Source: Streptomycetaceae bacterium (GTDB taxonomy: Bacteria > Actinomycetota > Actinomycetes > Nanopelagicales > Nanopelagicaceae). Taken from it: a stretch of DNA of 64,000 bases. Where the stretch lies: assembly GCA_027483765.1 (NCBI GenBank), contig JAIXTW010000003.1, forward strand, positions 1 to 64,000. Reading direction: 5' to 3'. The first letter of the stretch is position 1; the number at the start of each line of letters is the position of its first letter. Positions 1 to 64,000 of this stretch are shown here, one piece after another. Below the pieces are notes generated by a model. That model did no database searches. It worked only from the letters and a program-made list of their open reading frames with translations, and was not told the DNA's origin. The position numbers and the translations under genes were made by a program.

Positions 1-167
<167 letters not shown>

Positions 168-189
168 CAAAGTTGCTACGCGTCCACTG

Positions 190-220
190 TGTGGTTCTCG
201 AGATACGGTCGAGAACCACA
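190..220 (+). repeat. 12-bp inverted repeat in the 23S-5S spacer
   Basis: Bases 190-201 and 209-220 are perfect reverse complements around a 7-base loop, and a weaker 7-bp hairpin follows at 229-248. Such stems in an rRNA spacer are typical RNase processing structures for releasing 23S and 5S from the precursor. No T-run follows, so a terminator is unlikely. The processing role is inferred. Confidence 0.6.
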
Positions 221-289
221 AATAAGGAGATCTTCTTTAATGAAGATCAGACTTCTTAGTTGTGAGTTCATGTCCAAAACTCAATAGCG

Positions 290-407
290 TTTCGGCAACC
301 ATAGCGTGAGGGAAACACCCGGTCCCATTCCGAACCCGGAAGTTAAGCCTCACAGCGTCGATGGTACTGCACGGGTGACCTTGTGGGAGAGTAGAACGTT
401 GCCGGAC
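290..407 (+). rRNA. 5S ribosomal RNA
   Basis: The segment has the actinobacterial 5S core (CCGAACCCGGAAGTTAAGCC at about 334-353). Its ends pair to form helix I: TTCGGCAAC at 291-299 with GTTGCCGGA at 398-406. The length, about 117 nt, is normal. It follows 23S rRNA by about 120 bases, as in a standard rrn operon, and a strong terminator comes immediately after it. Confidence 0.95.
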
Positions 408-416
408 TTCTTTTAT

Positions 417-451
417 AAAAAGGGGCGCTTATTCGTAAGCGCCCCTTTTTT
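417..451 (+). terminator. Rho-independent terminator of the rRNA operon
   Basis: A 15-bp stem (417-431 with 436-450) with a TTCG loop has a GC-rich core (GGGGCGC/GCGCCCC) flanked by A- and T-runs. The structure works in both directions. It lies 10 bases after 5S rRNA and closes the rrn transcript. Confidence 0.92.
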
Positions 452-518
452 ATTTCCCAAGAAATTTATATATCGAAGTTAAAATAGTTCTGAGTAGAAA
501 TCTTAAAGAGGAGATCAC

Positions 519-1376
519 ATGAGCGATCAACGTCCACCGAGTAGGTCTGGTCGTCCGTCATCTGGTCGTCCGTCATCTGGAAACTCTGAACGTCCTGCAC
601 GTGGCGGTCGCGATGATCGCCGAGGTGCCCCACGAAAAGTCTCAGAAGGTCGTGAAGTCAGCGATCCACGCGGGTTTCGCCCCGCTCCACAAGAACGTGA
701 TCAATCGCGTATTCGTCCACGAATCTTTGAACCGGATATCCCTGATGATGTTACGGGCGAAGAGTTAGAGAAAAGCGTTCGTGCCGAGTTGTTGAGCTTG
801 TCGGCTGAGAATGCAAAAGTTGTGGCACGCCATATAGTCTGCGTGAATTTACATATGGATACAGATCCTGAACTGGCACATAAGCATGCAGTTGCTGCAG
901 CTCATCACGCAGGGCGACTAGCAGTTGTTCGCGAAACTGCTGGATATGCCGCCTATCGCGCAGGTCATTATGAGATTGCGTTGAGAGAGTTGCGCGCCGC
1001 GAATCGCATCTCCGGCGATGTTTCAATGTGGCCGGTTATGGCGGATTGCGAAAGAGGACTTGGCAATCCATTGAAAGCTCTGAATTTAGCTGGTTCACCA
1101 GAGGTTAAACGACTTGATAAAGCAGAAGAGATTGAGATGCGAATCGTGGCCTCGGGTGCTCGCAGAGATTTAGGTGAACTTGATGCCGCAGTGGTGACGT
1201 TGCAATGTAAAGAGTTAAAGAACGAAACAGATGAATGGGCTGTACGTCTTCGCTATGCCTATGCTGATGCGCTAGATGCAGCGGGACGCAAGGAGGAAGC
1301 GCTCGAATGGTTTGCCAAGTGCGCACTCGTTGATCACGAAGAATCCACAGATGCACAAGAGCGGGCAGAGCAGTAA
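519..1376 (+). CDS. TPR-like hypothetical protein with disordered basic N-terminus
   Basis: Function unknown; 285 aa. The first ~75 residues are rich in Arg, Ser, Pro and Gly and look disordered. Residues ~85-280 are alanine-rich helices with tetratricopeptide-like spacing, suggesting a protein-protein adaptor. There is no signal peptide or membrane segment, so it is probably cytosolic. A GAGGAG ribosome-binding site 7 bases before ATG supports the start. It heads the tlyA-nadK-recN block, the position of the TPR protein Rv1691 in Mycobacterium, and is probably its orthologue. The low-complexity N-terminus contains a DNA-level tandem repeat. Confidence 0.88.
   Translation: MSDQRPPSRSGRPSSGRPSSGNSERPARGGRDDRRGAPRKVSEGREVSDPRGFRPAPQERDQSRIRPRIFEPDIPDDVTGEELEKSVRAELLSLSAENAKVVARHIVCVNLHMDTDPELAHKHAVAAAHHAGRLAVVRETAGYAAYRAGHYEIALRELRAANRISGDVSMWPVMADCERGLGNPLKALNLAGSPEVKRLDKAEEIEMRIVASGARRDLGELDAAVVTLQCKELKNETDEWAVRLRYAYADALDAAGRKEEALEWFAKCALVDHEESTDAQERAEQ
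546..580 (+). repeat. 15-bp tandem repeat inside the TPR-like gene
   Basis: The unit TCTGGTCGTCCGTCA occurs at 546-560 and 561-575, then restarts (TCTGG, 576-580). It encodes SGRPS units. The length is a multiple of three, so copy-number change would stay in frame. The identical copies suggest a recent slippage duplication. Confidence 0.8.
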
Positions 1377-1439
1377 GTATCCACACCCAAAAAAGTGAAT
1401 CACTAAGTTGTCACCCCGGTAGCACATCATCGCAACCTC

Positions 1440-1457
1440 GTACGAACTAATTCGTAC
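1440..1457. promoter_or_regulatory. Inverted repeat upstream of the ssb-like gene (possible operator)
   Basis: GTACGAA (1440-1446) and TTCGTAC (1451-1457) form a perfect 7-bp inverted repeat around CTAA, 26 bases before the ssb-like ATG. It resembles a dimeric repressor site. The spacing is shorter than the LexA consensus CGAAC-N4-GTTCG, so LexA is not claimed. No regulator is assigned. Confidence 0.4.
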
Positions 1458-1483
1458 TTACTGCGACAGATACAGGGGTCACT

Positions 1484-1855
1484 ATGTCAACAGCAACAAA
1501 GAACGTCGTCAAGAAGAAGCCAACCAAAAGCGTTTCGTCGACCGAGAACGAGATTGATTATTCGCTCAATGATTTACTGCTCAGGGGGAGGGTTTCAGCC
1601 CAAGCAACGAGTAAAGAACTTCCCAGTGGCGACAAGGTGGTCGAGTTCAGACTCATCGTCACTCGAGCAGAACGAGAAGGCGTCGACACTCTTGATATCG
1701 CCGCATGGAGTGCCAAGAGTCGAAAGATTGCTCTGACTTTAGAAGGAGATGAATGGGTTGAGATCTCTGGCTCCATTCATCGCCGCTTCTGGCAGAGCCC
1801 AACCGGGGTAGCGAGTAGATGGCAGGTCGCCGCTGACGAGATTGTGCGCATCTAG
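1484..1855 (+). CDS. Short single-stranded DNA-binding protein-like OB-fold protein
   Basis: This 123-aa protein resembles the SSB OB-fold: residues ~30-122 contain a beta-rich segment with the WSAKSRKIA and EWVEISGSIHRRFW regions typical of SSB strands. It should bind single-stranded DNA in replication or repair. The N-terminus is lysine-rich. Unlike canonical SSB (about 160-180 aa), it ends right after the OB-fold and lacks the acidic DDDIPF-type tip that recruits partners, so it is probably an accessory paralogue rather than the main SSB. A GGGG stretch 7-10 bases before ATG may serve as a ribosome-binding site. Confidence 0.82.
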   Translation: MSTATKNVVKKKPTKSVSSTENEIDYSLNDLLLRGRVSAQATSKELPSGDKVVEFRLIVTRAEREGVDTLDIAAWSAKSRKIALTLEGDEWVEISGSIHRRFWQSPTGVASRWQVAADEIVRI

Positions 1856-1883
1856 CTTCGCCGCGTAAAACTCCCAGAATCGC

Positions 1884-1889
1884 TACTCT
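1884..1889 (+). promoter_or_regulatory. -10 box TACTCT, leaderless promoter
   Basis: TACTCT fits the actinobacterial TANNNT -10 consensus and ends exactly 6 bases before the ATG at 1896, so transcription would begin at or next to the start codon. No -35 match is obvious. Confidence 0.6.
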
Positions 1890-1895
1890 AGGGCT

Positions 1896-2210
1896 ATGGC
1901 GAAAACCCAAGCTTCCGAAATTTTTTCAACGCTGAAAAGTTACGCGCAGAAACTTTCAGATGGAGAACGCACCCCGGCCGAGGTAGCTACCGCGCTCAAT
2001 GATTGGGCGAGGGAGAGCGCGGATTCGATTAAGGGTCGTATCCACGATGAAGTCGAGTCCGCTGTTGAGAAGATGGGTTTCGTAAAGCGAGAAGAGTTTG
2101 ATCAACTTGCCGCCGAAGTTCAGCGCTTGAAGAAGGCTGCTCCTAAGAAGAGCGCTACCACCAAGGCTACGAAGAAGGCAGCGCCGAAGAAGAAGGTCGT
2201 GAAGAAATGA
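1896..2210 (+). CDS. Small helical protein with Lys/Ala-rich tail
   Basis: Function unknown; 104 aa. Residues 1-85 are predicted helical and partly coiled-coil, with an FVKREEFDQLAAEVQRL heptad-like segment resembling phasin or UbiK/BMFP-type accessory factors. Residues ~80-104 form a Lys/Ala/Pro tail (AAPKK units) like histone-H1-type nucleic-acid-binding tails. The gene lies two positions before tlyA and overlaps the next small gene by an ATGA. A -10 box 6 bases upstream suggests a leaderless transcript. Related small genes occur before tlyA in other actinobacteria, but I cannot assign a role. Confidence 0.8.
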   Translation: MAKTQASEIFSTLKSYAQKLSDGERTPAEVATALNDWARESADSIKGRIHDEVESAVEKMGFVKREEFDQLAAEVQRLKKAAPKKSATTKATKKAAPKKKVVKK

Positions 2211-2353
2211 ACAATGAAGAGATTGATTTAGTGCAGAAAGTTCGCGAAGAACTTGAAGAGATTGAAGTCAGCGACATCTCCGAACACTCTGCGCGCTTTG
2301 AAGCGCTCCACGAGAAGCTACAAGAGTCCCTTAAATCAATCGATAACCTGTAA
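2207..2353 (+). CDS. 48-aa acidic helical protein, translationally coupled
   Basis: A 49-codon frame starts at an ATG overlapping the previous stop (ATGA, 2207-2210) and ends at TAA 2351-2353. The product is acidic and predicted helical, with repeated EELEEIE and FEALHEKLQESL segments. Size and position directly before tlyA match the short gene Rv1693 of Mycobacterium, so it is probably a real coupled gene rather than leader sequence. Function unknown; it may bind the basic protein encoded just upstream, which is inference from charge and coupling. Confidence 0.72.
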   Translation: MNNEEIDLVQKVREELEEIEVSDISEHSARFEALHEKLQESLKSIDNL

Positions 2354-2372
2354 AGATTTCGGAAGAGACATT

Positions 2373-3161
2373 ATGAAAACTCGCCTGGATGCTGAGCTGG
2401 TTCGCCGTGAACTAGCTCGCTCGCGCGAGCATGCTGCCGATTTAATCGAATCTCGCTCAGTACTGGTAAACGGAATTCCAGCAACAAAACCGGCATCCCA
2501 AGTTGATGCCGAGACTTCAATAGTTTTGCAAGGCGATCGCGACGATTTCGTCTCCAGAGGTGGCCATAAATTGGCGGGAGCACTCGATATCTTTACTGGC
2601 GTCCAGGTCGAAGGGCGAACTTGCCTGGATGCCGGAGCTTCTACAGGTGGATTTACGGATGTCTTGCTGCGACGAGGTGCGAAGTTAGTGGTAGCAGTTG
2701 ATGTGGGTTATGGGCAATTAGCCTGGGAACTACGTCAAGATGAGCGAGTCAAGATTCTGGATCGGACAAATATCCGCCATTTAACGGGTGACCAGGTTTC
2801 AGAAGATATAGATTTAGTTGTAGCTGATCTCTCTTTCATTTCACTTTCGCTAGTGCTACCGGCGTTAGCGGCGGTATCCCGTCCTGAAGCAGATTTTGTT
2901 CTTATGGTGAAACCACAATTTGAGGTTGGGCGTGAAAAGCTAGGAGCGGGCGGCGTTGTACGCGATCCAGCTCTTCGCAGATCCGCTGTTCTCGACGTTG
3001 CAGAGTCAGCTTACGATGTTGGTTTGGGAACTCTAGGTATTGCTGCAAGCCCACTACCCGGACCTGCTGGAAATGTTGAATACTTCTTATGGTTACGACG
3101 CGGAGCTCCTGAAATTGATGAATCAGCCCTCGATGCGGCGATTGCGGCAGGTCCGGAATAA
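2373..3161 (+). CDS. tlyA: TlyA family rRNA 2'-O-methyltransferase
   Basis: TlyA methylates ribose 2'-OH groups of 16S and 23S rRNA with S-adenosylmethionine; loss gives capreomycin resistance in mycobacteria. The 262-aa protein has an N-terminal S4 RNA-binding domain (~1-60), the SRGGHKL linker, and an FtsJ/Rossmann methyltransferase domain with SAM motif LDAGASTGGF near residue 85 and MVKPQFE near 190 (the K of the KDKE set). A longer frame exists upstream, but ATG 2373 is preferred: it begins at the S4 domain, is preceded by GGAAGAG, and lies just after the 48-aa gene. Its stop overlaps the nadK start by one base. Confidence 0.95.
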   Translation: MKTRLDAELVRRELARSREHAADLIESRSVLVNGIPATKPASQVDAETSIVLQGDRDDFVSRGGHKLAGALDIFTGVQVEGRTCLDAGASTGGFTDVLLRRGAKLVVAVDVGYGQLAWELRQDERVKILDRTNIRHLTGDQVSEDIDLVVADLSFISLSLVLPALAAVSRPEADFVLMVKPQFEVGREKLGAGGVVRDPALRRSAVLDVAESAYDVGLGTLGIAASPLPGPAGNVEYFLWLRRGAPEIDESALDAAIAAGPE

Positions 3162-4010
3162 TGAGCACTCGTAGCCTGGCGCTGCTTGTTAACCCTTCAC
3201 GTTCGGAAGCCATCGCTGCTGCATCAGAGTTAGTTCCACTTCTTACATCAGCAGGATTTTCACTCTTTACCATCTCTGAAATTTTTATTCCGTCAGTTAC
3301 CAGCGTTTCTGTGACAGAACTGCCAGATATTGAGTTAGCTGTAGTGCTAGGTGGCGATGGAACAATTCTGCGCGCCGCAGAAATCACATTGGCTCGGAAG
3401 ATACCAATTTTAGGTATCAACTTGGGACACGTTGGATTTCTAGCGGAGGTAGATCGACCATCAATCAGTGCCATCGCCACAAGTATCATCGACAAGAGTT
3501 ACGTCAGCGAGAATCGAATGGTTCTCTCTTTTGATGTCGAACGTGATGGAAAGATTGTTTCATCTGGATGGGCACTTAACGAAGTGACCGTTGAACGAGA
3601 TGCCACAACGATGGTCGAGCTATTTGTGGAAATTGATCGTCGTCCGTTATCGCACTGGGGTTGCGATGGCGTTATCTGTTCAACACCAACTGGTTCGACC
3701 GCCTATGCATTTAGCGCTGGGGGACCAGTGTTGTGGCCGGAAATTGAAGCGCTTGTTCTTCTGCCGATATCCGCGCACGCACTCTTTTCAAGACCGATGG
3801 TGGTCTCGCCTAAATCCGAAATTATTGTTACCGTTGAATCAGCTGCTGCCTTGTTATCGGCGGACGCACTTCGCAAAATTCCATTGCAAGCGGGGGATCG
3901 AGTAATCATCACTCGTGATGATCGAACAATTAAGTTATCTCATGTCTCAGCCACGCTCTTCACCGATCGACTTGTCGCAAAGTTCAAGCTTCCCATTGAA
4001 GGTTGGCGCG

Positions 4011-4018
<8 letters not shown>
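3161..4018 (+). CDS. nadK: NAD kinase
   Basis: Phosphorylates NAD to NADP, the only route to NADP. The 285-aa protein has the family GGDGT motif (64-68) and the second-domain segment STPTGSTAYAFSAGGP that binds NAD. Length is normal. The start overlaps the tlyA stop (TAATG) and the end overlaps the recN start, so tlyA-nadK-recN are probably one transcript, as in Mycobacterium (Rv1694-1696). Confidence 0.97.
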
Positions 4019-7396
<3,378 letters not shown>

Positions 7397-7414
7397 GTTT
7401 TACGCGGGGGATAG

Positions 7415-8332
7415 ATGAACTTTGAATCCGCAAGCACCAATTATCTCAACCATCTACGGATAGAGCGCGCTTTGGCGCAGAACACGATTTCGTCATATCA
7501 ACGCGATCTATCGAAGTTTGCATATTTTCTCAGCGCATCAGGGAAGAAGTTCTCTGAGCTTGAAGCATCCGATGTGACAGGTTTCGAAGTCTTTCTCAAA
7601 AGTTCCATGATTGGCGCTTCCAGCATAAATCGATCGTTATCCGCGTTAAAGGGTTTCTACAAATATTGTGCACTTGAATATGAGATCTCAAATCCCACTA
7701 CTGAATCGGTAACGCTAAAAACGCCCCGCCGTTTACCGAAGGCGCTTTCGGTTTCGGAAATATCTAGCCTCATCGAATCAGCAAAGCGAGAAGGCGATCC
7801 CATCTCCCTTCGTGACTACGCAATCTTGGAGATTTTGTACTCAACTGGCGCTCGAGTCAGTGAAGTAATCGGATTGAACCATAGTGATATTGCAACTCAA
7901 GAAGTAGCAGGAGAGAAAATTTCAGTAGTGAAGTTACGCGGCAAGGGATCCAAGGAACGAATCGTGCCGTTGGGAAAATTCGCGCTCTCAGCGCTGGAAG
8001 AGTATTTAGTTCGAACTAGGCCAGATCTTGCTGCTAGAAACTCCAAAGGAGATCCAGCGCTATTTCTCAACTCCCGCGGCAAACGACTTTCCCGGCAGAG
8101 CGCTTGGCAGATAGTGCTTAGCGCGGCTGATGCCACCGGGCTTACCGGAAAGGTTTCGCCCCACGTCTTTAGACATTCTTACGCCACACACTTACTCGAT
8201 GGTGGCGCAGATATTCGCGTAGTCCAAGAGTTATTGGGCCATTCCTCAGTCACTACAACGCAGATTTATACCTTGATCACAATCGACAAGGTACGAGAAA
8301 GTTATAGCTCAGCACATCCGCGAGCGAAGTAA
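7415..8332 (+). CDS. xerD: Tyrosine recombinase XerD
   Basis: Resolves chromosome dimers at dif together with XerC and FtsK. The 305-aa protein has an N-terminal SAM-like core-binding domain (~1-90) and a C-terminal catalytic domain with Arg in STGARVSE, Lys in RGKGSKER, HVFRHS, LGHSS and the nucleophile in QIYT. The set is complete and length is normal. Its place after pyrG and before the segregation genes is conserved; the NUDIX gene usually found between pyrG and xerD is absent. GGGGGAT precedes the ATG. Confidence 0.95.
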   Translation: MNFESASTNYLNHLRIERALAQNTISSYQRDLSKFAYFLSASGKKFSELEASDVTGFEVFLKSSMIGASSINRSLSALKGFYKYCALEYEISNPTTESVTLKTPRRLPKALSVSEISSLIESAKREGDPISLRDYAILEILYSTGARVSEVIGLNHSDIATQEVAGEKISVVKLRGKGSKERIVPLGKFALSALEEYLVRTRPDLAARNSKGDPALFLNSRGKRLSRQSAWQIVLSAADATGLTGKVSPHVFRHSYATHLLDGGADIRVVQELLGHSSVTTTQIYTLITIDKVRESYSSAHPRAK

Positions 8333-8746
8333 TCAAATCCCGCGAAGACGACGGGCAAGAATACTTTGATCGCCCTTAGCTTCAAGATCAGCGATGATGA
8401 CTGCAATTGATTCACGAACGATGCGTCCGCGATCGACTGCAAGTCCTAAATCTCCGCGAAGCATCAAACGAGCCTGATCTAAATCAAAGAGTTCATCCGT
8501 TGATAAATAAACAGTGATTTTCTCTTCATGAAGTTCACGACCCGAAGGAGATTTTTCAGCAGCCGTAACACGTCTACGTGAAATGGTGCGAACACCTTTC
8601 TTGGTCTTTGGTTGAGCAACACCAACAGGTTGTGGGGCAGCAGGGGCAGCTGTAGTTGCTTCAGCAACTTGGCGAACCGCGCTCAACGCCGGTGTATTGG
8701 CTCGGAATAATTCATCTGCTCCAGGCAAACTAGCTCTACGTGTCAT
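8333..8746 (-). CDS. ParA-associated ribbon-helix-helix-like protein
   Basis: Unrecognised 137-aa protein. The first ~75 residues are low-complexity (Ala, Pro, Thr, Val) with a basic patch (RTISRRRVTAAEK). Residues ~78-130 (EKITVYLSTDELFDLDQARL and a following helix pair) resemble the ribbon-helix-helix fold of plasmid partner proteins. It starts at ATG in an ATGA overlap with parA, with GAGGAGG upstream. I infer a DNA-binding partner of ParA. It is convergent with and directly adjacent to xerD. Confidence 0.75.
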   Translation of the reverse strand: MTRRASLPGADELFRANTPALSAVRQVAEATTAAPAAPQPVGVAQPKTKKGVRTISRRRVTAAEKSPSGRELHEEKITVYLSTDELFDLDQARLMLRGDLGLAVDRGRIVRESIAVIIADLEAKGDQSILARRLRGI

Positions 8747-9627
8747 CGGGCGCCTCCTCGGGCAATTAGTTCACGGGCTAAGCGGCGATAGGACTGTGCG
8801 CCGCCAGAAGATGATGCATATGCAGTGATTGGCTCACCTGCAACAGTTGTCTCAGAGAATCGGATTGTCTTGGCAATAATAGTTTCAAATACATCTTCCG
8901 GATACTTCTCAAGAATTGCTGTGAGAACTTCACGATTATGAAGAGTTTTGCGATCGTACATAGTTGCCAATATTCCAATCAACTTCAAATTTGGGTTGAG
9001 GAAACTACGAACCTTGTCGATATTTCCTTTAAGTTCAATGAAACCGTGAAGTGCAAAATATTCACATTGCAACGGAACAATTACCTCGTCAGATGCAACA
9101 AGGGCGTTAATGGTGAGTTGTCCCATCGTTGGTTGACAGTCAATCAGAATGACATCGTATTCCGAAGATAGTCGTGCAAGTGCGCGCTTGAGATATTGCT
9201 GTCCACCTATTTCAGCTCCGAGAGTTGTTTCAGCCGTTCCTAGATCTCGGTTAGCGGGCAAGAAATCAAGATTTGCAACGGAAGACTTCAGGACAATCTC
9301 ATCGATATTCGCATCCGGTGTCATCAGTGCGTAATAGACAGTGTTCTCAAGCGGCAGGCTATGAGCGTTGACTCCTAGTCCAAGTGAGAGTCCACCTTGC
9401 GGGTCAAAATCCACGAGCAGAACGCGACGTCCGAGTTCTGCGAGCGCTGCACCCAAATTAATTGTTGAGGTTGTCTTTCCTACGCCGCCCTTCTGATTAA
9501 AGATTGAGATGATCTTCGCTCCGCCATGTTCAGTAAGTGGCGCCGGAATTGTGAAGTTCTGTGGTTCACGTCCAAGAAGGGTGGCGGTAGTTGCCACATC
9601 ATCGTCAAATGTCGATTTAGCGTTCAA
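8743..9627 (-). CDS. parA: ParA/Soj family ATPase
   Basis: A deviant Walker ATPase used in DNA segregation. The 294-aa protein has ~40 disordered residues, then the deviant Walker A (FNQKGGVGKTT), the LLVDFDPQGG motif and DCQPTMGQLTINAL. Start TTG is supported by AGAGG about 8 bases upstream. The enzyme is intact. In Mycobacterium the homologue next to scpA (Rv1708) lies on the scpA strand; here parA and its partner point the other way, so the pair is divergent from scpA across about 80 bases. The genome's main oriC-linked parAB may exist elsewhere. Confidence 0.92.
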   Translation of the reverse strand: MNAKSTFDDDVATTATLLGREPQNFTIPAPLTEHGGAKIISIFNQKGGVGKTTSTINLGAALAELGRRVLLVDFDPQGGLSLGLGVNAHSLPLENTVYYALMTPDANIDEIVLKSSVANLDFLPANRDLGTAETTLGAEIGGQQYLKRALARLSSEYDVILIDCQPTMGQLTINALVASDEVIVPLQCEYFALHGFIELKGNIDKVRSFLNPNLKLIGILATMYDRKTLHNREVLTAILEKYPEDVFETIIAKTIRFSETTVAGEPITAYASSSGGAQSYRRLARELIARGGAR

Positions 9628-9655
9628 GCGAGAAACCTCTTTTCAGTTGCTTCCG

Positions 9656-9661
9656 ACTCTA
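9656..9661 (-). promoter_or_regulatory. -10 box TAGAGT for parA
   Basis: On the minus strand TAGAGT fits TANNNT and would start a transcript with about a 20-base leader carrying the AGAGG ribosome-binding site of parA. Tentative. Confidence 0.35.
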
Positions 9662-9694
9662 CGCGTAATGCGCAGCGATAAGCAAGTAAAGAAG

Positions 9695-9700
9695 TACTCT
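9695..9700 (+). promoter_or_regulatory. -10 box TACTCT, leaderless promoter of scpA
   Basis: TACTCT ends exactly 6 bases before GTG 9707. It has the same sequence and spacing as the box at 1884-1889, and it points to 9707 rather than ATG 9668 as the scpA start. Confidence 0.55.
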
Positions 9701-9706
9701 TCGCAG

Positions 9707-10579
9707 GTGGAAAATACGCTCGCTCCGGTTCCAACGCCGGAAGAAACCCCTGCTGAGTCGGGTTTTAGCGTTCACCTAAGCAACTTTGATGGCCCCTTCG
9801 ACCTTCTGCTTCAGCTGATATCGCGTCATAAGTTGGATATCACTGAGGTCTCATTGAGCTTGGTAACGGATGAATTCATCTCCTTCATTCGCAAACTTGA
9901 GGAGTCTGGCGAAGGCTGGCAGCTCGACCAGGCGACCGAATTCCTCGTGATAGCCGCCACCTTGCTCGATCTCAAAGCAGCGAGGCTCCTGCCAAGTGGT
10001 GAGATTGAAGATGAGGAAGACCTGGCGATCCTGGAGGCCAGAGATATCCTCTTCGCTCGATTGCTTCAATATCGGGCATTTAAGGAGATCGCAGCTTCTT
10101 TCCAGGACGCGATTCTGGCTGCCGACAAGTCTTTCCCTCGAGTTGTTGCCCTGGATCCAGCGCTTGCTTCACTGCTTCCAGAGGTCCTCATTGGCGTGGG
10201 AGCCCAGCGATTTGCTGCCATCGCCGAGCGCGTCTTAACCCCTAAAACTCCACCAGTCGTGGCAGTGGAGCACCTGCACAGCGCCCTAGTGAGCGTGGCC
10301 GAGGAGTCGCGTTCAGTTGTAGACGCCCTGCGAAAGTCTCGCACCCTCTCCTTCCGAAATCTGATTCAAGGCGCTGACTCCACCCTGGTAGTCGTGGCCC
10401 GATTCCTGGCCCTGCTCGACCTCTACCGCCAAGGCGCCTTGCGATTTGAGCAAGTCGTTGCCCTTGGTGAGCTTCAGGTGACCTGGGTAGGCTCGGATGA
10501 GGGTGAAGTATTAGCGACAAATGAGTTCGATATCTCGCCAGTGAGTGAAAATCAGACAGAAGAGAGCGAAAATGTCTAA
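9707..10579 (+). CDS. scpA: Segregation and condensation protein A
   Basis: Kleisin subunit linking SMC heads with ScpB in the bacterial condensin. The 290-aa protein has the diagnostic N-terminal FDGPFDLLLQLISRHKLDI segment (~27-45), central acidic linkers, and a C-terminal winged helix containing FLALLDLYRQGALRFEQ. Start choice: ATG 9668 gives 303 aa, but GTG 9707 has a -10 box at leaderless spacing and keeps the whole conserved domain. The scpB start lies inside the last codons, an 8-base overlap. Confidence 0.92.
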   Translation: MENTLAPVPTPEETPAESGFSVHLSNFDGPFDLLLQLISRHKLDITEVSLSLVTDEFISFIRKLEESGEGWQLDQATEFLVIAATLLDLKAARLLPSGEIEDEEDLAILEARDILFARLLQYRAFKEIAASFQDAILAADKSFPRVVALDPALASLLPEVLIGVGAQRFAAIAERVLTPKTPPVVAVEHLHSALVSVAEESRSVVDALRKSRTLSFRNLIQGADSTLVVVARFLALLDLYRQGALRFEQVVALGELQVTWVGSDEGEVLATNEFDISPVSENQTEESENV

Positions 10580-11138
10580 TCCCGAGGTTCATGGATACGA
10601 GCTATCCCGAGCAATTGAAGCGATTTTGATGGTGGTAGATGAGCCAGTGACTGAGTTGACCCTAGCCACAGTGTTGGAAGTCCCTGTCGATCAGGTAGTG
10701 GCGGCCCTGGAGGGGCTGGTTCCCAGCTATTCAGAACGAGGCTTCTCGCTCAAGGCGATTAATGGAGGATGGCGCTTCTATAGTCACCCGGATTACAGCT
10801 CAGCGGTAGAGAAATTTGTACTTGATGGCCAGCAGAATAGGCTCACTCAAGCCGCCCTTGAGACACTTGCCGTAATCGCGTATCGCCAACCAGTGTCTAG
10901 GGCCCGCGTATCAGCGATTCGAGGCGTGAATGTAGAGGCGGTCATGAAGACCCTGATCACTCGTGGACTGGTAGATGAGTATGGGATTGAGAATGAGACG
11001 GGAGCTATTCTCTACAAGACCACGAGCTACTTCTTGGAGCGCTTAGGCCTAAACGCTCTGACGGATCTGCCGCCTTTGGCGCCACATCTACCGGATATTG
11101 ACGCGTTGGATGAGATCCTCGATTCGCTTACAGACTAG
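10572..11138 (+). CDS. scpB: Segregation and condensation protein B
   Basis: Dimeric winged-helix partner of ScpA and SMC. The 188-aa protein shows the typical AIEAILMVVDEPV start, the central TQAALETLAVIAYRQPVSR motif and VMKTLITRGLVDE. Length is normal. It overlaps scpA by 8 bases and is probably translationally coupled. Confidence 0.95.
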   Translation: MSNPEVHGYELSRAIEAILMVVDEPVTELTLATVLEVPVDQVVAALEGLVPSYSERGFSLKAINGGWRFYSHPDYSSAVEKFVLDGQQNRLTQAALETLAVIAYRQPVSRARVSAIRGVNVEAVMKTLITRGLVDEYGIENETGAILYKTTSYFLERLGLNALTDLPPLAPHLPDIDALDEILDSLTD

Positions 11139-11218
11139 GTAACGCCTTACACTTCTCGCTCCACCCCTTGCCACACCAGTCGACTTCGACTGACTTTGCG
11201 GGGAGTTGACTGTCGAGA

Positions 11219-11947
11219 ATGGATAGCCACATGGCCGATATGCGCCTTAATAAGATTATTGCCGACGCGGGAATCACGAGCCGTCGAGGTGCGGATGAGC
11301 TCATCATGGATGGTCGCGTTACTGTCGATGGCCGTCAGGTAAGAGAGCTTGGTGCCAAGTTCGATCCCGAAAAGGTCAAAGTAGAGGTAGATGGCGAGAC
11401 AATTACACGGTCTTTGTCTAAGACTTATCTTGCACTTCATAAACCGAGAGGCGTGCTGTCAACGATGTATGACCCGGAGGGACGCCCGTCGTTAGCCGAT
11501 TTCATCAACCTCAGAACCGAGCGGTTGTTCCATGTCGGCCGCCTAGATAAGGACTCCGAAGGCCTGATTTTGCTCACAAATGATGGGGATCTGACCTTTA
11601 GAGCAACCCATCCTTCGTACGGGTTAGAGAAGACATACATCATTGAGTTTGATGGAAAACTCCCGGTCGGTATTGAGAAGACCCTTTTGAAGGGAGTAGA
11701 GCTTGAAGATGGGATGGGCCGGGTCCTAAGTTTCAGCCACCTTTCTCCCCAATGGATTGAGGTGGTCATCCATGAGGGTAGATATCACATCATTCGCCGC
11801 CTGATGGAGGCTGTCGGAGTTGAGGTCTTGAGACTCATTAGAACCAAGTTTGGTCCGATCTCTTTGGGGGAGACCCTTGAGGGACGTTGGCGAGATCTCA
11901 ATGAAGGCGAATTGGTTAGTCTACAAACAGCTTTAGATATAAAGTAG
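11219..11947 (+). CDS. rluB: 23S rRNA pseudouridine synthase, RluB/RsuA family
   Basis: Isomerises a uridine in 23S rRNA. The 242-aa protein has an N-terminal S4 domain (~5-60: LNKIIADAGITSRRGADELI) and the RsuA-type catalytic domain with Asp in HVGRLDKDSEGLILLT and the KTYIIEFDG segment. It matches Rv1711 by synteny after scpB. The start is uncertain among ATGs at 11219, 11231 and 11240; GGGAG lies about 13 bases before the first. Only the first dozen residues are affected. Confidence 0.93.
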   Translation: MDSHMADMRLNKIIADAGITSRRGADELIMDGRVTVDGRQVRELGAKFDPEKVKVEVDGETITRSLSKTYLALHKPRGVLSTMYDPEGRPSLADFINLRTERLFHVGRLDKDSEGLILLTNDGDLTFRATHPSYGLEKTYIIEFDGKLPVGIEKTLLKGVELEDGMGRVLSFSHLSPQWIEVVIHEGRYHIIRRLMEAVGVEVLRLIRTKFGPISLGETLEGRWRDLNEGELVSLQTALDIK

Positions 11948-12202
11948 TAAATCAAGACTGAAGTGTTTTAACCATTTATCTATAAACGGGTATTCGGTTC
12001 CGCATCCTTCAAAATGTTAATTTATCGATAATCTGCAGCGTGAAACATCCCCTAAAATATCGATAAAACTATATTCTAAATCGATGTCCATTCATTCGAG
12101 GAATGATATTGATTCAGCCAGTTGCAAAGGAAGTAATTAGTCGATAAAACGTTTTAAGTGCAAAACCATAAGCAATTAATCCCCGTGAGAAGCGAGTGCA
12201 GG
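11948..12202. other. AT-rich intergenic region with repeated ATCGAT/TCGATA motifs
   Basis: This is the longest non-coding stretch in the window and clearly more AT-rich than its surroundings. ATCGAT palindromes occur at 12024, 12059 and 12080. The 10-mer TCGATAAAAC occurs identically at 12060-12069 and 12141-12150. I see no convincing frame, tRNA, riboswitch or terminator. It may be a binding region for a regulator or nucleoid protein, or the scar of a lost gene (in other actinobacteria rluB is followed more closely by the next core gene). Confidence 0.6.
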
Positions 12203-12208
12203 TACACT
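12203..12208 (+). promoter_or_regulatory. -10 box TACACT, leaderless promoter of aroH
   Basis: TACACT fits TANNNT and ends exactly 6 bases before ATG 12215. No Shine-Dalgarno sequence is present between them. Confidence 0.6.
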
Positions 12209-12214
12209 TGGCAA

Positions 12215-12577
12215 ATGTCAGTGAGAGCAATTAGGGGAGCGACCCAGGTCGAGGCCAATACGGCGCAAAGTATCTACGCTGGCGTAGCTGAGTTACTTCT
12301 TGAGATTCTCAAAGCTAACAACCTTTCCGCCGAGAACGTCATATCGGTTCTCTTCACATCCTCTCCAGATCTCAATGCGGCTTTTCCGGCGGCCGGAGCG
12401 CGTGAGGTCGGATTTGCCGCCGTGCCTCTGATTTGTGCAGTAGAGATAGACGTTCCAGGAGCACTTGAGCGCACAATTCGAGTAATGGCTCACGTGGAGA
12501 CCCCAGCCAGTTCTGAATCGATTTCGCACGTGTACCTTCACGGCGCAAAAGCCTTACGTCGAGATATCGCGCAGTAG
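12215..12577 (+). CDS. aroH: Chorismate mutase, AroH type
   Basis: Converts chorismate to prephenate for Phe and Tyr synthesis. The 120-aa length and RAIRGATQVEANTA start are those of the trimeric Bacillus-type AroH fold, not the helical AroQ fold. Conserved SPDLNAAFPA and AREVGF segments contain substrate-site residues. A longer frame begins at 12158, but ATG 12215 fits the family start and a leaderless -10 box. tyrA, encoding the next step, follows 13 bases later. Confidence 0.92.
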   Translation: MSVRAIRGATQVEANTAQSIYAGVAELLLEILKANNLSAENVISVLFTSSPDLNAAFPAAGAREVGFAAVPLICAVEIDVPGALERTIRVMAHVETPASSESISHVYLHGAKALRRDIAQ

Positions 12578-12590
12578 ATTTGAGGCGGTT

Positions 12591-13661
12591 ATGAGCGTAA
12601 ATCTTCCATTTTCCCGTGTAACTGTCATTGGTTCTGGGCTGATCGGAACCTCAATCGGTCTAGCTCTCTCGCAGAGAGGCTTAGAAGTGACTATGCGCGA
12701 TCAGGATGCCCGCGCTCAAGGAATCGCGCAGGCCCTTATTGGTTCTAAGACCCATGAAATTGCGGAATCAGAGTTAGTTATCTCTGCGGTTCCATTATCA
12801 GCCTTCTCCTCGGTACTAAAGCTCGTAAAAGAGTCAACCTTCGGTGAAGTATTTATAGATGTAGCCTCAGTTAAGACTAAACCTGTACTTGAGGTATTTG
12901 CTTCAGGGCTCGAACAAGGAAACTTTCTGCCAACTCATCCAATGGCAGGTCGTGAAGTGGGAGGAGCTGAGTCAGCTCGTGCCGATCTATTTGAGGGCCG
13001 CCCATGGATTATTGACTCTAGTCAATCCAATTCTCAGGCGATCTCTTATGGAATCGCTCTAATTGAAGCTTTAGGGGCATTTGTCATTGATATCCCAGCT
13101 GCGGCACACGATCAAGCGGTAGCGCTGGTTTCTCATCTGCCTCAGCTGGTTTCATCACTGCTCGCCAAGCAGTTGGTCGGCAAACCCGAAGAATGGCTCG
13201 GCTTAGCCGGTGCCGGACTACGAGATACGACTCGGATAGCGGCATCAGATTCCGGGCTCTGGAAAGAGATCATCACGGCAAATAGCGCTGCCATTACTCC
13301 GTTACTTCGCAAGCTTTCGAGTGACCTCACTGCGCTTATCGAGAATCTCACAGATGAGAATCGGATTGCTGAATTTATCTCTGAAGGTCAAGTTGGTCGG
13401 GCAGCAATTCCTGGAAAACATGGCGGTAAAGCTCGCGAATACACCTTCCTTCCGATTGTTATTGAAGATAAACCAGGTCAGTTAGCAGCAATATTTGAAG
13501 AGTGTGCAAAGGCTTCAGTCAATATTGAAGATCTTTCGATTGAGCACTCACCTGGACAAGAAACTGGCCTTATCACCTTGGCGGTTTCGGCTTCTGATGC
13601 AGTGAAATTAAGCGAACATCTACGTAGCCATGGTTGGGATGTGCATTCGCCACGTTCGTAA
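12591..13661 (+). CDS. tyrA: Prephenate dehydrogenase with ACT domain
   Basis: Oxidatively decarboxylates prephenate to 4-hydroxyphenylpyruvate for tyrosine. The 356-aa protein has an NAD-binding GSGLIGTSIGLAL motif near residue 14, the THPMAGREVGG segment with catalytic His, and a C-terminal ACT domain (~285-350) for likely tyrosine feedback control. GAGGCGG precedes the ATG. It pairs with aroH immediately upstream, so the two genes carry out consecutive steps. Confidence 0.94.
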   Translation: MSVNLPFSRVTVIGSGLIGTSIGLALSQRGLEVTMRDQDARAQGIAQALIGSKTHEIAESELVISAVPLSAFSSVLKLVKESTFGEVFIDVASVKTKPVLEVFASGLEQGNFLPTHPMAGREVGGAESARADLFEGRPWIIDSSQSNSQAISYGIALIEALGAFVIDIPAAAHDQAVALVSHLPQLVSSLLAKQLVGKPEEWLGLAGAGLRDTTRIAASDSGLWKEIITANSAAITPLLRKLSSDLTALIENLTDENRIAEFISEGQVGRAAIPGKHGGKAREYTFLPIVIEDKPGQLAAIFEECAKASVNIEDLSIEHSPGQETGLITLAVSASDAVKLSEHLRSHGWDVHSPRS

Positions 13662-13713
13662 TTCACTGTAATGGGCAGATGCGCCTTAGAATGTAATAAC
13701 TTATAGATGGGCT

Positions 13714-15690
13714 GTGAAGATGATTGTTGTTGCACTAGATGGCCCTAGCGGCTCTGGTAAATCCAGCACATCTAAAAATATTGCTATCCGTGCAGGTTGG
13801 AACTATCTCGATACTGGTGCGCTCTATCGGGCAATCACTTACATTGCTTTATCGATAAAGAGTGAGAATCCAGATGACATTATCGCTGCGGTTATCGAAT
13901 CACCGATCACTTTTCATTCCAATCCTCGTGATCCACAAGTATTTGTTGGTTCGACAAATATCAGTGAAGAGATTCGTAGCAACGAGGTAACTGAAAAGGT
14001 TTCGATTATTAGCGCAATGCCACAGATTCGGGCAGAGCTACTTACTCTTCAGCGTTCTATTATTTCGAAGGCCGATCGTGGAATTGTTGTCGAAGGTAGG
14101 GATATCGGCACTGTCGTGTGCCCAGAAGCTGCACTCAAGATTTATTTAACTGCCGATATTTCAGCTAGAGCTGCCAGACGCGATGCCGAGCACAATGGGA
14201 ATTCCGGTGGCGTAGACGCGGTAGCACATTCACTTTCGACACGTGATGAAATCGATTCTAATCGAGCAGTTTCACCACTAGCGATGGCTACCGACGCTGT
14301 CCATATCGATTCGACCGAACTGACTTTAGATGAGACGGTAGAGAGAATATGGGAGCTACTATCCCAGCGTTCTCTTCTTGGGCTTCCAATCGTTGCAATC
14401 CTGGGGCGACCTAACGTTGGTAAATCAACGCTTATTAATCGTTTCATCGGTCGACGAGAAGCGATTGTCGAAGATACACCCGGGGTAACACGAGATCGCG
14501 TTCAGTACGAATGCGAATGGGGCGGACGTCGATTCATCATTATGGATACTGGCGGTTGGGAATCAAAGCCCGATGGCATCTCAGTACAAGTAAGTGCAAG
14601 TGCCGAACTTGCAATGCAAGAAGCCGATGTTCTCTGTTTTGTTGTTGACGCACAAGTTGGCGCTCTCGATGAAGATGATGTCTTGGTGCAAGAGTTACGC
14701 AAAGCGAAGAAGCCGACCATTCTGGTTGCAAATAAAGTTGACGGAGATAACGACGAGTCGGATGCACATGCACTCTGGAATATTGGTTTAGGCGAGCCGC
14801 ATTTCGTATCTGCCTTGCATGGACGCGGCAGCGGCGATCTATTGGATTCGATTACGAAGTTGCTTCCTGAAGTTGGCGCGGCTCAGGTTCAAGATGGCTA
14901 TCGACGTATCGCACTCATTGGTCGTCCTAATGTTGGCAAATCGAGTCTGCTCAACGCACTTGCGGGGGAGAGCCGTTCTATCGTTGATGATGTTCCAGGT
15001 ACAACTCGAGATCCAGTAGATGAGTTGATTGAATTTGGTGGAAGCATCTGGAGATTTGTAGATACTGCAGGGCTTAAGAAGCGAGCGAATCAGGCAAGTG
15101 GAACCGACTACTACGCGACCTTACGTACTCAGACTGCTTTAGAACGTTGCGAATGCGCAGTGGTAGTACTCGATGCATCTGTGCCGATTTCCGAACAAGA
15201 CCTGCGCGTCATCACAATGGTAGAAGAAGCTGGCAAGGCGATGGTGATTGTGATGAATAAATGGGATTTAGTTGATGAGGATCGTCGACCTCAACTCGAT
15301 AAAGAGATTGAACGTCACCTCGATCAGGTCGAGTGGGCTCAGATTGTTAACGTCGCGGCGAAGACTGGTTGGCACCGAGACCGACTCGCTCCGGCACTGA
15401 GAACGGCAATTGATTCGTGGGAACGTCGAGTACCTACTTCGAAACTCAACTCTTTCTTGGGCGCACTTATCGGGGCGACCCCACCACCTGTTCGTGGCGG
15501 AAAGCAGCCAAAGGTTTATTACGCAACCCAGGCCGGAATCGCGCCACCGAAATTCGTGGTCTTCTCTTCCGGATGGATTGAAGCCTCGTATCGTAGGTTT
15601 ATCGAACGTCGCTTGCGTGAAGAGTTCAAGTTCCCTGGGACTCCAGTTCAGGTAGCAATTCGAGTAAAGGAACGAGATAAGGAGCAGTAA
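13714..15690 (+). CDS. cmk-der: Bifunctional cytidylate kinase / GTPase Der fusion
   Basis: One 658-aa frame joins two enzymes. Residues ~1-220 are CMP kinase (Walker A DGPSGSGKSS, GRDIGTVV motif). From ~224 the tandem GTPase Der/EngA follows: first G domain GRPNVGKSTL, DTPGVTRD and NKVDG; second GRPNVGKSSL, DVPGTTRD, DTAGLKK and NKWDL; then a C-terminal KH-like domain. All nucleotide-binding motifs are intact. Der assembles the 50S subunit. In Mycobacterium cmk and engA are separate neighbours; fused forms occur in some other actinobacteria. Start GTG 13714; ATG 13720 is an alternative. Confidence 0.95.
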   Translation: MKMIVVALDGPSGSGKSSTSKNIAIRAGWNYLDTGALYRAITYIALSIKSENPDDIIAAVIESPITFHSNPRDPQVFVGSTNISEEIRSNEVTEKVSIISAMPQIRAELLTLQRSIISKADRGIVVEGRDIGTVVCPEAALKIYLTADISARAARRDAEHNGNSGGVDAVAHSLSTRDEIDSNRAVSPLAMATDAVHIDSTELTLDETVERIWELLSQRSLLGLPIVAILGRPNVGKSTLINRFIGRREAIVEDTPGVTRDRVQYECEWGGRRFIIMDTGGWESKPDGISVQVSASAELAMQEADVLCFVVDAQVGALDEDDVLVQELRKAKKPTILVANKVDGDNDESDAHALWNIGLGEPHFVSALHGRGSGDLLDSITKLLPEVGAAQVQDGYRRIALIGRPNVGKSSLLNALAGESRSIVDDVPGTTRDPVDELIEFGGSIWRFVDTAGLKKRANQASGTDYYATLRTQTALERCECAVVVLDASVPISEQDLRVITMVEEAGKAMVIVMNKWDLVDEDRRPQLDKEIERHLDQVEWAQIVNVAAKTGWHRDRLAPALRTAIDSWERRVPTSKLNSFLGALIGATPPPVRGGKQPKVYYATQAGIAPPKFVVFSSGWIEASYRRFIERRLREEFKFPGTPVQVAIRVKERDKEQ

Positions 15691-15692
15691 GG

Positions 15693-16250
15693 ATGCTGAC
15701 GATTCCTAATGCACTTACTTTTCTTCGGTTTCTAGGAATCCCGCTCTTTATTTGGTTAGCGCTAGATCTGCGAGCTGATGGCTGGGCAATTATTGTTTTA
15801 ATGATAGGCGGTGCAACCGACTACTTCGATGGCAAGTTAGCTCGAGCGCTGAATCAAGAATCTCGTTTTGGGGAGATTGCAGATCCGACAATCGATCGAC
15901 TCTATATTGTGGCCACAATAATTGTGCTCTATATCCGCGAGGCGATTCCATTGTGGGTGATCATCATTCTAGTTGCGCGTGATGTTGCAATGGCGTTACT
16001 CGCTTTAGTCATTCAATTGCGTGGTCTCCCTACGCTCGAGGTAACCTACCTTGGAAAAGCGGCCACATTTAATCTGCTCTACGCGTTTCCTTTCCTACTG
16101 TTGGCCCTGAATACACAGTGGTATGGAACCGTGGCATTTATCTTTGGCTGGGCATTTACAGGTTGGGGAGTTGCGCTTTATTTAGCCACCGCGATTGGGT
16201 ATTTCCGAACCGGGATAAATAGCATTAGAGTGCGGCCACACGTTAGCTAG
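15693..16250 (+). CDS. pgsA: CDP-alcohol phosphatidyltransferase (PgsA-like)
   Basis: Integral membrane enzyme of phospholipid synthesis, probably making phosphatidylglycerophosphate or a related lipid. The 185-aa protein carries the family signature D-x2-DG-x2-AR-x8-G-x3-D-x3-D (DYFDGKLAR at ~43-51, then Gly, Asp and Asp) and about five membrane helices. It lies 2 bases after cmk-der and before gcvH, as pgsA2 (Rv1822) does in Mycobacterium. The acceptor alcohol cannot be decided from sequence alone. Confidence 0.9.
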   Translation: MLTIPNALTFLRFLGIPLFIWLALDLRADGWAIIVLMIGGATDYFDGKLARALNQESRFGEIADPTIDRLYIVATIIVLYIREAIPLWVIIILVARDVAMALLALVIQLRGLPTLEVTYLGKAATFNLLYAFPFLLLALNTQWYGTVAFIFGWAFTGWGVALYLATAIGYFRTGINSIRVRPHVS

Positions 16251-16282
16251 AATTGATTAACCGGAGATTGTAGGAGCTAAAG

Positions 16283-16663
16283 ATGTCGTTGATTCCAGCA
16301 GAGTTGCAATATACGAAAGAGCACGAATGGGTTGCACCCACTGAGACATCACTTCGTTTCCGAATGGGTATTACCGATTTTGCACAGGCCGCCCTCGGCG
16401 ACATCGTCTACGTGCAGATGCCTAAAGTTGGCGATAAAATCACCGCAGATGCTGTCTGCGGGGAGGTCGAATCTACAAAGAGCGTTTCTGAAATTTTTGC
16501 GCCACTCACTGGAGTTGTCGTAGCCGTTAATGAATCGCTTGTAGCAGCGCCCGAGTTAATTAATTCAGATCCCTATGGAACGGGTTGGTTAGTCGATATT
16601 GAAGTAGCTTCCCAGCCGGAGGGCTTGCTTTCTTCGGCCGAGTATGGAGCGATCACCGCCTGA
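16283..16663 (+). CDS. gcvH: Glycine cleavage system H protein
   Basis: Lipoylated carrier shuttling the aminomethyl group from GcvP to GcvT. The 126-aa protein has the biotinyl/lipoyl fold with lipoyl Lys66 in GEVESTKSVSE. AGGAG lies 7 bases before ATG. gcvP is 2.5 kb downstream in the same orientation; gcvT is not in this window. Confidence 0.97.
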   Translation: MSLIPAELQYTKEHEWVAPTETSLRFRMGITDFAQAALGDIVYVQMPKVGDKITADAVCGEVESTKSVSEIFAPLTGVVVAVNESLVAAPELINSDPYGTGWLVDIEVASQPEGLLSSAEYGAITA

Positions 16664-16671
16664 TTTTCCGC

Positions 16672-16700
16672 TTGATTTCTCCCCGCCAACTCTCTAGTGT
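16672..16700 (+). promoter_or_regulatory. Promoter of garA (TTGATT-N17-TAGTGT)
   Basis: A -35-like TTGATT (16672-16677) and a -10 TAGTGT (16695-16700) are separated by exactly 17 bases. The predicted start near 16707 gives a leader of about 27 bases containing GGGGGTGAG before the garA ATG. This is the best two-element promoter in the window. Confidence 0.6.
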
Positions 16701-16733
16701 CACCCTTAAGTTGACGTCGAAGGGGGTGAGTTC

Positions 16734-17201
16734 ATGGCAGAGGCAGAGTCAAAGCCAGAGTTAACTAGCACCCTTCACCTGGGTCTTCGTTCGGTAGTCG
16801 GCAATTCCCCAGCTGACCTGATCGCTGATTATCTAGCTACTTCGACGGAGGAAGAGCGCCAGGTACTGCAATCAGCGCTATCTGCCGACAGTAATTCGGC
16901 AATGGTTCTGGTTCATCGAGGTCCTGGAAAAGGGGCCCGTTTTCTGATCACTGCCGAAGGTGCCAGCATCGGTCGCTCGCCGTCGAACGCAATATTTCTC
17001 GATGATGTCACAGTCTCGAGAAAACATGCCTCGATTGCGAAGTCGGCAACTGGCTACACCTTCATTGATCTAGGAAGCCTCAATGGCTCCTACATCAATA
17101 ACGTCCCGACAACTGAGCATCAGCTTTCGGTTGGAGACGAGATTCAAATAGGCAAGTTCCATCTTTTATTTATTTCAGCTACATCAACAAAAAACAAGTA
17201 A
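16734..17201 (+). CDS. garA: FHA-domain regulator, GarA/OdhI family
   Basis: Forkhead-associated protein that, when unphosphorylated, inhibits 2-oxoglutarate dehydrogenase and tunes glutamate metabolism. The 155-aa protein has an FHA domain at ~60-150 (IGRSPSNAIFLDD, SRKHA, DLGSLNGSYIN) with the phosphothreonine-binding Arg and Ser. The N-terminus has ELTST where GarA carries ETTS, so one of the two kinase-target threonines seems retained. The spacer between this motif and the FHA domain differs from the mycobacterial protein. Order gcvH-garA-merR-bfn-merR-gcvP is that of Rv1826-1832. Confidence 0.9.
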   Translation: MAEAESKPELTSTLHLGLRSVVGNSPADLIADYLATSTEEERQVLQSALSADSNSAMVLVHRGPGKGARFLITAEGASIGRSPSNAIFLDDVTVSRKHASIAKSATGYTFIDLGSLNGSYINNVPTTEHQLSVGDEIQIGKFHLLFISATSTKNK

Positions 17202-17232
17202 TCGTTTCTTTAGCTAGCAGGGGAGAAGTCAG

Positions 17233-17955
17233 TTGAGCGTTCCAGCACGTGCCTACTTAAGTATTGGTGAGGTTCTCACAAAGCTCCGCGGGGATTTCTC
17301 CGACATAACCATTTCAAAGATTCGCTTTCTGGAATCTGAAGGCTTGATTGAACCGCAACGCACGCCATCTGGCTATCGCAAGTTCACCACTGCTGATCTA
17401 GAGCGACTTCGCTATGTGCTTCTAGCCCAACGTGATCAGTACCTTCCTTTGAAGGTTATTAAAGAGAACTTAGATGCCCTCGATCGCGGTCTACAGCCAG
17501 CACCCGCCGGAGGAACTGCGGGCCCACGTCCGACGCTCGGTCTAGCCACTATTGATGGTGAGTTTGCTCCTTCAACTTTTGCTGAGGCATCTGAGATGCG
17601 ACTATCGCGGGAAGAGTTGCTCAAGGCATCTTCGCTCGAGGAATCACAATTGGTAGAACTCGAATCATTTGGACTTATTCAAATCCGTGGTCGTCACTAC
17701 GACGGAGATGCTCTTGCAGTTGCTCGTGCGGTAGCCGAGATGGCTGGCTTTGGTATCGAACCTCGCCATCTTCGTTCATTCAAATCAGCCGCTGATCGAG
17801 AGATTGGTTTGATTGAACAAGTCATCACACCATTTACTCGACAGAAGAGCACGGAAGCGAAAGCTCGCGCCGAGGAAGTTCAGAAAGAGATCGCCTCTTT
17901 GTCAGTACGACTACATGCTGCCTTGGTACGCGGCGGCCTGAATCGTCCACGTTAA
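17233..17955 (+). CDS. MerR-family regulator (Rv1828 type)
   Basis: The 240-aa protein starts with an N-terminal winged helix-turn-helix (~5-75: SIGEVLTKLR, DITISKIRFLESEGLIEP, RTPSGYRKF) and continues with a long C-terminal region lacking metal-binding cysteines. This matches the Rv1828 lineage rather than metal sensors. TTG start with GGGGAGAAG upstream. Its target is not evident, but the conserved setting between garA and gcvP suggests a role in central nitrogen or glycine metabolism (inference). Confidence 0.92.
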   Translation: MSVPARAYLSIGEVLTKLRGDFSDITISKIRFLESEGLIEPQRTPSGYRKFTTADLERLRYVLLAQRDQYLPLKVIKENLDALDRGLQPAPAGGTAGPRPTLGLATIDGEFAPSTFAEASEMRLSREELLKASSLEESQLVELESFGLIQIRGRHYDGDALAVARAVAEMAGFGIEPRHLRSFKSAADREIGLIEQVITPFTRQKSTEAKARAEEVQKEIASLSVRLHAALVRGGLNRPR

Positions 17956-17975
17956 ATTCTTTGATTGAGTGACCC

Positions 17976-18479
17976 ATGTTTATTCCAGTAGAAGTCGTGG
18001 GTGTTCGGATTGAGATGCCTTCAAATCAACCGATCGTTCTTCTCAAGGAGATTGAAGGAACTCGCTTCCTGCCAATCTGGGTGGGTGCAGTGGAAGCAAC
18101 CGCGATTGCATTTGCGCAACAAGGGTTGGCAGCGGCTCGTCCATTAACGCATGACTTAATCCGCGACTTACTAGATCGGGTAGACATCACGCTGACTTCT
18201 GTCCATATCACCTCAATCGTTGAAGGCGTCTTCTTCGCAGAACTCAATCTCAGAGATGCGTCCAGTGCCTTGCCAGCCTTATCGGCCCGGCCTTCGGATG
18301 CGATAGCGATTGCGCTTCGGACCAAATCAAATATTCTCGTCGATAACGAACTCTTGGACCAGGTAGGAATCGATATTCCTGAGCAGGTCGCTTCGGAGGT
18401 TTCAGCGGCCGGGGACCAGGAGCTCGAGGCTTTCCGTGAGTTTCTCGATCAGATCAACCCTGAGGATTTCGCTGGCTAG
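17976..18479 (+). CDS. Bifunctional nuclease family protein (DUF151)
   Basis: The 167-aa protein belongs to the DUF151/BFN family (Rv1829): MFIPVEVVGV start, LKEIEGTRFLPIWVG, and LSARPSDAIAIALR, the family core. A plant member has DNase and RNase activity; bacterial members are otherwise poorly described. It sits between two MerR regulators in a conserved block. No signal peptide. Confidence 0.9.
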   Translation: MFIPVEVVGVRIEMPSNQPIVLLKEIEGTRFLPIWVGAVEATAIAFAQQGLAAARPLTHDLIRDLLDRVDITLTSVHITSIVEGVFFAELNLRDASSALPALSARPSDAIAIALRTKSNILVDNELLDQVGIDIPEQVASEVSAAGDQELEAFREFLDQINPEDFAG

Positions 18480-18530
18480 CTCGAAAGTCTCAACCTCAAG
18501 TAAAGGTTCTATTCGTGTCGGTACTCCCTT

Positions 18531-19091
18531 TTGATTAGAGGCGGGCGTACCCTTTCTTCAACCCCACTACGTGAAAGCGAGCCCCCTCTCGTGACAGAAC
18601 AAGAATTTGAAATCGGATATCGCGGAGCTACTGCATGCTCTGCGGCTGGTATTTCATATCGTCAATTAGATTACTGGGCTCGTACCGGACTAGTTGAGCC
18701 ATCGATTCGGACCGCGACAGGTTCAGGTAGCGCACGCCTTTACGGTTTTCGCGACATTCTCGTTCTCAAAATTGTTAAACGTCTACTTGATGCGGGTGTA
18801 TCGCTGCAGAACATTCGTACCGCGGTAAATCATCTGCGCGATCGTGGCGTTACTGAACTTGAGCGCATAACCCTTATGAGCGATGGCGCCTCGATTTATG
18901 AGTGTGCAAGCCCTGATGAAATTATTGACTTACTCGCCGGTGGCCAAGGAGTCTTTGGAATCGCAGTTGGCAAGGTCTGGTCTGAAGTAGAGGGTTCACT
19001 TGCCACACTTGCAGGCGAGATCAATGGCGAGTCCGTAGTTGCGGAAAATAACGACGAACTCTCACTGCGTCGCAAGGCGAAAGGCGCCTAA
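18531..19091 (+). CDS. MerR-family regulator (Rv1830 type)
   Basis: The 186-aa protein has a MerR helix-turn-helix (YRGATACSAAGISYRQLDYW, then GLVEPSIR and RLYGFRDILVLKIVKRLLD) and a C-terminal segment (LLAGGQGVFGIAVG) typical of Rv1830, which is linked to cell division and antibiotic tolerance in mycobacteria. The start is uncertain: TTG 18531 gives an N-terminal extension comparable with Rv1830, while GTG 18591 gives 166 aa; neither has a clear ribosome-binding site. gcvP follows after 45 bases. Confidence 0.88.
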   Translation: MIRGGRTLSSTPLRESEPPLVTEQEFEIGYRGATACSAAGISYRQLDYWARTGLVEPSIRTATGSGSARLYGFRDILVLKIVKRLLDAGVSLQNIRTAVNHLRDRGVTELERITLMSDGASIYECASPDEIIDLLAGGQGVFGIAVGKVWSEVEGSLATLAGEINGESVVAENNDELSLRRKAKGA

Positions 19092-19136
19092 CCCTCATAT
19101 ATTTCGCTCATCTAATTACTGGTTAGGTATTTTTGG

Positions 19137-22004
19137 TTGAGCGAAATGGATGGGTACGTGGGCGCTGCTAAAGGTTTTCAAGATCGCCACATCGGGCCGT
19201 CATCTGCGCAAGAAGCCGAGATGCTCTCGGTCCTGGGTTACTCAACAATCAAAGATTTTATCTCGGATGTAGTACCCGAAAATATCGTGATCGAAAAGAA
19301 GCTCTCCGAAGTTCTAGATCTGGCTAAGAGTGAAGTTGAAGTTATCCAGGAGTTACGCGCATTAGCGTCAGAGAATCAGATCTTCACATCACTTATAGGT
19401 ACCGGTTACTACGGAACAATTACACCACCTGTTATCAAGCGAAATGTTTTAGAGAATCCAGCCTGGTACACCGCCTACACGCCTTATCAACCTGAGATTT
19501 CGCAAGGTCGTCTAGAAGCGCTCTTCGCTTTTCAAACAGTGATTACCGATATGACAGCACTTGCTATTTCAAATGCCTCGATGCTTGATGAATCTACGGC
19601 GGCGGCTGAAGCTATGACGCTAGCTAGACGTACCTCTAAGACAAGTGATGAGGCCCTATTTCTTATTGATCGCAATCTGCATCCACAGACCAAAGCGGTA
19701 GTAATTACTCGAGCCAAGCCACTTGGGATTGAGGTACTCGAAGTAGATGCGCTCTCATTTGACTCAGCGATTAATTACTTTGGAATTCTGGTGCAGTATC
19801 CAGATACCACTGGTGCAATTACTGATTTCCATCAACTAGCTATCAATGCGCACGCCAAAGATGCGCTGGTAATCGCAGCTACTGATCTGCTTGCATTGAC
19901 GCTGATTACGGCGCCAGGGGAGTGGGGAGCTGATATCGCTGTTGGTTCAGCGCAGCGATTTGGTGTTCCCATGGGCTTCGGCGGACCGCATGCTGGATTT
20001 ATGGCGGTACGCGCTGGTCTTGAACGCGCTCTCCCTGGGCGGTTAATCGGACAGAGCGTTGATGCGCATGGCAATCCAGCATTTCGATTAGCGTTGCAAA
20101 CCCGCGAACAACATATTCGCCGCGATAAAGCGACCAGCAATATCTGTACCGCTCAGGTATTGCTCGCAAATATGAGTGCTTTTTATTCGATGTGGCACGG
20201 ACCCAAGGGTCTGATTGAGATAGCGGAGCGCATCCATGGTTACACGGCCGCCCTTGCTACTGTCGTAACGAGTGTGAACAAGAGTTACTTTGACACCCTC
20301 ACGATTAAGGTTGAGAACGCAGATGCAGTTCATCAACGGGCAGCGGCACTGAAGATCAATCTAGGCGTCGTTGACGAACGTCACGTTCGCATTTCGTTAG
20401 ATGAAACTATTACCGATTCTAGATTTGCGCAGATCGTGGGTATCTTCGATGCGAAAGTCGTGCCAGCCCAGGGGAGTGGCATCTCTCCTGCAATAAAGCG
20501 AAATTCACCTTTTTTGCAACATCCAGTTTTCAACACTTACCACTCAGAAACTTCCATGATGCGCTACTTGCGAACACTCTCAGATCGGGATCTGGCTCTG
20601 GATAGAACCATGATTCCATTGGGTTCATGCACTATGAAGCTTAACTCTGTCACCGAAATGGAAGCAGTTACCTGGCCAGAGTTTTCTTCGTTGCACCCAT
20701 TCGCACCGGCTGCGCAGAGCGCTGGTAGTCGAAAGTTGATTGCACAGTTATCGAAGTGGTTAGTGGAAATCACCGGTTACGATGCTGTTTCACTGCAACC
20801 AAATGCTGGCAGCCAAGGTGAGTTCGCAGGTTTGCTGGCTATTCGCAACTACCATGACTCTCGTGGCGAGCAGGAACGCGATATTTGTCTTATTCCTTCT
20901 AGTGCCCACGGAACGAATGCCGCCAGTGCAGTGATGGCAGGTATGAAGGTCGTTGTCATTTCATGTGATGAAGCCGGAAATGTAAGTCTTGATGATCTTC
21001 GATTGAAGATTGCAGAGCACGCTGGAAAATTAGCAGCGCTGATGGTTACGTATCCGTCAACGCACGGAGTATTTGAATCTGCTATCTCTGAAATCTGCGC
21101 TCTTGTTCATGATGCAGGTGGTCAGGTGTATGTAGATGGCGCAAACCTCAATGCACTTGTTGGTTTAGCACAGCCTGGAAAATTCGGCGCCGATGTATCG
21201 CACCTTAATTTGCATAAAACTTTCTGTATTCCTCATGGAGGTGGGGGACCAGGTGTGGGACCAGTGATCTCTCGTGCACATTTAGCTCCGTTCTTACCTA
21301 ATCATCCACTTGATGAAACTGCCGGTCCTTCCACGGGCCCAGGTCCGATCTCGGGTGCTCCCTTTGGTTCAGCAAGTATCTTGCCAATCTCGTGGGCATA
21401 TATTCGCCTGATGGGGGGAGCGGGTCTCACCCACGCTACTGAGGTAGCAATTTTGAGCGCTAACTACATGGCTGCTCGACTAAAGAATTATTACCCAATT
21501 CTCTACACTGGTGAAAAGGGTTTAATAGCGCACGAGTGCATTCTTGATGTTCGTGAGATAACCAAGGTAAGCGGTGTAAGCGTTGATGACATTGCAAAGC
21601 GTTTAATGGATTTTGGATTTCATGCGCCAACCATGTCCTTCCCGGTACCCGGAACTCTGATGATTGAACCGACAGAATCGGAAGATATTCTCGAGATGAA
21701 TCGCTTTATCGATGCGATGATTGCAATCAAGTACGAGATTGATGAGATCGTTGAGGGAAAGATTGCCGTCGAAGATTCGGCGCTTCGTCATGCACCTCAT
21801 ACCGTAGGCGCGATTACTTCATCGACCTGGGAACGCGGCTACAGCCGTGAACGTGGAGCTTTTCCATCCACCTTCACTGGACTGATTCCTGGCGAGTTAA
21901 TCGGCATGAAGGGCAAATACTGGCCCACTACAGGGCGGATAGACGGGGCATACGGGGATAGGAACCTGGTCTGCTCGTGCCCACCCATCGAGTCATTTGC
22001 TTAG
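19137..22004 (+). CDS. gcvP: Glycine dehydrogenase (decarboxylating), P protein
   Basis: PLP enzyme releasing CO2 from glycine and passing the aminomethyl group to lipoyl-GcvH. The 955-aa length is that of the fused alpha-beta homodimeric P protein. Residues ~13-20 (FQDRHIGP) are the usual beginning, and PLP-binding Lys694 lies in [14 protein letters not shown]. Start is TTG 19137 or ATG 19146, with no clear ribosome-binding site for either. It is the last plus-strand gene of the gcvH-garA-MerR block, and its end is convergent with ppm. Confidence 0.96.
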
Positions 22005-22012
22005 TTTCTTCG

Positions 22013-22771
22013 TTACTTTACATAATGTAACTTATCGGCGTTAGGTCTAAGCCTACGAAATACGCCCCACACGGTTGTCTGCCATAAAGCTTCAACAACT
22101 ATCGCCTTACTCATCTTAGAAACTCCATTAACTCGTTCGACAAAGGTAATCGGAACTTCGATTTTCGCAGCGCCAGCTAAATCACTAGCCATCGCCATTT
22201 CAATCTGAAAACAATAACCAGTTGCAGTCATATCTTTCAACTTAAGTGAGCGAAGTAGCGAAGAACTGTAAATGCGAAACCCGCCGGTGAGATCTCGCAG
22301 CCCGATTCCAAGAACTATCTGCGCATATCGAGTACCTGATTGAGAAAGTAATTGTCGACTCTTAGGCCAGTTAACGACCGAACCACCCGGCATCCATCTG
22401 GTTCCAAGAACAATTATCTTACTTTCATCAGGCTTACCGGAAGCGGCGACGAACATTGCCGGTAGGTCTTCAACTCGATGTGAACCGTCTGCATCCATGG
22501 TAACTACATGGGTGTATTTATCAACTGTTAGAACTTTCTCAAATCCAGCTCGATAAGCGGCACCAAGGCCCGCCTTACCTGGTCTACGTACTACAGAAAC
22601 CCATGAATACCCTAACTGATCAACGATATCCGCGGTTTTATCAGGCGAATTATCATCTAGAACAAAGAGATCGAATTTATACTCTTTCTGTAAAGGCTCG
22701 AGTTTCTCCAATAACTCAACAATCGATATTGATTCATTGTAGGTTGGAACCAGAATCGCAAATTGAGTCAT
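22013..22771 (-). CDS. Polyprenol monophosphomannose synthase (GT2)
   Basis: Transfers mannose from GDP-mannose to polyprenyl phosphate at the inner membrane, supplying lipoglycan and protein mannosylation. The 252-aa GT2 protein has VPTYNES, VLDDNSPDKT, TMDADGSH (the DAD metal site) and a GTRWMPGG segment as in dolichyl-phosphate mannose synthases. It lacks the C-terminal membrane helices of longer forms. The start overlaps the lnt stop by 4 bases. In M. tuberculosis the Lnt and mannose synthase parts form one protein, Ppm1; here they are two coupled genes. Confidence 0.93.
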   Translation of the reverse strand: MTQFAILVPTYNESISIVELLEKLEPLQKEYKFDLFVLDDNSPDKTADIVDQLGYSWVSVVRRPGKAGLGAAYRAGFEKVLTVDKYTHVVTMDADGSHRVEDLPAMFVAASGKPDESKIIVLGTRWMPGGSVVNWPKSRQLLSQSGTRYAQIVLGIGLRDLTGGFRIYSSSLLRSLKLKDMTATGYCFQIEMAMASDLAGAAKIEVPITFVERVNGVSKMSKAIVVEALWQTTVWGVFRRLRPNADKLHYVK

Positions 22772-24084
22772 GAAAGCGCCCGATTAATGAGGGTTCGGTA
22801 ATTATTTGGAACCAATACCCCAGCCAGTGACTCTTGCGTATTCTCGACAGTTTTACTCAGCACTCGCCCATTATTATCTATAAATGCCGATATTCCGACT
22901 GTGGAAACGCTCAAAATGTAGCGAGAGTGCTCCATGGCTCGGATGCGTGAAATTGCTAATTGCTGGGCGCTCTCGGGTGTACCAGCAAAGGTAGCGCTAT
23001 TTGTTTGGACAATGAGTGCTTGCGAATTGGTAGCCATATCGCGCACTAAGTCGTCGAGAATGATTTCATAACAGATTATTGGTCCTACTTTAAATCCAGC
23101 AATGCTATGGGTTACACGTTTTTCACCCGGAATAAAATCGTTAACGGACTTCGCAAGTGGGCTTAACTGTTGACTAATCTTTCGCAACGGAATGTATTCA
23201 CCAAACGGTGTCAATCCGCGCTTGATATAAGTACTTTTGAAAGCCCCTTCCCTGCTAAACATAATTGAGGCATTCTGAGGTCCCTTGGTATCTTGTTGCA
23301 CAACTCCGGACACAATCGGTGTTTTCAGACTGTTTGTGAGCTTCGAAATATCCGCACGAACATCCGAATGCAATCGCGGATCTATATCGATTGCATTCTC
23401 AGGCCAAACGATTGCGTCGTAAGTTAATGGTGCCACGCTCTTGGTGGCATCACGATGCAAGTCAAAAACCGCCTTCGCTCTAGAATTAAAATCCAGCCCC
23501 ACTTGCGGAGTGTTTCCTTGAATCCCGATAAGTTTTATCTCACCGCTCCCCTTCGGATTCATCGGCAAGAGCAGCGCGATAATGAAAAGTGCGAGGACTG
23601 CCGCCATATTCTTCACACGTATCTGTGTTAAGAGCAGCGCAAAAATCAATGTGAAAGCTGAGAGTGCAAGCACTCCCCCGATAGCAACTATTGGAAGTGC
23701 CGGAGACTCCACCTGACTGAAAGCGATGCGCGTCCAGCCAAATCCTCCGAATGGAAAGCGTGATCGGAACTCTTCCATTAGTAGCAGAGTGATGGCGCTC
23801 AAGATCAAAGAGTGAGTACGTCGATAGATCCAGCCAACTGGAAGATAGAAGAGCGCTTGCAATATTGAGAGCGCCAACCATGGCAACGCGCCCACGTACT
23901 TCCCGCTCCAGTAGAGAACAATCGAATTGAGGATGAAACCGAAGGCAAGACTATGGAGAATCGGTCTCGAACTAACGCGTAAGGTTCGAAGATAGATTGC
24001 AAAACCAAAAATTGCTAAATACCAGATACCGATTGGTTCAAAGGCGGCGCTTGCAAGAAAGGCCGCTAAGAGAATCTTCACCAT
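22768..24084 (-). CDS. lnt: Apolipoprotein N-acyltransferase
   Basis: Adds the third acyl chain to lipoproteins at the membrane. The 438-aa protein has about 6-7 N-terminal membrane helices (~1-180) and a nitrilase-fold domain with the triad visible: Glu in WPENAID, Lys in YIKRGLTPFGEY and Cys in GPIICYEI. Although typical of Gram-negatives, Lnt also occurs in actinobacteria. It sits in a minus-strand run between the exonuclease (7-base overlap) and the mannose synthase (4-base overlap). Confidence 0.94.
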   Translation of the reverse strand: MVKILLAAFLASAAFEPIGIWYLAIFGFAIYLRTLRVSSRPILHSLAFGFILNSIVLYWSGKYVGALPWLALSILQALFYLPVGWIYRRTHSLILSAITLLLMEEFRSRFPFGGFGWTRIAFSQVESPALPIVAIGGVLALSAFTLIFALLLTQIRVKNMAAVLALFIIALLLPMNPKGSGEIKLIGIQGNTPQVGLDFNSRAKAVFDLHRDATKSVAPLTYDAIVWPENAIDIDPRLHSDVRADISKLTNSLKTPIVSGVVQQDTKGPQNASIMFSREGAFKSTYIKRGLTPFGEYIPLRKISQQLSPLAKSVNDFIPGEKRVTHSIAGFKVGPIICYEIILDDLVRDMATNSQALIVQTNSATFAGTPESAQQLAISRIRAMEHSRYILSVSTVGISAFIDNNGRVLSKTVENTQESLAGVLVPNNYRTLINRALS

Positions 24085-24980
24085 TTTAGGGCTGATATCA
24101 ATCGATCGACGCTAGCCCCTAACCCGTACTCCTCTTTCATGGCGTAGATATCTGATAAATCTGCCGGCTTAGTTGGCATATCAATCTTCATCTCAGGAAT
24201 AGCAACATCACGAGCACAATTAACGAGCGTAGGTGCAATCCTTAAGTAATCCGTGCCGTCGATGATTTTCTTGGCTAAGGAAGCGCTCAGCGCTGCGTGC
24301 CCGGTTATCGCCCCAGCTATCGCCTCATCGACCGACGCAAAGTTATTTGCAATCAGGGCCGCACCCTTCTCACCGATTCCTTTTACACCCGGCAATCCAT
24401 CAGATGGGTCGCCTCTAAACATGGCAAAAAGAGCGTATCTATCTCCGGGTATTGAGTACTTATTGGAAACCCAGTTGACGTCAACTAAATCATGAGCGGA
24501 TATTCCTCGTGCCAGGTAGACAACTTTGATATCTGCTTTGTCATCTACCAATTGAAAAAGATCTCGGTCGCCAGTAACTATACGAATCGGCCCCTTCTCT
24601 TTAACCGCGAAAGTTGCCATCACGTCATCGGCCTCATAATCATCGACACCGAGCATGGGAATTCCAAAGGCATCGAGCAGGTCGAGTAGAACTGGAATCT
24701 GAGGGGTCAGAGTTTCAGGCTCCTCCTCCACCTCGCTCTCATCCTCAAGACGATTGGCTTTATATGCCGGAAATAGATCGACTCGCCACGAAGGACGCCA
24801 GTCACCTTCGATGCAGGCAACAATTCGGTCTGGTGAATACATTCCAATAAGCCTGGCCGTCATATCGAGATAGCCTCTAATTGCATTCACCGGCATACCA
24901 CTTGGCGATAACAACGTGTCCGGCATTCCATAATAAGCGCGATACCAAAGTGAGGCGCTATCCAAAAGCATCAGGGTCAT
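24078..24980 (-). CDS. 5'-3' exonuclease family protein (Pol I exo domain-like)
   Basis: The 300-aa protein corresponds to the 5' nuclease domain of DNA polymerase I as a stand-alone enzyme (Rv2090 type). Acidic metal-site segments are present: LLLDSASLWYRAYYG near the N-terminus, VDDYEADDVMATFA, VTGDRDLFQL and the helix-hairpin-helix GDPSDGLPGVKGIGEKGA. It should remove RNA primers or 5' flaps. It overlaps helY by 4 bases. Confidence 0.93.
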   Translation of the reverse strand: MTLMLLDSASLWYRAYYGMPDTLLSPSGMPVNAIRGYLDMTARLIGMYSPDRIVACIEGDWRPSWRVDLFPAYKANRLEDESEVEEEPETLTPQIPVLLDLLDAFGIPMLGVDDYEADDVMATFAVKEKGPIRIVTGDRDLFQLVDDKADIKVVYLARGISAHDLVDVNWVSNKYSIPGDRYALFAMFRGDPSDGLPGVKGIGEKGAALIANNFASVDEAIAGAITGHAALSASLAKKIIDGTDYLRIAPTLVNCARDVAIPEMKIDMPTKPADLSDIYAMKEEYGLGASVDRLISALKW

Positions 24981-27352
24981 AATTCACCCAACATATACGA
25001 AACAACACCACGATCAAGGCGCTTTACTCCTTCACGACAAGCAGGTCGAAGTAATTCAGAGGCGCCACCAATCTGCGTCAATAGATCAATTAATTGCTTG
25101 ATGCTTCGTACAAAGTCACCAACGGTCATATCGGTTCCCTTGATAATGCTGCTTAATGAATGTCCATTGGCCCAGCGATATGCGGCGTAGCAGAAGCCGA
25201 AATCGGGTTCGCGTTGGGTCTTTACCTCAAATTGATCTTCGATATCTTCAAGTTCGACCCAGATCTTTGCAACGGTTGAAAGCGCATTGGCAACGTTCTG
25301 ATGTGGCATCTTGGGAGCATAATTTTCAACGCTACGACTTTCATAGATCATCGCTGATGCAACCGAGAGGAGTTCGACCGGCGTGAGGTTATCGAACACT
25401 CCCCTGCGAATCGACTCGGTAAGAAGGAGATCTGATTCGGCATAGATTTTTGCCAGAATCTTTCCCTGCTCCAATGGTTTCTCCCCCTCGATATATCCCA
25501 GATGCGTCAGCACATTGCAGATTCGATCAAAGGTTTTAGCAATGACATTTGTTCTATTCTCGACCCTCGATCGCAAGCCTTCCGATTCGCGGTGCAAACG
25601 GTCAGCTCTTTCAGCGAATCGAGCGTGAGTCTCGCGATCACTACAGGAGTGACATGGATGGCTTCGCAAAGCTCGCCTCATAGAATCAAGTTCATTCTCC
25701 ATCTTTACGCGTTGACGTTGATCGAAAGTCCGTCGCCCATCTCGCTTACTCAGTAAACGTTCTAACTCTTTAATATCTATTCGGATTCGTGCGTATTCAG
25801 TAAAGTTTCCTAGATGACATTGTGCTGACTCATCTTGTTCTGCAGCTGCTGAATCATTCTTACGGATTTGTCTGACTAGTCCTACTACCGCACGGTCTGC
25901 TTGGAACTGAGCAAATGAAGATTCCAAACTTCCGCGCGCCCGTTCGCGGCCAAATCGTGCAATCAGGTTGATAGACATGTTGTAAGTGGGAGTAAATGAC
26001 GAACGCAACGGGTAAGTACGAGTTGAAGCGAGTCCGGCCGCAGTTGCTGAGTCAACTGTAGGTGACCACTGCACAACGGCGTTACCTTCGATATCGATAC
26101 CGCGCCGTCCTGCGCGACCTGTTAATTGGGTGTACTCCCCCGGTGTAATCGACACGTGGGCTTCGCCATTCCATTTGGTTAACTTCTCCAAAACAACTGT
26201 GCGCGCTGGCATATTGATTCCCAGTGCAAGAGTTTCAGTAGCGAAGACAGCCTTCACAAGTCCACGCTTGAAGAGGTCTTCGACTGCACCTTTAAAGCTT
26301 GGGAGCAAACCAGCATGATGTGCTGCGATTCCACGTTCTAGTGCGGTGAGCCAATCTCGATAGCCGAGAACTTCCAAATCTTCTTCCGCTAAATTCTGCG
26401 TATATTTCTGAGCAGTCGCGACAATTTCTATACGTTCTTCGGTCGTTGTTAATCTCACCCCATCATTAAGACATTGTTTTACAGCTGCATCGCATCCAGC
26501 GCGCGAGAAGATAAAGGTGATTGCCGGCAGGAGATTCTCTCGTTGTAACTTCTCGATGATCTCAGCTCGAGACAATCGATTCTCGTTATCGTTGTAACGA
26601 TCCCGACGCCCCCTGGGAGCCTTAACCCGCCTGAGCGCTTCCCGCTCTAGCCCTAGGATCTCCGGATTTATCTTTCCTGGGTCTGTAAAGAGATCAATCA
26701 TTCGATCACCGATAAGTACGTGTTGGTACAACGGGATGGGTCTGATTTCACTCACTATTACCTCGGTTGCGCCCCGAACTTCTCCGAGCCATTCTCCAAA
26801 CTCTTCCGCATTAGAGACTGTTGCCGAAAGTGAGATCACTTGAACGCTCTCCATCAGATGTATCAGAACTTCTTCCCAGACCGCTCCTCGAAACTTATCT
26901 GCAAGGTAGTGGACCTCGTCCATCACTACTGATCCCAGATTTGTCAGAGTGGAAGAGTTTGCGTACAACATATTTCGTAGGACTTCGGTCGTCATGACCA
27001 GAATGTCCGCCTCTGAATTTATATTGGTATCACCTGTAAGCAAACCGACTCGGTCTTCGCCGAACCGCTCTTGAAATTCAGAAAACTTTTGATTCGAGAG
27101 CGCCTTAATAGGGGTCGTATAGAAGCACTTCTTTCCTCGCGCTAGTGCGCTAAAGGCAGCGAACTCACCCACAACTGTCTTACCCGCACCAGTTGGCGCG
27201 GCCACGAGGACACCTTTTCCATCTTCTACCGCCTGACATGCGACGATTTGGAATTCATCGAAACCGAAATCGAATTGCTCGATAAATTTTGTAGTAAGTG
27301 GATGCTGACCTCTCTTCTTGGCAGCTGCATATTGCTGCGCCGGAGTGGTCAT
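24977..27352 (-). CDS. helY: DEAD/DEAH-box helicase HelY (Ski2/Mtr4-like)
   Basis: The 791-aa protein has a superfamily-2 core with Walker A AAPTGAGKTVV near residue 50, MDEVHYL (DEVH box), SLSATVSN and the C-terminal helicase motif QLTGRAGRRG. It then has a long helical accessory domain with a Cys/His cluster (CHSCSDRETH) and a C-terminal region as in Ski2-type RNA helicases. A role in RNA surveillance or degradation is likely. ATG 27352 overlaps the dagK stop as ATGA, matches family N-termini and has a -10 box 7 bases upstream; in-frame ATGs at 27361 and 27385 are less likely. Confidence 0.93.
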   Translation of the reverse strand: MTTPAQQYAAAKKRGQHPLTTKFIEQFDFGFDEFQIVACQAVEDGKGVLVAAPTGAGKTVVGEFAAFSALARGKKCFYTTPIKALSNQKFSEFQERFGEDRVGLLTGDTNINSEADILVMTTEVLRNMLYANSSTLTNLGSVVMDEVHYLADKFRGAVWEEVLIHLMESVQVISLSATVSNAEEFGEWLGEVRGATEVIVSEIRPIPLYQHVLIGDRMIDLFTDPGKINPEILGLEREALRRVKAPRGRRDRYNDNENRLSRAEIIEKLQRENLLPAITFIFSRAGCDAAVKQCLNDGVRLTTTEERIEIVATAQKYTQNLAEEDLEVLGYRDWLTALERGIAAHHAGLLPSFKGAVEDLFKRGLVKAVFATETLALGINMPARTVVLEKLTKWNGEAHVSITPGEYTQLTGRAGRRGIDIEGNAVVQWSPTVDSATAAGLASTRTYPLRSSFTPTYNMSINLIARFGRERARGSLESSFAQFQADRAVVGLVRQIRKNDSAAAEQDESAQCHLGNFTEYARIRIDIKELERLLSKRDGRRTFDQRQRVKMENELDSMRRALRSHPCHSCSDRETHARFAERADRLHRESEGLRSRVENRTNVIAKTFDRICNVLTHLGYIEGEKPLEQGKILAKIYAESDLLLTESIRRGVFDNLTPVELLSVASAMIYESRSVENYAPKMPHQNVANALSTVAKIWVELEDIEDQFEVKTQREPDFGFCYAAYRWANGHSLSSIIKGTDMTVGDFVRSIKQLIDLLTQIGGASELLRPACREGVKRLDRGVVSYMLGEL

Positions 27353-28215
27353 AGACGCCATGTTAGTCCAGCGCCGGCTATACATTCAGCCGACACTGGG
27401 GCTGGGCCAACGCGTTCACCATCGGCATACGCAATCGCATTAGCGCTGAGTGAAATCTTCTTTGTGCGAAATATCTCAACTGCTGGATGTGTAATGTGAG
27501 AGCCCGAGAAGACTTTTGGGAAGACCTTGATAAATTCAATTTTGCTGACCGGCTTCAAGATCATGACATCAAATAGACCATCATCGACTTTTGCGTGAGG
27601 GCAAACGAGCATCCCGCCGCCGTATGAGCGCCCGTTCCCAATCGCAATCAACATCGCTTCAGTTGTGAATGTTCGAGTATCTGTTGTGATTTCATACTTG
27701 ATAGGACTGAACCTCGGTAATTCCATAGCTATCGCCAAGTTATATCTTTGGGCTCCCCGTGGCCATGAAAGTGAGTTGGCTTTCTCATTGACCACTGAAT
27801 CAAAACCGGTCGACAGAATTGCGGCAAACCATTCCGAATCTACATTTCCTAGGTCAATAGGTTGTGGTGCAGTACTAGTTACGTTATCTAAATAATCCTT
27901 GGAGTCATAGAGTGACCAGCCAAGTGAGCGAACTATGTCATTACCAGTACCAGCTGGGATGACAGCAAAAGGAATCGACCTCGGAACAACCAGTTGAAGA
28001 ATCAAGTGGGCTAAACCGTCTCCGCCTACGCAGATCACGCCCGTGCAGTTTTGGGTATCTAGAAACTTTTCAAGATCGCGCTTCAACTGTTCCGAGGACA
28101 GCGCCGAGAACACCTGGTAGGGCAATCCCTTTTGATCGAAGTACTGAGTAACATTTTCACCGACTAGCGCGCCCTTGCCATGTCCAGACGTCGGATTAAT
28201 GGCTATTACCCACAT
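27349..28215 (-). CDS. Diacylglycerol kinase-family lipid kinase
   Basis: The 288-aa protein has the DAGK catalytic fold: INPTSGHGKG at the N-terminus, CVGGDGLAHLIL (nucleotide-binding GGDG) near residue 63 and PAGTGNDIVRSLG. It should phosphorylate diacylglycerol or another lipid at the membrane face. Similar Rv2252-type kinases take part in phosphatidylinositol mannoside synthesis; the substrate here is not determinable. It lies between tatC and helY, a place not occupied by this family in Mycobacterium as far as I recall. Confidence 0.9.
   Translation of the reverse strand: MWVIAINPTSGHGKGALVGENVTQYFDQKGLPYQVFSALSSEQLKRDLEKFLDTQNCTGVICVGGDGLAHLILQLVVPRSIPFAVIPAGTGNDIVRSLGWSLYDSKDYLDNVTSTAPQPIDLGNVDSEWFAAILSTGFDSVVNEKANSLSWPRGAQRYNLAIAMELPRFSPIKYEITTDTRTFTTEAMLIAIGNGRSYGGGMLVCPHAKVDDGLFDVMILKPVSKIEFIKVFPKVFSGSHITHPAVEIFRTKKISLSANAIAYADGERVGPAPVSAECIAGAGLTWRL
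27360..27365 (-). promoter_or_regulatory. -10 box TAACAT inside the dagK 3' end, for helY
   Basis: On the minus strand TAACAT fits TANNNT and ends 7 bases before ATG 27352. It lies within the last codons of the upstream kinase gene, suggesting an internal leaderless promoter for helY. Confidence 0.45.
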
Positions 28216-28221
28216 AGGACG

Positions 28222-28227
28222 ACCCTA
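28222..28227 (-). promoter_or_regulatory. -10 box TAGGGT, leaderless promoter of the lipid kinase
   Basis: TAGGGT on the minus strand ends exactly 6 bases before ATG 28215. It separates the kinase-helY-exonuclease-lnt-ppm run from tatAC. Confidence 0.6.
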
Positions 28228-28231
28228 TCGG

Positions 28232-29047
28232 CTATTCGTTAATCGGGGTTGGCGCTGCAATCCTGGTACTACTAATTTCTATTCCTTCAACTTTACTGTC
28301 TCGCTTTTTATCTACAAGCAGAGCAATACCACCAGCGATAAAGTAGAAGAGGATTAATGGCACAGAAAGTAGAGCCATACTCAACGGGTCCCCTGTTGGT
28401 GATAGGGCTGCGACGGCAAGACAGATAGAAAATATCCATGCGCGCCACGGTTTGAGAATGGTGCGCCCTCTTAAGAATCCAATCAGGTTGAAGGTAAGTA
28501 AGAATATTGGTAACTCAAAGGCGAGACCTACAAACAAAATTATTCGAAGAACGAAATCTAAGTAATCATCAAAGCGAACCAAGTTGCTCACCGCATCTGG
28601 AGTGAAGCCAAAAAGCGCTTGTATAGCTATTGGAAGAATCAGGTATCCAAGAGTCGCTCCCATAATAAAGAAAGGGGCGGCGGCTGTGACAAAAAGAACG
28701 CTATAGCGCTTCTCTTTTCTATGAAGCGCAGGGGCGATGAAGGCCCAAAGTTGGTAGAGCCAGAATGGAGCGGAGACAATAACTGCAGTCATGAGAGCCA
28801 CCTTGATCTGCAAATCAAGCGGACCCAAGACACCACTGATATAGAGCGGTCCGCAGCTTGAAGCTCCCGTACTTTGAGCTGTTCGCAAATCACAAACTGG
28901 TTTTGCTAAAGCGACGAGGATTGAATTGTAAAAATACCATCCCCCACCAAATGCCACGGCAATTACGACTGCCGAACTCAGAACTCGTTGCCTTAGTTCT
29001 CGTAGATGGTCGATGAGCGGCATCTGCCCTTGTGGTCTGGATGCCAT
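28232..29047 (-). CDS. tatC: Sec-independent translocase TatC
   Basis: Core receptor of twin-arginine export of folded proteins. The 271-aa protein has the cytosolic MPLIDHLRELRQR start, six membrane helices and the conserved Glu in GLAFELPIFL. An upstream in-frame ATG exists inside tatA, but ATG 29047 is preferred, with GAGAAG just before it. tatA lies 4 bases upstream. With one TatA and no TatB here, a minimal TatAC system is likely. Confidence 0.95.
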   Translation of the reverse strand: MASRPQGQMPLIDHLRELRQRVLSSAVVIAVAFGGGWYFYNSILVALAKPVCDLRTAQSTGASSCGPLYISGVLGPLDLQIKVALMTAVIVSAPFWLYQLWAFIAPALHRKEKRYSVLFVTAAAPFFIMGATLGYLILPIAIQALFGFTPDAVSNLVRFDDYLDFVLRIILFVGLAFELPIFLLTFNLIGFLRGRTILKPWRAWIFSICLAVAALSPTGDPLSMALLSVPLILFYFIAGGIALLVDKKRDSKVEGIEISSTRIAAPTPINE

Positions 29048-29051
29048 CAAA

Positions 29052-29234
29052 TTACTTCTCTTTTTTGCCTTCTTCGTCAATAACAGAATCGTCAGCCTTC
29101 ATCTCTTTCATCTCACTCTTGAAGATTCGCATTGAGCGGCCCAGATTGCGAGCAGAATCAGGAAGACGCTTTGCCCCGAAGAGGACCAGAACAACAATAA
29201 GCAGAATGACGATTTCTTTCGGACCTAGATTCAT
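29052..29234 (-). CDS. tatA: Twin-arginine translocase subunit TatA
   Basis: Pore-forming Tat subunit; 60 aa. One N-terminal membrane helix (~7-20), the [15 protein letters not shown] hinge and amphipathic helix, then a short acidic/basic tail. AAAGGA lies 9 bases before ATG. Directly upstream of tatC, same strand. Confidence 0.95.
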
Positions 29235-29266
29235 ATTGTGAATTCCTTTGCGTGAGACCTGAGCTT

Positions 29267-29272
29267 AGATTA
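29267..29272 (-). promoter_or_regulatory. -10 box TAATCT for tatA
   Basis: TAATCT on the minus strand lies in the gap between pafC and tatA and would give a leader of about 25-30 bases containing the tatA ribosome-binding site. Tentative. Confidence 0.35.
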
Positions 29273-29305
29273 CAGCAGGTATCTTTGAATGGGTAGACGA
29301 GGAAA

Positions 29306-30232
29306 CTACTCCTCATAACGACTGAGTAGCATCGTGGCATTCTTAGCGAGTTCACTCCGGATCTCTGCTGGAGTGAGTAGTTCGATAGCACCTCCAGATG
29401 CCAACACAGACCTTGAAATCCAATGTTGTGAGAATGACGAGCTTTTGAAGACGGTTCCAGCTTCCAGGTTAGGTTCTTGAAAGCGCTCAGCAACATCTCT
29501 AGTAGGCCTGACTACCTTTACCGCAAAAACAATTTTCTCTGGACTTATGGGTGGCGTTGTCGAAGGTTTCTCTACATTCGCTGATTTAGCTGATTTAATT
29601 CTATCTATCCGGAAATGTCTGAAATCAAGCGCTGTAAAGCAGTACGCGTGCAGGTATGAATATCCCTGACTCTCTAGCATCTCCAGTGGGAGCACAGCTC
29701 TCTCAGAGATTTCATCCTTATAGAGCGAGTGATATGAGATCTGCAGACCGCTCCGATGAGATATCGCTTCCTTTACTAGAGTTGTTACTTCAAGGTTGAT
29801 ATCACTCGATGCAGATAGCGCTAGCGGAAGATTAACAAGGCGGGCGATACGTTCTGAAAGTGAAGTAATTGCTTCAATAAGATCTGTTCTCTCTGCGGAA
29901 ATTCCGGATCGCAGGACATCCAAACCGAGAACAAGCGCCACACCCTCTTCATGCGTGATGGATCGAGGTCTGGCAAGGGTTGTTGCATTTCTTATCGTGA
30001 CGAAACCAGATTCAAAATCTAAATCCATGAGCTCAAGTGGCGTGTAGCCAGGGAGACCGCACATCCACAGAGTGGTTAAATCGTTAATCATTTGGTTTGT
30101 TGAGACTTCGAATACTTTGGCTAAATCAACAAGAGAGATACCTTGATGCGTACTGATATACGGAACGAGATCTAGCAATCGGGAAGTGCGCTCCAAAGGC
30201 GTCGCAGCACTTTTGGGTATGTTCTTAACCAT
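29306..30232 (-). CDS. pafC: WYL-domain DNA-damage regulator PafC
   Basis: Second half of the PafBC activator, which in mycobacteria drives the LexA/RecA-independent DNA-damage response. The 308-aa protein has an N-terminal winged helix (~12-70), a WYL domain (~150-225, with the SYHSLYKDEISERAVLP strand and FRIDRI) and a WCX-type C-terminus. It overlaps pafB by 8 bases. No pup, pafA or proteasome gene is near. Confidence 0.92.
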   Translation of the reverse strand: MVKNIPKSAATPLERTSRLLDLVPYISTHQGISLVDLAKVFEVSTNQMINDLTTLWMCGLPGYTPLELMDLDFESGFVTIRNATTLARPRSITHEEGVALVLGLDVLRSGISAERTDLIEAITSLSERIARLVNLPLALSASSDINLEVTTLVKEAISHRSGLQISYHSLYKDEISERAVLPLEMLESQGYSYLHAYCFTALDFRHFRIDRIKSAKSANVEKPSTTPPISPEKIVFAVKVVRPTRDVAERFQEPNLEAGTVFKSSSFSQHWISRSVLASGGAIELLTPAEIRSELAKNATMLLSRYEE

Positions 30233-31163
30233 GTGTCACCGATATCTCTTTAAGACTTGAAATGATGATCTGCCGAAGCTCCATGGGTGAATGGACATAG
30301 ACATCATCGCCGTGCCAGAGAATTAAGGCGGAGAGACTCTTTATATCTATGATCGGGATCTCTACCTGATCCCACTCACCTATCGATTTCATCGATGTAG
30401 CGAGAGCACGCAGTGATGTACCTTTTCCGCGGCGAACATCAATTACTGCATTAATGTTCTTCACTCTTTCAAACAGATTTTCTAAATCGAGGTTTTCAGG
30501 GGTTTCGAATTTCTTAGGACCTTTTTTCACAGTAAAAGTACCGATTACTCGATCCAAACGGAAGGTCCGAACCTGCTCGATGCTCTGATCGACTCCGGCC
30601 AAGTACCAGTAACCGGAGCGAGCTGATAGTCCTATCGGAACTACGCGTCTACTTTCTAGCGACAAGTCATAGTTTCGGTATGTGAATTCCAGAATCTGAT
30701 GCTCGGCAATAGCGCGCGTGATCTTGGGAATATCTAACCCCTCATCAGAGAGGAATGGCACGGAGTGCGGCAAGTTGGCTTCATCAATTGCTATTCCAAG
30801 TGAACTCAACTTAACCAGAGCCCGCTGCGCAGCATCATCTAGCGAAGCTCCTTGCCATGCCTGAGCAGCTAAGGACAGCAGAGAAATCTCAAGTGGGGTC
30901 ACATCACCAAGATCTAGTTGGTATCTCTCCTGCTTGATGCGATAACCGGCCTCATCATTAAAGAGCGGATCGAAGGTACCAACTTCTATCTCTATCCCAA
31001 GAGAACGTAGATCATCTTTATCTCGCTCGAACATCCTATCTTTAGACTCAGAACTTCCTTCGTACCCCTCAACAGTCTTAAGGATTTCAGATTTAGTGAT
31101 GAATCTTTTCGTTGCCAAGAGTGCAATCGTGAGATTGATGAGCCGCTCACTCTTCCGCGACAC
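30225..31163 (-). CDS. pafB: WYL-domain DNA-damage regulator PafB
   Basis: Partner of PafC. The 312-aa protein starts with the helix-turn-helix segment SERLINLTIALLATKRFITK and contains MFERDKDDLRSLGI and a WYL domain (FTYRNYDLSLESRRVVPIG, then FRLDRV). GTG 31163 is preferred over GTG 31172 because AAAGG lies 8 bases before it and homologues begin at this point. It starts inside the 3' end of trmI, so trmI-pafB-pafC are likely co-transcribed. Confidence 0.92.
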   Translation of the reverse strand: MSRKSERLINLTIALLATKRFITKSEILKTVEGYEGSSESKDRMFERDKDDLRSLGIEIEVGTFDPLFNDEAGYRIKQERYQLDLGDVTPLEISLLSLAAQAWQGASLDDAAQRALVKLSSLGIAIDEANLPHSVPFLSDEGLDIPKITRAIAEHQILEFTYRNYDLSLESRRVVPIGLSARSGYWYLAGVDQSIEQVRTFRLDRVIGTFTVKKGPKKFETPENLDLENLFERVKNINAVIDVRRGKGTSLRALATSMKSIGEWDQVEIPIIDIKSLSALILWHGDDVYVHSPMELRQIIISSLKEISVTHG

Positions 31164-31998
31164 CGTACGCACCTTTAGCTGGTCGTCTGCGGCGCGCGAG
31201 GACTTCTACACCTGGAGCCATTCGTCGACTTTGAATCAGAAAACCGGTGTGTCCAATCATTCGTTGTTGTGGTCGTACAGCGAGGCCCTCGTGGTGCCAT
31301 CCGCGTACGATTGTTTCGGAGCTCTCAGGTTCAGTGAAGTGGCCATCTGACTTGAGTGCTTCAGCAGTCGCTGAAAGTTGAGTTGTAGTTGCTACATATG
31401 CCAGGAAAACTCCACCCGGGCGTAGCACTTCGGCTGCCATAGCTACGCATTCCCAAGGAGCTAGCATGTCCAGAATGACGCGATCGAACTTCTCCTTAAA
31501 TATCTGTTCTTGAACCGAGCCAACATCTAACTTCCAGTTCTTCGGCGCTTTTCCAAAATAGTTCTCGATGTTAGCTGTTGCGTTATCTGCGAAATCTTGA
31601 CGTCGCTCCACTGAATGAACAGAACCCGCCTCACCGACAGCGCGCAACAACGAAAGGGTGAGCGCTCCGCTGCCAACACCAGCTTCGAGAACACGTGCGC
31701 CGGGATAGATATCAGCTACTCCCACAATCATCGCAGCATCTTTCGGATAGACAATTGTTGCTCCGCGCGGCATGGAAAGAACGTAATCAGCTAGTAGCGG
31801 TATGAAGGCGGTGAATTTCAATCCGGCGGTTGTGCTGACTACTGATCCTTCCGGTAATCCGATGAGATCGTCGTGGTTTATCCAACCCTTATGTGTATGC
31901 CACTCTTTTCCGGGCGTGATCGTAAAGGTATACAACTTCCCCTTAGGGTCGGTTAATTGAACCCGATCTCCCTCTTTGAAATACCCTTGTTCAGACAC
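31147..31998 (-). CDS. trmI: tRNA (adenine58-N1)-methyltransferase TrmI
   Basis: Methylates A58 in the T-loop of tRNA. The 283-aa protein has an N-terminal small beta domain, the SAM motif VLEAGVGSGALTLSL near residue 99 and the DMLAPWECV motif. It is the Rv2118c orthologue. GTG start with no ribosome-binding site but a -10 box 6 bases upstream, so probably leaderless. In Mycobacterium the pup-proteasome genes lie between this gene and pafBC; here they are directly joined. Confidence 0.94.
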   Translation of the reverse strand: MSEQGYFKEGDRVQLTDPKGKLYTFTITPGKEWHTHKGWINHDDLIGLPEGSVVSTTAGLKFTAFIPLLADYVLSMPRGATIVYPKDAAMIVGVADIYPGARVLEAGVGSGALTLSLLRAVGEAGSVHSVERRQDFADNATANIENYFGKAPKNWKLDVGSVQEQIFKEKFDRVILDMLAPWECVAMAAEVLRPGGVFLAYVATTTQLSATAEALKSDGHFTEPESSETIVRGWHHEGLAVRPQQRMIGHTGFLIQSRRMAPGVEVLARRRRPAKGAYGVAEE

Positions 31999-32004
31999 AC
32001 GCGA

Positions 32005-32010
32005 ATACTA
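32005..32010 (-). promoter_or_regulatory. -10 box TAGTAT, leaderless promoter of trmI
   Basis: TAGTAT on the minus strand, close to the TATAAT optimum, ends 6 bases before GTG 31998. No Shine-Dalgarno sequence can fit in between. Confidence 0.65.
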
Positions 32011-32043
32011 GGCGAGGTTTCACTTCCTGTGCTGAGTTGGCTG

Positions 32044-32049
32044 TATCGT
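32044..32049 (+). promoter_or_regulatory. -10 box TATCGT upstream of the RecB-like gene
   Basis: TATCGT ends 8 bases before ATG 32058, giving a near-leaderless transcript and favouring this ATG over TTG 32037. Confidence 0.45.
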
Positions 32050-32057
32050 CGCCAACC

Positions 32058-32813
32058 ATGGAGCAGTTACGTCTTTCCCCCAGCAGGATGAATGATTTCA
32101 CCAACTGTCCTCAGCTCTACAAATACCGAGCGATAGACCTGTTGCCCGAGCCTCCAAGTATTGAGGCCGAACGAGGCAAACTCATCCACTCGGTACTAGA
32201 AGATATCTTTGAACTTCCGGCGCCCGATCGCACCCTTACAACAGCGATAGATCTACTGCCTCCCGCGTGGGCCGAACAAATAGAGAAGACTCCGGAACTG
32301 GCTTCACTTGTACTCGATGAAAAAGAGTGGATAGACCGAGCCCACTCACTGCTTAGTAACTACTTCGCCTTAGAAAACCCAACCACCTTTGAATCCACGT
32401 ATAGAGAACTTCATCTCGAGCGAGATATCTCAGATGAGATTTACCTGCATGGGTATGTAGATCGACTTGATGTCGCACCCACCGGAGAAGTTCGGATAGT
32501 CGACTACAAAAGTGGTAAGTCGCCTAAACCTGGATGGGAGGAGAAAGCGTTTTTTCAATTGCGGGTGTATGCACTTCTATACTGGAAGAACCATGGAGTA
32601 CTCCCCCGCATGCTCAAACTGATCTACCTCGGCGATGTGAAAACAATCGAGAGTCAACCCACCGAAGCGCAATTACTTTCAACGGAGAAGAAGTTAGCGG
32701 ATATCGGCGATGAGATTCTGAGCGCTATAGAAAGTAACGACTTTCCCACGAGAAAATCAAAACTCTGCGATTGGTGCTTCTTTAAAGCTATCTGTCCCGC
32801 CCACGTAAAGTAA
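32058..32813 (+). CDS. RecB/Cas4-like PD-(D/E)XK nuclease
   Basis: The 251-aa protein (Rv2119 type) has the RecB-family nuclease layout: LSPSRMNDFTNCPQLYKYR start, catalytic His in RGKLIHSVLED, Asp and Lys in VRIVDYKSGK, then a QLRVYALLYW motif. A first cysteine near residue 16 and three C-terminal cysteines (CDWCFFKAIC) fit the 4Fe-4S cluster of AddB and Cas4 nucleases. It should be an exonuclease in repair. No cas genes are near. Start ATG 32058. Confidence 0.9.
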   Translation: MEQLRLSPSRMNDFTNCPQLYKYRAIDLLPEPPSIEAERGKLIHSVLEDIFELPAPDRTLTTAIDLLPPAWAEQIEKTPELASLVLDEKEWIDRAHSLLSNYFALENPTTFESTYRELHLERDISDEIYLHGYVDRLDVAPTGEVRIVDYKSGKSPKPGWEEKAFFQLRVYALLYWKNHGVLPRMLKLIYLGDVKTIESQPTEAQLLSTEKKLADIGDEILSAIESNDFPTRKSKLCDWCFFKAICPAHVK

Positions 32814-32816
32814 AAA

Positions 32817-35800
32817 TTAGTTGGCGTTGAAGTACTTAGCTTCTGGGTGATGCACAATGATTGCCGAAGTACTCTGCTCCGGATGAAGCTGGAACTCCTC
32901 TGATAGCTCTACTCCGATTCGTCCAGGTTCAAGCAGTTCACAGAGTTGAGTTTGTTGTTCGATATCAGGACACGCTGGATAACCAAATGAGTATCGAGAA
33001 CCCCGGTAACCCTGATCCAGGATTCCCTGTAAATCTGGCGCATCGAGGCTTCGAACTGACATCTCTTCTCTAATTCGAGCATGCCAATGTTCAGCAAGAG
33101 CTTCAGTAAGTTGAACGGAAAGTCCATGGAGTTCGAGATACTCACGATACTTATTTGCGGCGAAGAGTTCATTGGCGGCTTTACTCACCGTATTTCCCAT
33201 GGTCACAACATGAAAAGCAACAACGTCAGTCTTGCCGGAGTCCTTACTTGCAAAGAAGTCAGCGAGGCAGAGCCGACGATCTCGTGACTGTCGCGGGAAT
33301 GAGAAACGAGTGCGCTCTTCGCCTTTCAGCGGACCTTCGTGATGCAAGATAACTAAATCATTTCCATCTGAAACACAAGGGAAATATCCGTAGACGACCG
33401 CGGCTTCTAACCACCCGTTTGATTGAACCTCGTTTAGCAGTTTTCTTAATCGAGGACGACCCTCAGACTCAGCCATCTGTTCAAATTCGCCACGTGCACC
33501 CTTGAGTCCCCATTGCCCAACAAAGAGGGCACGTTCATCGAGCATTCCAACGTAATCTGCAAGTGGAATACCTTTCACGATTCGTGAACCAAAAAATGGA
33601 ACGTTCGGAATATCTACATCTATCGCAACATCACTGCGAACGGTGTCAATCACCGTTGTCTCAGTCGATTTCGCTACCGCTTTAACTTTTCGCTCACGAA
33701 GCGCAGGTAGGGCTGCGCCAGGCTCACCACGCTTAACGGCCATGATGGCATCCATAAGTCGAAGTCCTTCGAATGCATCACGGGCATATCTGACTTCTCC
33801 GGGGAAGATCGCTGCCAAATCCTGTTCAACGTAGGCGCGTGTAAGTGCGGCTCCGCCAAGAACAATCGGCCATTTCTGATCGAGTCCTCGGCTAGTGATC
33901 TCCTCTAGGTTCTCGCGCATAATCACGGTCGACTTAACCAAGAGTCCTGACATACCGACAGCATCAACATCATTCTCCACAGCAGCATCAATAATCTGAT
34001 TAATGGTCTGCTTGATTCCGATATTCACAACTTGATAACCATTGTTGGACAGGATGATGTCGACTAAGTTCTTACCGATATCGTGAACATCGCCTTTCAC
34101 AGTCGCTAGTAGCATCCGGCCGCGGCCACCGTCACTCGTCTTCTCCATATGTGGTTCTAGATACGCCACAGCTGATTTCATAACCTCGGCGCTCTGCAAA
34201 ACAAAGGGAAGCTGCATTTCGCCCTTGCCAAAGAGCTCGCCCACTACCTTCATGCCTTCAAGGAGATGGTCATTGATTATCTGAAGCGGTGCAACCCCTT
34301 CTTGCATGGCAGCATCGAGATCATCGGTAAGTCCAACTTTCTCACCATCAATAATTCGACGCTCTAACCGCTCGCGCAAAGGAAGCGCTGCCAACTCGGA
34401 TGCTCTGATGTTTCGAGAAGCAGCGAGCTCAACACCTTCGAATAATTGTAGGAACTCCTGCAGCGGATCGTACGTGCAATTCTCGCCGTCAAAAGTTCGG
34501 CGGTCATAGATCAAGTCCAGCGCCACTTCTTTCTGTCGTGGCTCTATTCGAGCCATCGGCATAATCTTTGAAGGGTGCACAATCGCAGAATCCAAGCCAG
34601 CCTCTACACATTCAGATAAGAAGACAGAGTTGAGAACAACGCGAGCTGCTGGATTTAACCCGAATGAGACGTTACTGACGCCAAGTGTTGTTTGAACTTC
34701 AGGGAACTCAGATTTCAAAGTACGGATTGCGCTAATAGTTTCAAGGCCATCTCGTCGGGTCTCTTCCTGCCCTGTTGCAATCGGGAATGTGAGAGTGTCA
34801 ATCAGAATATCGCCGACGTTCATCGACCATTTCTTAGTGAGGTCGGTGATCAACCGTCTAGCTACGCGCATCTTCCATTCAGCAGTGCGAGCCTGTCCTT
34901 CTTCATCGATAGTAAGTGCAACGACTGAGGCACCATGTTCTTTCACCAGCGGCATAATCTTTGCAAAGCGCGAGGTTGGTCCATCGCCATCTTCATAATT
35001 GACAGAGTTGATAACGCTTCGACCGCCGAGTGATTCAAGGCCAGCCTTGAGTACTGCCGGTTCGGTTGAATCCAAAACAATTGGAAGTGTTGACGATGTT
35101 GCAAAGCGAGAGGCGATTTCTGTCATATCGCGAACGCCGTCACGACCTACATAGTCAACCGATAAATCAAGCATGTGCGCTCCGTCGCGAATCTGATCGC
35201 GCGCGATTTCAACACATGTCGCCCAATCTTCTGCAATCAGTGCATCTCTAAACGCACGCGATCCGTTTGCGTTAGTGCGCTCACCGATTGCAAGGTAGGT
35301 CTTATCTTGTCGAAATGGAACATATTGATAGATAGAGGAAGCGCCAGGTTCAATCGTGATGGTACGTGAATCGACCTTGGTCGATGAAAGCTTTCTAACG
35401 ACTGCTTCCATATGCTCTGGAGTAGTTCCGCAGCATCCGCCAATAAGGGTAATTCCGTAATCGTTGACGAAAGTTTCCAGGGCCACGGCCAGTTCTTCCG
35501 GACCAAGTGGGTATTCAGCACCGTTCTTGCCCAGAATTGGTAATCCAGCATTAGGCATTACTGATATTCCGACTCGTGAATTCTTTGAAAGGTATCGCAA
35601 ATGCTCCGACATCTCGGTAGGACCGGTTGCGCAGTTCAACCCGATGAGATCGATATCTAGCGGTTCTAGCGCATTGAGTGCGGCACCGATTTCAGAACCA
35701 AGCAGCATTGTGCCGGTTGTCTCTACAGTTACTTGCGCAATTAACACGACATCACGTTGAGCTTCATCGATCGCATTGCGCGCACCATTTACCGCAGCTT

Positions 35801-36329
35801 TCGCCTGGAGTAAATCTTGAGTTGTTTCAATCAACAGCGCATCTGATCCAGAATCAACCAGACCTTTTGAAGCTAGATAATATGCATCCTTTAATTTTTC
35901 ATACGTTGTATGCCCAAGGCTTGGAAGTTTCGTTCCCGGACCGAGTGAACCCAGAACGAATCTAGGTTTATCTGCGGTGGAGTATGAATCGGCAGCTTGC
36001 CTAGCGATTACTCCCCCGGCATAAGCCAGTTCGTAAATTCGATCTTCAATTCCGTACTCAGCCAAGTTCGCCCAGTTAGCTCCGAATGTATTGGTCTCGA
36101 CTGCATCGACTCCAACAGCTAGATAGGCATCGTGGACCGAACGGACCAAGTCAGGGCGTGTGACATTGAGAATCTCATTACATCCCTCTAAGCCCTGAAA
36201 GTCTTCAAGTGAAGGGTCGGCCGCCTGGATCATCGTTCCCATTGCACCATCTGCAATGACGGTTCCTTCTGCCAGTACGCGACGGAGAAGTCCATCGAGC
36301 GCTTTCTGAGGTGTTTTCTCGCTCGTCAC
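32817..36329 (-). CDS. metH: Cobalamin-dependent methionine synthase
   Basis: Transfers methyl from methyltetrahydrofolate to homocysteine through methylcobalamin. The 1170-aa protein has four modules in order: homocysteine domain (~1-310, zinc ligands in GGCCGTTPEHM), pterin-binding domain (~340-600), cobalamin module (cap about 630-720; DVHDIGKNL with axial His just after) and a C-terminal SAM-binding reactivation domain. GTG start with a -10 box 7 bases upstream. Only 28 bases separate it from the divergent PAC2 gene, so no cobalamin riboswitch fits. The host must obtain cobalamin; no synthesis genes are in the window. Confidence 0.96.
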   Translation of the reverse strand: MTSEKTPQKALDGLLRRVLAEGTVIADGAMGTMIQAADPSLEDFQGLEGCNEILNVTRPDLVRSVHDAYLAVGVDAVETNTFGANWANLAEYGIEDRIYELAYAGGVIARQAADSYSTADKPRFVLGSLGPGTKLPSLGHTTYEKLKDAYYLASKGLVDSGSDALLIETTQDLLQAKAAVNGARNAIDEAQRDVVLIAQVTVETTGTMLLGSEIGAALNALEPLDIDLIGLNCATGPTEMSEHLRYLSKNSRVGISVMPNAGLPILGKNGAEYPLGPEELAVALETFVNDYGITLIGGCCGTTPEHMEAVVRKLSSTKVDSRTITIEPGASSIYQYVPFRQDKTYLAIGERTNANGSRAFRDALIAEDWATCVEIARDQIRDGAHMLDLSVDYVGRDGVRDMTEIASRFATSSTLPIVLDSTEPAVLKAGLESLGGRSVINSVNYEDGDGPTSRFAKIMPLVKEHGASVVALTIDEEGQARTAEWKMRVARRLITDLTKKWSMNVGDILIDTLTFPIATGQEETRRDGLETISAIRTLKSEFPEVQTTLGVSNVSFGLNPAARVVLNSVFLSECVEAGLDSAIVHPSKIMPMARIEPRQKEVALDLIYDRRTFDGENCTYDPLQEFLQLFEGVELAASRNIRASELAALPLRERLERRIIDGEKVGLTDDLDAAMQEGVAPLQIINDHLLEGMKVVGELFGKGEMQLPFVLQSAEVMKSAVAYLEPHMEKTSDGGRGRMLLATVKGDVHDIGKNLVDIILSNNGYQVVNIGIKQTINQIIDAAVENDVDAVGMSGLLVKSTVIMRENLEEITSRGLDQKWPIVLGGAALTRAYVEQDLAAIFPGEVRYARDAFEGLRLMDAIMAVKRGEPGAALPALRERKVKAVAKSTETTVIDTVRSDVAIDVDIPNVPFFGSRIVKGIPLADYVGMLDERALFVGQWGLKGARGEFEQMAESEGRPRLRKLLNEVQSNGWLEAAVVYGYFPCVSDGNDLVILHHEGPLKGEERTRFSFPRQSRDRRLCLADFFASKDSGKTDVVAFHVVTMGNTVSKAANELFAANKYREYLELHGLSVQLTEALAEHWHARIREEMSVRSLDAPDLQGILDQGYRGSRYSFGYPACPDIEQQTQLCELLEPGRIGVELSEEFQLHPEQSTSAIIVHHPEAKYFNAN

Positions 36330-36336
36330 AGCGCAG

Positions 36337-36342
36337 AGATTA
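36337..36342 (-). promoter_or_regulatory. -10 box TAATCT, leaderless promoter of metH
   Basis: TAATCT on the minus strand ends 7 bases before GTG 36329 inside the 28-base gap to the divergent gene. Confidence 0.55.
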
Positions 36343-36357
36343 CCTTAAGGTGTCGAT

Positions 36358-37221
36358 GTGGAGATTCATCAAATTCCGTCATTGCGTTCGCCGGTCATGG
36401 TTATCGCCTTCTCTGGCTGGAATGACGCTGCCGAGGCTGCTACAGGTGCGCTTTCTCACTTATTAGCTTCATGGAGCGATCCTGAATTTGATGTAGTTCC
36501 TGAACTTATTGCAGATGTCGACCCGGAAGATTTCTATGATTTTCAAGTCAATCGTCCAATGGTTGAAATCGATGAATCCAGTGTTCGAGCACTTACTTGG
36601 CCGGGCACTCAAATCTTTGCTTTAAAAACTCCAACTCTTGATCATGATTTTGTAGTTGTACGTGGTGTTGAACCATCGATGAAATGGAAAACCTTCACTG
36701 CCGATCTCTTGGATTTAGCTGATGATCTAGAAGTTGATCTAGTGATCACGCTGGGTTCAATGCTGGCTGATGCGCCTCACACAAGGCCCATTACCGTGAG
36801 TGGTAGCGGGGCTCATCCAGATATCGCGCAGCGACTTGGGGTTGAGATCAGTAAATACGAAGGTCCCACTGGAATTCTAGGAGTTATCCAAGATGGGTGC
36901 GTGCGTCGCGGAGTCGATGCTGTTTCACTATGGGCGGCCGTTCCACACTATGCATCGAATTCACCTTCACCGAAAGCAACTCTTGCGCTAATAAATGCAC
37001 TCGAAGATTTTCTAGAGATTTCTATTCCGCAAGGAGTACTGCCTGATGAATCTAGCGCTTGGGAGATTGAAGTCTCTGAAATGGCTAAGGAAGATTCCGA
37101 TGTTGCCGAATATGTGAAAGCGCTGGAAGAGAGTAAGGATGCCTCCGATCTTCCTGATGTGACAGGTGAATCAATCGCGCGCGAACTCGAGCGATTCCTT
37201 AGACGACAGAACGGAAGTTAG
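36358..37221 (+). CDS. PAC2 family protein
   Basis: The 287-aa protein belongs to the PAC2 family, related to a proteasome-assembly chaperone: VMVIAFSGWNDAAEAATGAL near residue 13, DFYDFQVNRP, LDHDFVVVRGVEPSMKW and LGSMLADAPHTRP. The bacterial role is unknown. It is the Rv2125 orthologue by position near metH. GTG start with AAGG 7 bases upstream. Its TAG overlaps the mshC stop on the other strand. It is notable that a PAC2 protein persists where no proteasome genes are seen in this region. Confidence 0.9.
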   Translation: MEIHQIPSLRSPVMVIAFSGWNDAAEAATGALSHLLASWSDPEFDVVPELIADVDPEDFYDFQVNRPMVEIDESSVRALTWPGTQIFALKTPTLDHDFVVVRGVEPSMKWKTFTADLLDLADDLEVDLVITLGSMLADAPHTRPITVSGSGAHPDIAQRLGVEISKYEGPTGILGVIQDGCVRRGVDAVSLWAAVPHYASNSPSPKATLALINALEDFLEISIPQGVLPDESSAWEIEVSEMAKEDSDVAEYVKALEESKDASDLPDVTGESIARELERFLRRQNGS

Positions 37222-38459
37222 AGCGCAATACCCAACAGAGTGTCTAGCGCTCTGGAAAGCTCACCCGCCTCACCACCAGTTTCACCCGCAGTAGTTGCCG
37301 ACATCCAAGCACGAAGTATCGATTGCACTTCGCGAGTATCAAGATTATTCGATAGCGCGTTAATGATGGATTGAATAACAGAATCGGTAGGAGCGACATC
37401 TACTCGAGACATCTGCAGACGAAGATCATCTATCTCAGTTACGGCATCTTGCAAGCGTTCAGTGGTCCACATGAGTTCATCAGAAAATTGATGACCCATG
37501 AGCGCCCATCTAATCGCCATCGGGTCAACACCTTGCGCGATAAGTTTGGAGACAAAGACCAGATTTCCTCGAGACTTGCTCATCTTTTCGCCATCGAGTC
37601 CAATCATTCCAGCGTGGATATAAGTGCGTGAAAATCTTTGTTTGCTGATAATCCGACTTTGCGCCGCCGACATTTCATGATGCGGAAAAATTAAATCGCT
37701 ACCACCTCCCTGGATATCGATAGCGTATTCCTCTGAATGCTCCGGCTGCAGATAGTGCAGAGCAATCGCACAACATTCGATATGCCAGCCGGGTCGACCT
37801 TTCCCGAAAACAGATGCCCAACCGGGTTCACCATCTCGTTGGGCGAGCCAGACCAAAGCATCCAATGGATTCTCTTTGCCTTTTCGGGTCGGGTCTCCCC
37901 CTCTTTCGGCGAAAATTGAGAGCATCTGGGCTTCGGTGTAGTCAGAACGCGAACCAAACTCACTGTCAGAATGCACTCTGAAGTAGAGATCGTTTTCTAC
38001 GTTATATGTGGTCTCCGAATCTTCCAGAGCAACGATTGAGCTAACGACGAGATCCATCGCCTCAACTACGCCAACGTAGTGCTGAGGCGGAAGGATATGA
38101 AGATCCGTCATATCTCCCCTAAAAAGATCAATCTGAGACTTTGCTAAGACCTCCCAGTCAACTCCGTCGCGAGCCGCGCGCTCAAGCAATGGATCATCAA
38201 TATCCGTGATGTTCTGTACATAACGAACTTCCGAACCACTCGCCTTTAGATAACGGTGAATTAAATCGAAGGTGAGATAAGTAGCGGCATGGCCAAGATG
38301 AGTTGCGTCGTAAGGAGTAATCCCACAGACGTACATTCGGTAAATAGGCTTAGCCGGAAATTCCTCGACCCGCTTACTCGAGGTATTAAGAACGCTCAGA
38401 GGCGGAACCGAGAACCTCTCTGATAGCCGTGGAATATAAACTTCGGGCCAAGCACGCAT
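37218..38459 (-). CDS. mshC: Cysteine:glucosaminyl-inositol ligase MshC (mycothiol synthesis)
   Basis: Joins cysteine to GlcN-Ins in mycothiol synthesis, giving the main actinobacterial thiol. The 413-aa protein is a class I synthetase homologous to CysRS: Zn Cys45 in MYVCGITPYD, HLGH at 54-57, second zinc residues in WHIECCA and FPHHE, and KMSKSRGN. The CGITPYDATHLGHA block and the absence of the tRNA-binding C-terminus separate it from CysRS. A -10 box lies 6 bases before ATG. It lies 14 bases after the PI-kinase-like gene. Confidence 0.94.
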   Translation of the reverse strand: MRAWPEVYIPRLSERFSVPPLSVLNTSSKRVEEFPAKPIYRMYVCGITPYDATHLGHAATYLTFDLIHRYLKASGSEVRYVQNITDIDDPLLERAARDGVDWEVLAKSQIDLFRGDMTDLHILPPQHYVGVVEAMDLVVSSIVALEDSETTYNVENDLYFRVHSDSEFGSRSDYTEAQMLSIFAERGGDPTRKGKENPLDALVWLAQRDGEPGWASVFGKGRPGWHIECCAIALHYLQPEHSEEYAIDIQGGGSDLIFPHHEMSAAQSRIISKQRFSRTYIHAGMIGLDGEKMSKSRGNLVFVSKLIAQGVDPMAIRWALMGHQFSDELMWTTERLQDAVTEIDDLRLQMSRVDVAPTDSVIQSIINALSNNLDTREVQSILRAWMSATTAGETGGEAGELSRALDTLLGIAL

Positions 38460-38465
38460 GCCTAA

Positions 38466-38471
38466 ACTTTA
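38466..38471 (-). promoter_or_regulatory. -10 box TAAAGT, leaderless promoter of mshC
   Basis: TAAAGT on the minus strand ends exactly 6 bases before ATG 38459, within the 14-base gap after the upstream stop. The identical box occurs before hisE. Confidence 0.55.
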
Positions 38472-38473
38472 AC

Positions 38474-39175
38474 TTAAAAAGGCGGCCAAGGCACCGCCGG
38501 CCACTCTTCACTTGGAAGCGGAAAAGTCCCGGTTGTGAGCAAGCGTTCAATCCGACGAATGAGAGCGTTAAATTCAGCCTCGGTAATCAAACTGGTAAGA
38601 ACTGTTGGATCAGCTTTAAGGTTCGATGCGAGTTCTTGCAGTGTTTGCTGTTCAGCCGAGGTGAGTTGAGATTCTGCAAATTGCCAAATTACAGTTCGCA
38701 ATTTATCTTCCTCATGAAAAGTGACGCCGTGATCACATCCCAATAACAGGCCATCGATTGTCGGGAGTAGGTGACCAATCTTGCGATCAGTATTGTTGAC
38801 GACGGCATCAAAGAGCGCCATACGTCTGAGATTGTCATTTCTCTCTCGATAGTACATCGCAAGATCAACAGATTCATCGAGATTAATCCATTGCTGCACC
38901 ATTCCAGCACCAAATGGACCCTCACGTAGAACTGTCGGCGGAACGACCTTCCATCCCGATATCTCACTCACCAAGTAAGCTGCATATTCGCGTTGCGCCA
39001 GATTGCCATCCGGAAAATCCCATAGTGGACGCTCGCCGGCTACTGGTTTATAGATAACAGGCATCACTACATCCTGATAACTACATTCAGCATAGAGCGT
39101 TGCATTTGATGCATCCACAAGACGTCCGGAGACGATTAACTCACCAGATAGCAGATGATCGATAACGCTGGTCAT
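38474..39175 (-). CDS. SCO1664-family protein, PI3/PI4-kinase-like fold
   Basis: Uncharacterised 233-aa protein (Rv2133c position). Kinase-like elements are visible: Lys43 in VIYKPVAGERP (ATP-binding lysine), Asp130 in VVNNTDRKIGH (catalytic-loop-like) and Asp148 in LLGCDHGVTFH (metal-binding DFG-like). The family is known only as distantly related to phosphatidylinositol 3/4-kinases. The start overlaps the DUF3090 stop as ATGA. Third gene of a conserved actinobacterial trio with DUF3090 and a histidine phosphatase, followed by mshC. A phosphotransfer role is inferred; the substrate is unknown. Confidence 0.85.
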   Translation of the reverse strand: MTSVIDHLLSGELIVSGRLVDASNATLYAECSYQDVVMPVIYKPVAGERPLWDFPDGNLAQREYAAYLVSEISGWKVVPPTVLREGPFGAGMVQQWINLDESVDLAMYYRERNDNLRRMALFDAVVNNTDRKIGHLLPTIDGLLLGCDHGVTFHEEDKLRTVIWQFAESQLTSAEQQTLQELASNLKADPTVLTSLITEAEFNALIRRIERLLTTGTFPLPSEEWPAVPWPPF

Positions 39176-39723
39176 CTTCGGTAACCGTTAGCCCTGGGAC
39201 AGAGGTGACCTTTGAGGTCTAATGGTCCTCCACAAAAAGGACATGGTTGACGACCAGCTCCAACTACAACGGCCGCTCGTTTGGCGAAACGATCAGCTTC
39301 ACTTGGGGTAATCAAAACTCGCAAAATATCCTGGTCACTACTTAAATCATCGACATCAATAAAATCTGGTTCTGCCTCGCGATTCTCATTAACCGCCTGC
39401 ATATCAATCTGAATGAGACCTTTTCCGGCATCGAATGCGAGACCAATTAAACCGACCCGGAACTCCTCCTCTATCGGGGTTGCTAACGCGGCATCATCTC
39501 TAGGAAGACGAGCGATGGTGAAGGTGTTATCACTCTGTTTAATCTCACGGATGGTGTCAAGCAATCGTTCGGAAAGAACTTGTACCTGCGTCTTTTCTAA
39601 GGAAACAGATACCAGTCTTGCCCCATTTTGCGCCTGAATAAAGAAGGTACGTTCTCCAGGTTGACCGACGGTTCCTACTGTGAATCTCTCCGGATTTTCA
39701 AAGAGCAGTACCTGCGCACTCAT
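39172..39723 (-). CDS. DUF3090 family protein with C-terminal zinc site
   Basis: Function unknown; 183 aa. An N-terminal region (PERFTVGTVGQPGERTFFIQ) is followed by a beta-rich body, and the last 25 residues form a probable zinc site with Cys161, Cys164, His173 and Cys175 (CPFCGGPLDLKGHLCPR). It overlaps both neighbours by 4 bases, so the three products are likely made in fixed ratio. Corresponds to Rv2134c. Family members seem to occur only with the flanking phosphatase and kinase-like genes. Confidence 0.87.
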   Translation of the reverse strand: MSAQVLLFENPERFTVGTVGQPGERTFFIQAQNGARLVSVSLEKTQVQVLSERLLDTIREIKQSDNTFTIARLPRDDAALATPIEEEFRVGLIGLAFDAGKGLIQIDMQAVNENREAEPDFIDVDDLSSDQDILRVLITPSEADRFAKRAAVVVGAGRQPCPFCGGPLDLKGHLCPRANGYRR

Positions 39724-40412
39724 TTCTTGCCACGCTTTGCAGCGCCGGCGCCACCGCCAAGGAGAACTCGTTTAGGTCGAGATACGCGAAGAATATCTTC
39801 AAGGCGAGTTACTTGGTCATTGAAAAGAGTTAAGCGAGCAATCTTTCCATCGTAATCGAGCATCGTAATGGAGGCAGGATCGATGACTAGTGATTGAAAA
39901 TGATCTAGTTTTAACTTTAACAAGCTTGCAACTATCGCTTTGATTACATCTCCATGACTGACAAAAAGATGAGTACCTTTGGATTTGTCGGAAAAGGCGG
40001 ATTCAATCGATGAAATGGAACGCTTCTGCATTGCAGTCATGCGTTCTCCTTGTGGAAATTGAACCTTGCTAGGAGTCTGTTGAATCATCTTCCAGAGCGG
40101 CTCTTTCGCTAAAGAGCTTAGTTTTCTTCCACTCCAACTCCCATAATTCATCTCAATCAGATTCTCATCGAGCATGAATTTCTTTAATCCACTCGAATTT
40201 CTTGACTCTAGCCATGGAGCCAGCGTTTCTTGGCATCGTTGCATCGGACTCATGCGGATGGAATCGAAGGCAACCGCGCCAATTCGATCAACTAAATCTT
40301 GGGCTTGTTGCCCACCTTTTTTGCTCAAAGGTATCCCAGAAATCTGTCCTGCAAGAATGCCGGACTCATTCGCAACAGAATGCGCATGTCTGAGCAAAAT
40401 AATTCGAGCCAC
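39720..40412 (-). CDS. Histidine phosphatase (phosphoglycerate mutase-like, MSMEG_4193 type)
   Basis: The 230-aa protein has the histidine phosphatase core: Arg8-His9 in LLRHAHSVAN, MSPMQRCQET, MNYGSWSGRK (acid/base region) and VSHGDVIKAI with the second His. The C-terminal tail is basic and Gly-rich (GGGAGAAKRGKK). All catalytic residues are present, so it should remove or move a phosphate on a small molecule or protein. First gene of the three-gene module, GTG start, -10 box 7 bases upstream. Corresponds to Rv2135c; the natural substrate is unknown to me. Confidence 0.9.
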   Translation of the reverse strand: MARIILLRHAHSVANESGILAGQISGIPLSKKGGQQAQDLVDRIGAVAFDSIRMSPMQRCQETLAPWLESRNSSGLKKFMLDENLIEMNYGSWSGRKLSSLAKEPLWKMIQQTPSKVQFPQGERMTAMQKRSISSIESAFSDKSKGTHLFVSHGDVIKAIVASLLKLKLDHFQSLVIDPASITMLDYDGKIARLTLFNDQVTRLEDILRVSRPKRVLLGGGAGAAKRGKK

Positions 40413-40419
40413 AACACGA

Positions 40420-40425
40420 AGGTTA
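40420..40425 (-). promoter_or_regulatory. -10 box TAACCT, leaderless promoter of the three-gene module
   Basis: TAACCT on the minus strand ends 7 bases before GTG 40412. The same hexamer is used before serB. Confidence 0.55.
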
Positions 40426-40479
40426 TCGCTAAAATTCTAATCACGACTTTCCGTGGACTACCTTGCTAAGGTCTGCGAT

Positions 40480-41424
40480 ATGGAGATGAGACGAGCAGGA
40501 AATAGCGGCCTCACACTTTCTCGTCTGGGCTTAGGCACGATGACCTGGGGTCGGGATACCGATACCCATGAGGCAGCTGACCAATGCCGCGCTTATATAG
40601 AAGCTGGTGGGAATTTCTTCGATACATCCCCCACCTTTGGTGATGGCGATAGTGAACGCGTTATTGGTGGGCTAATCGGAACTCTCTTCGAACGTGACGA
40701 AGTCGTCATTGCGACAAAGGCAGGAGTCACACACCCTGATGGAGTGCGCACAGTCAATAACTCGCGACAATCACTTATAGCTGAACTTGAAAAATCTCTC
40801 TCCCGTTTAGAAACCAGTTACGTAGATCTGTGGCAAGTTCAAGTGTGGGACGATCACACTCCACTCGAGGACACCCTCTCTGCCTTGGATTATGCATATA
40901 CATCGGGCAAGGCTCGCTATGTTGGTATCTCAAACTTTTCTGGCTGGCAAAGCGCTCGGGCAATAACCATTCAGGAGAGTAATTCGGCTAAAGCTCCTAT
41001 CGTCACGAATCAAATTGAGTTTTCACTTCTCAATCGTTCCGGTGAAGCTGAAGTAATCCCTTGTGCAAAAGCAACCAACACCGGTCTCCTTGCTTGGGCA
41101 CCACTCGGTCGCGGAGTACTCACCGGCAAGTATCGAAGCGGAATCCCGAGTGACTCACGAGCGGCCGCACCGCATTTTCTCAAACATGTTGAACCGTATC
41201 TGCAAGAGAAATCGGCACGAATCGTTGATGCGGTTGCAGTTGCCGCGGAAGGTCTGGGCTTCTCTCCACTAGAGGTCGCATTGGCATGGGTGCGTGATAC
41301 TCCAGGAGTAACAAGTGCCATAGTTGGAGCACGAACTGGCGCCCAACTGCGCGGAATTCTTAAGTCAGAAGAAGTGTCGCTTCCTGACATAGTTCGAGAA
41401 GTCCTTGATGAGATTTCCGCTTAA
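40480..41424 (+). CDS. Aldo/keto reductase-fold protein with altered catalytic tetrad
   Basis: The 314-aa protein has the TIM-barrel AKR fold typical of the YajO/potassium-channel beta-subunit branch (LSRLGLGTMTWG start, VGISNFSGW, IEFSLLNRSGE, a C-terminal GVTSAIVGARTGAQL cofactor motif). Of the tetrad Asp-Tyr-Lys-His, Asp48 and Lys80 remain, but the Tyr position is Phe53 (DTSPTFGDG) and the His position is Gln121 (LWQVQVWD). Ordinary carbonyl reduction is therefore doubtful. ATG 40480 has AAGG 8 bases upstream; a GTG at 40453 is the alternative. Confidence 0.9.
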   Translation: MEMRRAGNSGLTLSRLGLGTMTWGRDTDTHEAADQCRAYIEAGGNFFDTSPTFGDGDSERVIGGLIGTLFERDEVVIATKAGVTHPDGVRTVNNSRQSLIAELEKSLSRLETSYVDLWQVQVWDDHTPLEDTLSALDYAYTSGKARYVGISNFSGWQSARAITIQESNSAKAPIVTNQIEFSLLNRSGEAEVIPCAKATNTGLLAWAPLGRGVLTGKYRSGIPSDSRAAAPHFLKHVEPYLQEKSARIVDAVAVAAEGLGFSPLEVALAWVRDTPGVTSAIVGARTGAQLRGILKSEEVSLPDIVREVLDEISA

Positions 41425-42728
41425 GCTTTCTCGAGAAACTCTTTCAACACCTTAACTCCGAAGTGCAGGCCGGATATTGGTACTCGCTCATCTACGCCAT
41501 GAAAGAGTGACATAAAGTCCAGGTCAGGCGGCAATCGCAATGGACTAAATCCATAACCAACAATGCCAATCTCGGAGAGTGCTTTGTTATCAGTACCACC
41601 ACTCATGAGATAAGGAACAGGAATTCCATCCGGATCATGCGCTCGGATGGCGCCACACATCGCGTCAACTAAATCCCCCTCGAAATCAACCTCGAGCGAA
41701 ATGTCTCGGGTGATTGTTTCAATCTCGATATCAGGTCCAATAATCTCTCTAATTGTCTGATTGAGTTCATCTTCATAGCCGGGCAGGAAGCGGCCATCGA
41801 TCACTGCAGATGCAGTAGCGGGTATGACATTTTCTTTATACCCCGCCTCTAACATCGTAGGGTTGGCGGTGTTTTGAAGTGTCGCGCCAATCATGCGCGC
41901 AGTTGGACCGATTTCCGAAAGTAAAGGTCGCAGGTCTGCTGGATTCAACGGCTTGCCGGTGGCATGTGCAATCTTCTCGAAGAGAATTTTTACTGTCTTC
42001 GTATACCGCTGTGGCCATTCGTATCTACCGAGCTTTGCAACCGCTTCGGTAATTGTCGTCAGTGGATTCTCATTATTGATCATCGACCCATGGCCGGCTC
42101 GGCCACGCGCAGTCAGTTTCATCCAATGGATACCTTTTTGTGCAGACTCAATAAAGTAAAGACGCTTTCCGCCGGTTACAGTTACCGAGAATCCTCCCAC
42201 TTCAGAAATTGCTTCAGTACAACCCTTAAAAACTTCTGGGTGTGTCGATGTCATGAAACGAGAACCATAGGAACTTCCCGCTTCTTCATCTGCAAAAAAT
42301 GCAAGCACGATATCTCGTTCGGGTTGGTATCCAGTGCGTGCCCAATCACGGACTACTGCCAAAATCATTGCATCCATATTCTTCATATCTACTGCGCCAC
42401 GGCCCCAAATCATTTCATCGCGAATCTCAGCGGCAAACGGATCGACCGACCATTCATCTGCATTAGCCGGGACAACATCGAGATGTCCATGCACAACAAG
42501 TCCCCCGCGAGAACTATCGCGACCGGGAATTCTGGCGATTACATTGCAACGATTAGGAGCGGATTCATAAATCTTTGCTGCGATGCCTACTTCGATCAGT
42601 GAATCGACAACATATTGCGCGCATGCCTTTTCATCGCCTTTACCTTCGCCGTAGTTCACGGATGGGATTCTGATGAGATCACGGCAGATAGAAACGACTT
42701 CACTTTCTATATCAGGTGCGCTATTCAT
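41421..42728 (-). CDS. M20-family metallopeptidase
   Basis: The 435-aa protein is a di-zinc M20 peptidase (ArgE/DapE/CPG2 group, Rv2141c type): VHGHLDVVPAN near residue 80 (His and Asp), WGRGAVDMKN (bridging Asp), FADEEAGSS (catalytic Glu and ligand) and a late SGGTDNKAL region. A dimerisation insert (~195-310) is present. It hydrolyses a peptide or N-acyl amino acid; the substrate is not determinable. Its stop overlaps that of the convergent AKR gene. Confidence 0.92.
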   Translation of the reverse strand: MNSAPDIESEVVSICRDLIRIPSVNYGEGKGDEKACAQYVVDSLIEVGIAAKIYESAPNRCNVIARIPGRDSSRGGLVVHGHLDVVPANADEWSVDPFAAEIRDEMIWGRGAVDMKNMDAMILAVVRDWARTGYQPERDIVLAFFADEEAGSSYGSRFMTSTHPEVFKGCTEAISEVGGFSVTVTGGKRLYFIESAQKGIHWMKLTARGRAGHGSMINNENPLTTITEAVAKLGRYEWPQRYTKTVKILFEKIAHATGKPLNPADLRPLLSEIGPTARMIGATLQNTANPTMLEAGYKENVIPATASAVIDGRFLPGYEDELNQTIREIIGPDIEIETITRDISLEVDFEGDLVDAMCGAIRAHDPDGIPVPYLMSGGTDNKALSEIGIVGYGFSPLRLPPDLDFMSLFHGVDERVPISGLHFGVKVLKEFLEKA

Positions 42729-42798
42729 GGTCTTATTCTGCCCGTTTATGGAGCTCTTTTGCGTCGTTGACGACAGATTGATATCGTTACCTCGTTAT

Positions 42799-42826
42799 TT
42801 CGACCTGAACGCATAAGATTTATCTT
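42799..42826 (+). promoter_or_regulatory. Promoter of tRNA-Leu (TTCGAC-N16-TATCTT)
   Basis: A -35-like TTCGAC (42799-42804) and -10 TATCTT (42821-42826) are 16 bases apart. The predicted start near 42833 lies about 10 bases before the mature tRNA. Confidence 0.5.
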
Positions 42827-42843
42827 GTAGCGAGCGGGTACTC

Positions 42844-42927
42844 GTCCGGGTGGCGGAATTGGCAGACGCGCTAGCTTGAGGTGCTAGTTCTCGCAAGGGA
42901 TTCGGGGTTCAAGTCCCCGTTCGGACA
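42844..42927 (+). tRNA. tRNA-Leu (anticodon GAG)
   Basis: An 84-nt cloverleaf with a long class II variable arm. The acceptor arm GTCCGGG (42844-42850) pairs with TTCGGAC (42920-42926). The anticodon stem CTAGC/GCTAG holds the loop TTGAGGT, with anticodon GAG at 42878-42880 reading CUC/CUU. The T-arm has GGTTCAAGTCC. No CCA is encoded. apt begins 19 bases downstream. Confidence 0.95.
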
Positions 42928-42946
42928 CAGTTATGGCGGTAGATTC

Positions 42947-43474
42947 ATGGATCTGAACGAGGCGATTAGCTTCATTAGACCGATTGAAAACTTTCCGAAA
43001 CCTGGCATTCTTTTTCAAGACATCACTCCTGCGTTAGCGAATCCAGCGGCGTTCGAAGCCTTAGTCTCGGGCTTCGCTTCACTGACAAGAAACGTTGATT
43101 ATGTCGTTGGTATCGAGGCTCGAGGATTCATCTTTGCCGCGGCCGTCGCAAGCAAAAATAGTCTCGGATTTATCCCAATACGTAAAAGTGGAAAGCTACC
43201 GTTCGCGACTCATTCGCGTTCTTACGGGCTTGAGTATGGAGTGGATGAGTTACATATTCATATCGATGCACTTCTTCCAGGCGCGAAAGTTCTCCTCATC
43301 GATGACGTCCTGGCAACAGGAGGAACTCTGGTTGCGGGTATCGAGTTAATTAAGGCACTCAAAGCAGAGGTGACAGATATCGCCGTGCTACTAGAGATTA
43401 ACGCGCTAGCAGGTCGGGCAAAGATCTCTGCCGACTACCCAGATATTAAGATTCATTCGCTAGCGCGGGTGTAA
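42947..43474 (+). CDS. apt: Adenine phosphoribosyltransferase
   Basis: Salvages adenine to AMP with PRPP. The 175-aa protein has the family ENFPKPGILFQDITP segment near residue 14, VVGIEARGFIF and the PRPP loop VLLIDDVLATGGT. Length is normal. The frame is open back into the tRNA, but ATG 42947 is the first start after it. It may share the tRNA transcript. The purine permease further along (48655) could supply its substrate. Confidence 0.95.
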   Translation: MDLNEAISFIRPIENFPKPGILFQDITPALANPAAFEALVSGFASLTRNVDYVVGIEARGFIFAAAVASKNSLGFIPIRKSGKLPFATHSRSYGLEYGVDELHIHIDALLPGAKVLLIDDVLATGGTLVAGIELIKALKAEVTDIAVLLEINALAGRAKISADYPDIKIHSLARV

Positions 43475-45328
43475 ATGCGTATTCCTGAAATCCAAGCTCT
43501 TCGGGCACTGGCCGCACTGCTCGTTCTTTTTTACCATGTTCATTGGCTTCCCGGCGGTTTTATTGGCGTAGATATCTTCTATGTGATCTCGGGTTACCTA
43601 ATCACAGGTCTAATGCTCCGAGAGTGTGAGAAGACAGGTGGCATATCTTTTTCTTCCTTCTATCTGCGCCGCATAAAACGATTGCTCCCTACATCTTTTC
43701 TTGTATTGATTATCACCGCCTTGACTGCCTGGTTGCTCTATCCAGCTGTATTGCGTAGCGATCTTGGCAAAGATATCGCCGCGGCATCGCTCTATATCTC
43801 CAACTATTTCTTCGCTTTCTGGCAGATGGATTACCAGAACCTCGACGCCGTCCCACCCGTAGTCATTCATTACTGGTCACTCGCAGTAGAAGAGCAGTTT
43901 TATCTCTTCTGGCCAATCATCATTTTTATTCTCTTCAAAATGGGCGGTCGAAGAGCAGTCAAAGTAGGCATTTCAGTCATCACCGTATCGTCTTTTGTAC
44001 TCGGACTTTTTCTCACTCATACCTCACCAGTATTCGCCTTCTACTCATTACCAACGAGAGCCTGGGAGCTATCTGTCGGTGCGTTGATCCTCTTTATCCC
44101 GTCACGAAGTAAGTTCTCAAATCGTTACACTTGGGTAGCTCTCATTCTGATTACCTATGCCACTTTAAGATTCGATGAATCAACTCGATTCCCTGGAACG
44201 GCTGCGTTATATCCAGTTTTAGGTACCGCAGCGGCCCTAGCCACAGTCAATCACTGGCCAACTGCGATCCGTAAGATATCGAGATTGCCTTTCGTGCAAT
44301 GGATAGGAGACATCTCCTATCCCCTATACCTCTTGCACTGGCCGGTGCTCGTTATTCCTAGCGTCTATTTTGCTCGCGAACTATCAATTATTGAGCGCAT
44401 ACTCTGTCTTGCACTTACTCTCTTGCTGGCGGGTGCAACACATCGATTCGTCGAAGACCCGCTAAGACGTGCCAACTTTTCGGCAAAAAAAATCGTTATC
44501 GCCGCGATAGCCACAACCGTGCTCACGCTTCTCGCCGCAGCACTCATTATCTTTAGCAGCAATGAACGAATCACCTTGGAAAGTGGCGAGACTTTTAATC
44601 TGGCGAGCGTGAGAGCAGAACCTAAGATATATAAAGATGGCTGTCACTTACGAAATGGTCAAACAACCCCAGTCGAGTGCCTGTATGGAGACAAGAAGTC
44701 ACCACGCAAGATAGTTCTTTTCGGAGACTCCCATGCGGCTCAATGGTTTCCGGCGCTGGAGAAACTAGCGACCGAGAATGAAATCGGACTCATATCGCTG
44801 ACGAAGTCGGCCTGTCCTGGACCGGCTGTTCGAAAGATTGATGTTGCTCAGTACACAAATGCCGAATGCACCGCTTGGCGAGAAAAGGTTTACCGCTTGA
44901 TTTCACAGATCAAGCCCGAGGCGGTGATTGTTAGTGGAATGCAGTATTTCAAAATTCCGAATAATTACTCATCGCGCGCACAATGGTGGCAAGAAGGTCA
45001 GCAGAAGACGTTGGAAAAATTAGCGCCATATTCTTCGCGAATAATTTCACTAGCTGACACTCCTCGTCCAAAACGCGACATACCAAGTTGCTTATCCGCA
45101 AGCAGGCAAGAGCAATGCGATGACTCCGAGAAAACAGATGCGATATTTGTCCCGGGATACTTAAGAATCAATCCAACATCCTGGCTCTGCACTAAAAACT
45201 CGTGCCCTGCTCTCGTCAAGGGCGTTGTTGCATATCGAGATGCTTCCCACATTAGCGTTGCCATGAGTGAGTCCTTATCCCAGGAATTAGGTCAAGCGCT
45301 ACGCTCAGTAGGTATTACGTTGAAGTAG
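43475..45328 (+). CDS. Membrane acyltransferase with C-terminal SGNH domain (OafA/YrhL type)
   Basis: The 617-aa protein has an N-terminal acyltransferase-3 domain (~1-350) with about ten membrane helices, the IQALRALAALLVLFYHVHWL signature carrying the catalytic-type RAxA and H, GVDIFYVISGYLIT and RRIKRLLP. After one more helix comes an extracytoplasmic SGNH hydrolase-like domain (~390-617) with GDSHAAQW and a late DASHIS (Ser, Asp and His). Such proteins O-acetylate surface polysaccharide or peptidoglycan. The gene begins on the base after the apt stop. Confidence 0.92.
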   Translation: MRIPEIQALRALAALLVLFYHVHWLPGGFIGVDIFYVISGYLITGLMLRECEKTGGISFSSFYLRRIKRLLPTSFLVLIITALTAWLLYPAVLRSDLGKDIAAASLYISNYFFAFWQMDYQNLDAVPPVVIHYWSLAVEEQFYLFWPIIIFILFKMGGRRAVKVGISVITVSSFVLGLFLTHTSPVFAFYSLPTRAWELSVGALILFIPSRSKFSNRYTWVALILITYATLRFDESTRFPGTAALYPVLGTAAALATVNHWPTAIRKISRLPFVQWIGDISYPLYLLHWPVLVIPSVYFARELSIIERILCLALTLLLAGATHRFVEDPLRRANFSAKKIVIAAIATTVLTLLAAALIIFSSNERITLESGETFNLASVRAEPKIYKDGCHLRNGQTTPVECLYGDKKSPRKIVLFGDSHAAQWFPALEKLATENEIGLISLTKSACPGPAVRKIDVAQYTNAECTAWREKVYRLISQIKPEAVIVSGMQYFKIPNNYSSRAQWWQEGQQKTLEKLAPYSSRIISLADTPRPKRDIPSCLSASRQEQCDDSEKTDAIFVPGYLRINPTSWLCTKNSCPALVKGVVAYRDASHISVAMSESLSQELGQALRSVGITLK

Positions 45329-45362
45329 AGAGAATTGAGGATTTTCATGGCAGGATTCCGGC

Positions 45363-46010
45363 GTGGCTGAACTGATCTACTACTGCGGAACGATGGACTC
45401 TGGAAAGTCCACACTCGCTCTTCAGACTGCACATAATCACAAATCTCGCGGGCGTTCTGGTCTGATCTTTACCAGCAAAGACCGGGCAGGAGCTGGGGTA
45501 ATCAGTTCACGACTTGGATTGCAGTCGGATGCGATAGAAGTCGACCCAGATCTAGATATCCATAAATTCGTTGTCGACCATCTCTCTGCTGGCGACCGAA
45601 TCGATTACATCATCTGCGATGAAGCCCAGTTCTATCAACCAGAACAGATAGACGGTTTGGCGAAGATTGTTGATGGTCTCGGCATCGATGTCTACGCATT
45701 TGGAATTCTCGCCGATTTCAGAACGAAACTCTTCCCAGGTTCCGCACGACTGGTAGAACTCAGCGACCGAGTAAATACCCTCCAGGTCGAGGCGCTCTGT
45801 TGGTGCGGATCCCGTGCCACCCATAATGCCCGTACCGTAAATGGCGTCATGGTCACTGAGGGTGAACAAGTCGTGGTTGGTGACGTGGGGCGAAGTGATG
45901 AAGTTGCCTATGAAGTACTCTGTCGACGCCACCATATGCGTCAAGTAACGGCTCGCGCATCACGCGCTGGTCATATAAGTTCTGATCCATTGCCATTTAC
46001 TGAAGTTTAA
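45363..46010 (+). CDS. tdk: Thymidine kinase (type II)
   Basis: Phosphorylates thymidine in salvage. The 215-aa protein has Walker A GTMDSGKST near residue 9, the DEAQF lasso-adjacent motif, VYAFGILADFRTKLFPGS and zinc-site cysteines in ALCWCGS and a late LCRRHH. GTG 45363 is preceded by AGGA at suitable spacing. With apt it adds to nucleoside and base salvage in this section. Confidence 0.94.
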   Translation: MAELIYYCGTMDSGKSTLALQTAHNHKSRGRSGLIFTSKDRAGAGVISSRLGLQSDAIEVDPDLDIHKFVVDHLSAGDRIDYIICDEAQFYQPEQIDGLAKIVDGLGIDVYAFGILADFRTKLFPGSARLVELSDRVNTLQVEALCWCGSRATHNARTVNGVMVTEGEQVVVGDVGRSDEVAYEVLCRRHHMRQVTARASRAGHISSDPLPFTEV

Positions 46011-46075
46011 AGAAGACGATAAAAACAACCCAAAGAGCTATCCAATAAAGTAACTAGACAGAAATAGAGGAAAGA

Positions 46076-47116
46076 ATGAATACACGTTCTTACGCTGCAC
46101 TATCGGCTGGAGCTGCACTTGTGCCATATGAGTTCGATCGCCGCGAGCTTGGGCCTCATGATGTGGCACTCGATATTGCCTACGCCGGTATTTGCCACTC
46201 TGATATTCATCAAGCGCGCGAAGAGTGGGGGCCAGCAGTCTTCCCAATGGTTCCAGGGCACGAAATTGCTGGAACAGTTACAAAGATTGGAAGCTCGGTT
46301 ACGAAATTTAAGGTTGGCGATCTCATTGGGGTTGGCGTCTTTGTCGACTCCTGCCGCACCTGCGAGAACTGTAAGGCCGGTCTTCAGCAGTACTGTCTAG
46401 AAGATATGACTGGAACGTATAACGGTTACGAACGTGATGGTAAAACTATCGCAATGGGTGGATACGCCAACTACTTCGTCATTAATGAGGATTATGCAGT
46501 TCACATTCCCGCGAATCTTCCGCTAGATGGAGTAGCGCCGCTGCTCTGTGCCGGGATCACTTTGTACTCCCCGATTAAACATTGGAACGTTGGCCCAGGT
46601 AAGAAAGTGGCAGTAATGGGTCTCGGTGGCTTAGGACATATGGGCGTGAAATTCGCGGTCGCAATGGGAGCCGAAGTAACCGTTCTTTCACACTCTCCTG
46701 CGAAGGAGGCGGATGCACGAGCCATGGGAGCGCATCATTTCGTTTCGACAAAGGATCCAAAAGTTTTTGCAGAACACCAAAAAGAGTTCGACGTAATTCT
46801 CAACACGATTAGCGCTGAGATTGATATAAATGAGTATCTGTCGCTCCTGAAACTGCATGGAACTCTCGTAGTTATCGGTCTTCCCGGAAAGCCGTATGCG
46901 CTTCAGGTGGGTTCACTGCTCAATGGACGACGCTCAATCGGTGGTTCTATGATCGGTGGAATTCCAGAGTTGCAAGAGATGCTCAATTTCTGCGGTGAAC
47001 ACAATATCGTGAGCGATGTTGAAGTGATTAAGGCCGATTACATCAACCAGGCGTACGAGCGCACAGTAGCTAGCGATGTGAAGTACCGCTTCGTGATTGA
47101 TGCCGCTTCCTTCTAA
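46076..47116 (+). CDS. Zinc-dependent alcohol dehydrogenase (cinnamyl/YahK type)
   Basis: The 346-aa medium-chain dehydrogenase has catalytic zinc ligands Cys in AGICHSDIH and GHE in MVPGHEIAG, a structural zinc set CRTCENCKAGLQQYC, and Rossmann motif GLGGLGHMGVKFA near residue 178. It resembles NADPH-preferring YahK/CAD enzymes that reduce broad aldehydes. AGAGGAAAG precedes ATG. Convergent with the DUF554 gene. Confidence 0.92.
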   Translation: MNTRSYAALSAGAALVPYEFDRRELGPHDVALDIAYAGICHSDIHQAREEWGPAVFPMVPGHEIAGTVTKIGSSVTKFKVGDLIGVGVFVDSCRTCENCKAGLQQYCLEDMTGTYNGYERDGKTIAMGGYANYFVINEDYAVHIPANLPLDGVAPLLCAGITLYSPIKHWNVGPGKKVAVMGLGGLGHMGVKFAVAMGAEVTVLSHSPAKEADARAMGAHHFVSTKDPKVFAEHQKEFDVILNTISAEIDINEYLSLLKLHGTLVVIGLPGKPYALQVGSLLNGRRSIGGSMIGGIPELQEMLNFCGEHNIVSDVEVIKADYINQAYERTVASDVKYRFVIDAASF

Positions 47117-47128
47117 AAATCTTTGAAT

Positions 47129-47860
47129 CTAAAGGCTATGTAAGACCGTTGCCAGCACTGGCGCAATCACTAGTGCTGGCAATAGGTTTGCTACCGACAT
47201 CTTCTTGATATCTAGAAGACGTAAACCGATTCCCACCAGCATCAGACCCCCGCAGATTGTCATCGCTTGGATTTGATATTGCTCTAATACCGAACCAGCG
47301 AATAATCCGATGAGAGTCCAGAAACCCTGATAAATACCTACCGGGATGATTGATGCCATAACTCCAATTCCGAGAGTTGAGGCAAAAGCCATCGCGGCAA
47401 AGAAATCGAGTGATGATTTAAGGATTAATTGATCTATCCCCTGCGACATACCATCACTCACGCTTCCCAGAATTGCAAGGGGTCCAATCACAAAAAGAAG
47501 TGAGGCGCTGACAAACCCTTCCACAAATGAGCTTTCTCGCGACGCCTTAAATCGCTTTCTTAAATTCTCACCAAAACTTTCGACCCGCTGTTCGATCTTG
47601 AGCGCGGTACCAATCAATCCGCCCAACAACATCGAGGCGAGAATGAGAAGCAGCGGAGAACCATCCGGAAGTGACTCTTTGAAATCGCTAGACCATAATG
47701 GGATCAGAGCCGAGGTAGCGCCCAGAATCGTTATGAGTCCGAGGACATCAGTGATCATCTTCTGTGACTTCTTCGGCAGCCGTCCTCCTAGGGCAATGCC
47801 TATCCCCGCCCCAATAACGATGGTCAATAAATTAAATACAGTTCCGAGGCCCACAAACAT
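47129..47860 (-). CDS. DUF554 membrane protein
   Basis: The 243-aa protein has about seven membrane helices and the family start FNLLTIVIGAGIGIALGGRLP. DUF554 (YdfK/YqgA) members are inner-membrane proteins of unknown role. ATG has no ribosome-binding site but a -10 box 6 bases upstream. It is divergent from the YczE-like gene across 22 bases, sharing an overlapping promoter. Confidence 0.88.
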   Translation of the reverse strand: MFVGLGTVFNLLTIVIGAGIGIALGGRLPKKSQKMITDVLGLITILGATSALIPLWSSDFKESLPDGSPLLLILASMLLGGLIGTALKIEQRVESFGENLRKRFKASRESSFVEGFVSASLLFVIGPLAILGSVSDGMSQGIDQLILKSSLDFFAAMAFASTLGIGVMASIIPVGIYQGFWTLIGLFAGSVLEQYQIQAMTICGGLMLVGIGLRLLDIKKMSVANLLPALVIAPVLATVLHSL

Positions 47861-47866
47861 GTAGCC

Positions 47867-47872
47867 AATATA
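47867..47872 (-). promoter_or_regulatory. -10 box TATATT, leaderless promoter of the DUF554 gene
   Basis: TATATT on the minus strand ends exactly 6 bases before ATG 47860 and overlaps by two bases the -10 box of the divergent gene. Confidence 0.65.
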
Positions 47873-47876
47873 GACT
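47871..47876 (+). promoter_or_regulatory. -10 box TAGACT, leaderless promoter of the YczE-like gene
   Basis: TAGACT ends exactly 6 bases before GTG 47883 and overlaps the opposite-strand box. Confidence 0.6.
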
Positions 47877-47882
47877 CAGCAA

Positions 47883-48557
47883 GTGAAGTTCGCATCGATT
47901 CTTGAAAACTTACGTCCGCATAAGACGGTCCCAATTACTCCGTGGACCGCCAAAGGACTCTGGGATCTGACTCCCCTACGAACTGCCATTCTCATATTCG
48001 GTTTAGCTATATTCGGTCTCGGCGATTCACTACTCATCCAAGGCGGAATTGGAAATGCGCCATGGACGGTATTCGCGGAGGGCCTCACCCTTAAAACCGG
48101 ACTCAGTATCGGATGGGCAACATTCATCATTAGCGTCTGCGTCATGCTGGTCTGGATTCCATTAGATGAACGCGTTGGTTTCGGAACAGTTGCTAATATC
48201 GTAGTTATCGCTTCTTTTATTCAAATTGGAACCCTCATTTTTCCCAAGCAGAGTAACTATGCGGTCGGGGTACTTTTTGATCTGATTGGAATTGCACTAG
48301 TAGGTCTCGGTTCTGCCCTCTACATCACCTGCGGACTGGGGCGTGGACCACGTGATGGAGCGATGACCGGTATCCACTACAAAACTGGAGTTCGAGTTGG
48401 CCGAGTGCGAATGGGCATAGAAGTCACCGTTCTCATCGTGGGCTGGTTACTAGGAGGCACCGTTGGGCTCGGGACTGCCCTATTTGCGCTCCTTATCGGC
48501 CAATCAGTAGCCATTTTTCTGGGCGTTTTGGCGCGTTTAACCCACAAGTACATCTGA
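47883..48557 (+). CDS. YczE/YitT-like membrane protein
   Basis: The 224-aa protein has a short cytosolic N-terminus and five or six membrane helices. Family-type motifs are GLGDSLLIQGGIGNAPWTVF near residue 45 and LYITCGLGRGPRDGAMTG, an internally repeated half as in the YczE/YyaS/YitT group. Function unknown, possibly transport. GTG start without Shine-Dalgarno, but with a leaderless-type -10 box. Confidence 0.85.
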   Translation: MKFASILENLRPHKTVPITPWTAKGLWDLTPLRTAILIFGLAIFGLGDSLLIQGGIGNAPWTVFAEGLTLKTGLSIGWATFIISVCVMLVWIPLDERVGFGTVANIVVIASFIQIGTLIFPKQSNYAVGVLFDLIGIALVGLGSALYITCGLGRGPRDGAMTGIHYKTGVRVGRVRMGIEVTVLIVGWLLGGTVGLGTALFALLIGQSVAIFLGVLARLTHKYI

Positions 48558-48609
48558 AGACCTACTAACGTTTAGATATCCCCCTTGGTCTGTGAGCCAT
48601 CACTTCACA

Positions 48610-48629
48610 CGAGGTCGCAAACACCCTCG
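48610..48629 (+). promoter_or_regulatory. Small hairpin in the leader of the purine permease gene
   Basis: CGAGG (48610-48614) pairs with CCTCG (48625-48629) around a 10-base loop, followed by TTAAAAAAATT. It does not match the purine riboswitch core and has no T-run. Possible regulatory structure, weakly supported. Confidence 0.25.
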
Positions 48630-48654
48630 TTAAAAAAATTAGAAAGGTCCATCT

Positions 48655-50148
48655 ATGTTGGATTCCTATTTCAAGATCAAAGAACGCGGCTCTTCTGTAG
48701 CCCAAGAAATCAGAGGCGGGTTAGTCACCTTCTTCACGATGGCATATATCGTGGCTCTGAACCCACTTATCCTCGCTACAACTGATGGCGCTGGCGAATT
48801 CATCGGCGGCGGAGATAGAACGAATGCAATCATCATTGTCGCTGCCGGAACTGCACTTATCGCTGGAATTTTGACGATACTCATGGGCGCAATTGCCAAT
48901 TTTCCATTAGCACTAGCAACTGGACTTGGCTTAAATACATTCGTAGCCGTATCAATTGCTAAGAATGCAACCTGGGCGCAAGCGATGGGCCTAGTTCTGA
49001 TTGAAGGTATCCTCATTCTTGTTCTAGTTCTCACCGGATTTAGAATTGCAGTCTTCAAGGCGATCCCGACTGCGCTTAAAGTTGCAATCTCTGTTGGTAT
49101 TGGCTTGTTTATCGCCCTTATTGGCCTAGTAGATTCTGGATTTGTACGACGTACTCCAAATATCGTCTGGGGCAGCAGCAACTCCAAGCCTTCTGCGGTG
49201 CCTCTAGAACTCGGCGATGGCGGAACACTCGTTGGCTGGCCTATCGTCGTATTCGCATTCGGTCTATTTCTAACGATCATCTTGATGATCAAGAAGATCA
49301 AGGGCTCAATTCTTATCGGAATTATCTCTTCCACCATCCTTGCTCTCATCGTCGAAACTCAATTTAAGGTGGGTAACAGCTTCATTAGTCCGACTGAGTC
49401 AAATTCACGCGGTTGGGGTTTAAATACTCCAGCTTTGCCGAAGGATGCCTCCGGTTCGCTTAATCTCACCGACACACCACGCTTTGACACCCTGGGCTTG
49501 GGCTTTGATGACATCTTCGGTGCCTTCACTAATCCAAAGACTGGTCTGCTAGCGGCATGTTTGCTCGTCTTCACCCTGTTGCTCGCAGATTTCTTCGACA
49601 CAATGGGAACGATGACTGCAATTGGAAACCAAGCAGGGCTAGTCGATAAGGACGGAAATGTTCAGGGAGCGAACCGCATCCTTATTGTTGATTCAATCGC
49701 CGCTGCTGCTGGTGGAGCTGCCGGAATTTCATCGAACACGAGCTACATTGAATCAGCTTCGGGTGTAGGAGAAGGTGCTCGCACTGGCCTTGCCTCTATC
49801 GTTACCGGAATTGCGTTCTTGCTGACAACATTCCTAGCGCCTCTCATTGCAATCATTCCTTATGAGGCAGCTACTCCGGCGCTGATCATTGTCGGCTTCT
49901 TAATGATGGGACAAGTAAAGAGCATTGAATGGGATGACTTGGGGATTGGTATCCCTGCATTCCTTACCATCATCTTGATGCCATTTACTTACAACATCTC
50001 AGTGGGTATCGGCGCTGGTTTCGTAACTCACGTAGTTATTCGTGTTGTCCAAGGACGTCGTAAGGAAGTTCATCCATTGCTTCTGCTCGTCTCTGGTCTC
50101 TTCATGATCTACTTCTTATCATCTCCAATAAATGCTTGGATCGGATAA
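48655..50148 (+). CDS. NCS2-family purine permease (AzgA type)
   Basis: The 497-aa transporter has about 13 membrane helices and AzgA-subgroup motifs: EIRGGLVTFFTMAYIVALNP near residue 18, ALATGLGLNTFVA, LLADFFDTMGTM, and AAGISSNTSYIESASGVGEGARTG-like residues around 360 that form the substrate site. It should import hypoxanthine, guanine or adenine by proton symport. AAAGG lies 7 bases before ATG and a strong terminator follows. With apt upstream it makes a purine uptake and salvage route. Confidence 0.93.
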   Translation: MLDSYFKIKERGSSVAQEIRGGLVTFFTMAYIVALNPLILATTDGAGEFIGGGDRTNAIIIVAAGTALIAGILTILMGAIANFPLALATGLGLNTFVAVSIAKNATWAQAMGLVLIEGILILVLVLTGFRIAVFKAIPTALKVAISVGIGLFIALIGLVDSGFVRRTPNIVWGSSNSKPSAVPLELGDGGTLVGWPIVVFAFGLFLTIILMIKKIKGSILIGIISSTILALIVETQFKVGNSFISPTESNSRGWGLNTPALPKDASGSLNLTDTPRFDTLGLGFDDIFGAFTNPKTGLLAACLLVFTLLLADFFDTMGTMTAIGNQAGLVDKDGNVQGANRILIVDSIAAAAGGAAGISSNTSYIESASGVGEGARTGLASIVTGIAFLLTTFLAPLIAIIPYEAATPALIIVGFLMMGQVKSIEWDDLGIGIPAFLTIILMPFTYNISVGIGAGFVTHVVIRVVQGRRKEVHPLLLLVSGLFMIYFLSSPINAWIG

Positions 50149-50161
50149 GTAACTTCTCGCG

Positions 50162-50197
50162 AACAAGGGCCTACATCGAAAGATGTGGGCCCTTGTT
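50162..50197 (+). terminator. Rho-independent terminator after the purine permease
   Basis: A 16-bp stem (50162-50177 with 50182-50197, one G-T pair) closes on a stable GAAA tetraloop and is followed by GCTTTT. The stem includes AACAAGGGCC/GGCCCTTGTT. It begins 13 bases after the permease stop and may also serve the convergent ung gene. Confidence 0.92.
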
Positions 50198-50229
50198 GCT
50201 TTTCAAATAGTTATTTACTAAGAGACCGG

Positions 50230-50877
50230 TCAACTTAGCGACCAATCAATAGGCGAAATACCGCGACGCTCGAGGTCATGATTTACTCTTGAGAAAGGCT
50301 TGCTGCCAAAAAATCCGCGATAGGCACTTAGCGGACTCGGGTGGACCCCTTCAATTCTATGAGTAAAAAGGTTGGATAGTTCCTGCGCGCTCTTCCCCCA
50401 AAGCACTCCAATGGCGCCCTGGTCAGCCGCCGCTTTCGCAATCGCCTGCGTTATCTTCTGCCAGCCAATCTTTGTATGCGCATTGCTTTCACCTACCCGC
50501 GTAGTTAAAACTCGATTAAGCAAGAGAACGCCCTGGTCGCGCCAAGCCGTGAGATCACCGGACTTGGGATAGGCAATACTCATATCACCGACAAGCTCGG
50601 TAAAAATATTTCGAAGTGAAGCCGGAAGCGGCGAAATACTTGGGTTCACCGAGAAGGCCAATCCGTTTGCATTTCCTCGGGTTGGATATGGATCTTGTCC
50701 AACGATGACACATTTAACTTTCGCTAAATCTAATTCACATGCCGCGAAGATGTGATTCACACTTGGTGCGATCTCCTGATCTGAAATTGACTCGAGAATC
50801 TCCTCGATTTCAACTGCAAACGGATTAAGAACGCTCGCCCAGCTAGAGTGCACGGGCAAAAAAACGCGACCCGTCAT
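50230..50877 (-). CDS. ung: Uracil-DNA glycosylase
   Basis: Excises uracil from DNA. The 215-aa protein has the water-activating motif GQDPYP near residue 63, LNRVLTTR and the HPSPLSAYRGFFGS leucine/His loop. ATG 50877 is chosen because a good GGAGG lies 6 bases before it; a longer frame to 50901 lacks such support. The gene starts 35 bases inside the 3' end of the ABC ATPase gene, so translation is probably coupled. Confidence 0.95.
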   Translation of the reverse strand: MTGRVFLPVHSSWASVLNPFAVEIEEILESISDQEIAPSVNHIFAACELDLAKVKCVIVGQDPYPTRGNANGLAFSVNPSISPLPASLRNIFTELVGDMSIAYPKSGDLTAWRDQGVLLLNRVLTTRVGESNAHTKIGWQKITQAIAKAAADQGAIGVLWGKSAQELSNLFTHRIEGVHPSPLSAYRGFFGSKPFSRVNHDLERRGISPIDWSLS

Positions 50878-51631
50878 GAGAGACCTCCATCGGCAGCTCA
50901 AAAATGTTAGACATGTGCTCTGAAGTAATAACTTCGGCTATCGGACCTGAAACCGCAGCCTGACCAGCTTTAAGTATCAAAGCGTGCGTGGTTCCGGTAG
51001 GAATCTCTTCGATGTGATGAGTTACTAAAATTGAGGCTGGAGCTAGCGGGTCGGATGCAAAGATAGAAAAACGCTTTAGTAAATCTTCCCGGCCGCCCAG
51101 GTCAAGCCCAGCTGCTGGTTCATCGAGTAGTAACAATTCCGGATCAGCCATGAGCGCCCTTGAAATCTGCACTCGTTTGCGTTCGCCCTCACTCAGAGTG
51201 CCATAGTGACGATCTGCCAGATCGCGGACACCAAAAGTGGTTAACAGCGCCACCGCTCGAGATTCATCCCAGAGGTCATAAGCCTCGTTCCATCTACCGA
51301 TAATCGCGTACGCCGCAGTTAGGACAACATCGCGAACTTTCTCATCATAAGGAATATCTTCCGAGATGAGCGAACCACAAATACCTATGCGTGTGCGTAA
51401 ATCCCAGACATCAACTTTGCCCATCTCTTTCTCAAGCAGAAAGACTGAACCAGACGATGGAAACATTCTGGTGGCCAAAATCTGGAGCAGGGTAGATTTC
51501 CCGGCACCGTTAGGTCCTAAAACCACCCATCGCTCACCCGCCGAAATTGCAAAATTAAGTGGTCCGAGAATGTTCTTATCGCCCCGACGTACAACGACGT
51601 CACGTAGCTCAAGAACGCGATTACTGCTCAT
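50843..51631 (-). CDS. ABC-type ATPase without adjacent permease
   Basis: The 262-aa protein has Walker A GPNGAGKST near residue 39, signature LSEGERKRVQ, Walker B LLLLDEPAAGLD and switch His in VTHHIEE. It is close to the ModF/YlmA-like stand-alone ATPases. No membrane subunit lies nearby, so either it pairs with a distant permease or it is a non-transport ABC protein. ATG 51631 preferred over TTG 51640. It is divergent from serB across about 80 bases and overlaps ung by 35. Confidence 0.9.
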   Translation of the reverse strand: MSSNRVLELRDVVVRRGDKNILGPLNFAISAGERWVVLGPNGAGKSTLLQILATRMFPSSGSVFLLEKEMGKVDVWDLRTRIGICGSLISEDIPYDEKVRDVVLTAAYAIIGRWNEAYDLWDESRAVALLTTFGVRDLADRHYGTLSEGERKRVQISRALMADPELLLLDEPAAGLDLGGREDLLKRFSIFASDPLAPASILVTHHIEEIPTGTTHALILKAGQAAVSGPIAEVITSEHMSNIFELPMEVSHDGSRFFARAL

Positions 51632-51702
51632 AGGTGTCAAAAGATATATCGTCTATCTCTGAATCACTCGCAAATTGCGAACGAAGTGAACGTGATTCGC
51701 GA

Positions 51703-51708
51703 TAACCT
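51703..51708 (+). promoter_or_regulatory. -10 box TAACCT, leaderless promoter of serB
   Basis: TAACCT ends exactly 6 bases before GTG 51715. The same hexamer precedes the histidine phosphatase gene. Confidence 0.6.
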
Positions 51709-51714
51709 GACCTT

Positions 51715-52917
51715 GTGAGCGTTCAGAAGAGTCAATTTACGGGTCTAATTCTCGTTTCCGGAGTCGACTCCCCCGGCATTACGAAAGCGCTCTTCGAGAC
51801 CTTGGCTCCTTTTGCAATCACAATTCTCGATATCGAGCAGGTAGTCATTCGGGAACGATTGATCCTTACTGCGCTTATCTCTTGCAATCCCGACCATGCC
51901 GAAGCGATTGAGAGCGATCTCAATGAATGTGCGGAAAGGTTGTCGGTGGATATAGCGACTTCTTTCGGAGTTCAAGAAGGAGAAATCCTGGCGGTAAAGA
52001 AGGGTCTCGTTCATGTCGTGATCTTGGCTAAAGATTTACATCCTCGCGCGATAGCAGCGGTAGCCGATGCGATATCTCAAGAGGCTGGAAATATTGAGCG
52101 AATTCACCGAACAGCTAGCTATCCCATAACAGCTATTGAATTCACCGTCTCTGGTGCAAACACAACATCACTTCGCGCATCTCTTGCAACTGTATCTAAT
52201 GAATATTCAATAGATATCGCCGTCTCCCCAGGCGGTTTAATGAGATGGGCCAAGAAATTAGTAGTGCTAGATGTGGACTCAACCCTCATTCAGCAGGAAG
52301 TCATTGAGTTACTAGCCGCCCATGCCGGCGTTGAAGAACAGGTTAAGGAGATTACTGGTCGCGCCATGCGTGGCGAGATAGATTTTGCAGAGAGCTTGTC
52401 TGCTCGCGTAGCCCTCTTGGCAGGACTTCCCGAGAGCGTCATTAGCGATGTGCGCAAAAAGATTGACCTCACTCCCGGAGCGCGCACACTCATTGAAACT
52501 CTTCACAAGTTAGGCCACAGTGTTGCGGTGGTTTCAGGAGGATTCACCGCTGTTATTGAGCCGATTTTGTTAGATCTTGGAATCGCCCACTACCGGGCCA
52601 ATACCTTGGAGATCCTCGATGGCAAACTCACCGGCAAGACCACCGGTGAGATAATCGATCGCGCGGCTAAAGCAAGTGCTTTACGTCAATTCGCACAAGC
52701 GGTGGGTGTAGAACTTGAACAAACTATTGCAATCGGCGATGGTGCAAATGACCTCGATATGATTGCAATCGCTGGAATGGGTATTGCATTCAATGCAAAA
52801 CCTGCCGTGAAAGCCGCTGCTGATAGTTCAGTGAGCGCGCCCTACTTAGATTCAGTTCTCTATCTCTTAGGAATTACCCGCGAAGAGATTGAAGAAGCAG
52901 GCGCGACTCGTAAATAA
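51715..52917 (+). CDS. serB: Phosphoserine phosphatase with ACT domains (SerB2 type)
   Basis: Last step of serine synthesis. The 400-aa protein has two N-terminal ACT-like domains (~8-165) for serine sensing, then a HAD phosphatase with nucleophile Asp in VLDVDSTLI, VVSGGFTAVIEP and GDGANDLDMI. This matches mycobacterial SerB2. Its TAA directly abuts the hisG stop on the other strand. Confidence 0.95.
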   Translation: MSVQKSQFTGLILVSGVDSPGITKALFETLAPFAITILDIEQVVIRERLILTALISCNPDHAEAIESDLNECAERLSVDIATSFGVQEGEILAVKKGLVHVVILAKDLHPRAIAAVADAISQEAGNIERIHRTASYPITAIEFTVSGANTTSLRASLATVSNEYSIDIAVSPGGLMRWAKKLVVLDVDSTLIQQEVIELLAAHAGVEEQVKEITGRAMRGEIDFAESLSARVALLAGLPESVISDVRKKIDLTPGARTLIETLHKLGHSVAVVSGGFTAVIEPILLDLGIAHYRANTLEILDGKLTGKTTGEIIDRAAKASALRQFAQAVGVELEQTIAIGDGANDLDMIAIAGMGIAFNAKPAVKAAADSSVSAPYLDSVLYLLGITREEIEEAGATRK

Positions 52918-53763
52918 TTAGAGTCGGCAGGCATGTATGTCAGTAACCAGAATTCCTCGAGCCCCCAGAGCCCAAAGTTCATCCATCAATCTATTGGTAT
53001 CTTTTCGCAAGACCATCGCTCGGACTGCAACCCAATCGGGCTTCTGCAAAGGTGAAATCGTCGGAGATTCCAGACCTGGTGTGATTGCGCAAGCTTGATC
53101 AACACTTGCCTTCGGAATGTCATAGTCGAGAAGAACATACTGACGCGCAGTGACAACGCCCTGCAAGCGACGAATGAGAATTTCCAACTCGGTTGCGACT
53201 GAGGTTGAATTTCCGGTAATCAGGATTGCCTCTGAAACCAGAATCGGATCACCAAATATTGCGAGCCCTGCTTGTCGCAGCGTATTTCCGGTGCTGACTA
53301 CATCTGCAATCACATCGGCGACTCCGAGCCGGACACTGCTCTCTACTGCCCCATCCAGGCGGACAACGTCGGCCGAGATTTTCAAATCAGCTAAGTGCTT
53401 CTCCACCAAACCTGGATATGCCGTCGCAACTCTTTTCCCTGAAATAGAGTCCAGCGATAACTTCTCCTGAACCGGACCGGCGAATCTAAAGGTTGATGCC
53501 CCGAAATCCAATGAAAGAATCTCTCGAGCCCTTGCACCAGAATCAATAAGCAGATCACGACCGGTAATCCCAGCCTCTAACTCTCCCGAGCCTACGTAGA
53601 TAGCGATATCTCTTGGACGCAAGTAGTAGAACTCGACCCCATTGGCTGCATCAATAAGCACAAGATCTCGTGAATCAGTGCGCTGACGATAACCAGCCTC
53701 TTTTAAAATCTCAATTGAAGCATCAGCGAGTGAACCCTTATTCGGAACTGCAATTCTTAACAT
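52918..53763 (-). CDS. hisG: ATP phosphoribosyltransferase (long form)
   Basis: First step of histidine synthesis. The 281-aa protein is the long HisG with a C-terminal regulatory ACT-like domain (~205-281) for histidine feedback. Motifs: LRIAVPNKGSL start, GITGRDLLID and the PRPP-loop-like VADVIADVVSTGNTL. ATG 53763 with GGGAG 6 bases upstream is preferred over TTG 53766. hisE lies 24 bases upstream. Confidence 0.95.
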   Translation of the reverse strand: MLRIAVPNKGSLADASIEILKEAGYRQRTDSRDLVLIDAANGVEFYYLRPRDIAIYVGSGELEAGITGRDLLIDSGARAREILSLDFGASTFRFAGPVQEKLSLDSISGKRVATAYPGLVEKHLADLKISADVVRLDGAVESSVRLGVADVIADVVSTGNTLRQAGLAIFGDPILVSEAILITGNSTSVATELEILIRRLQGVVTARQYVLLDYDIPKASVDQACAITPGLESPTISPLQKPDWVAVRAMVLRKDTNRLMDELWALGARGILVTDIHACRL

Positions 53764-53790
53764 CAATCTCCCTGTATTTTCACGAATCTA

Positions 53791-54054
53791 TTAGAGGTGT
53801 TTATAAATGTCGGCCGGCGTTAGGCCTCGTGCAAGCATGAGGGTTTGAAGATGGTATAACAGTTGACTTATCTCCTGCGCTAGCGCCTCATCAGATTCAT
53901 GTTCGGCGGCGAGCCATACTTCGCCAGCCTCTTCGATTATCTTCTTTCCGATTGTGTGAACCCCCGCCTCGACTGCCGCGACTGTTCCAGAGCCTTCTGT
54001 ACGATCGGAAATCTTCTGCGATAACTCATCCCACAGTGCGTCGAAGGTTTTCAT
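53791..54054 (-). CDS. hisE: Phosphoribosyl-ATP pyrophosphatase
   Basis: Second step of histidine synthesis. The 87-aa all-helical MazG-like protein shows [28 protein letters not shown]-type residues, with metal ligands in [11 protein letters not shown] and the later [11 protein letters not shown] helix. Separate from HisI, as is usual in actinobacteria. The ATG is preceded by a -10 box at 6 bases. Confidence 0.94.
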
Positions 54055-54060
54055 AGCGCT

Positions 54061-54066
54061 ACTTTA
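54061..54066 (-). promoter_or_regulatory. -10 box TAAAGT, leaderless promoter of hisE-hisG
   Basis: TAAAGT on the minus strand ends exactly 6 bases before ATG 54054. Same hexamer as before mshC. Confidence 0.6.
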
Positions 54067-54095
54067 CTAGAGAGCACAGGAGCTCGGATGCATAA

Positions 54096-54755
54096 TTAGT
54101 CGATTGAAACTTGTCTACGCAACAGTTCAACCATTAATCCAGGATCCTCCGCCTTAAAGACAGCGCTTCCCGCCACAAATGTATCTGCACCGGCTTCGTG
54201 CGCCATTTCAATCGTCGCAAGCGAGATTCCGCCATCAACCTGAAGCCAGATTGGTCTATCGCCAATCAGCTTTCTTGTCTCCCGAACCTTAGGCATCATC
54301 TGCTCCATAAAGGCCTGACCACCAAAACCCGGTTCAACCGTCATTATCAAGACCATATCAACGAGATCAAAATACTCGCTGTACTGCTCAATCGAAGTTC
54401 CAGGTTTCAGGGCCATGGCTGCTCGTGCACCATGACGCCTTATCTCCTTCAGGGTCGTGCGAATGTCATCAGCTGCCTCTACATGGATAGTCACACTGGC
54501 GGCGCCCGCCTCGGCATATTGAACTGCTATCGAATCAACATCAGCAACCATCAGGTGAGCATCTACTGGGATCGGGCAGCGAGAAATTATTCTGGAGGCG
54601 CTCTCAAAATCAAATGTCTTATTTGGTACGAAAATGTCATCCATAATATCGAGATGAATCAAATCGCTCTGCGCAGAAATCTTAGATATTTCGTCATCTA
54701 AACGCGTAAAATCCGCATTCAAGATACTAGGAGTAATTCGGATATCTCGCGACAT
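54096..54755 (-). CDS. rpe: Ribulose-phosphate 3-epimerase
   Basis: Interconverts ribulose-5-P and xylulose-5-P in the pentose phosphate pathway. The 219-aa TIM barrel has TPSILNADFTRL near residue 6, HLDIMDDIFVPN (metal His and Asp), VDAHLMV and VDGGISLATI. ATG 54755 is preferred over ATG 54761, because the -10 box TAATCT would end immediately before the latter and exactly 6 bases before the former. Confidence 0.94.
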   Translation of the reverse strand: MSRDIRITPSILNADFTRLDDEISKISAQSDLIHLDIMDDIFVPNKTFDFESASRIISRCPIPVDAHLMVADVDSIAVQYAEAGAASVTIHVEAADDIRTTLKEIRRHGARAAMALKPGTSIEQYSEYFDLVDMVLIMTVEPGFGGQAFMEQMMPKVRETRKLIGDRPIWLQVDGGISLATIEMAHEAGADTFVAGSAVFKAEDPGLMVELLRRQVSID

Positions 54756-54761
54756 GTCCAT

Positions 54762-54767
54762 AGATTA
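54762..54767 (-). promoter_or_regulatory. -10 box TAATCT, leaderless promoter of rpe
   Basis: TAATCT on the minus strand overlaps the rsmB stop and ends exactly 6 bases before ATG 54755. Confidence 0.5.
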
Positions 54768-56150
54768 ACTTGATTTACGAAATAGAGACAAGAACATTGA
54801 ATCAGTGCCATGCTGGCTGGTCCATAGCGATAGCGATTTGTCACGAACCGCACCCTGTAGGTTAACGGGAAGGAATTGAGATATCTCAATCTGCTCTAGC
54901 TCCGGGTGATCCTTGAGAATTCTCAAAACCTCACCAGAGGTTTCAGAGAAATGAGGACTGCAGGTCGCATATCCAAAGACTCCCCCAGGATTAAGTACGG
55001 AGATAGCTGAATCCGATAGTTCTCGCTGCAGCTCCAGCAATCCTCTTAAATCCTGAACGGTACGACGCCATCTCACTTCAGGTCGACGACGAAGAGCTCC
55101 TAGTCCGGTGCATGGAACGTCAGCAAGAATTGCGTCATAAGTTCGTCCTAACTGAGCCATATCTCTACCATCACCAACCTGACAGGTAAATTTTCCAATA
55201 ACATTCTTAACAAGTTTCGCCCGCGGCTCTGAAATTTCATTCGCAGTGAAATCTTGTCCATTTACATTAGCAAGATGGGCCAAGAGCGCAGCCTTACCTC
55301 CAGGACCGGCACATAGATCAAGTATCGATGCCAAATCGTGAGTAGCTTCTGCGAAGATATGCGCCACCAGTTGTGAACCTTCATCCTGAACACCGGCCTT
55401 ACGATGTCTAATGATTTCTAATGAACCTGGTGCCCCCTCAAATCGAGCACCGTAAGGAGAATACTGAGTAGCTATTCCACCAAGTTCTACTAACTGCGCT
55501 TGAGTGGAATCACCTGGCCACGCCACCAAAGTGGGCGATGCCGGAACATTATTTACTGCTAATTCTTCCTCAACACGTTCTACATCCTTTAATAGGTCAA
55601 AGTATGCAGAAACAATCCACTCTGGGTGAGAGTACTGAACAGATAGCCGTGTAATTGGATCCGAAACTGTATCGAGTGGCTCTAACCATTCCGATAAAGT
55701 TTTCGCGCTGACTTTACGTAAAATTGCATTAACAAATGAGGCCTTTGACTCTCCGATTACTTTACGTGCCAACTCGACCGTCGCCGAAACAGCCGCGTGG
55801 GTTGCAACTCGCATCTCGAAGAGTTGGTGTACGCCCATTCTGCAAATATCTACGATCCCAGAGTCCACTTCGGAGAGAGGTCTGTCAGATACTTGCGCCA
55901 GAATGTAATCGTGGCGCCCTTGCATGCGAAGAGTTCCGTAGAGAAGTTCTGTAACAAAGCCCTTGTCGCGCACTTCGAAATTCGAGGCAGAAAGCGCCTG
56001 CGGGAGCAAGAGATTTGAATACCCGCCCTTGCGATTAACCTCTGTCAATAAATCAAAAACTAAAACTCTGGGCGCATCAGGTTTTGGCGACTTAAAACTA
56101 TCTCTACGTGCCTTAACCAAAGTTTTCACCTGAGGTGATTCGGGCGCCAT
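54765..56150 (-). CDS. rsmB: 16S rRNA cytosine-967 C5-methyltransferase RsmB
   Basis: The 461-aa protein has an N-terminal NusB-like RNA-binding domain (~25-165) and a SAM methyltransferase domain with LDLCAGPGGKAALL near residue 270, the PCTGLGALRRRPE motif and catalytic Cys in YATCSPHFSE. Length is normal. It starts 38 bases inside fmt, in the conserved def-fmt-rsmB order, indicating coupling. Confidence 0.94.
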   Translation of the reverse strand: MAPESPQVKTLVKARRDSFKSPKPDAPRVLVFDLLTEVNRKGGYSNLLLPQALSASNFEVRDKGFVTELLYGTLRMQGRHDYILAQVSDRPLSEVDSGIVDICRMGVHQLFEMRVATHAAVSATVELARKVIGESKASFVNAILRKVSAKTLSEWLEPLDTVSDPITRLSVQYSHPEWIVSAYFDLLKDVERVEEELAVNNVPASPTLVAWPGDSTQAQLVELGGIATQYSPYGARFEGAPGSLEIIRHRKAGVQDEGSQLVAHIFAEATHDLASILDLCAGPGGKAALLAHLANVNGQDFTANEISEPRAKLVKNVIGKFTCQVGDGRDMAQLGRTYDAILADVPCTGLGALRRRPEVRWRRTVQDLRGLLELQRELSDSAISVLNPGGVFGYATCSPHFSETSGEVLRILKDHPELEQIEISQFLPVNLQGAVRDKSLSLWTSQHGTDSMFLSLFRKSS

Positions 56151-57018
56151 TAGCCCATTCTGGAGCTGTCATCCGAGACTTTCCTTGCGGAGTCACATAT
56201 CCAATTTCTAACGAATGAGTCGAAGTTCCAACAAATAGTCTTTTATTAACAAAATGTATCTCCCCGGGCTTGAGTTCCAGTTCGCTCACAATGGGAGAAT
56301 CAATCTTTATATTAGATCCACGGAATTCGGTCCATGCTCCAGGTGTAGATGTGAAGGCACGTACTTTGCTCGATATGACATCGGCGGGCGAATTCCAATC
56401 GATGCGACCTTCTTCCTTGCTGAGTTTCAGGGCTCTGGTGGCTTTGGCGTTCTCTTGTGCAATAGGTTTCTTGCCAGATTCAATCTCGGTCAAAGACTGG
56501 AGTAACGCTTGCGCTCCTAAATCAGCGAGCTCCTGAAAGAGTTCATCACTGTTGATATCGGCATCTAAAGCAAATCTCAGCTGAGTGTAGATAGGTCCGG
56601 TATCCATCCCTTCATCTAAAGCGAAAACTGTAACTCCCGAGACAGAATCGCCGGCTTCAATTGCGCGCTGCACTGGAGCTGCACCTCGCCATCTAGGTAA
56701 GAGCGAAAAGTGAAGATTGAGTGAACCAAAGCTAGGTAGAGTGAAAACATCTTTCGCCAATATGACGCCATACCCGATAGTGATCAGTAAATCTATATCC
56801 GAAATAAAGGGGTGTAAGTCCGCGCCGCGTTCAGGCTTATGAACTACCACATTCTTTTCATGCGCCCAATGCGAGACCGGTGACTGCGTAAGTGTTAGCC
56901 CTCTACCAGCAGGTCTATCTGGAGGGGTAATAACGGATATCAGTTGATGTTCGGATTCAAGAATTGCATCGAGAGATGGGATTGCTACCTCTGGTGTTGC
57001 TGCGATTACGATGCGCAA
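56113..57018 (-). CDS. fmt: Methionyl-tRNA formyltransferase
   Basis: Formylates initiator Met-tRNA. The 301-aa protein starts MRIVIAATPE and has NLHFSLLPRWRGAAPVQ (catalytic Asn/His region) near residue 107, the GVTVFALDEGMDTGPI segment and a C-terminal OB-like domain. TTG start directly after the def TAA; no strong ribosome-binding site, so coupling to def is likely. Confidence 0.95.
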   Translation of the reverse strand: MRIVIAATPEVAIPSLDAILESEHQLISVITPPDRPAGRGLTLTQSPVSHWAHEKNVVVHKPERGADLHPFISDIDLLITIGYGVILAKDVFTLPSFGSLNLHFSLLPRWRGAAPVQRAIEAGDSVSGVTVFALDEGMDTGPIYTQLRFALDADINSDELFQELADLGAQALLQSLTEIESGKKPIAQENAKATRALKLSKEEGRIDWNSPADVISSKVRAFTSTPGAWTEFRGSNIKIDSPIVSELELKPGEIHFVNKRLFVGTSTHSLEIGYVTPQGKSRMTAPEWANGARITSGENFG

Positions 57019-57594
57019 TTAAAAACCGGATCCGCGGGTCTCTTGACCGAAGAGGCTGTGAGGCGAAACCTTGACTGTAGGGTTAACTCCAGATTCACCT
57101 GCCAATCCGAACCAATCAGATTCACGAATCTCTTTCATGGCCAATTTTCGATTCTCTTCTGATAATCGATCGATAAATAGAACTCCGTTGAGATGGTCGG
57201 TCTCATGCTGCAGGGCTCTAGCTAGAAGCTCGGTACCCTCAACTGTGATTGGTTCGCCGTGCATCGTGAACCCCTTAGCAACTGCTCTAAAGGCGCGCGG
57301 CGTGGGATATACCAACTCAGGAAAACTTAAACATCCTTCGTCACCATCCTGCATCTCTTCACTGAGATCAAGGGTGGGATTTATTAGATGACCTATAGCT
57401 TCATCGACATCCCACACGAAGACTCTTAGTGGAACTCCGATCTGCGGTGCAGCAAGACCTGCCCCAGGTGCATCCAACATGGTCTCAGTTAAATCTTTTA
57501 CAAGCTTGCGAAGCTCTTTATCAAAGGTGACAACTTCGCTCGCCGGAGTAATAAGCACCGGGTCCCCGAAGTGACGAATTTCTTTGATAGCCAT
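57019..57594 (-). CDS. def: Peptide deformylase
   Basis: Removes the N-formyl group from new proteins. The 191-aa protein has all three motifs: GAGLAAPQIG (~45-54), EGCLSFP (metal Cys) and HETDH (metal His and catalytic Glu). A C-terminal tail of about 25 residues is typical of actinobacterial forms. It is the functional partner of fmt, next in the unit. Confidence 0.96.
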   Translation of the reverse strand: MAIKEIRHFGDPVLITPASEVVTFDKELRKLVKDLTETMLDAPGAGLAAPQIGVPLRVFVWDVDEAIGHLINPTLDLSEEMQDGDEGCLSFPELVYPTPRAFRAVAKGFTMHGEPITVEGTELLARALQHETDHLNGVLFIDRLSEENRKLAMKEIRESDWFGLAGESGVNPTVKVSPHSLFGQETRGSGF

Positions 57595-57600
57595 GTGGCA

Positions 57601-57606
57601 ATCTTA
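57601..57606 (-). promoter_or_regulatory. -10 box TAAGAT, leaderless promoter of def-fmt-rsmB
   Basis: TAAGAT on the minus strand ends exactly 6 bases before ATG 57594, at the 3' end of priA. Confidence 0.6.
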
Positions 57607-57607
57607 C

Positions 57608-59479
57608 CTATCGGGAGAGCGAATATGGATCAACTCGTACAGCGGCTAGCTTCTTCTTAGTTGCACTTCGTCGTCGCTGAAACTCGTGAATGAGTGTAAT
57701 AAGAGCCTCACCATCTACAAGCGGTGTCAAAATTAGAACTCTTGCTAAACCATTGCTCAGTGTCGAAGGCCCCAGAATTCTTGTTGATTCGGGAAGGCGC
57801 CCGTCTTGCCGGGACTTATTAAGTGCTCGGGTTAGTGTCGATGCTTCTGACTCTTCGATGTCGAGTGATACGCAACGCACAAATGGAGGCAGTGCTGCCT
57901 CTTCTCGCTCTCTCAATTCCCGCAAAGAAATCAGTGACGGCTTCCACGACGAGAGGGCGCCAACAATGGAGTTCGAATGATTTACAACCAGGAGCGCAGT
58001 ACCAGTGCTTCGCAGGAGTGAAAGATTGCTGAAGAATACTTCGCGGGCCCGCTCCTGGGCTCTTAGATCTGACTGGTTCAAAAGACTTTCACCATCAAGA
58101 ATAACTACTGCTGAATAACCGTGGATCGCCATAGGCGCCGAGCCTGGTGTAGCAATTACTACTCCCGAGCTAATCTGGGCATCTTCGACCACCTTCTCGC
58201 CCTCTGAAAGAGTGATGAGAACTCCAGGCAGAGCTTTGCCGATCTCCTGCGCGAAACGCTCACTTCCACGATTCAATAGGAAGGGTCGCACTCCAGAACA
58301 GTACCTACATACCCAATCAGGGAATACGTTAGGACATAGCGAACACGTGATGGAGCCTGTTGCACTTTTCTTCTCCATTCGACCACCACATTCACAGAGT
58401 GAGATGTTTCGACAATGGCTACAGCTAATGGCTTGTGAGTAACCCTTTCGCGGGGCGATGAAGAGAATTGGTCCATTCTTTACTAGCGAACGTAACTCCT
58501 GAATGATTCGACCAGGTAAAAGTTCTGAGAACTCTTGTTGGAAAGTAAGGACCTTTACCTTGCTTCTGGCTGCGCGATAAGTTAGCCAACCAATATCGAT
58601 AAGTCGCGCAATCTCAGCACTCGGGCTGTACCCCAGAAAATGAATTGCAATGTTCTCCTGTCGAGCTCGAAGAATTGCCACATCTCGGGCGTTCCATCCC
58701 GGAGCGCGAACTTCGTAAAGATGCTCTGAGGATTCATTGAAGATCACGATGGCCGCAAGATCTGGGACATCTGCGAAAACTGCACTACGGGTACCGATGA
58801 TAACTTGGTTGAGGTCAGTTCGAGCCCTAAGAAAGTTTTCATATCGCTCACTTCGTGAGAGCTCAGAGCCAAGAACAAGTGCATGTGGAATCTGCGATTG
58901 AAGTCGATGAATAGATTTTGCCTCTGGGACGATAACTAGTACCGAGCCCTGCTTCACTGAATTCTTTAGAAACTTAGCGAGAATCTCGAAGGAATCCTGA
59001 AAAGCAGGCAATTGAAGATACTCACGGGTTGATGAGGGTGAATCAACTGTCGCTACATCAGTCGGCCACTTCTTCTTCTCGACACTAGCAACACGTGGAG
59101 GAATCGCCGACCGGATCACATCAAACGGATGACAAGCCCATCTACTGGCAACGCTCTCTATTAGATTAAGTGAGCGCTGCGATGCCACAGGTACAGGTGA
59201 CATTACCTTATCGATACTCTTCAATTTCATTCCGGAAGTCTTTTCAGAACGACCTAGAACTAGAGCTTCGCACTTTCTTCCATTAAATGGAACTTGGATC
59301 CGCACTCCGATTTGTACCGATAGATCGAGTTCGTCAGGAACTAAGTAGTCAAAACTCTGATCTAAATGAAATACCCCGTTATCGACCCAAACCCGAGCCA
59401 CCGGTTTATCTGTTGTACTGGGACCTGGTTGTGTCTGAACGACTTCGCGTTTAAGACGCAGTGGCCTTGTTAGTGCCAC
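57608..59479 (-). CDS. priA: Primosomal protein N' (PriA) without helicase motifs
   Basis: The 623-aa protein keeps the PriA architecture: N-terminal DNA 3'-end-binding domain (RVWVDNGVFHLDQSFDYLVP region), the central zinc module with paired cysteines (CSHC, CEC, CSLC, CRYC) and the C-terminal PriA segment. The ATPase part is degenerate: no GxxGxGK(T/S) Walker A is present and the DEEH position reads NESSEH. This is typical of actinobacterial PriA, thought to act without helicase activity. GTG start; no clear ribosome-binding site. Confidence 0.9.
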   Translation of the reverse strand: MALTRPLRLKREVVQTQPGPSTTDKPVARVWVDNGVFHLDQSFDYLVPDELDLSVQIGVRIQVPFNGRKCEALVLGRSEKTSGMKLKSIDKVMSPVPVASQRSLNLIESVASRWACHPFDVIRSAIPPRVASVEKKKWPTDVATVDSPSSTREYLQLPAFQDSFEILAKFLKNSVKQGSVLVIVPEAKSIHRLQSQIPHALVLGSELSRSERYENFLRARTDLNQVIIGTRSAVFADVPDLAAIVIFNESSEHLYEVRAPGWNARDVAILRARQENIAIHFLGYSPSAEIARLIDIGWLTYRAARSKVKVLTFQQEFSELLPGRIIQELRSLVKNGPILFIAPRKGYSQAISCSHCRNISLCECGGRMEKKSATGSITCSLCPNVFPDWVCRYCSGVRPFLLNRGSERFAQEIGKALPGVLITLSEGEKVVEDAQISSGVVIATPGSAPMAIHGYSAVVILDGESLLNQSDLRAQERAREVFFSNLSLLRSTGTALLVVNHSNSIVGALSSWKPSLISLRELREREEAALPPFVRCVSLDIEESEASTLTRALNKSRQDGRLPESTRILGPSTLSNGLARVLILTPLVDGEALITLIHEFQRRRSATKKKLAAVRVDPYSLSR

Positions 59480-59492
59480 GTTTGCGGTTAAC

Positions 59493-60683
59493 CTATTTAA
59501 CAGCTGCCTGCAATTCGGCTACGCGATTGGTGGCTTCCCATGTGAAATTAGGAAGTTCGCGACCGAAGTGGCCATAGGCAGCAGTTTGAGAGTAGATCGG
59601 ACGCTTCAAGTTTAAGTCGCGAATAATTGCTGCCGGACGAAGATCGAATACCGACGTCACGGCATCCTGAATCTTTTGTACTGGAACGCTTTCAGTTCCA
59701 AATGTCTCAACAAATACTCCAACAGGTTGCGCTTTACCGATTGCATAAGCAACCTGGACTTCACATCTACGTGCGAGTCCGGCGGCAACAACATTCTTTG
59801 CTACCCAACGCATGGCATATGCCGCAGAACGATCCACCTTTGATGGATCCTTGCCAGAGAAAGCCCCGCCTCCGTGACGAGCCATTCCACCGTACGTATC
59901 AACAATAATCTTGCGACCAGTAAGGCCAGCATCACCCATAGGTCCACCAATGACGAAGCGGCCCGTTGGATTGATCAGAATTCTCATATCTTTACGAGGT
60001 AAATCAATCTTCGCCAAAACTGGATCGATAACCTGGGCAATAACTTCAGATGTGAGCTGCCCCGCTACATCAACTTCTTCAGCGTGCTGGCTCGAGATGA
60101 CAACAGTGTCAAGAGCTATCGCTCTATCTCCGTCGTACTCGATTGTTACTTGAGTCTTTCCATCAGGGCGAAGATATGGAAGAGCGCCAGACTTTCTTAC
60201 CTTAGATAACTGCTGTGCCAATTCATGTGCCAGCCAGATAGGTAGCGGCATCAATTCTTTCGTGTCATCACATGCATAACCGAACATCAGCCCTTGATCG
60301 CCCGCGCCTTGCAAATCTAGTGGGTCTGCCGCCGAGGTAACACGGTGTTCAAAAGCATCATCTACGCCTTGTGCGATGTCTGGAGATTGTTGCCCGATTG
60401 AGATTGAAACTCCGCAACTATTTCCATCGAATCCTTTTACCGAAGAATCGTAGCCAATTCCAATTACAGTGTCGCGAACGATTCCCATAACATCTGCATA
60501 ACCATTGGTCGTCACTTCACCTGCAACATGAACCTGACCAGTTGTGATGAGGGTTTCAACAGCGACTCGACTTGATGGGTCCTGGGCAAGAAGTGAATCT
60601 AGGATTGCATCAGAAATCTGATCTGCAATCTTATCTGGGTGACCTTCGGTAACTGATTCTGAGGTAAATAGGCGCTTAGACAT
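59493..60683 (-). CDS. metK: S-adenosylmethionine synthetase
   Basis: Makes SAM from methionine and ATP; methionine could come from MetH in this window. The 396-aa protein has the [10 protein letters not shown] start, [12 protein letters not shown] and the [16 protein letters not shown] loop. Length is normal. It overlaps coaBC by 8 bases but has its own -10 box. Confidence 0.97.
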
Positions 60684-61872
60684 TGGATAAACCTAACTGA
60701 TGCAAGGCGTGGTCGAGTAGTTCTTGTGCGAGCGTGTCTTTCGTGGTTTTGGCCACTCGCACACGTTCGCCGGATTTCAGGAATATCTCACCGTATGTGG
60801 TCTCACTATTGAAGATATCTCCCCCTGATACATCATTGAGGTAGAGAATGTCGGCTCCCTTGGAGTGCATCTTGGCAACCGCAGAAGCGTCATCATGTGA
60901 AGTCTCGGCAGCAAACGCCACAACGATTTGATGAGTTTTAACTTCATTCAAGCTCTTGAGAATGTCAACGTTCTCGGCCAAATCGATGCTGGAGAAATCG
61001 CCTTTCTTTATCTTGGCGCTATTGACTGTGGCAGGTCGCGCATCAGCTACTGCAGCTGCCATAACAAGTAAATCGCAACCAGAAAACTCATCGCGCACGG
61101 CCTCATGCATCTGCGCTGCGCTTTCTACATGGATTGTTCGCACTCCTTCAATATCTGGCAGAGTCGCATTCGCAGATACCAGTACAACTTCAGCTCCTCT
61201 ACGCAGAGCCTGTAACGCGACGGCATAGCCTTGCTTGCCGGAAGATTGATTGCCAATGAAACGAATAGGATCAATCTGCTCGCGAGTTCCACCTGCGGTG
61301 ACCAACACCTTCTTACCGAGAAAATCTGAGCTGACATCGGTAATCTCAGCGAAGGCTTCTAAAATCTTCGCAGTATCCGGGAATCGCCCCTTACCGATAT
61401 CGCCACTAGTGAGAGCACCCACTTCAGGTTCTAGGATGCTAAAACCGCGCTCACGCAAGAGCCGTACATTGCTCGTTGTTGCCGGATCGTTCCACATCTG
61501 TGGATGCATCGCCGGGATAATCAAAACCGGAACGTCGGCTGCGAGAATTACATTTGTGAGTAAGTCATCTGCACGACCGGCGGTTATTCGTGCGATCAGA
61601 TCGGCTGTAGCTGGTGCGATGATGATGAAATTTGCCTTCTTTGCAAGAGAAACATGTCGAACCTCTTCAACACTTTCAAAGACTTCGCTCGTGACGGCTC
61701 GACCGGATAGCGCCTCCCATGTTGCAGCACCGACGAAGTTCAAACTAGATGGTGTCGGAACCACCGTGACCAAAAAACCGCAGTCTTGTAGACGACGCAA
61801 TAGGTCACACGACTTATAGGCTGCTATTCCACCGCCGACGCCGAGAATTACTTCGCGACCGTGTCCTTGCAT
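60676..61872 (-). CDS. coaBC: Bifunctional phosphopantothenoylcysteine decarboxylase/synthase
   Basis: Two steps of coenzyme A synthesis. The 398-aa protein has an N-terminal FMN-dependent CoaC domain (~1-185: [25 protein letters not shown]) and a C-terminal CoaB domain (~190-398: [27 protein letters not shown]). A fused CoaBC is normal. Located between rpoZ and metK as in Mycobacterium. Confidence 0.95.
60690..60695 (-). promoter_or_regulatory. -10 box TAGGTT inside coaBC, leaderless promoter of metK
   Basis: TAGGTT on the minus strand ends exactly 6 bases before ATG 60683 and lies within the last codons of coaBC. Confidence 0.55.
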
Positions 61873-61889
61873 GACTATCTCAGAGCGAA

Positions 61890-62150
61890 TTAAGCAGTTG
61901 GCTCTAGATTTTCGATTGTCAGTAAACCTTCGTTAATTTCGCGAAGTGCAATCGATAATGGCTTCTCGTGCACGTGGGTGTCGACCAATGGACCTACATA
62001 CTCAAGCAGGCCTTCGCCGAGTTGAGAGTAGTAGGCGTTAATCTGACGCGCGCGCTTAGCTGCATATAGAACTAATGAGTACTTAGAGCCGGCCTTATCG
62101 AGCAGTTCATCGATAGGGGGATTTGTGATTCCGTCCATATGTGCACTCAT
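61890..62150 (-). CDS. rpoZ: RNA polymerase omega subunit
   Basis: Assembly subunit of RNA polymerase. The 86-aa protein has [20 protein letters not shown] at the start and [12 protein letters not shown] (the R-A-R-Q-I core), then [21 protein letters not shown] sits 5 bases before ATG 62150, deciding it over TTG 62165. gmk lies 32 bases upstream. Confidence 0.95.
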
Positions 62151-62181
62151 GTGTACTCCTTGCAATCAATTCTTGGCCTAA

Positions 62182-63054
62182 TTAGGCAGATGCGAATTCT
62201 ATCAGGCTTGAGACCACCTTCTCGACCTCGTCATTTACTAGGACTTTGTCAAAAAAGGACGCTGCCGCAAGCTCTTCCTGCGCCAGAGCCAGTCGGGCTG
62301 CTCGCCGCTCAGTGCTATCTGTACCACGTCCTTCTAATCTGGAAACTAACTCTTCCCAGCTTGGTGGTTCGAGGAAAACTAAAAGGGCTTGTGGAATCTT
62401 CGCTTTAACCTGCTTCGCGCCCTCAATTTCAATCTCCAAGAGAACGTTCTCCCCCTGGGCCAAAGCTAGATCTACTGGCGTGCGTGGTGTTCCGTATCGT
62501 GCACCAGCGAATTCGGCCCATTCAAGAAAGTGATCATCCTTAATTGCTTGATCAAACTCTTCATTACTTAAATAGTGATAGTCAACACCAGCTGATTCAT
62601 TGAAACGAGCCGGTCTAGTTGTCGCCGAAACAATAACAACAAAGTCAGAAATTTCTTTTAGTCTCTTTGCGATAGTGCTCTTACCCACTCCCCCTGGACC
62701 AGAGAGAACAATCAATTTGCCTATCTGTGGCGAAGTTGGCAATTCAAATTCCTTTAATAGCGCTGCTCGTTGATAACGTCCAAGGCCTTGAATCCGTCTC
62801 GTACTAGAAATCCCGAGCTTTTCCAATAACGCCTTTCCCCGAATTTTACCCACTCCGCTCTTTGATTCAACCATTTCTAAAACGCGCATCTTTGCAATTG
62901 CTTCCCTAGTGCCCGCCAAAGCAATCACTTCTGCAATGGAAATCTCGCCGCTCTTAATCTGCGACTTAATCTGCGAACGCTCCTGGCGAGCAGCTTTGGC
63001 CAAAGCTAGGGCGGAAGCTCGTTCGGCCGGCGTTAATTGCGGAGGGACTCCCAT
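62182..63054 (-). CDS. gmk: Fusion of actinobacterial integration host factor (mIHF) and guanylate kinase
   Basis: One 290-aa frame carries two domains. Residues ~1-105 match mIHF: PPQLTPAERASALALAKAA start, basic helices and the helix-two-turn-helix SGVGKIRGKALLEKLGI with RIQGLGRYQRAALL. Residues ~112-290 are a full guanylate kinase with Walker A GPGGVGKST (119-127), VSATTRPAR and the LEWAEFAGARYGTP GMP-binding loop. In Mycobacterium mihF (Rv1388) and gmk (Rv1389) are adjacent genes. No start codon with a ribosome-binding site is seen at the junction, so a single polypeptide is likely. Some Microbacteriaceae, as I recall, have similar long kinases. Confidence 0.92.
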   Translation of the reverse strand: MGVPPQLTPAERASALALAKAARQERSQIKSQIKSGEISIAEVIALAGTREAIAKMRVLEMVESKSGVGKIRGKALLEKLGISSTRRIQGLGRYQRAALLKEFELPTSPQIGKLIVLSGPGGVGKSTIAKRLKEISDFVVIVSATTRPARFNESAGVDYHYLSNEEFDQAIKDDHFLEWAEFAGARYGTPRTPVDLALAQGENVLLEIEIEGAKQVKAKIPQALLVFLEPPSWEELVSRLEGRGTDSTERRAARLALAQEELAAASFFDKVLVNDEVEKVVSSLIEFASA

Positions 63055-63061
63055 GGTTCCA

Positions 63062-63067
63062 AAGTTA
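63062..63067 (-). promoter_or_regulatory. -10 box TAACTT, leaderless promoter of mIHF-gmk
   Basis: TAACTT on the minus strand ends 7 bases before ATG 63054, at the pyrF stop. Confidence 0.45.
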
Positions 63068-63766
63068 CTGGAGTATCTCTTCAGAAATCGCTCGCGCTGC
63101 AGAGGTCATAGCGCTCGCGCCATCAGTCCACGCCTGAGTTATTGGGCGCCCAATAACGACATAGGACGCACCCGCAGCGATTGCGGCGTGAGGTGTCATT
63201 GTTCGTTTCTGATCATCAGTCCCAGTATTACCGGCTGGCCTCACACCGGGCGTAATAATCTTGGGCAGATCACCAACGGCGGAACGGATCGCTGATATCT
63301 CAAGCGGCGAACAGACAATAGCTTTGGCTCCGGCGGTCACCGCCATAGTGGCTAACGCGACCGCGCTCTCGAGCGCGTTATTGGCAAATCCAATCTCGAA
63401 AAGATCCTCTTCGGTTAACGATGTCAAAATTGTTACCGCCGTGACATCCGTCTTTGGCACTGCACTCACGGCCGCCTTAATCATCTCCTTACCGCCGGAA
63501 GCATGAACAGTTAAGAAGCGAGGAGCTAAGGATTCGATCGCCAATGCTGCCGCCCCCACAGTGTGTGGAATATCGTGCAATTTTAAATCAAGAAAAATAT
63601 CAGCATCGGTTGCAGATTTAATCCGCTCAACACCTGCATGGCCAAAGGTAAGAAAGAATTCCAATCCCAATTTGTAGACACTGATGTAGTCGCGAGTTGC
63701 CTCTATCCATCTCTGGGCAATATCCAGATCCGGGGTATCAACTGCTAGAACTATTGGAGCCCTCAT
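63065..63766 (-). CDS. pyrF: Orotidine-5'-phosphate decarboxylase
   Basis: Last step of UMP synthesis. The 233-aa protein is the short bacterial form: LAVDTPDLD near residue 7, DIFLDLKLHDIPHTVG (catalytic Lys-Asp set), then ITPGVRPAG and YVVIGRPIT for phosphate. This differs from the longer mycobacterial-type PyrF. GAGAAG precedes ATG, and the start overlaps the pyrD stop by 4 bases. Confidence 0.95.
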   Translation of the reverse strand: MRAPIVLAVDTPDLDIAQRWIEATRDYISVYKLGLEFFLTFGHAGVERIKSATDADIFLDLKLHDIPHTVGAAALAIESLAPRFLTVHASGGKEMIKAAVSAVPKTDVTAVTILTSLTEEDLFEIGFANNALESAVALATMAVTAGAKAIVCSPLEISAIRSAVGDLPKIITPGVRPAGNTGTDDQKRTMTPHAAIAAGASYVVIGRPITQAWTDGASAMTSAARAISEEILQ

Positions 63767-64000
63767 GGCTTCTCATCCCGGTGTGCGTAACCAATCGCTT
63801 GTTGAAGAGTCGCAAATCCTCGAGCTGCCAGGAGTTCACGCAATTCATTTTGAATTGATATCAGCGCAGTTGGATTTCCAAAACTTGCAGTTCCCACCGA
63901 TACTCCTGAAGCACCGGCAAGTATTAACTCGAGTGCATCACGCCCCGATGCAACACCACCCATTCCCAGGATTGGAATGTGTGGAAGCGCAGCATGTACT
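63763..64000 (-). CDS. pyrD: Dihydroorotate dehydrogenase, C-terminal part (partial)
   Basis: The last 79 codons are in the window and the frame continues beyond position 64000. The visible part has the FMN-phosphate motif region LPHIPILGMGGVASGRDALE and ASGVSVGTASF, typical of class 1 DHODs paired with the short PyrF. An internal ATG at 63963 is not a start. pyrD and pyrF overlap by 4 bases and encode two consecutive late pyrimidine steps counting OPRT between them. Confidence 0.9.
   Translation of the reverse strand, partial: VHAALPHIPILGMGGVASGRDALELILAGASGVSVGTASFGNPTALISIQNELRELLAARGFATLQQAIGYAHRDEKP

Follow-up and report, generated by a model that had tools for sequence, protein, structure and literature searches.

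A phosphatase-DUF3090-kinase gene trio of Actinobacteriota and Chloroflexota as a probable reversible-phosphorylation module outside mycothiol synthesis

The closest described counterparts of the locus analyzed here are three families listed by NCBIfam as uncharacterized, TIGR03848, TIGR03847 and TIGR03843 (the MSMEG_4193 and SCO1664 families among them), which correspond to Rv2135c-Rv2134c-Rv2133c. Our literature search brought up no work on the function of DUF3090 or the SCO1664-family kinase, and no established unrelated function for any member of the set; the M. tuberculosis phosphatase Rv2135c has been purified and is by published assay a tetrameric acid phosphatase with a pH optimum of 5.8 (PMC3866925). 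It hydrolyzes pNPP, lacks phosphoglycerate mutase activity and displays a Km of about 8-14 mM for every substrate cleaved (PMC3866925). Small sugar phosphates therefore look unnatural as its substrates, and this weak activity suggests a different natural client. A 2013 review described SCO1664 as invariably located near mshC and proposed a link between the two (PMC4255298).

In the window (the whole stretch of 64,000 nucleotides that was analyzed, positions 1 to 64,000 of contig JAIXTW010000003.1 in assembly GCA_027483765.1), the same families occur in the same order and on one strand, in a genome of 1.29 Mb (11 contigs, 96% complete). Three open reading frames of the minus strand, followed by mshC, encode a histidine phosphatase of the MSMEG_4193/Rv2135c subfamily (TIGR03848-like, PF00300; 40412-39720, 230 aa, GTG start), a DUF3090/TIGR03847 protein (39723-39172, 183 aa) and an SCO1664-family kinase (TIGR03843; 39175-38474, 233 aa). 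The open reading frame coordinates bear out the two 4-base ATGA overlaps described in the earlier note, one joining the phosphatase stop to the DUF3090 start (39720-39723) and the other the DUF3090 stop to the kinase start (39172-39175, both on the minus strand), as well as its placement of mshC (37218..38459, minus strand), whose start at 38459 lies 14 bases past the kinase stop. The family numbers that it named also proved correct against the NCBIfam profiles, the phosphatase falling slightly under its cut-off: the scores are 292 bits for the kinase with TIGR03843 (cut-off 172.4), 185.8 and 172.2 for DUF3090 with TIGR03847 and PF11290 (cut-offs 117.25 and 27), 522 for MshC with TIGR03447 (cut-off 485.1) and 195.5 for the phosphatase with TIGR03848 (cut-off 203.85). 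The last, annotated as a putative phosphomutase family, is the best family by 92 bits, and about 20 other trio phosphatases likewise score slightly below the curated cut-off; the window protein was called TIGR03848-like on position and best match. Given that the trio is already listed in NCBIfam, the copy in the window counts as an ordinary member. Upstream of it, the GTG at 40453 is probably not the true start of the divergent aldo-keto reductase gene; an ATG near 40480-40486 is the more probable start, and this later position within 40453-40490 would widen the gap to the phosphatase start. On the other side, a PAC2-family gene in a ParJ-like position (36358-37221) is convergent with mshC and overlaps its end by 4 bases.

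The earlier note had described a conserved three-gene unit with no assigned pathway, and this description holds in the wider sample. The kinase and DUF3090 were each detected in 89 of 216 Actinobacteriota genomes and occur together in 88 (all co-occurrence figures are raw genome counts, uncorrected for phylogeny, and many genomes are MAGs). Neither apparent exception is a real split, as one is an 18.9-bit match below the cut-off (G165) and in the other only 5 bases of contig remain beyond DUF3090 (G163). A phosphatase scoring at least 182 bits was found in 86 of the 90 Actinobacteriota genomes with kinase or DUF3090; in G077 and G188 the adjacent copy has diverged, and in G150 the gene runs off the contig. 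The phosphatase-DUF3090-kinase order on a single strand is kept across 60 loci and in essentially all of the trio loci sampled; gene order is conserved far above chance. Pairwise distances are correlated among the three proteins, with r of 0.47 to 0.62 (at most 0.15 in permutations), a comparison uncorrected for shared species history. C. glutamicum, included as a control, has the kinase and lacks DUF3090.

Full trios also occur in Chloroflexota, where the kinase is carried by Anaerolineae, Chloroflexia, Dehalococcoidia and SAR202 (class names partly inferred; the kinase-query sample behind this range is biased to carriers). Of 131 Chloroflexota genomes, 70 have the kinase, 85 DUF3090 and 66 both; DUF3090 appears without the kinase in 19, and the kinase without DUF3090 in four, one of them a weak match. 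The carriage of one gene without the others, which the earlier note named as evidence against a single unit, is thus rare in Actinobacteriota but common in Chloroflexota. Among the sub-combinations, DUF3090 is found with the kinase only in 20 loci and by itself in others, and L083 and L129 have phosphatase-kinase pairs that lack DUF3090. The L083 pair (L083:6892-8266, genome G008), its genes one base apart and followed by a luciferase-like monooxygenase gene, is a second copy in a genome that carries a complete trio elsewhere. The lone DUF3090 genes of large Chloroflexota genomes (L176-L189) often follow a D-2-hydroxyacid dehydrogenase gene, and a convergent pair of genes for 136 and 81 aa proteins is often found downstream.

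The adjacent mshC gene had made mycothiol, or its precursor GlcN-Ins, an attractive client, and the notion of MshC, or of a metabolite related to it, as the target of phosphorylation or repair by the trio draws on this adjacency in the window, on the report for SCO1664 cited above and on the presence of the kinase, mostly adjacent to mshC, in all 20 Actinobacteriota genomes (of 216) where mshC scored at or above its cut-off. However, 69 of the 89 kinase-positive Actinobacteriota genomes have no mshC, which disposes of the trio as an obligate component of the mycothiol pathway; mshC is unlinked from the trio in G008 and G198, and in C. glutamicum it is driven by its own SigH promoter (PMC3489674). 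In this wider genome sample, the SCO1664-mshC link is class-level synteny. Together with the full trios of Chloroflexota, the mshC-less genomes also count against mycothiol or GlcN-Ins as a general client, and a mycothiol-related function, already largely refuted as the ancestral role of the trio, is very improbable. Control of the proteasome or pupylation, hinted at by the PAC2 neighbor and by the occurrence of the kinase in 84 of 92 Pup-bearing Actinobacteriota genomes, fares no better and is hardly credible: Pup was detected in none of the 131 Chloroflexota genomes, 70 of which are kinase-positive, so it cannot be a requirement for the trio. It was likewise undetected in the genome of the window, which nonetheless keeps the trio, and the PAC2 cluster adjoins the trio in actinomycete loci only. 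Since the trio recurs in many Actinobacteria and Chloroflexota without mshC, it is probably a general reversible-phosphorylation module and not a part of mycothiol synthesis.

Beyond the mshC-bearing actinomycetes, the neighbors of the trio include genes for fumarase, threonine dehydratase, RecO, UppS, prolyl-tRNA synthetase, acetyl-CoA synthetase and homoserine dehydrogenase. As these are unrelated housekeeping genes, they indicate no pathway, and the neighborhood was rejected as a guide to one. A neighbor of the Inositol_P family in Dehalococcoidia and mycobacteria was set aside as well, its HisN-like or CysQ-like scores all being below the cut-offs. So was an undecaprenyl link, for which the pertinent genes are too scattered: BacA adjoins the phosphatase in a single actinomycete, and UppS is close to the kinase in a different group (cf. 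PMC3866925). Near the kinase, one actinobacterial family and its relatives carry two further conserved protein families (L031:631-1611 and L031:1616-2065) with no Pfam match.

Among branch-1 histidine phosphatases (PhoE, CobC, PspA and Rv2135c), the window phosphatase shares the RHx motif, Arg59, Glu87 and His153, differing in having RHA instead of RHG. The Arg8/His9 pair and the late histidine singled out in the earlier note are intact throughout: R8, H9, R59 and H153 are present in 100% and E87 in 99% of 115 trio phosphatases, of which 52 have RHA and 63 RHG.

The catalytic set of the kinase is equally complete. K43, E63, Q94, D123, N128, D130, R131, K132, H135, D148, E201 and R208 are invariant in 91 homologs (K43, D130-R131-K132..H135 and D148 map to 38732..39049, minus strand), so the loss of Lys43, Asp130 and Asp148 that would have spoken against a kinase was never seen. 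PF00454 is matched by sequence in 83 of the 91. A search of PDB sequences with the single window protein gave no match, and the profile search placed PI4KII beta first (E 1.8e-5). The AlphaFold2 model (mean pLDDT 95.5) has PI4KII beta and alpha as its best PDB matches (Z up to 18.7, 3.3 A, 220 of 233 residues), followed by Fam20 (Z 14.6), H. pylori CtkA (12.9), HipA (10.8) and PI4KIII beta (9.4). On this model, the SCO1664-family protein is a minimal PI4KII-like kinase akin to human type II phosphatidylinositol 4-kinase, and would be expected to have kinase activity. It shares with PI4KII alpha and beta the predicted fold, the ATP lysine, an NxDR catalytic loop and a DHG/DNG metal loop. At 14-15% identity, it differs from them in the loop itself (NNxDRKxxH...DHG versus NTDRGNDN, with His135 at the position of the PI4KII Asn) and in a conserved LRTVxW after the metal loop. 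The atypical protein kinases Fam20, CtkA and HipA have the superfamily fold in common with it, but score lower than PI4KII and come with a toxin-antitoxin or secretory context that the trio lacks. As its relatives act on lipid and on protein, the fold cannot tell which type of client the kinase has.

The third protein, DUF3090, is predicted by AlphaFold2 (pLDDT 90) to consist of two units, each of sheet plus helix, and a tail modeled with low confidence. Searches of PDB sequences with the single window protein and with a profile gave nothing convincing. Among PDB structures, the model comes closest to the PUR repeats found in PURA (Z 10.0 over 112 residues; Foldseek gave only E 0.015), with Whirly and MRP proteins next (Z 5 to 6). 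A PUR/Whirly-like fold is thus likely, and with it DUF3090 may bind nucleic acids. Compared with PUR/Whirly proteins such as PURA and Borrelia Bpur, which its predicted repeats resemble, DUF3090 has no detected sequence similarity and carries an additional zinc tail; its invariant residues are G20, G23, R25, E43, G157 and R158. The putative zinc ligands of the C-terminal CxxC...HxC tail (C161, C164, H173 and C175; 39199..39243, minus strand) are 87-91% conserved. Present in most lineages, the tail has disappeared from one Anaerolineae subgroup in which GR...NG persists; zinc is therefore not essential to DUF3090. Anaerolineae proteins without the ligands (L112, L114, L117, L119, L122, L130 and L144) keep GR...NGR and have a C-terminal YYWT. 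In the DUF3090 alignment, the conservation of every Ser, Thr and Tyr stays below 70%, which makes this protein an unlikely phosphoacceptor via those residues.

Two features of the Chloroflexota loci connect DUF3090 with phosphatases. The histidine phosphatase and DUF3090 are encoded in one open frame, with no stop between them, in L125 (422 aa) and L127 (394 aa), and in L117 the phosphatase continues into a zinc-less DUF3090-like domain, followed by a second DUF3090. As L125 and L127 are closely alike, the shared frames were counted as about two events. Both retain a Met (internal ATG) at the DUF3090 start, preceded in L127 by a purine-rich stretch, so that separate initiation of DUF3090 may persist. 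In one Chloroflexota class, a cysteine phosphatase of the dual-specificity/PTP type (ACMGGVGRTG motif, general acid D110, weak match to PTPlike_phytase) follows DUF3090 in the same orientation, the gap usually being some 20 to 40 bases (L171-L175, L199 and L211-L224). In the 126 genomes of that class, 14 of its 15 strong homologs lie directly after DUF3090. The trio kinase was undetected in all five of the genomes checked with this pair (G279, G297, G337, G353 and G361), and G303 has the pair plus a kinase elsewhere. The DUF3090s paired with the cysteine phosphatase form a single clade (SH-aLRT 99) nested in those of actinomycete trios (99), a topology that looks like one transfer and one phosphatase replacement. 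A histidine or a cysteine phosphatase beside the same partner points to DUF3090 being paired with the activity of a phosphatase, whatever its fold. The shared frames and the swap thus support DUF3090 as the partner of the phosphatase.

The explanation that we favor, albeit tentatively and at somewhat less than an even chance, is reversible phosphorylation, with DUF3090 as both phosphatase partner and substrate-presenting subunit and a client that is most likely a protein. The kinase would place phosphate from ATP onto the client, the phosphatase would remove it through a phosphohistidine intermediate, and DUF3090, with its predicted PUR/Whirly-like and usually zinc-tailed structure, would hold or present the client while physically associated with the phosphatase. 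That kinase and phosphatase act on one shared client is fairly likely. The role assigned to DUF3090 and the protein nature of the client, which may be nucleic-acid-bound, are what we infer from the relations described here: Fam20, CtkA and HipA phosphorylate proteins, the phosphatase assayed in the literature acts poorly on small molecules, and histidine and cysteine phosphatase types both include protein phosphatases. The phosphotransfer module of the earlier note is the natural reading of a conserved unit whose kinase and phosphatase sites are intact, without the mycothiol or GlcN-Ins client once attached to it. Several observations count against such a hub: DUF3090 occurs with the kinase only or, in 19 of 131 Chloroflexota genomes, without it, and some phosphatase-kinase pairs lack DUF3090; the exchange of phosphatase type amounts to a single evolutionary event; by its Foldseek value, the resemblance to PUR is moderate; and the internal ATG of L125 and L127 would allow a separate DUF3090.

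The main rival to a protein client is an inositol-lipid or inositol-phosphate cycle in which phosphatidylinositol or an inositol phosphate would gain a phosphate from the kinase and lose it again to the phosphatase. PI4KII is by far the top fold match of the kinase, both phosphatase types include enzymes with inositol phosphates or phosphoinositides as substrates, and the cysteine phosphatase weakly resembles PTPlike_phytase; we nevertheless regard the cycle as unlikely, as the next best folds, Fam20 and CtkA, are protein kinases, and the trio kinase has no evident membrane insert or lipidation motif and has His135 in its catalytic loop where PI4KII has Asn. Co-occurrence with Ino1 also fails as a lead, being positive in Actinobacteriota (86 of 89 trio genomes versus 64 of 127 others), where both Ino1 and the trio are clade-level traits, and uninformative in Chloroflexota (65 of 70 kinase-positive genomes versus 59 of 61 others). 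Independent enzymes with different clients, held together by operon inheritance, would account for the frequent subsets in Chloroflexota and for the unrelated housekeeping neighbors elsewhere, which place the trio in many operons. This account is rather improbable in view of the near-perfect co-occurrence in Actinobacteriota, the phosphatase-DUF3090 shared frames and the substitution of a non-homologous phosphatase next to DUF3090. A little more doubtful still is a reading in which DUF3090 would be a nucleic-acid-binding, PUR-like regulator, with the PI4KII-like kinase and the interchangeable His/Cys phosphatases switching DUF3090 or its cargo; if true, it would reveal an unrecognized phospho-signaling system across Actinobacteria and Chloroflexota.

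To our knowledge, and within the searchable literature, the Chloroflexota range and variants of the trio, the shared frames, the phosphatase swap and the predicted PUR-like fold of DUF3090 are new, as is the dismissal of the readings based on mycothiol and Pup. The trio has long been a puzzle, kept in mycobacteria, in streptomycetes and in a streamlined genome of 1.3 Mb, and the mycothiol and pupylation leads suggested by its neighbors have now been removed. If reversible phosphorylation by the trio is the correct explanation, a PI4KII-type kinase would join bacterial phospho-signaling.
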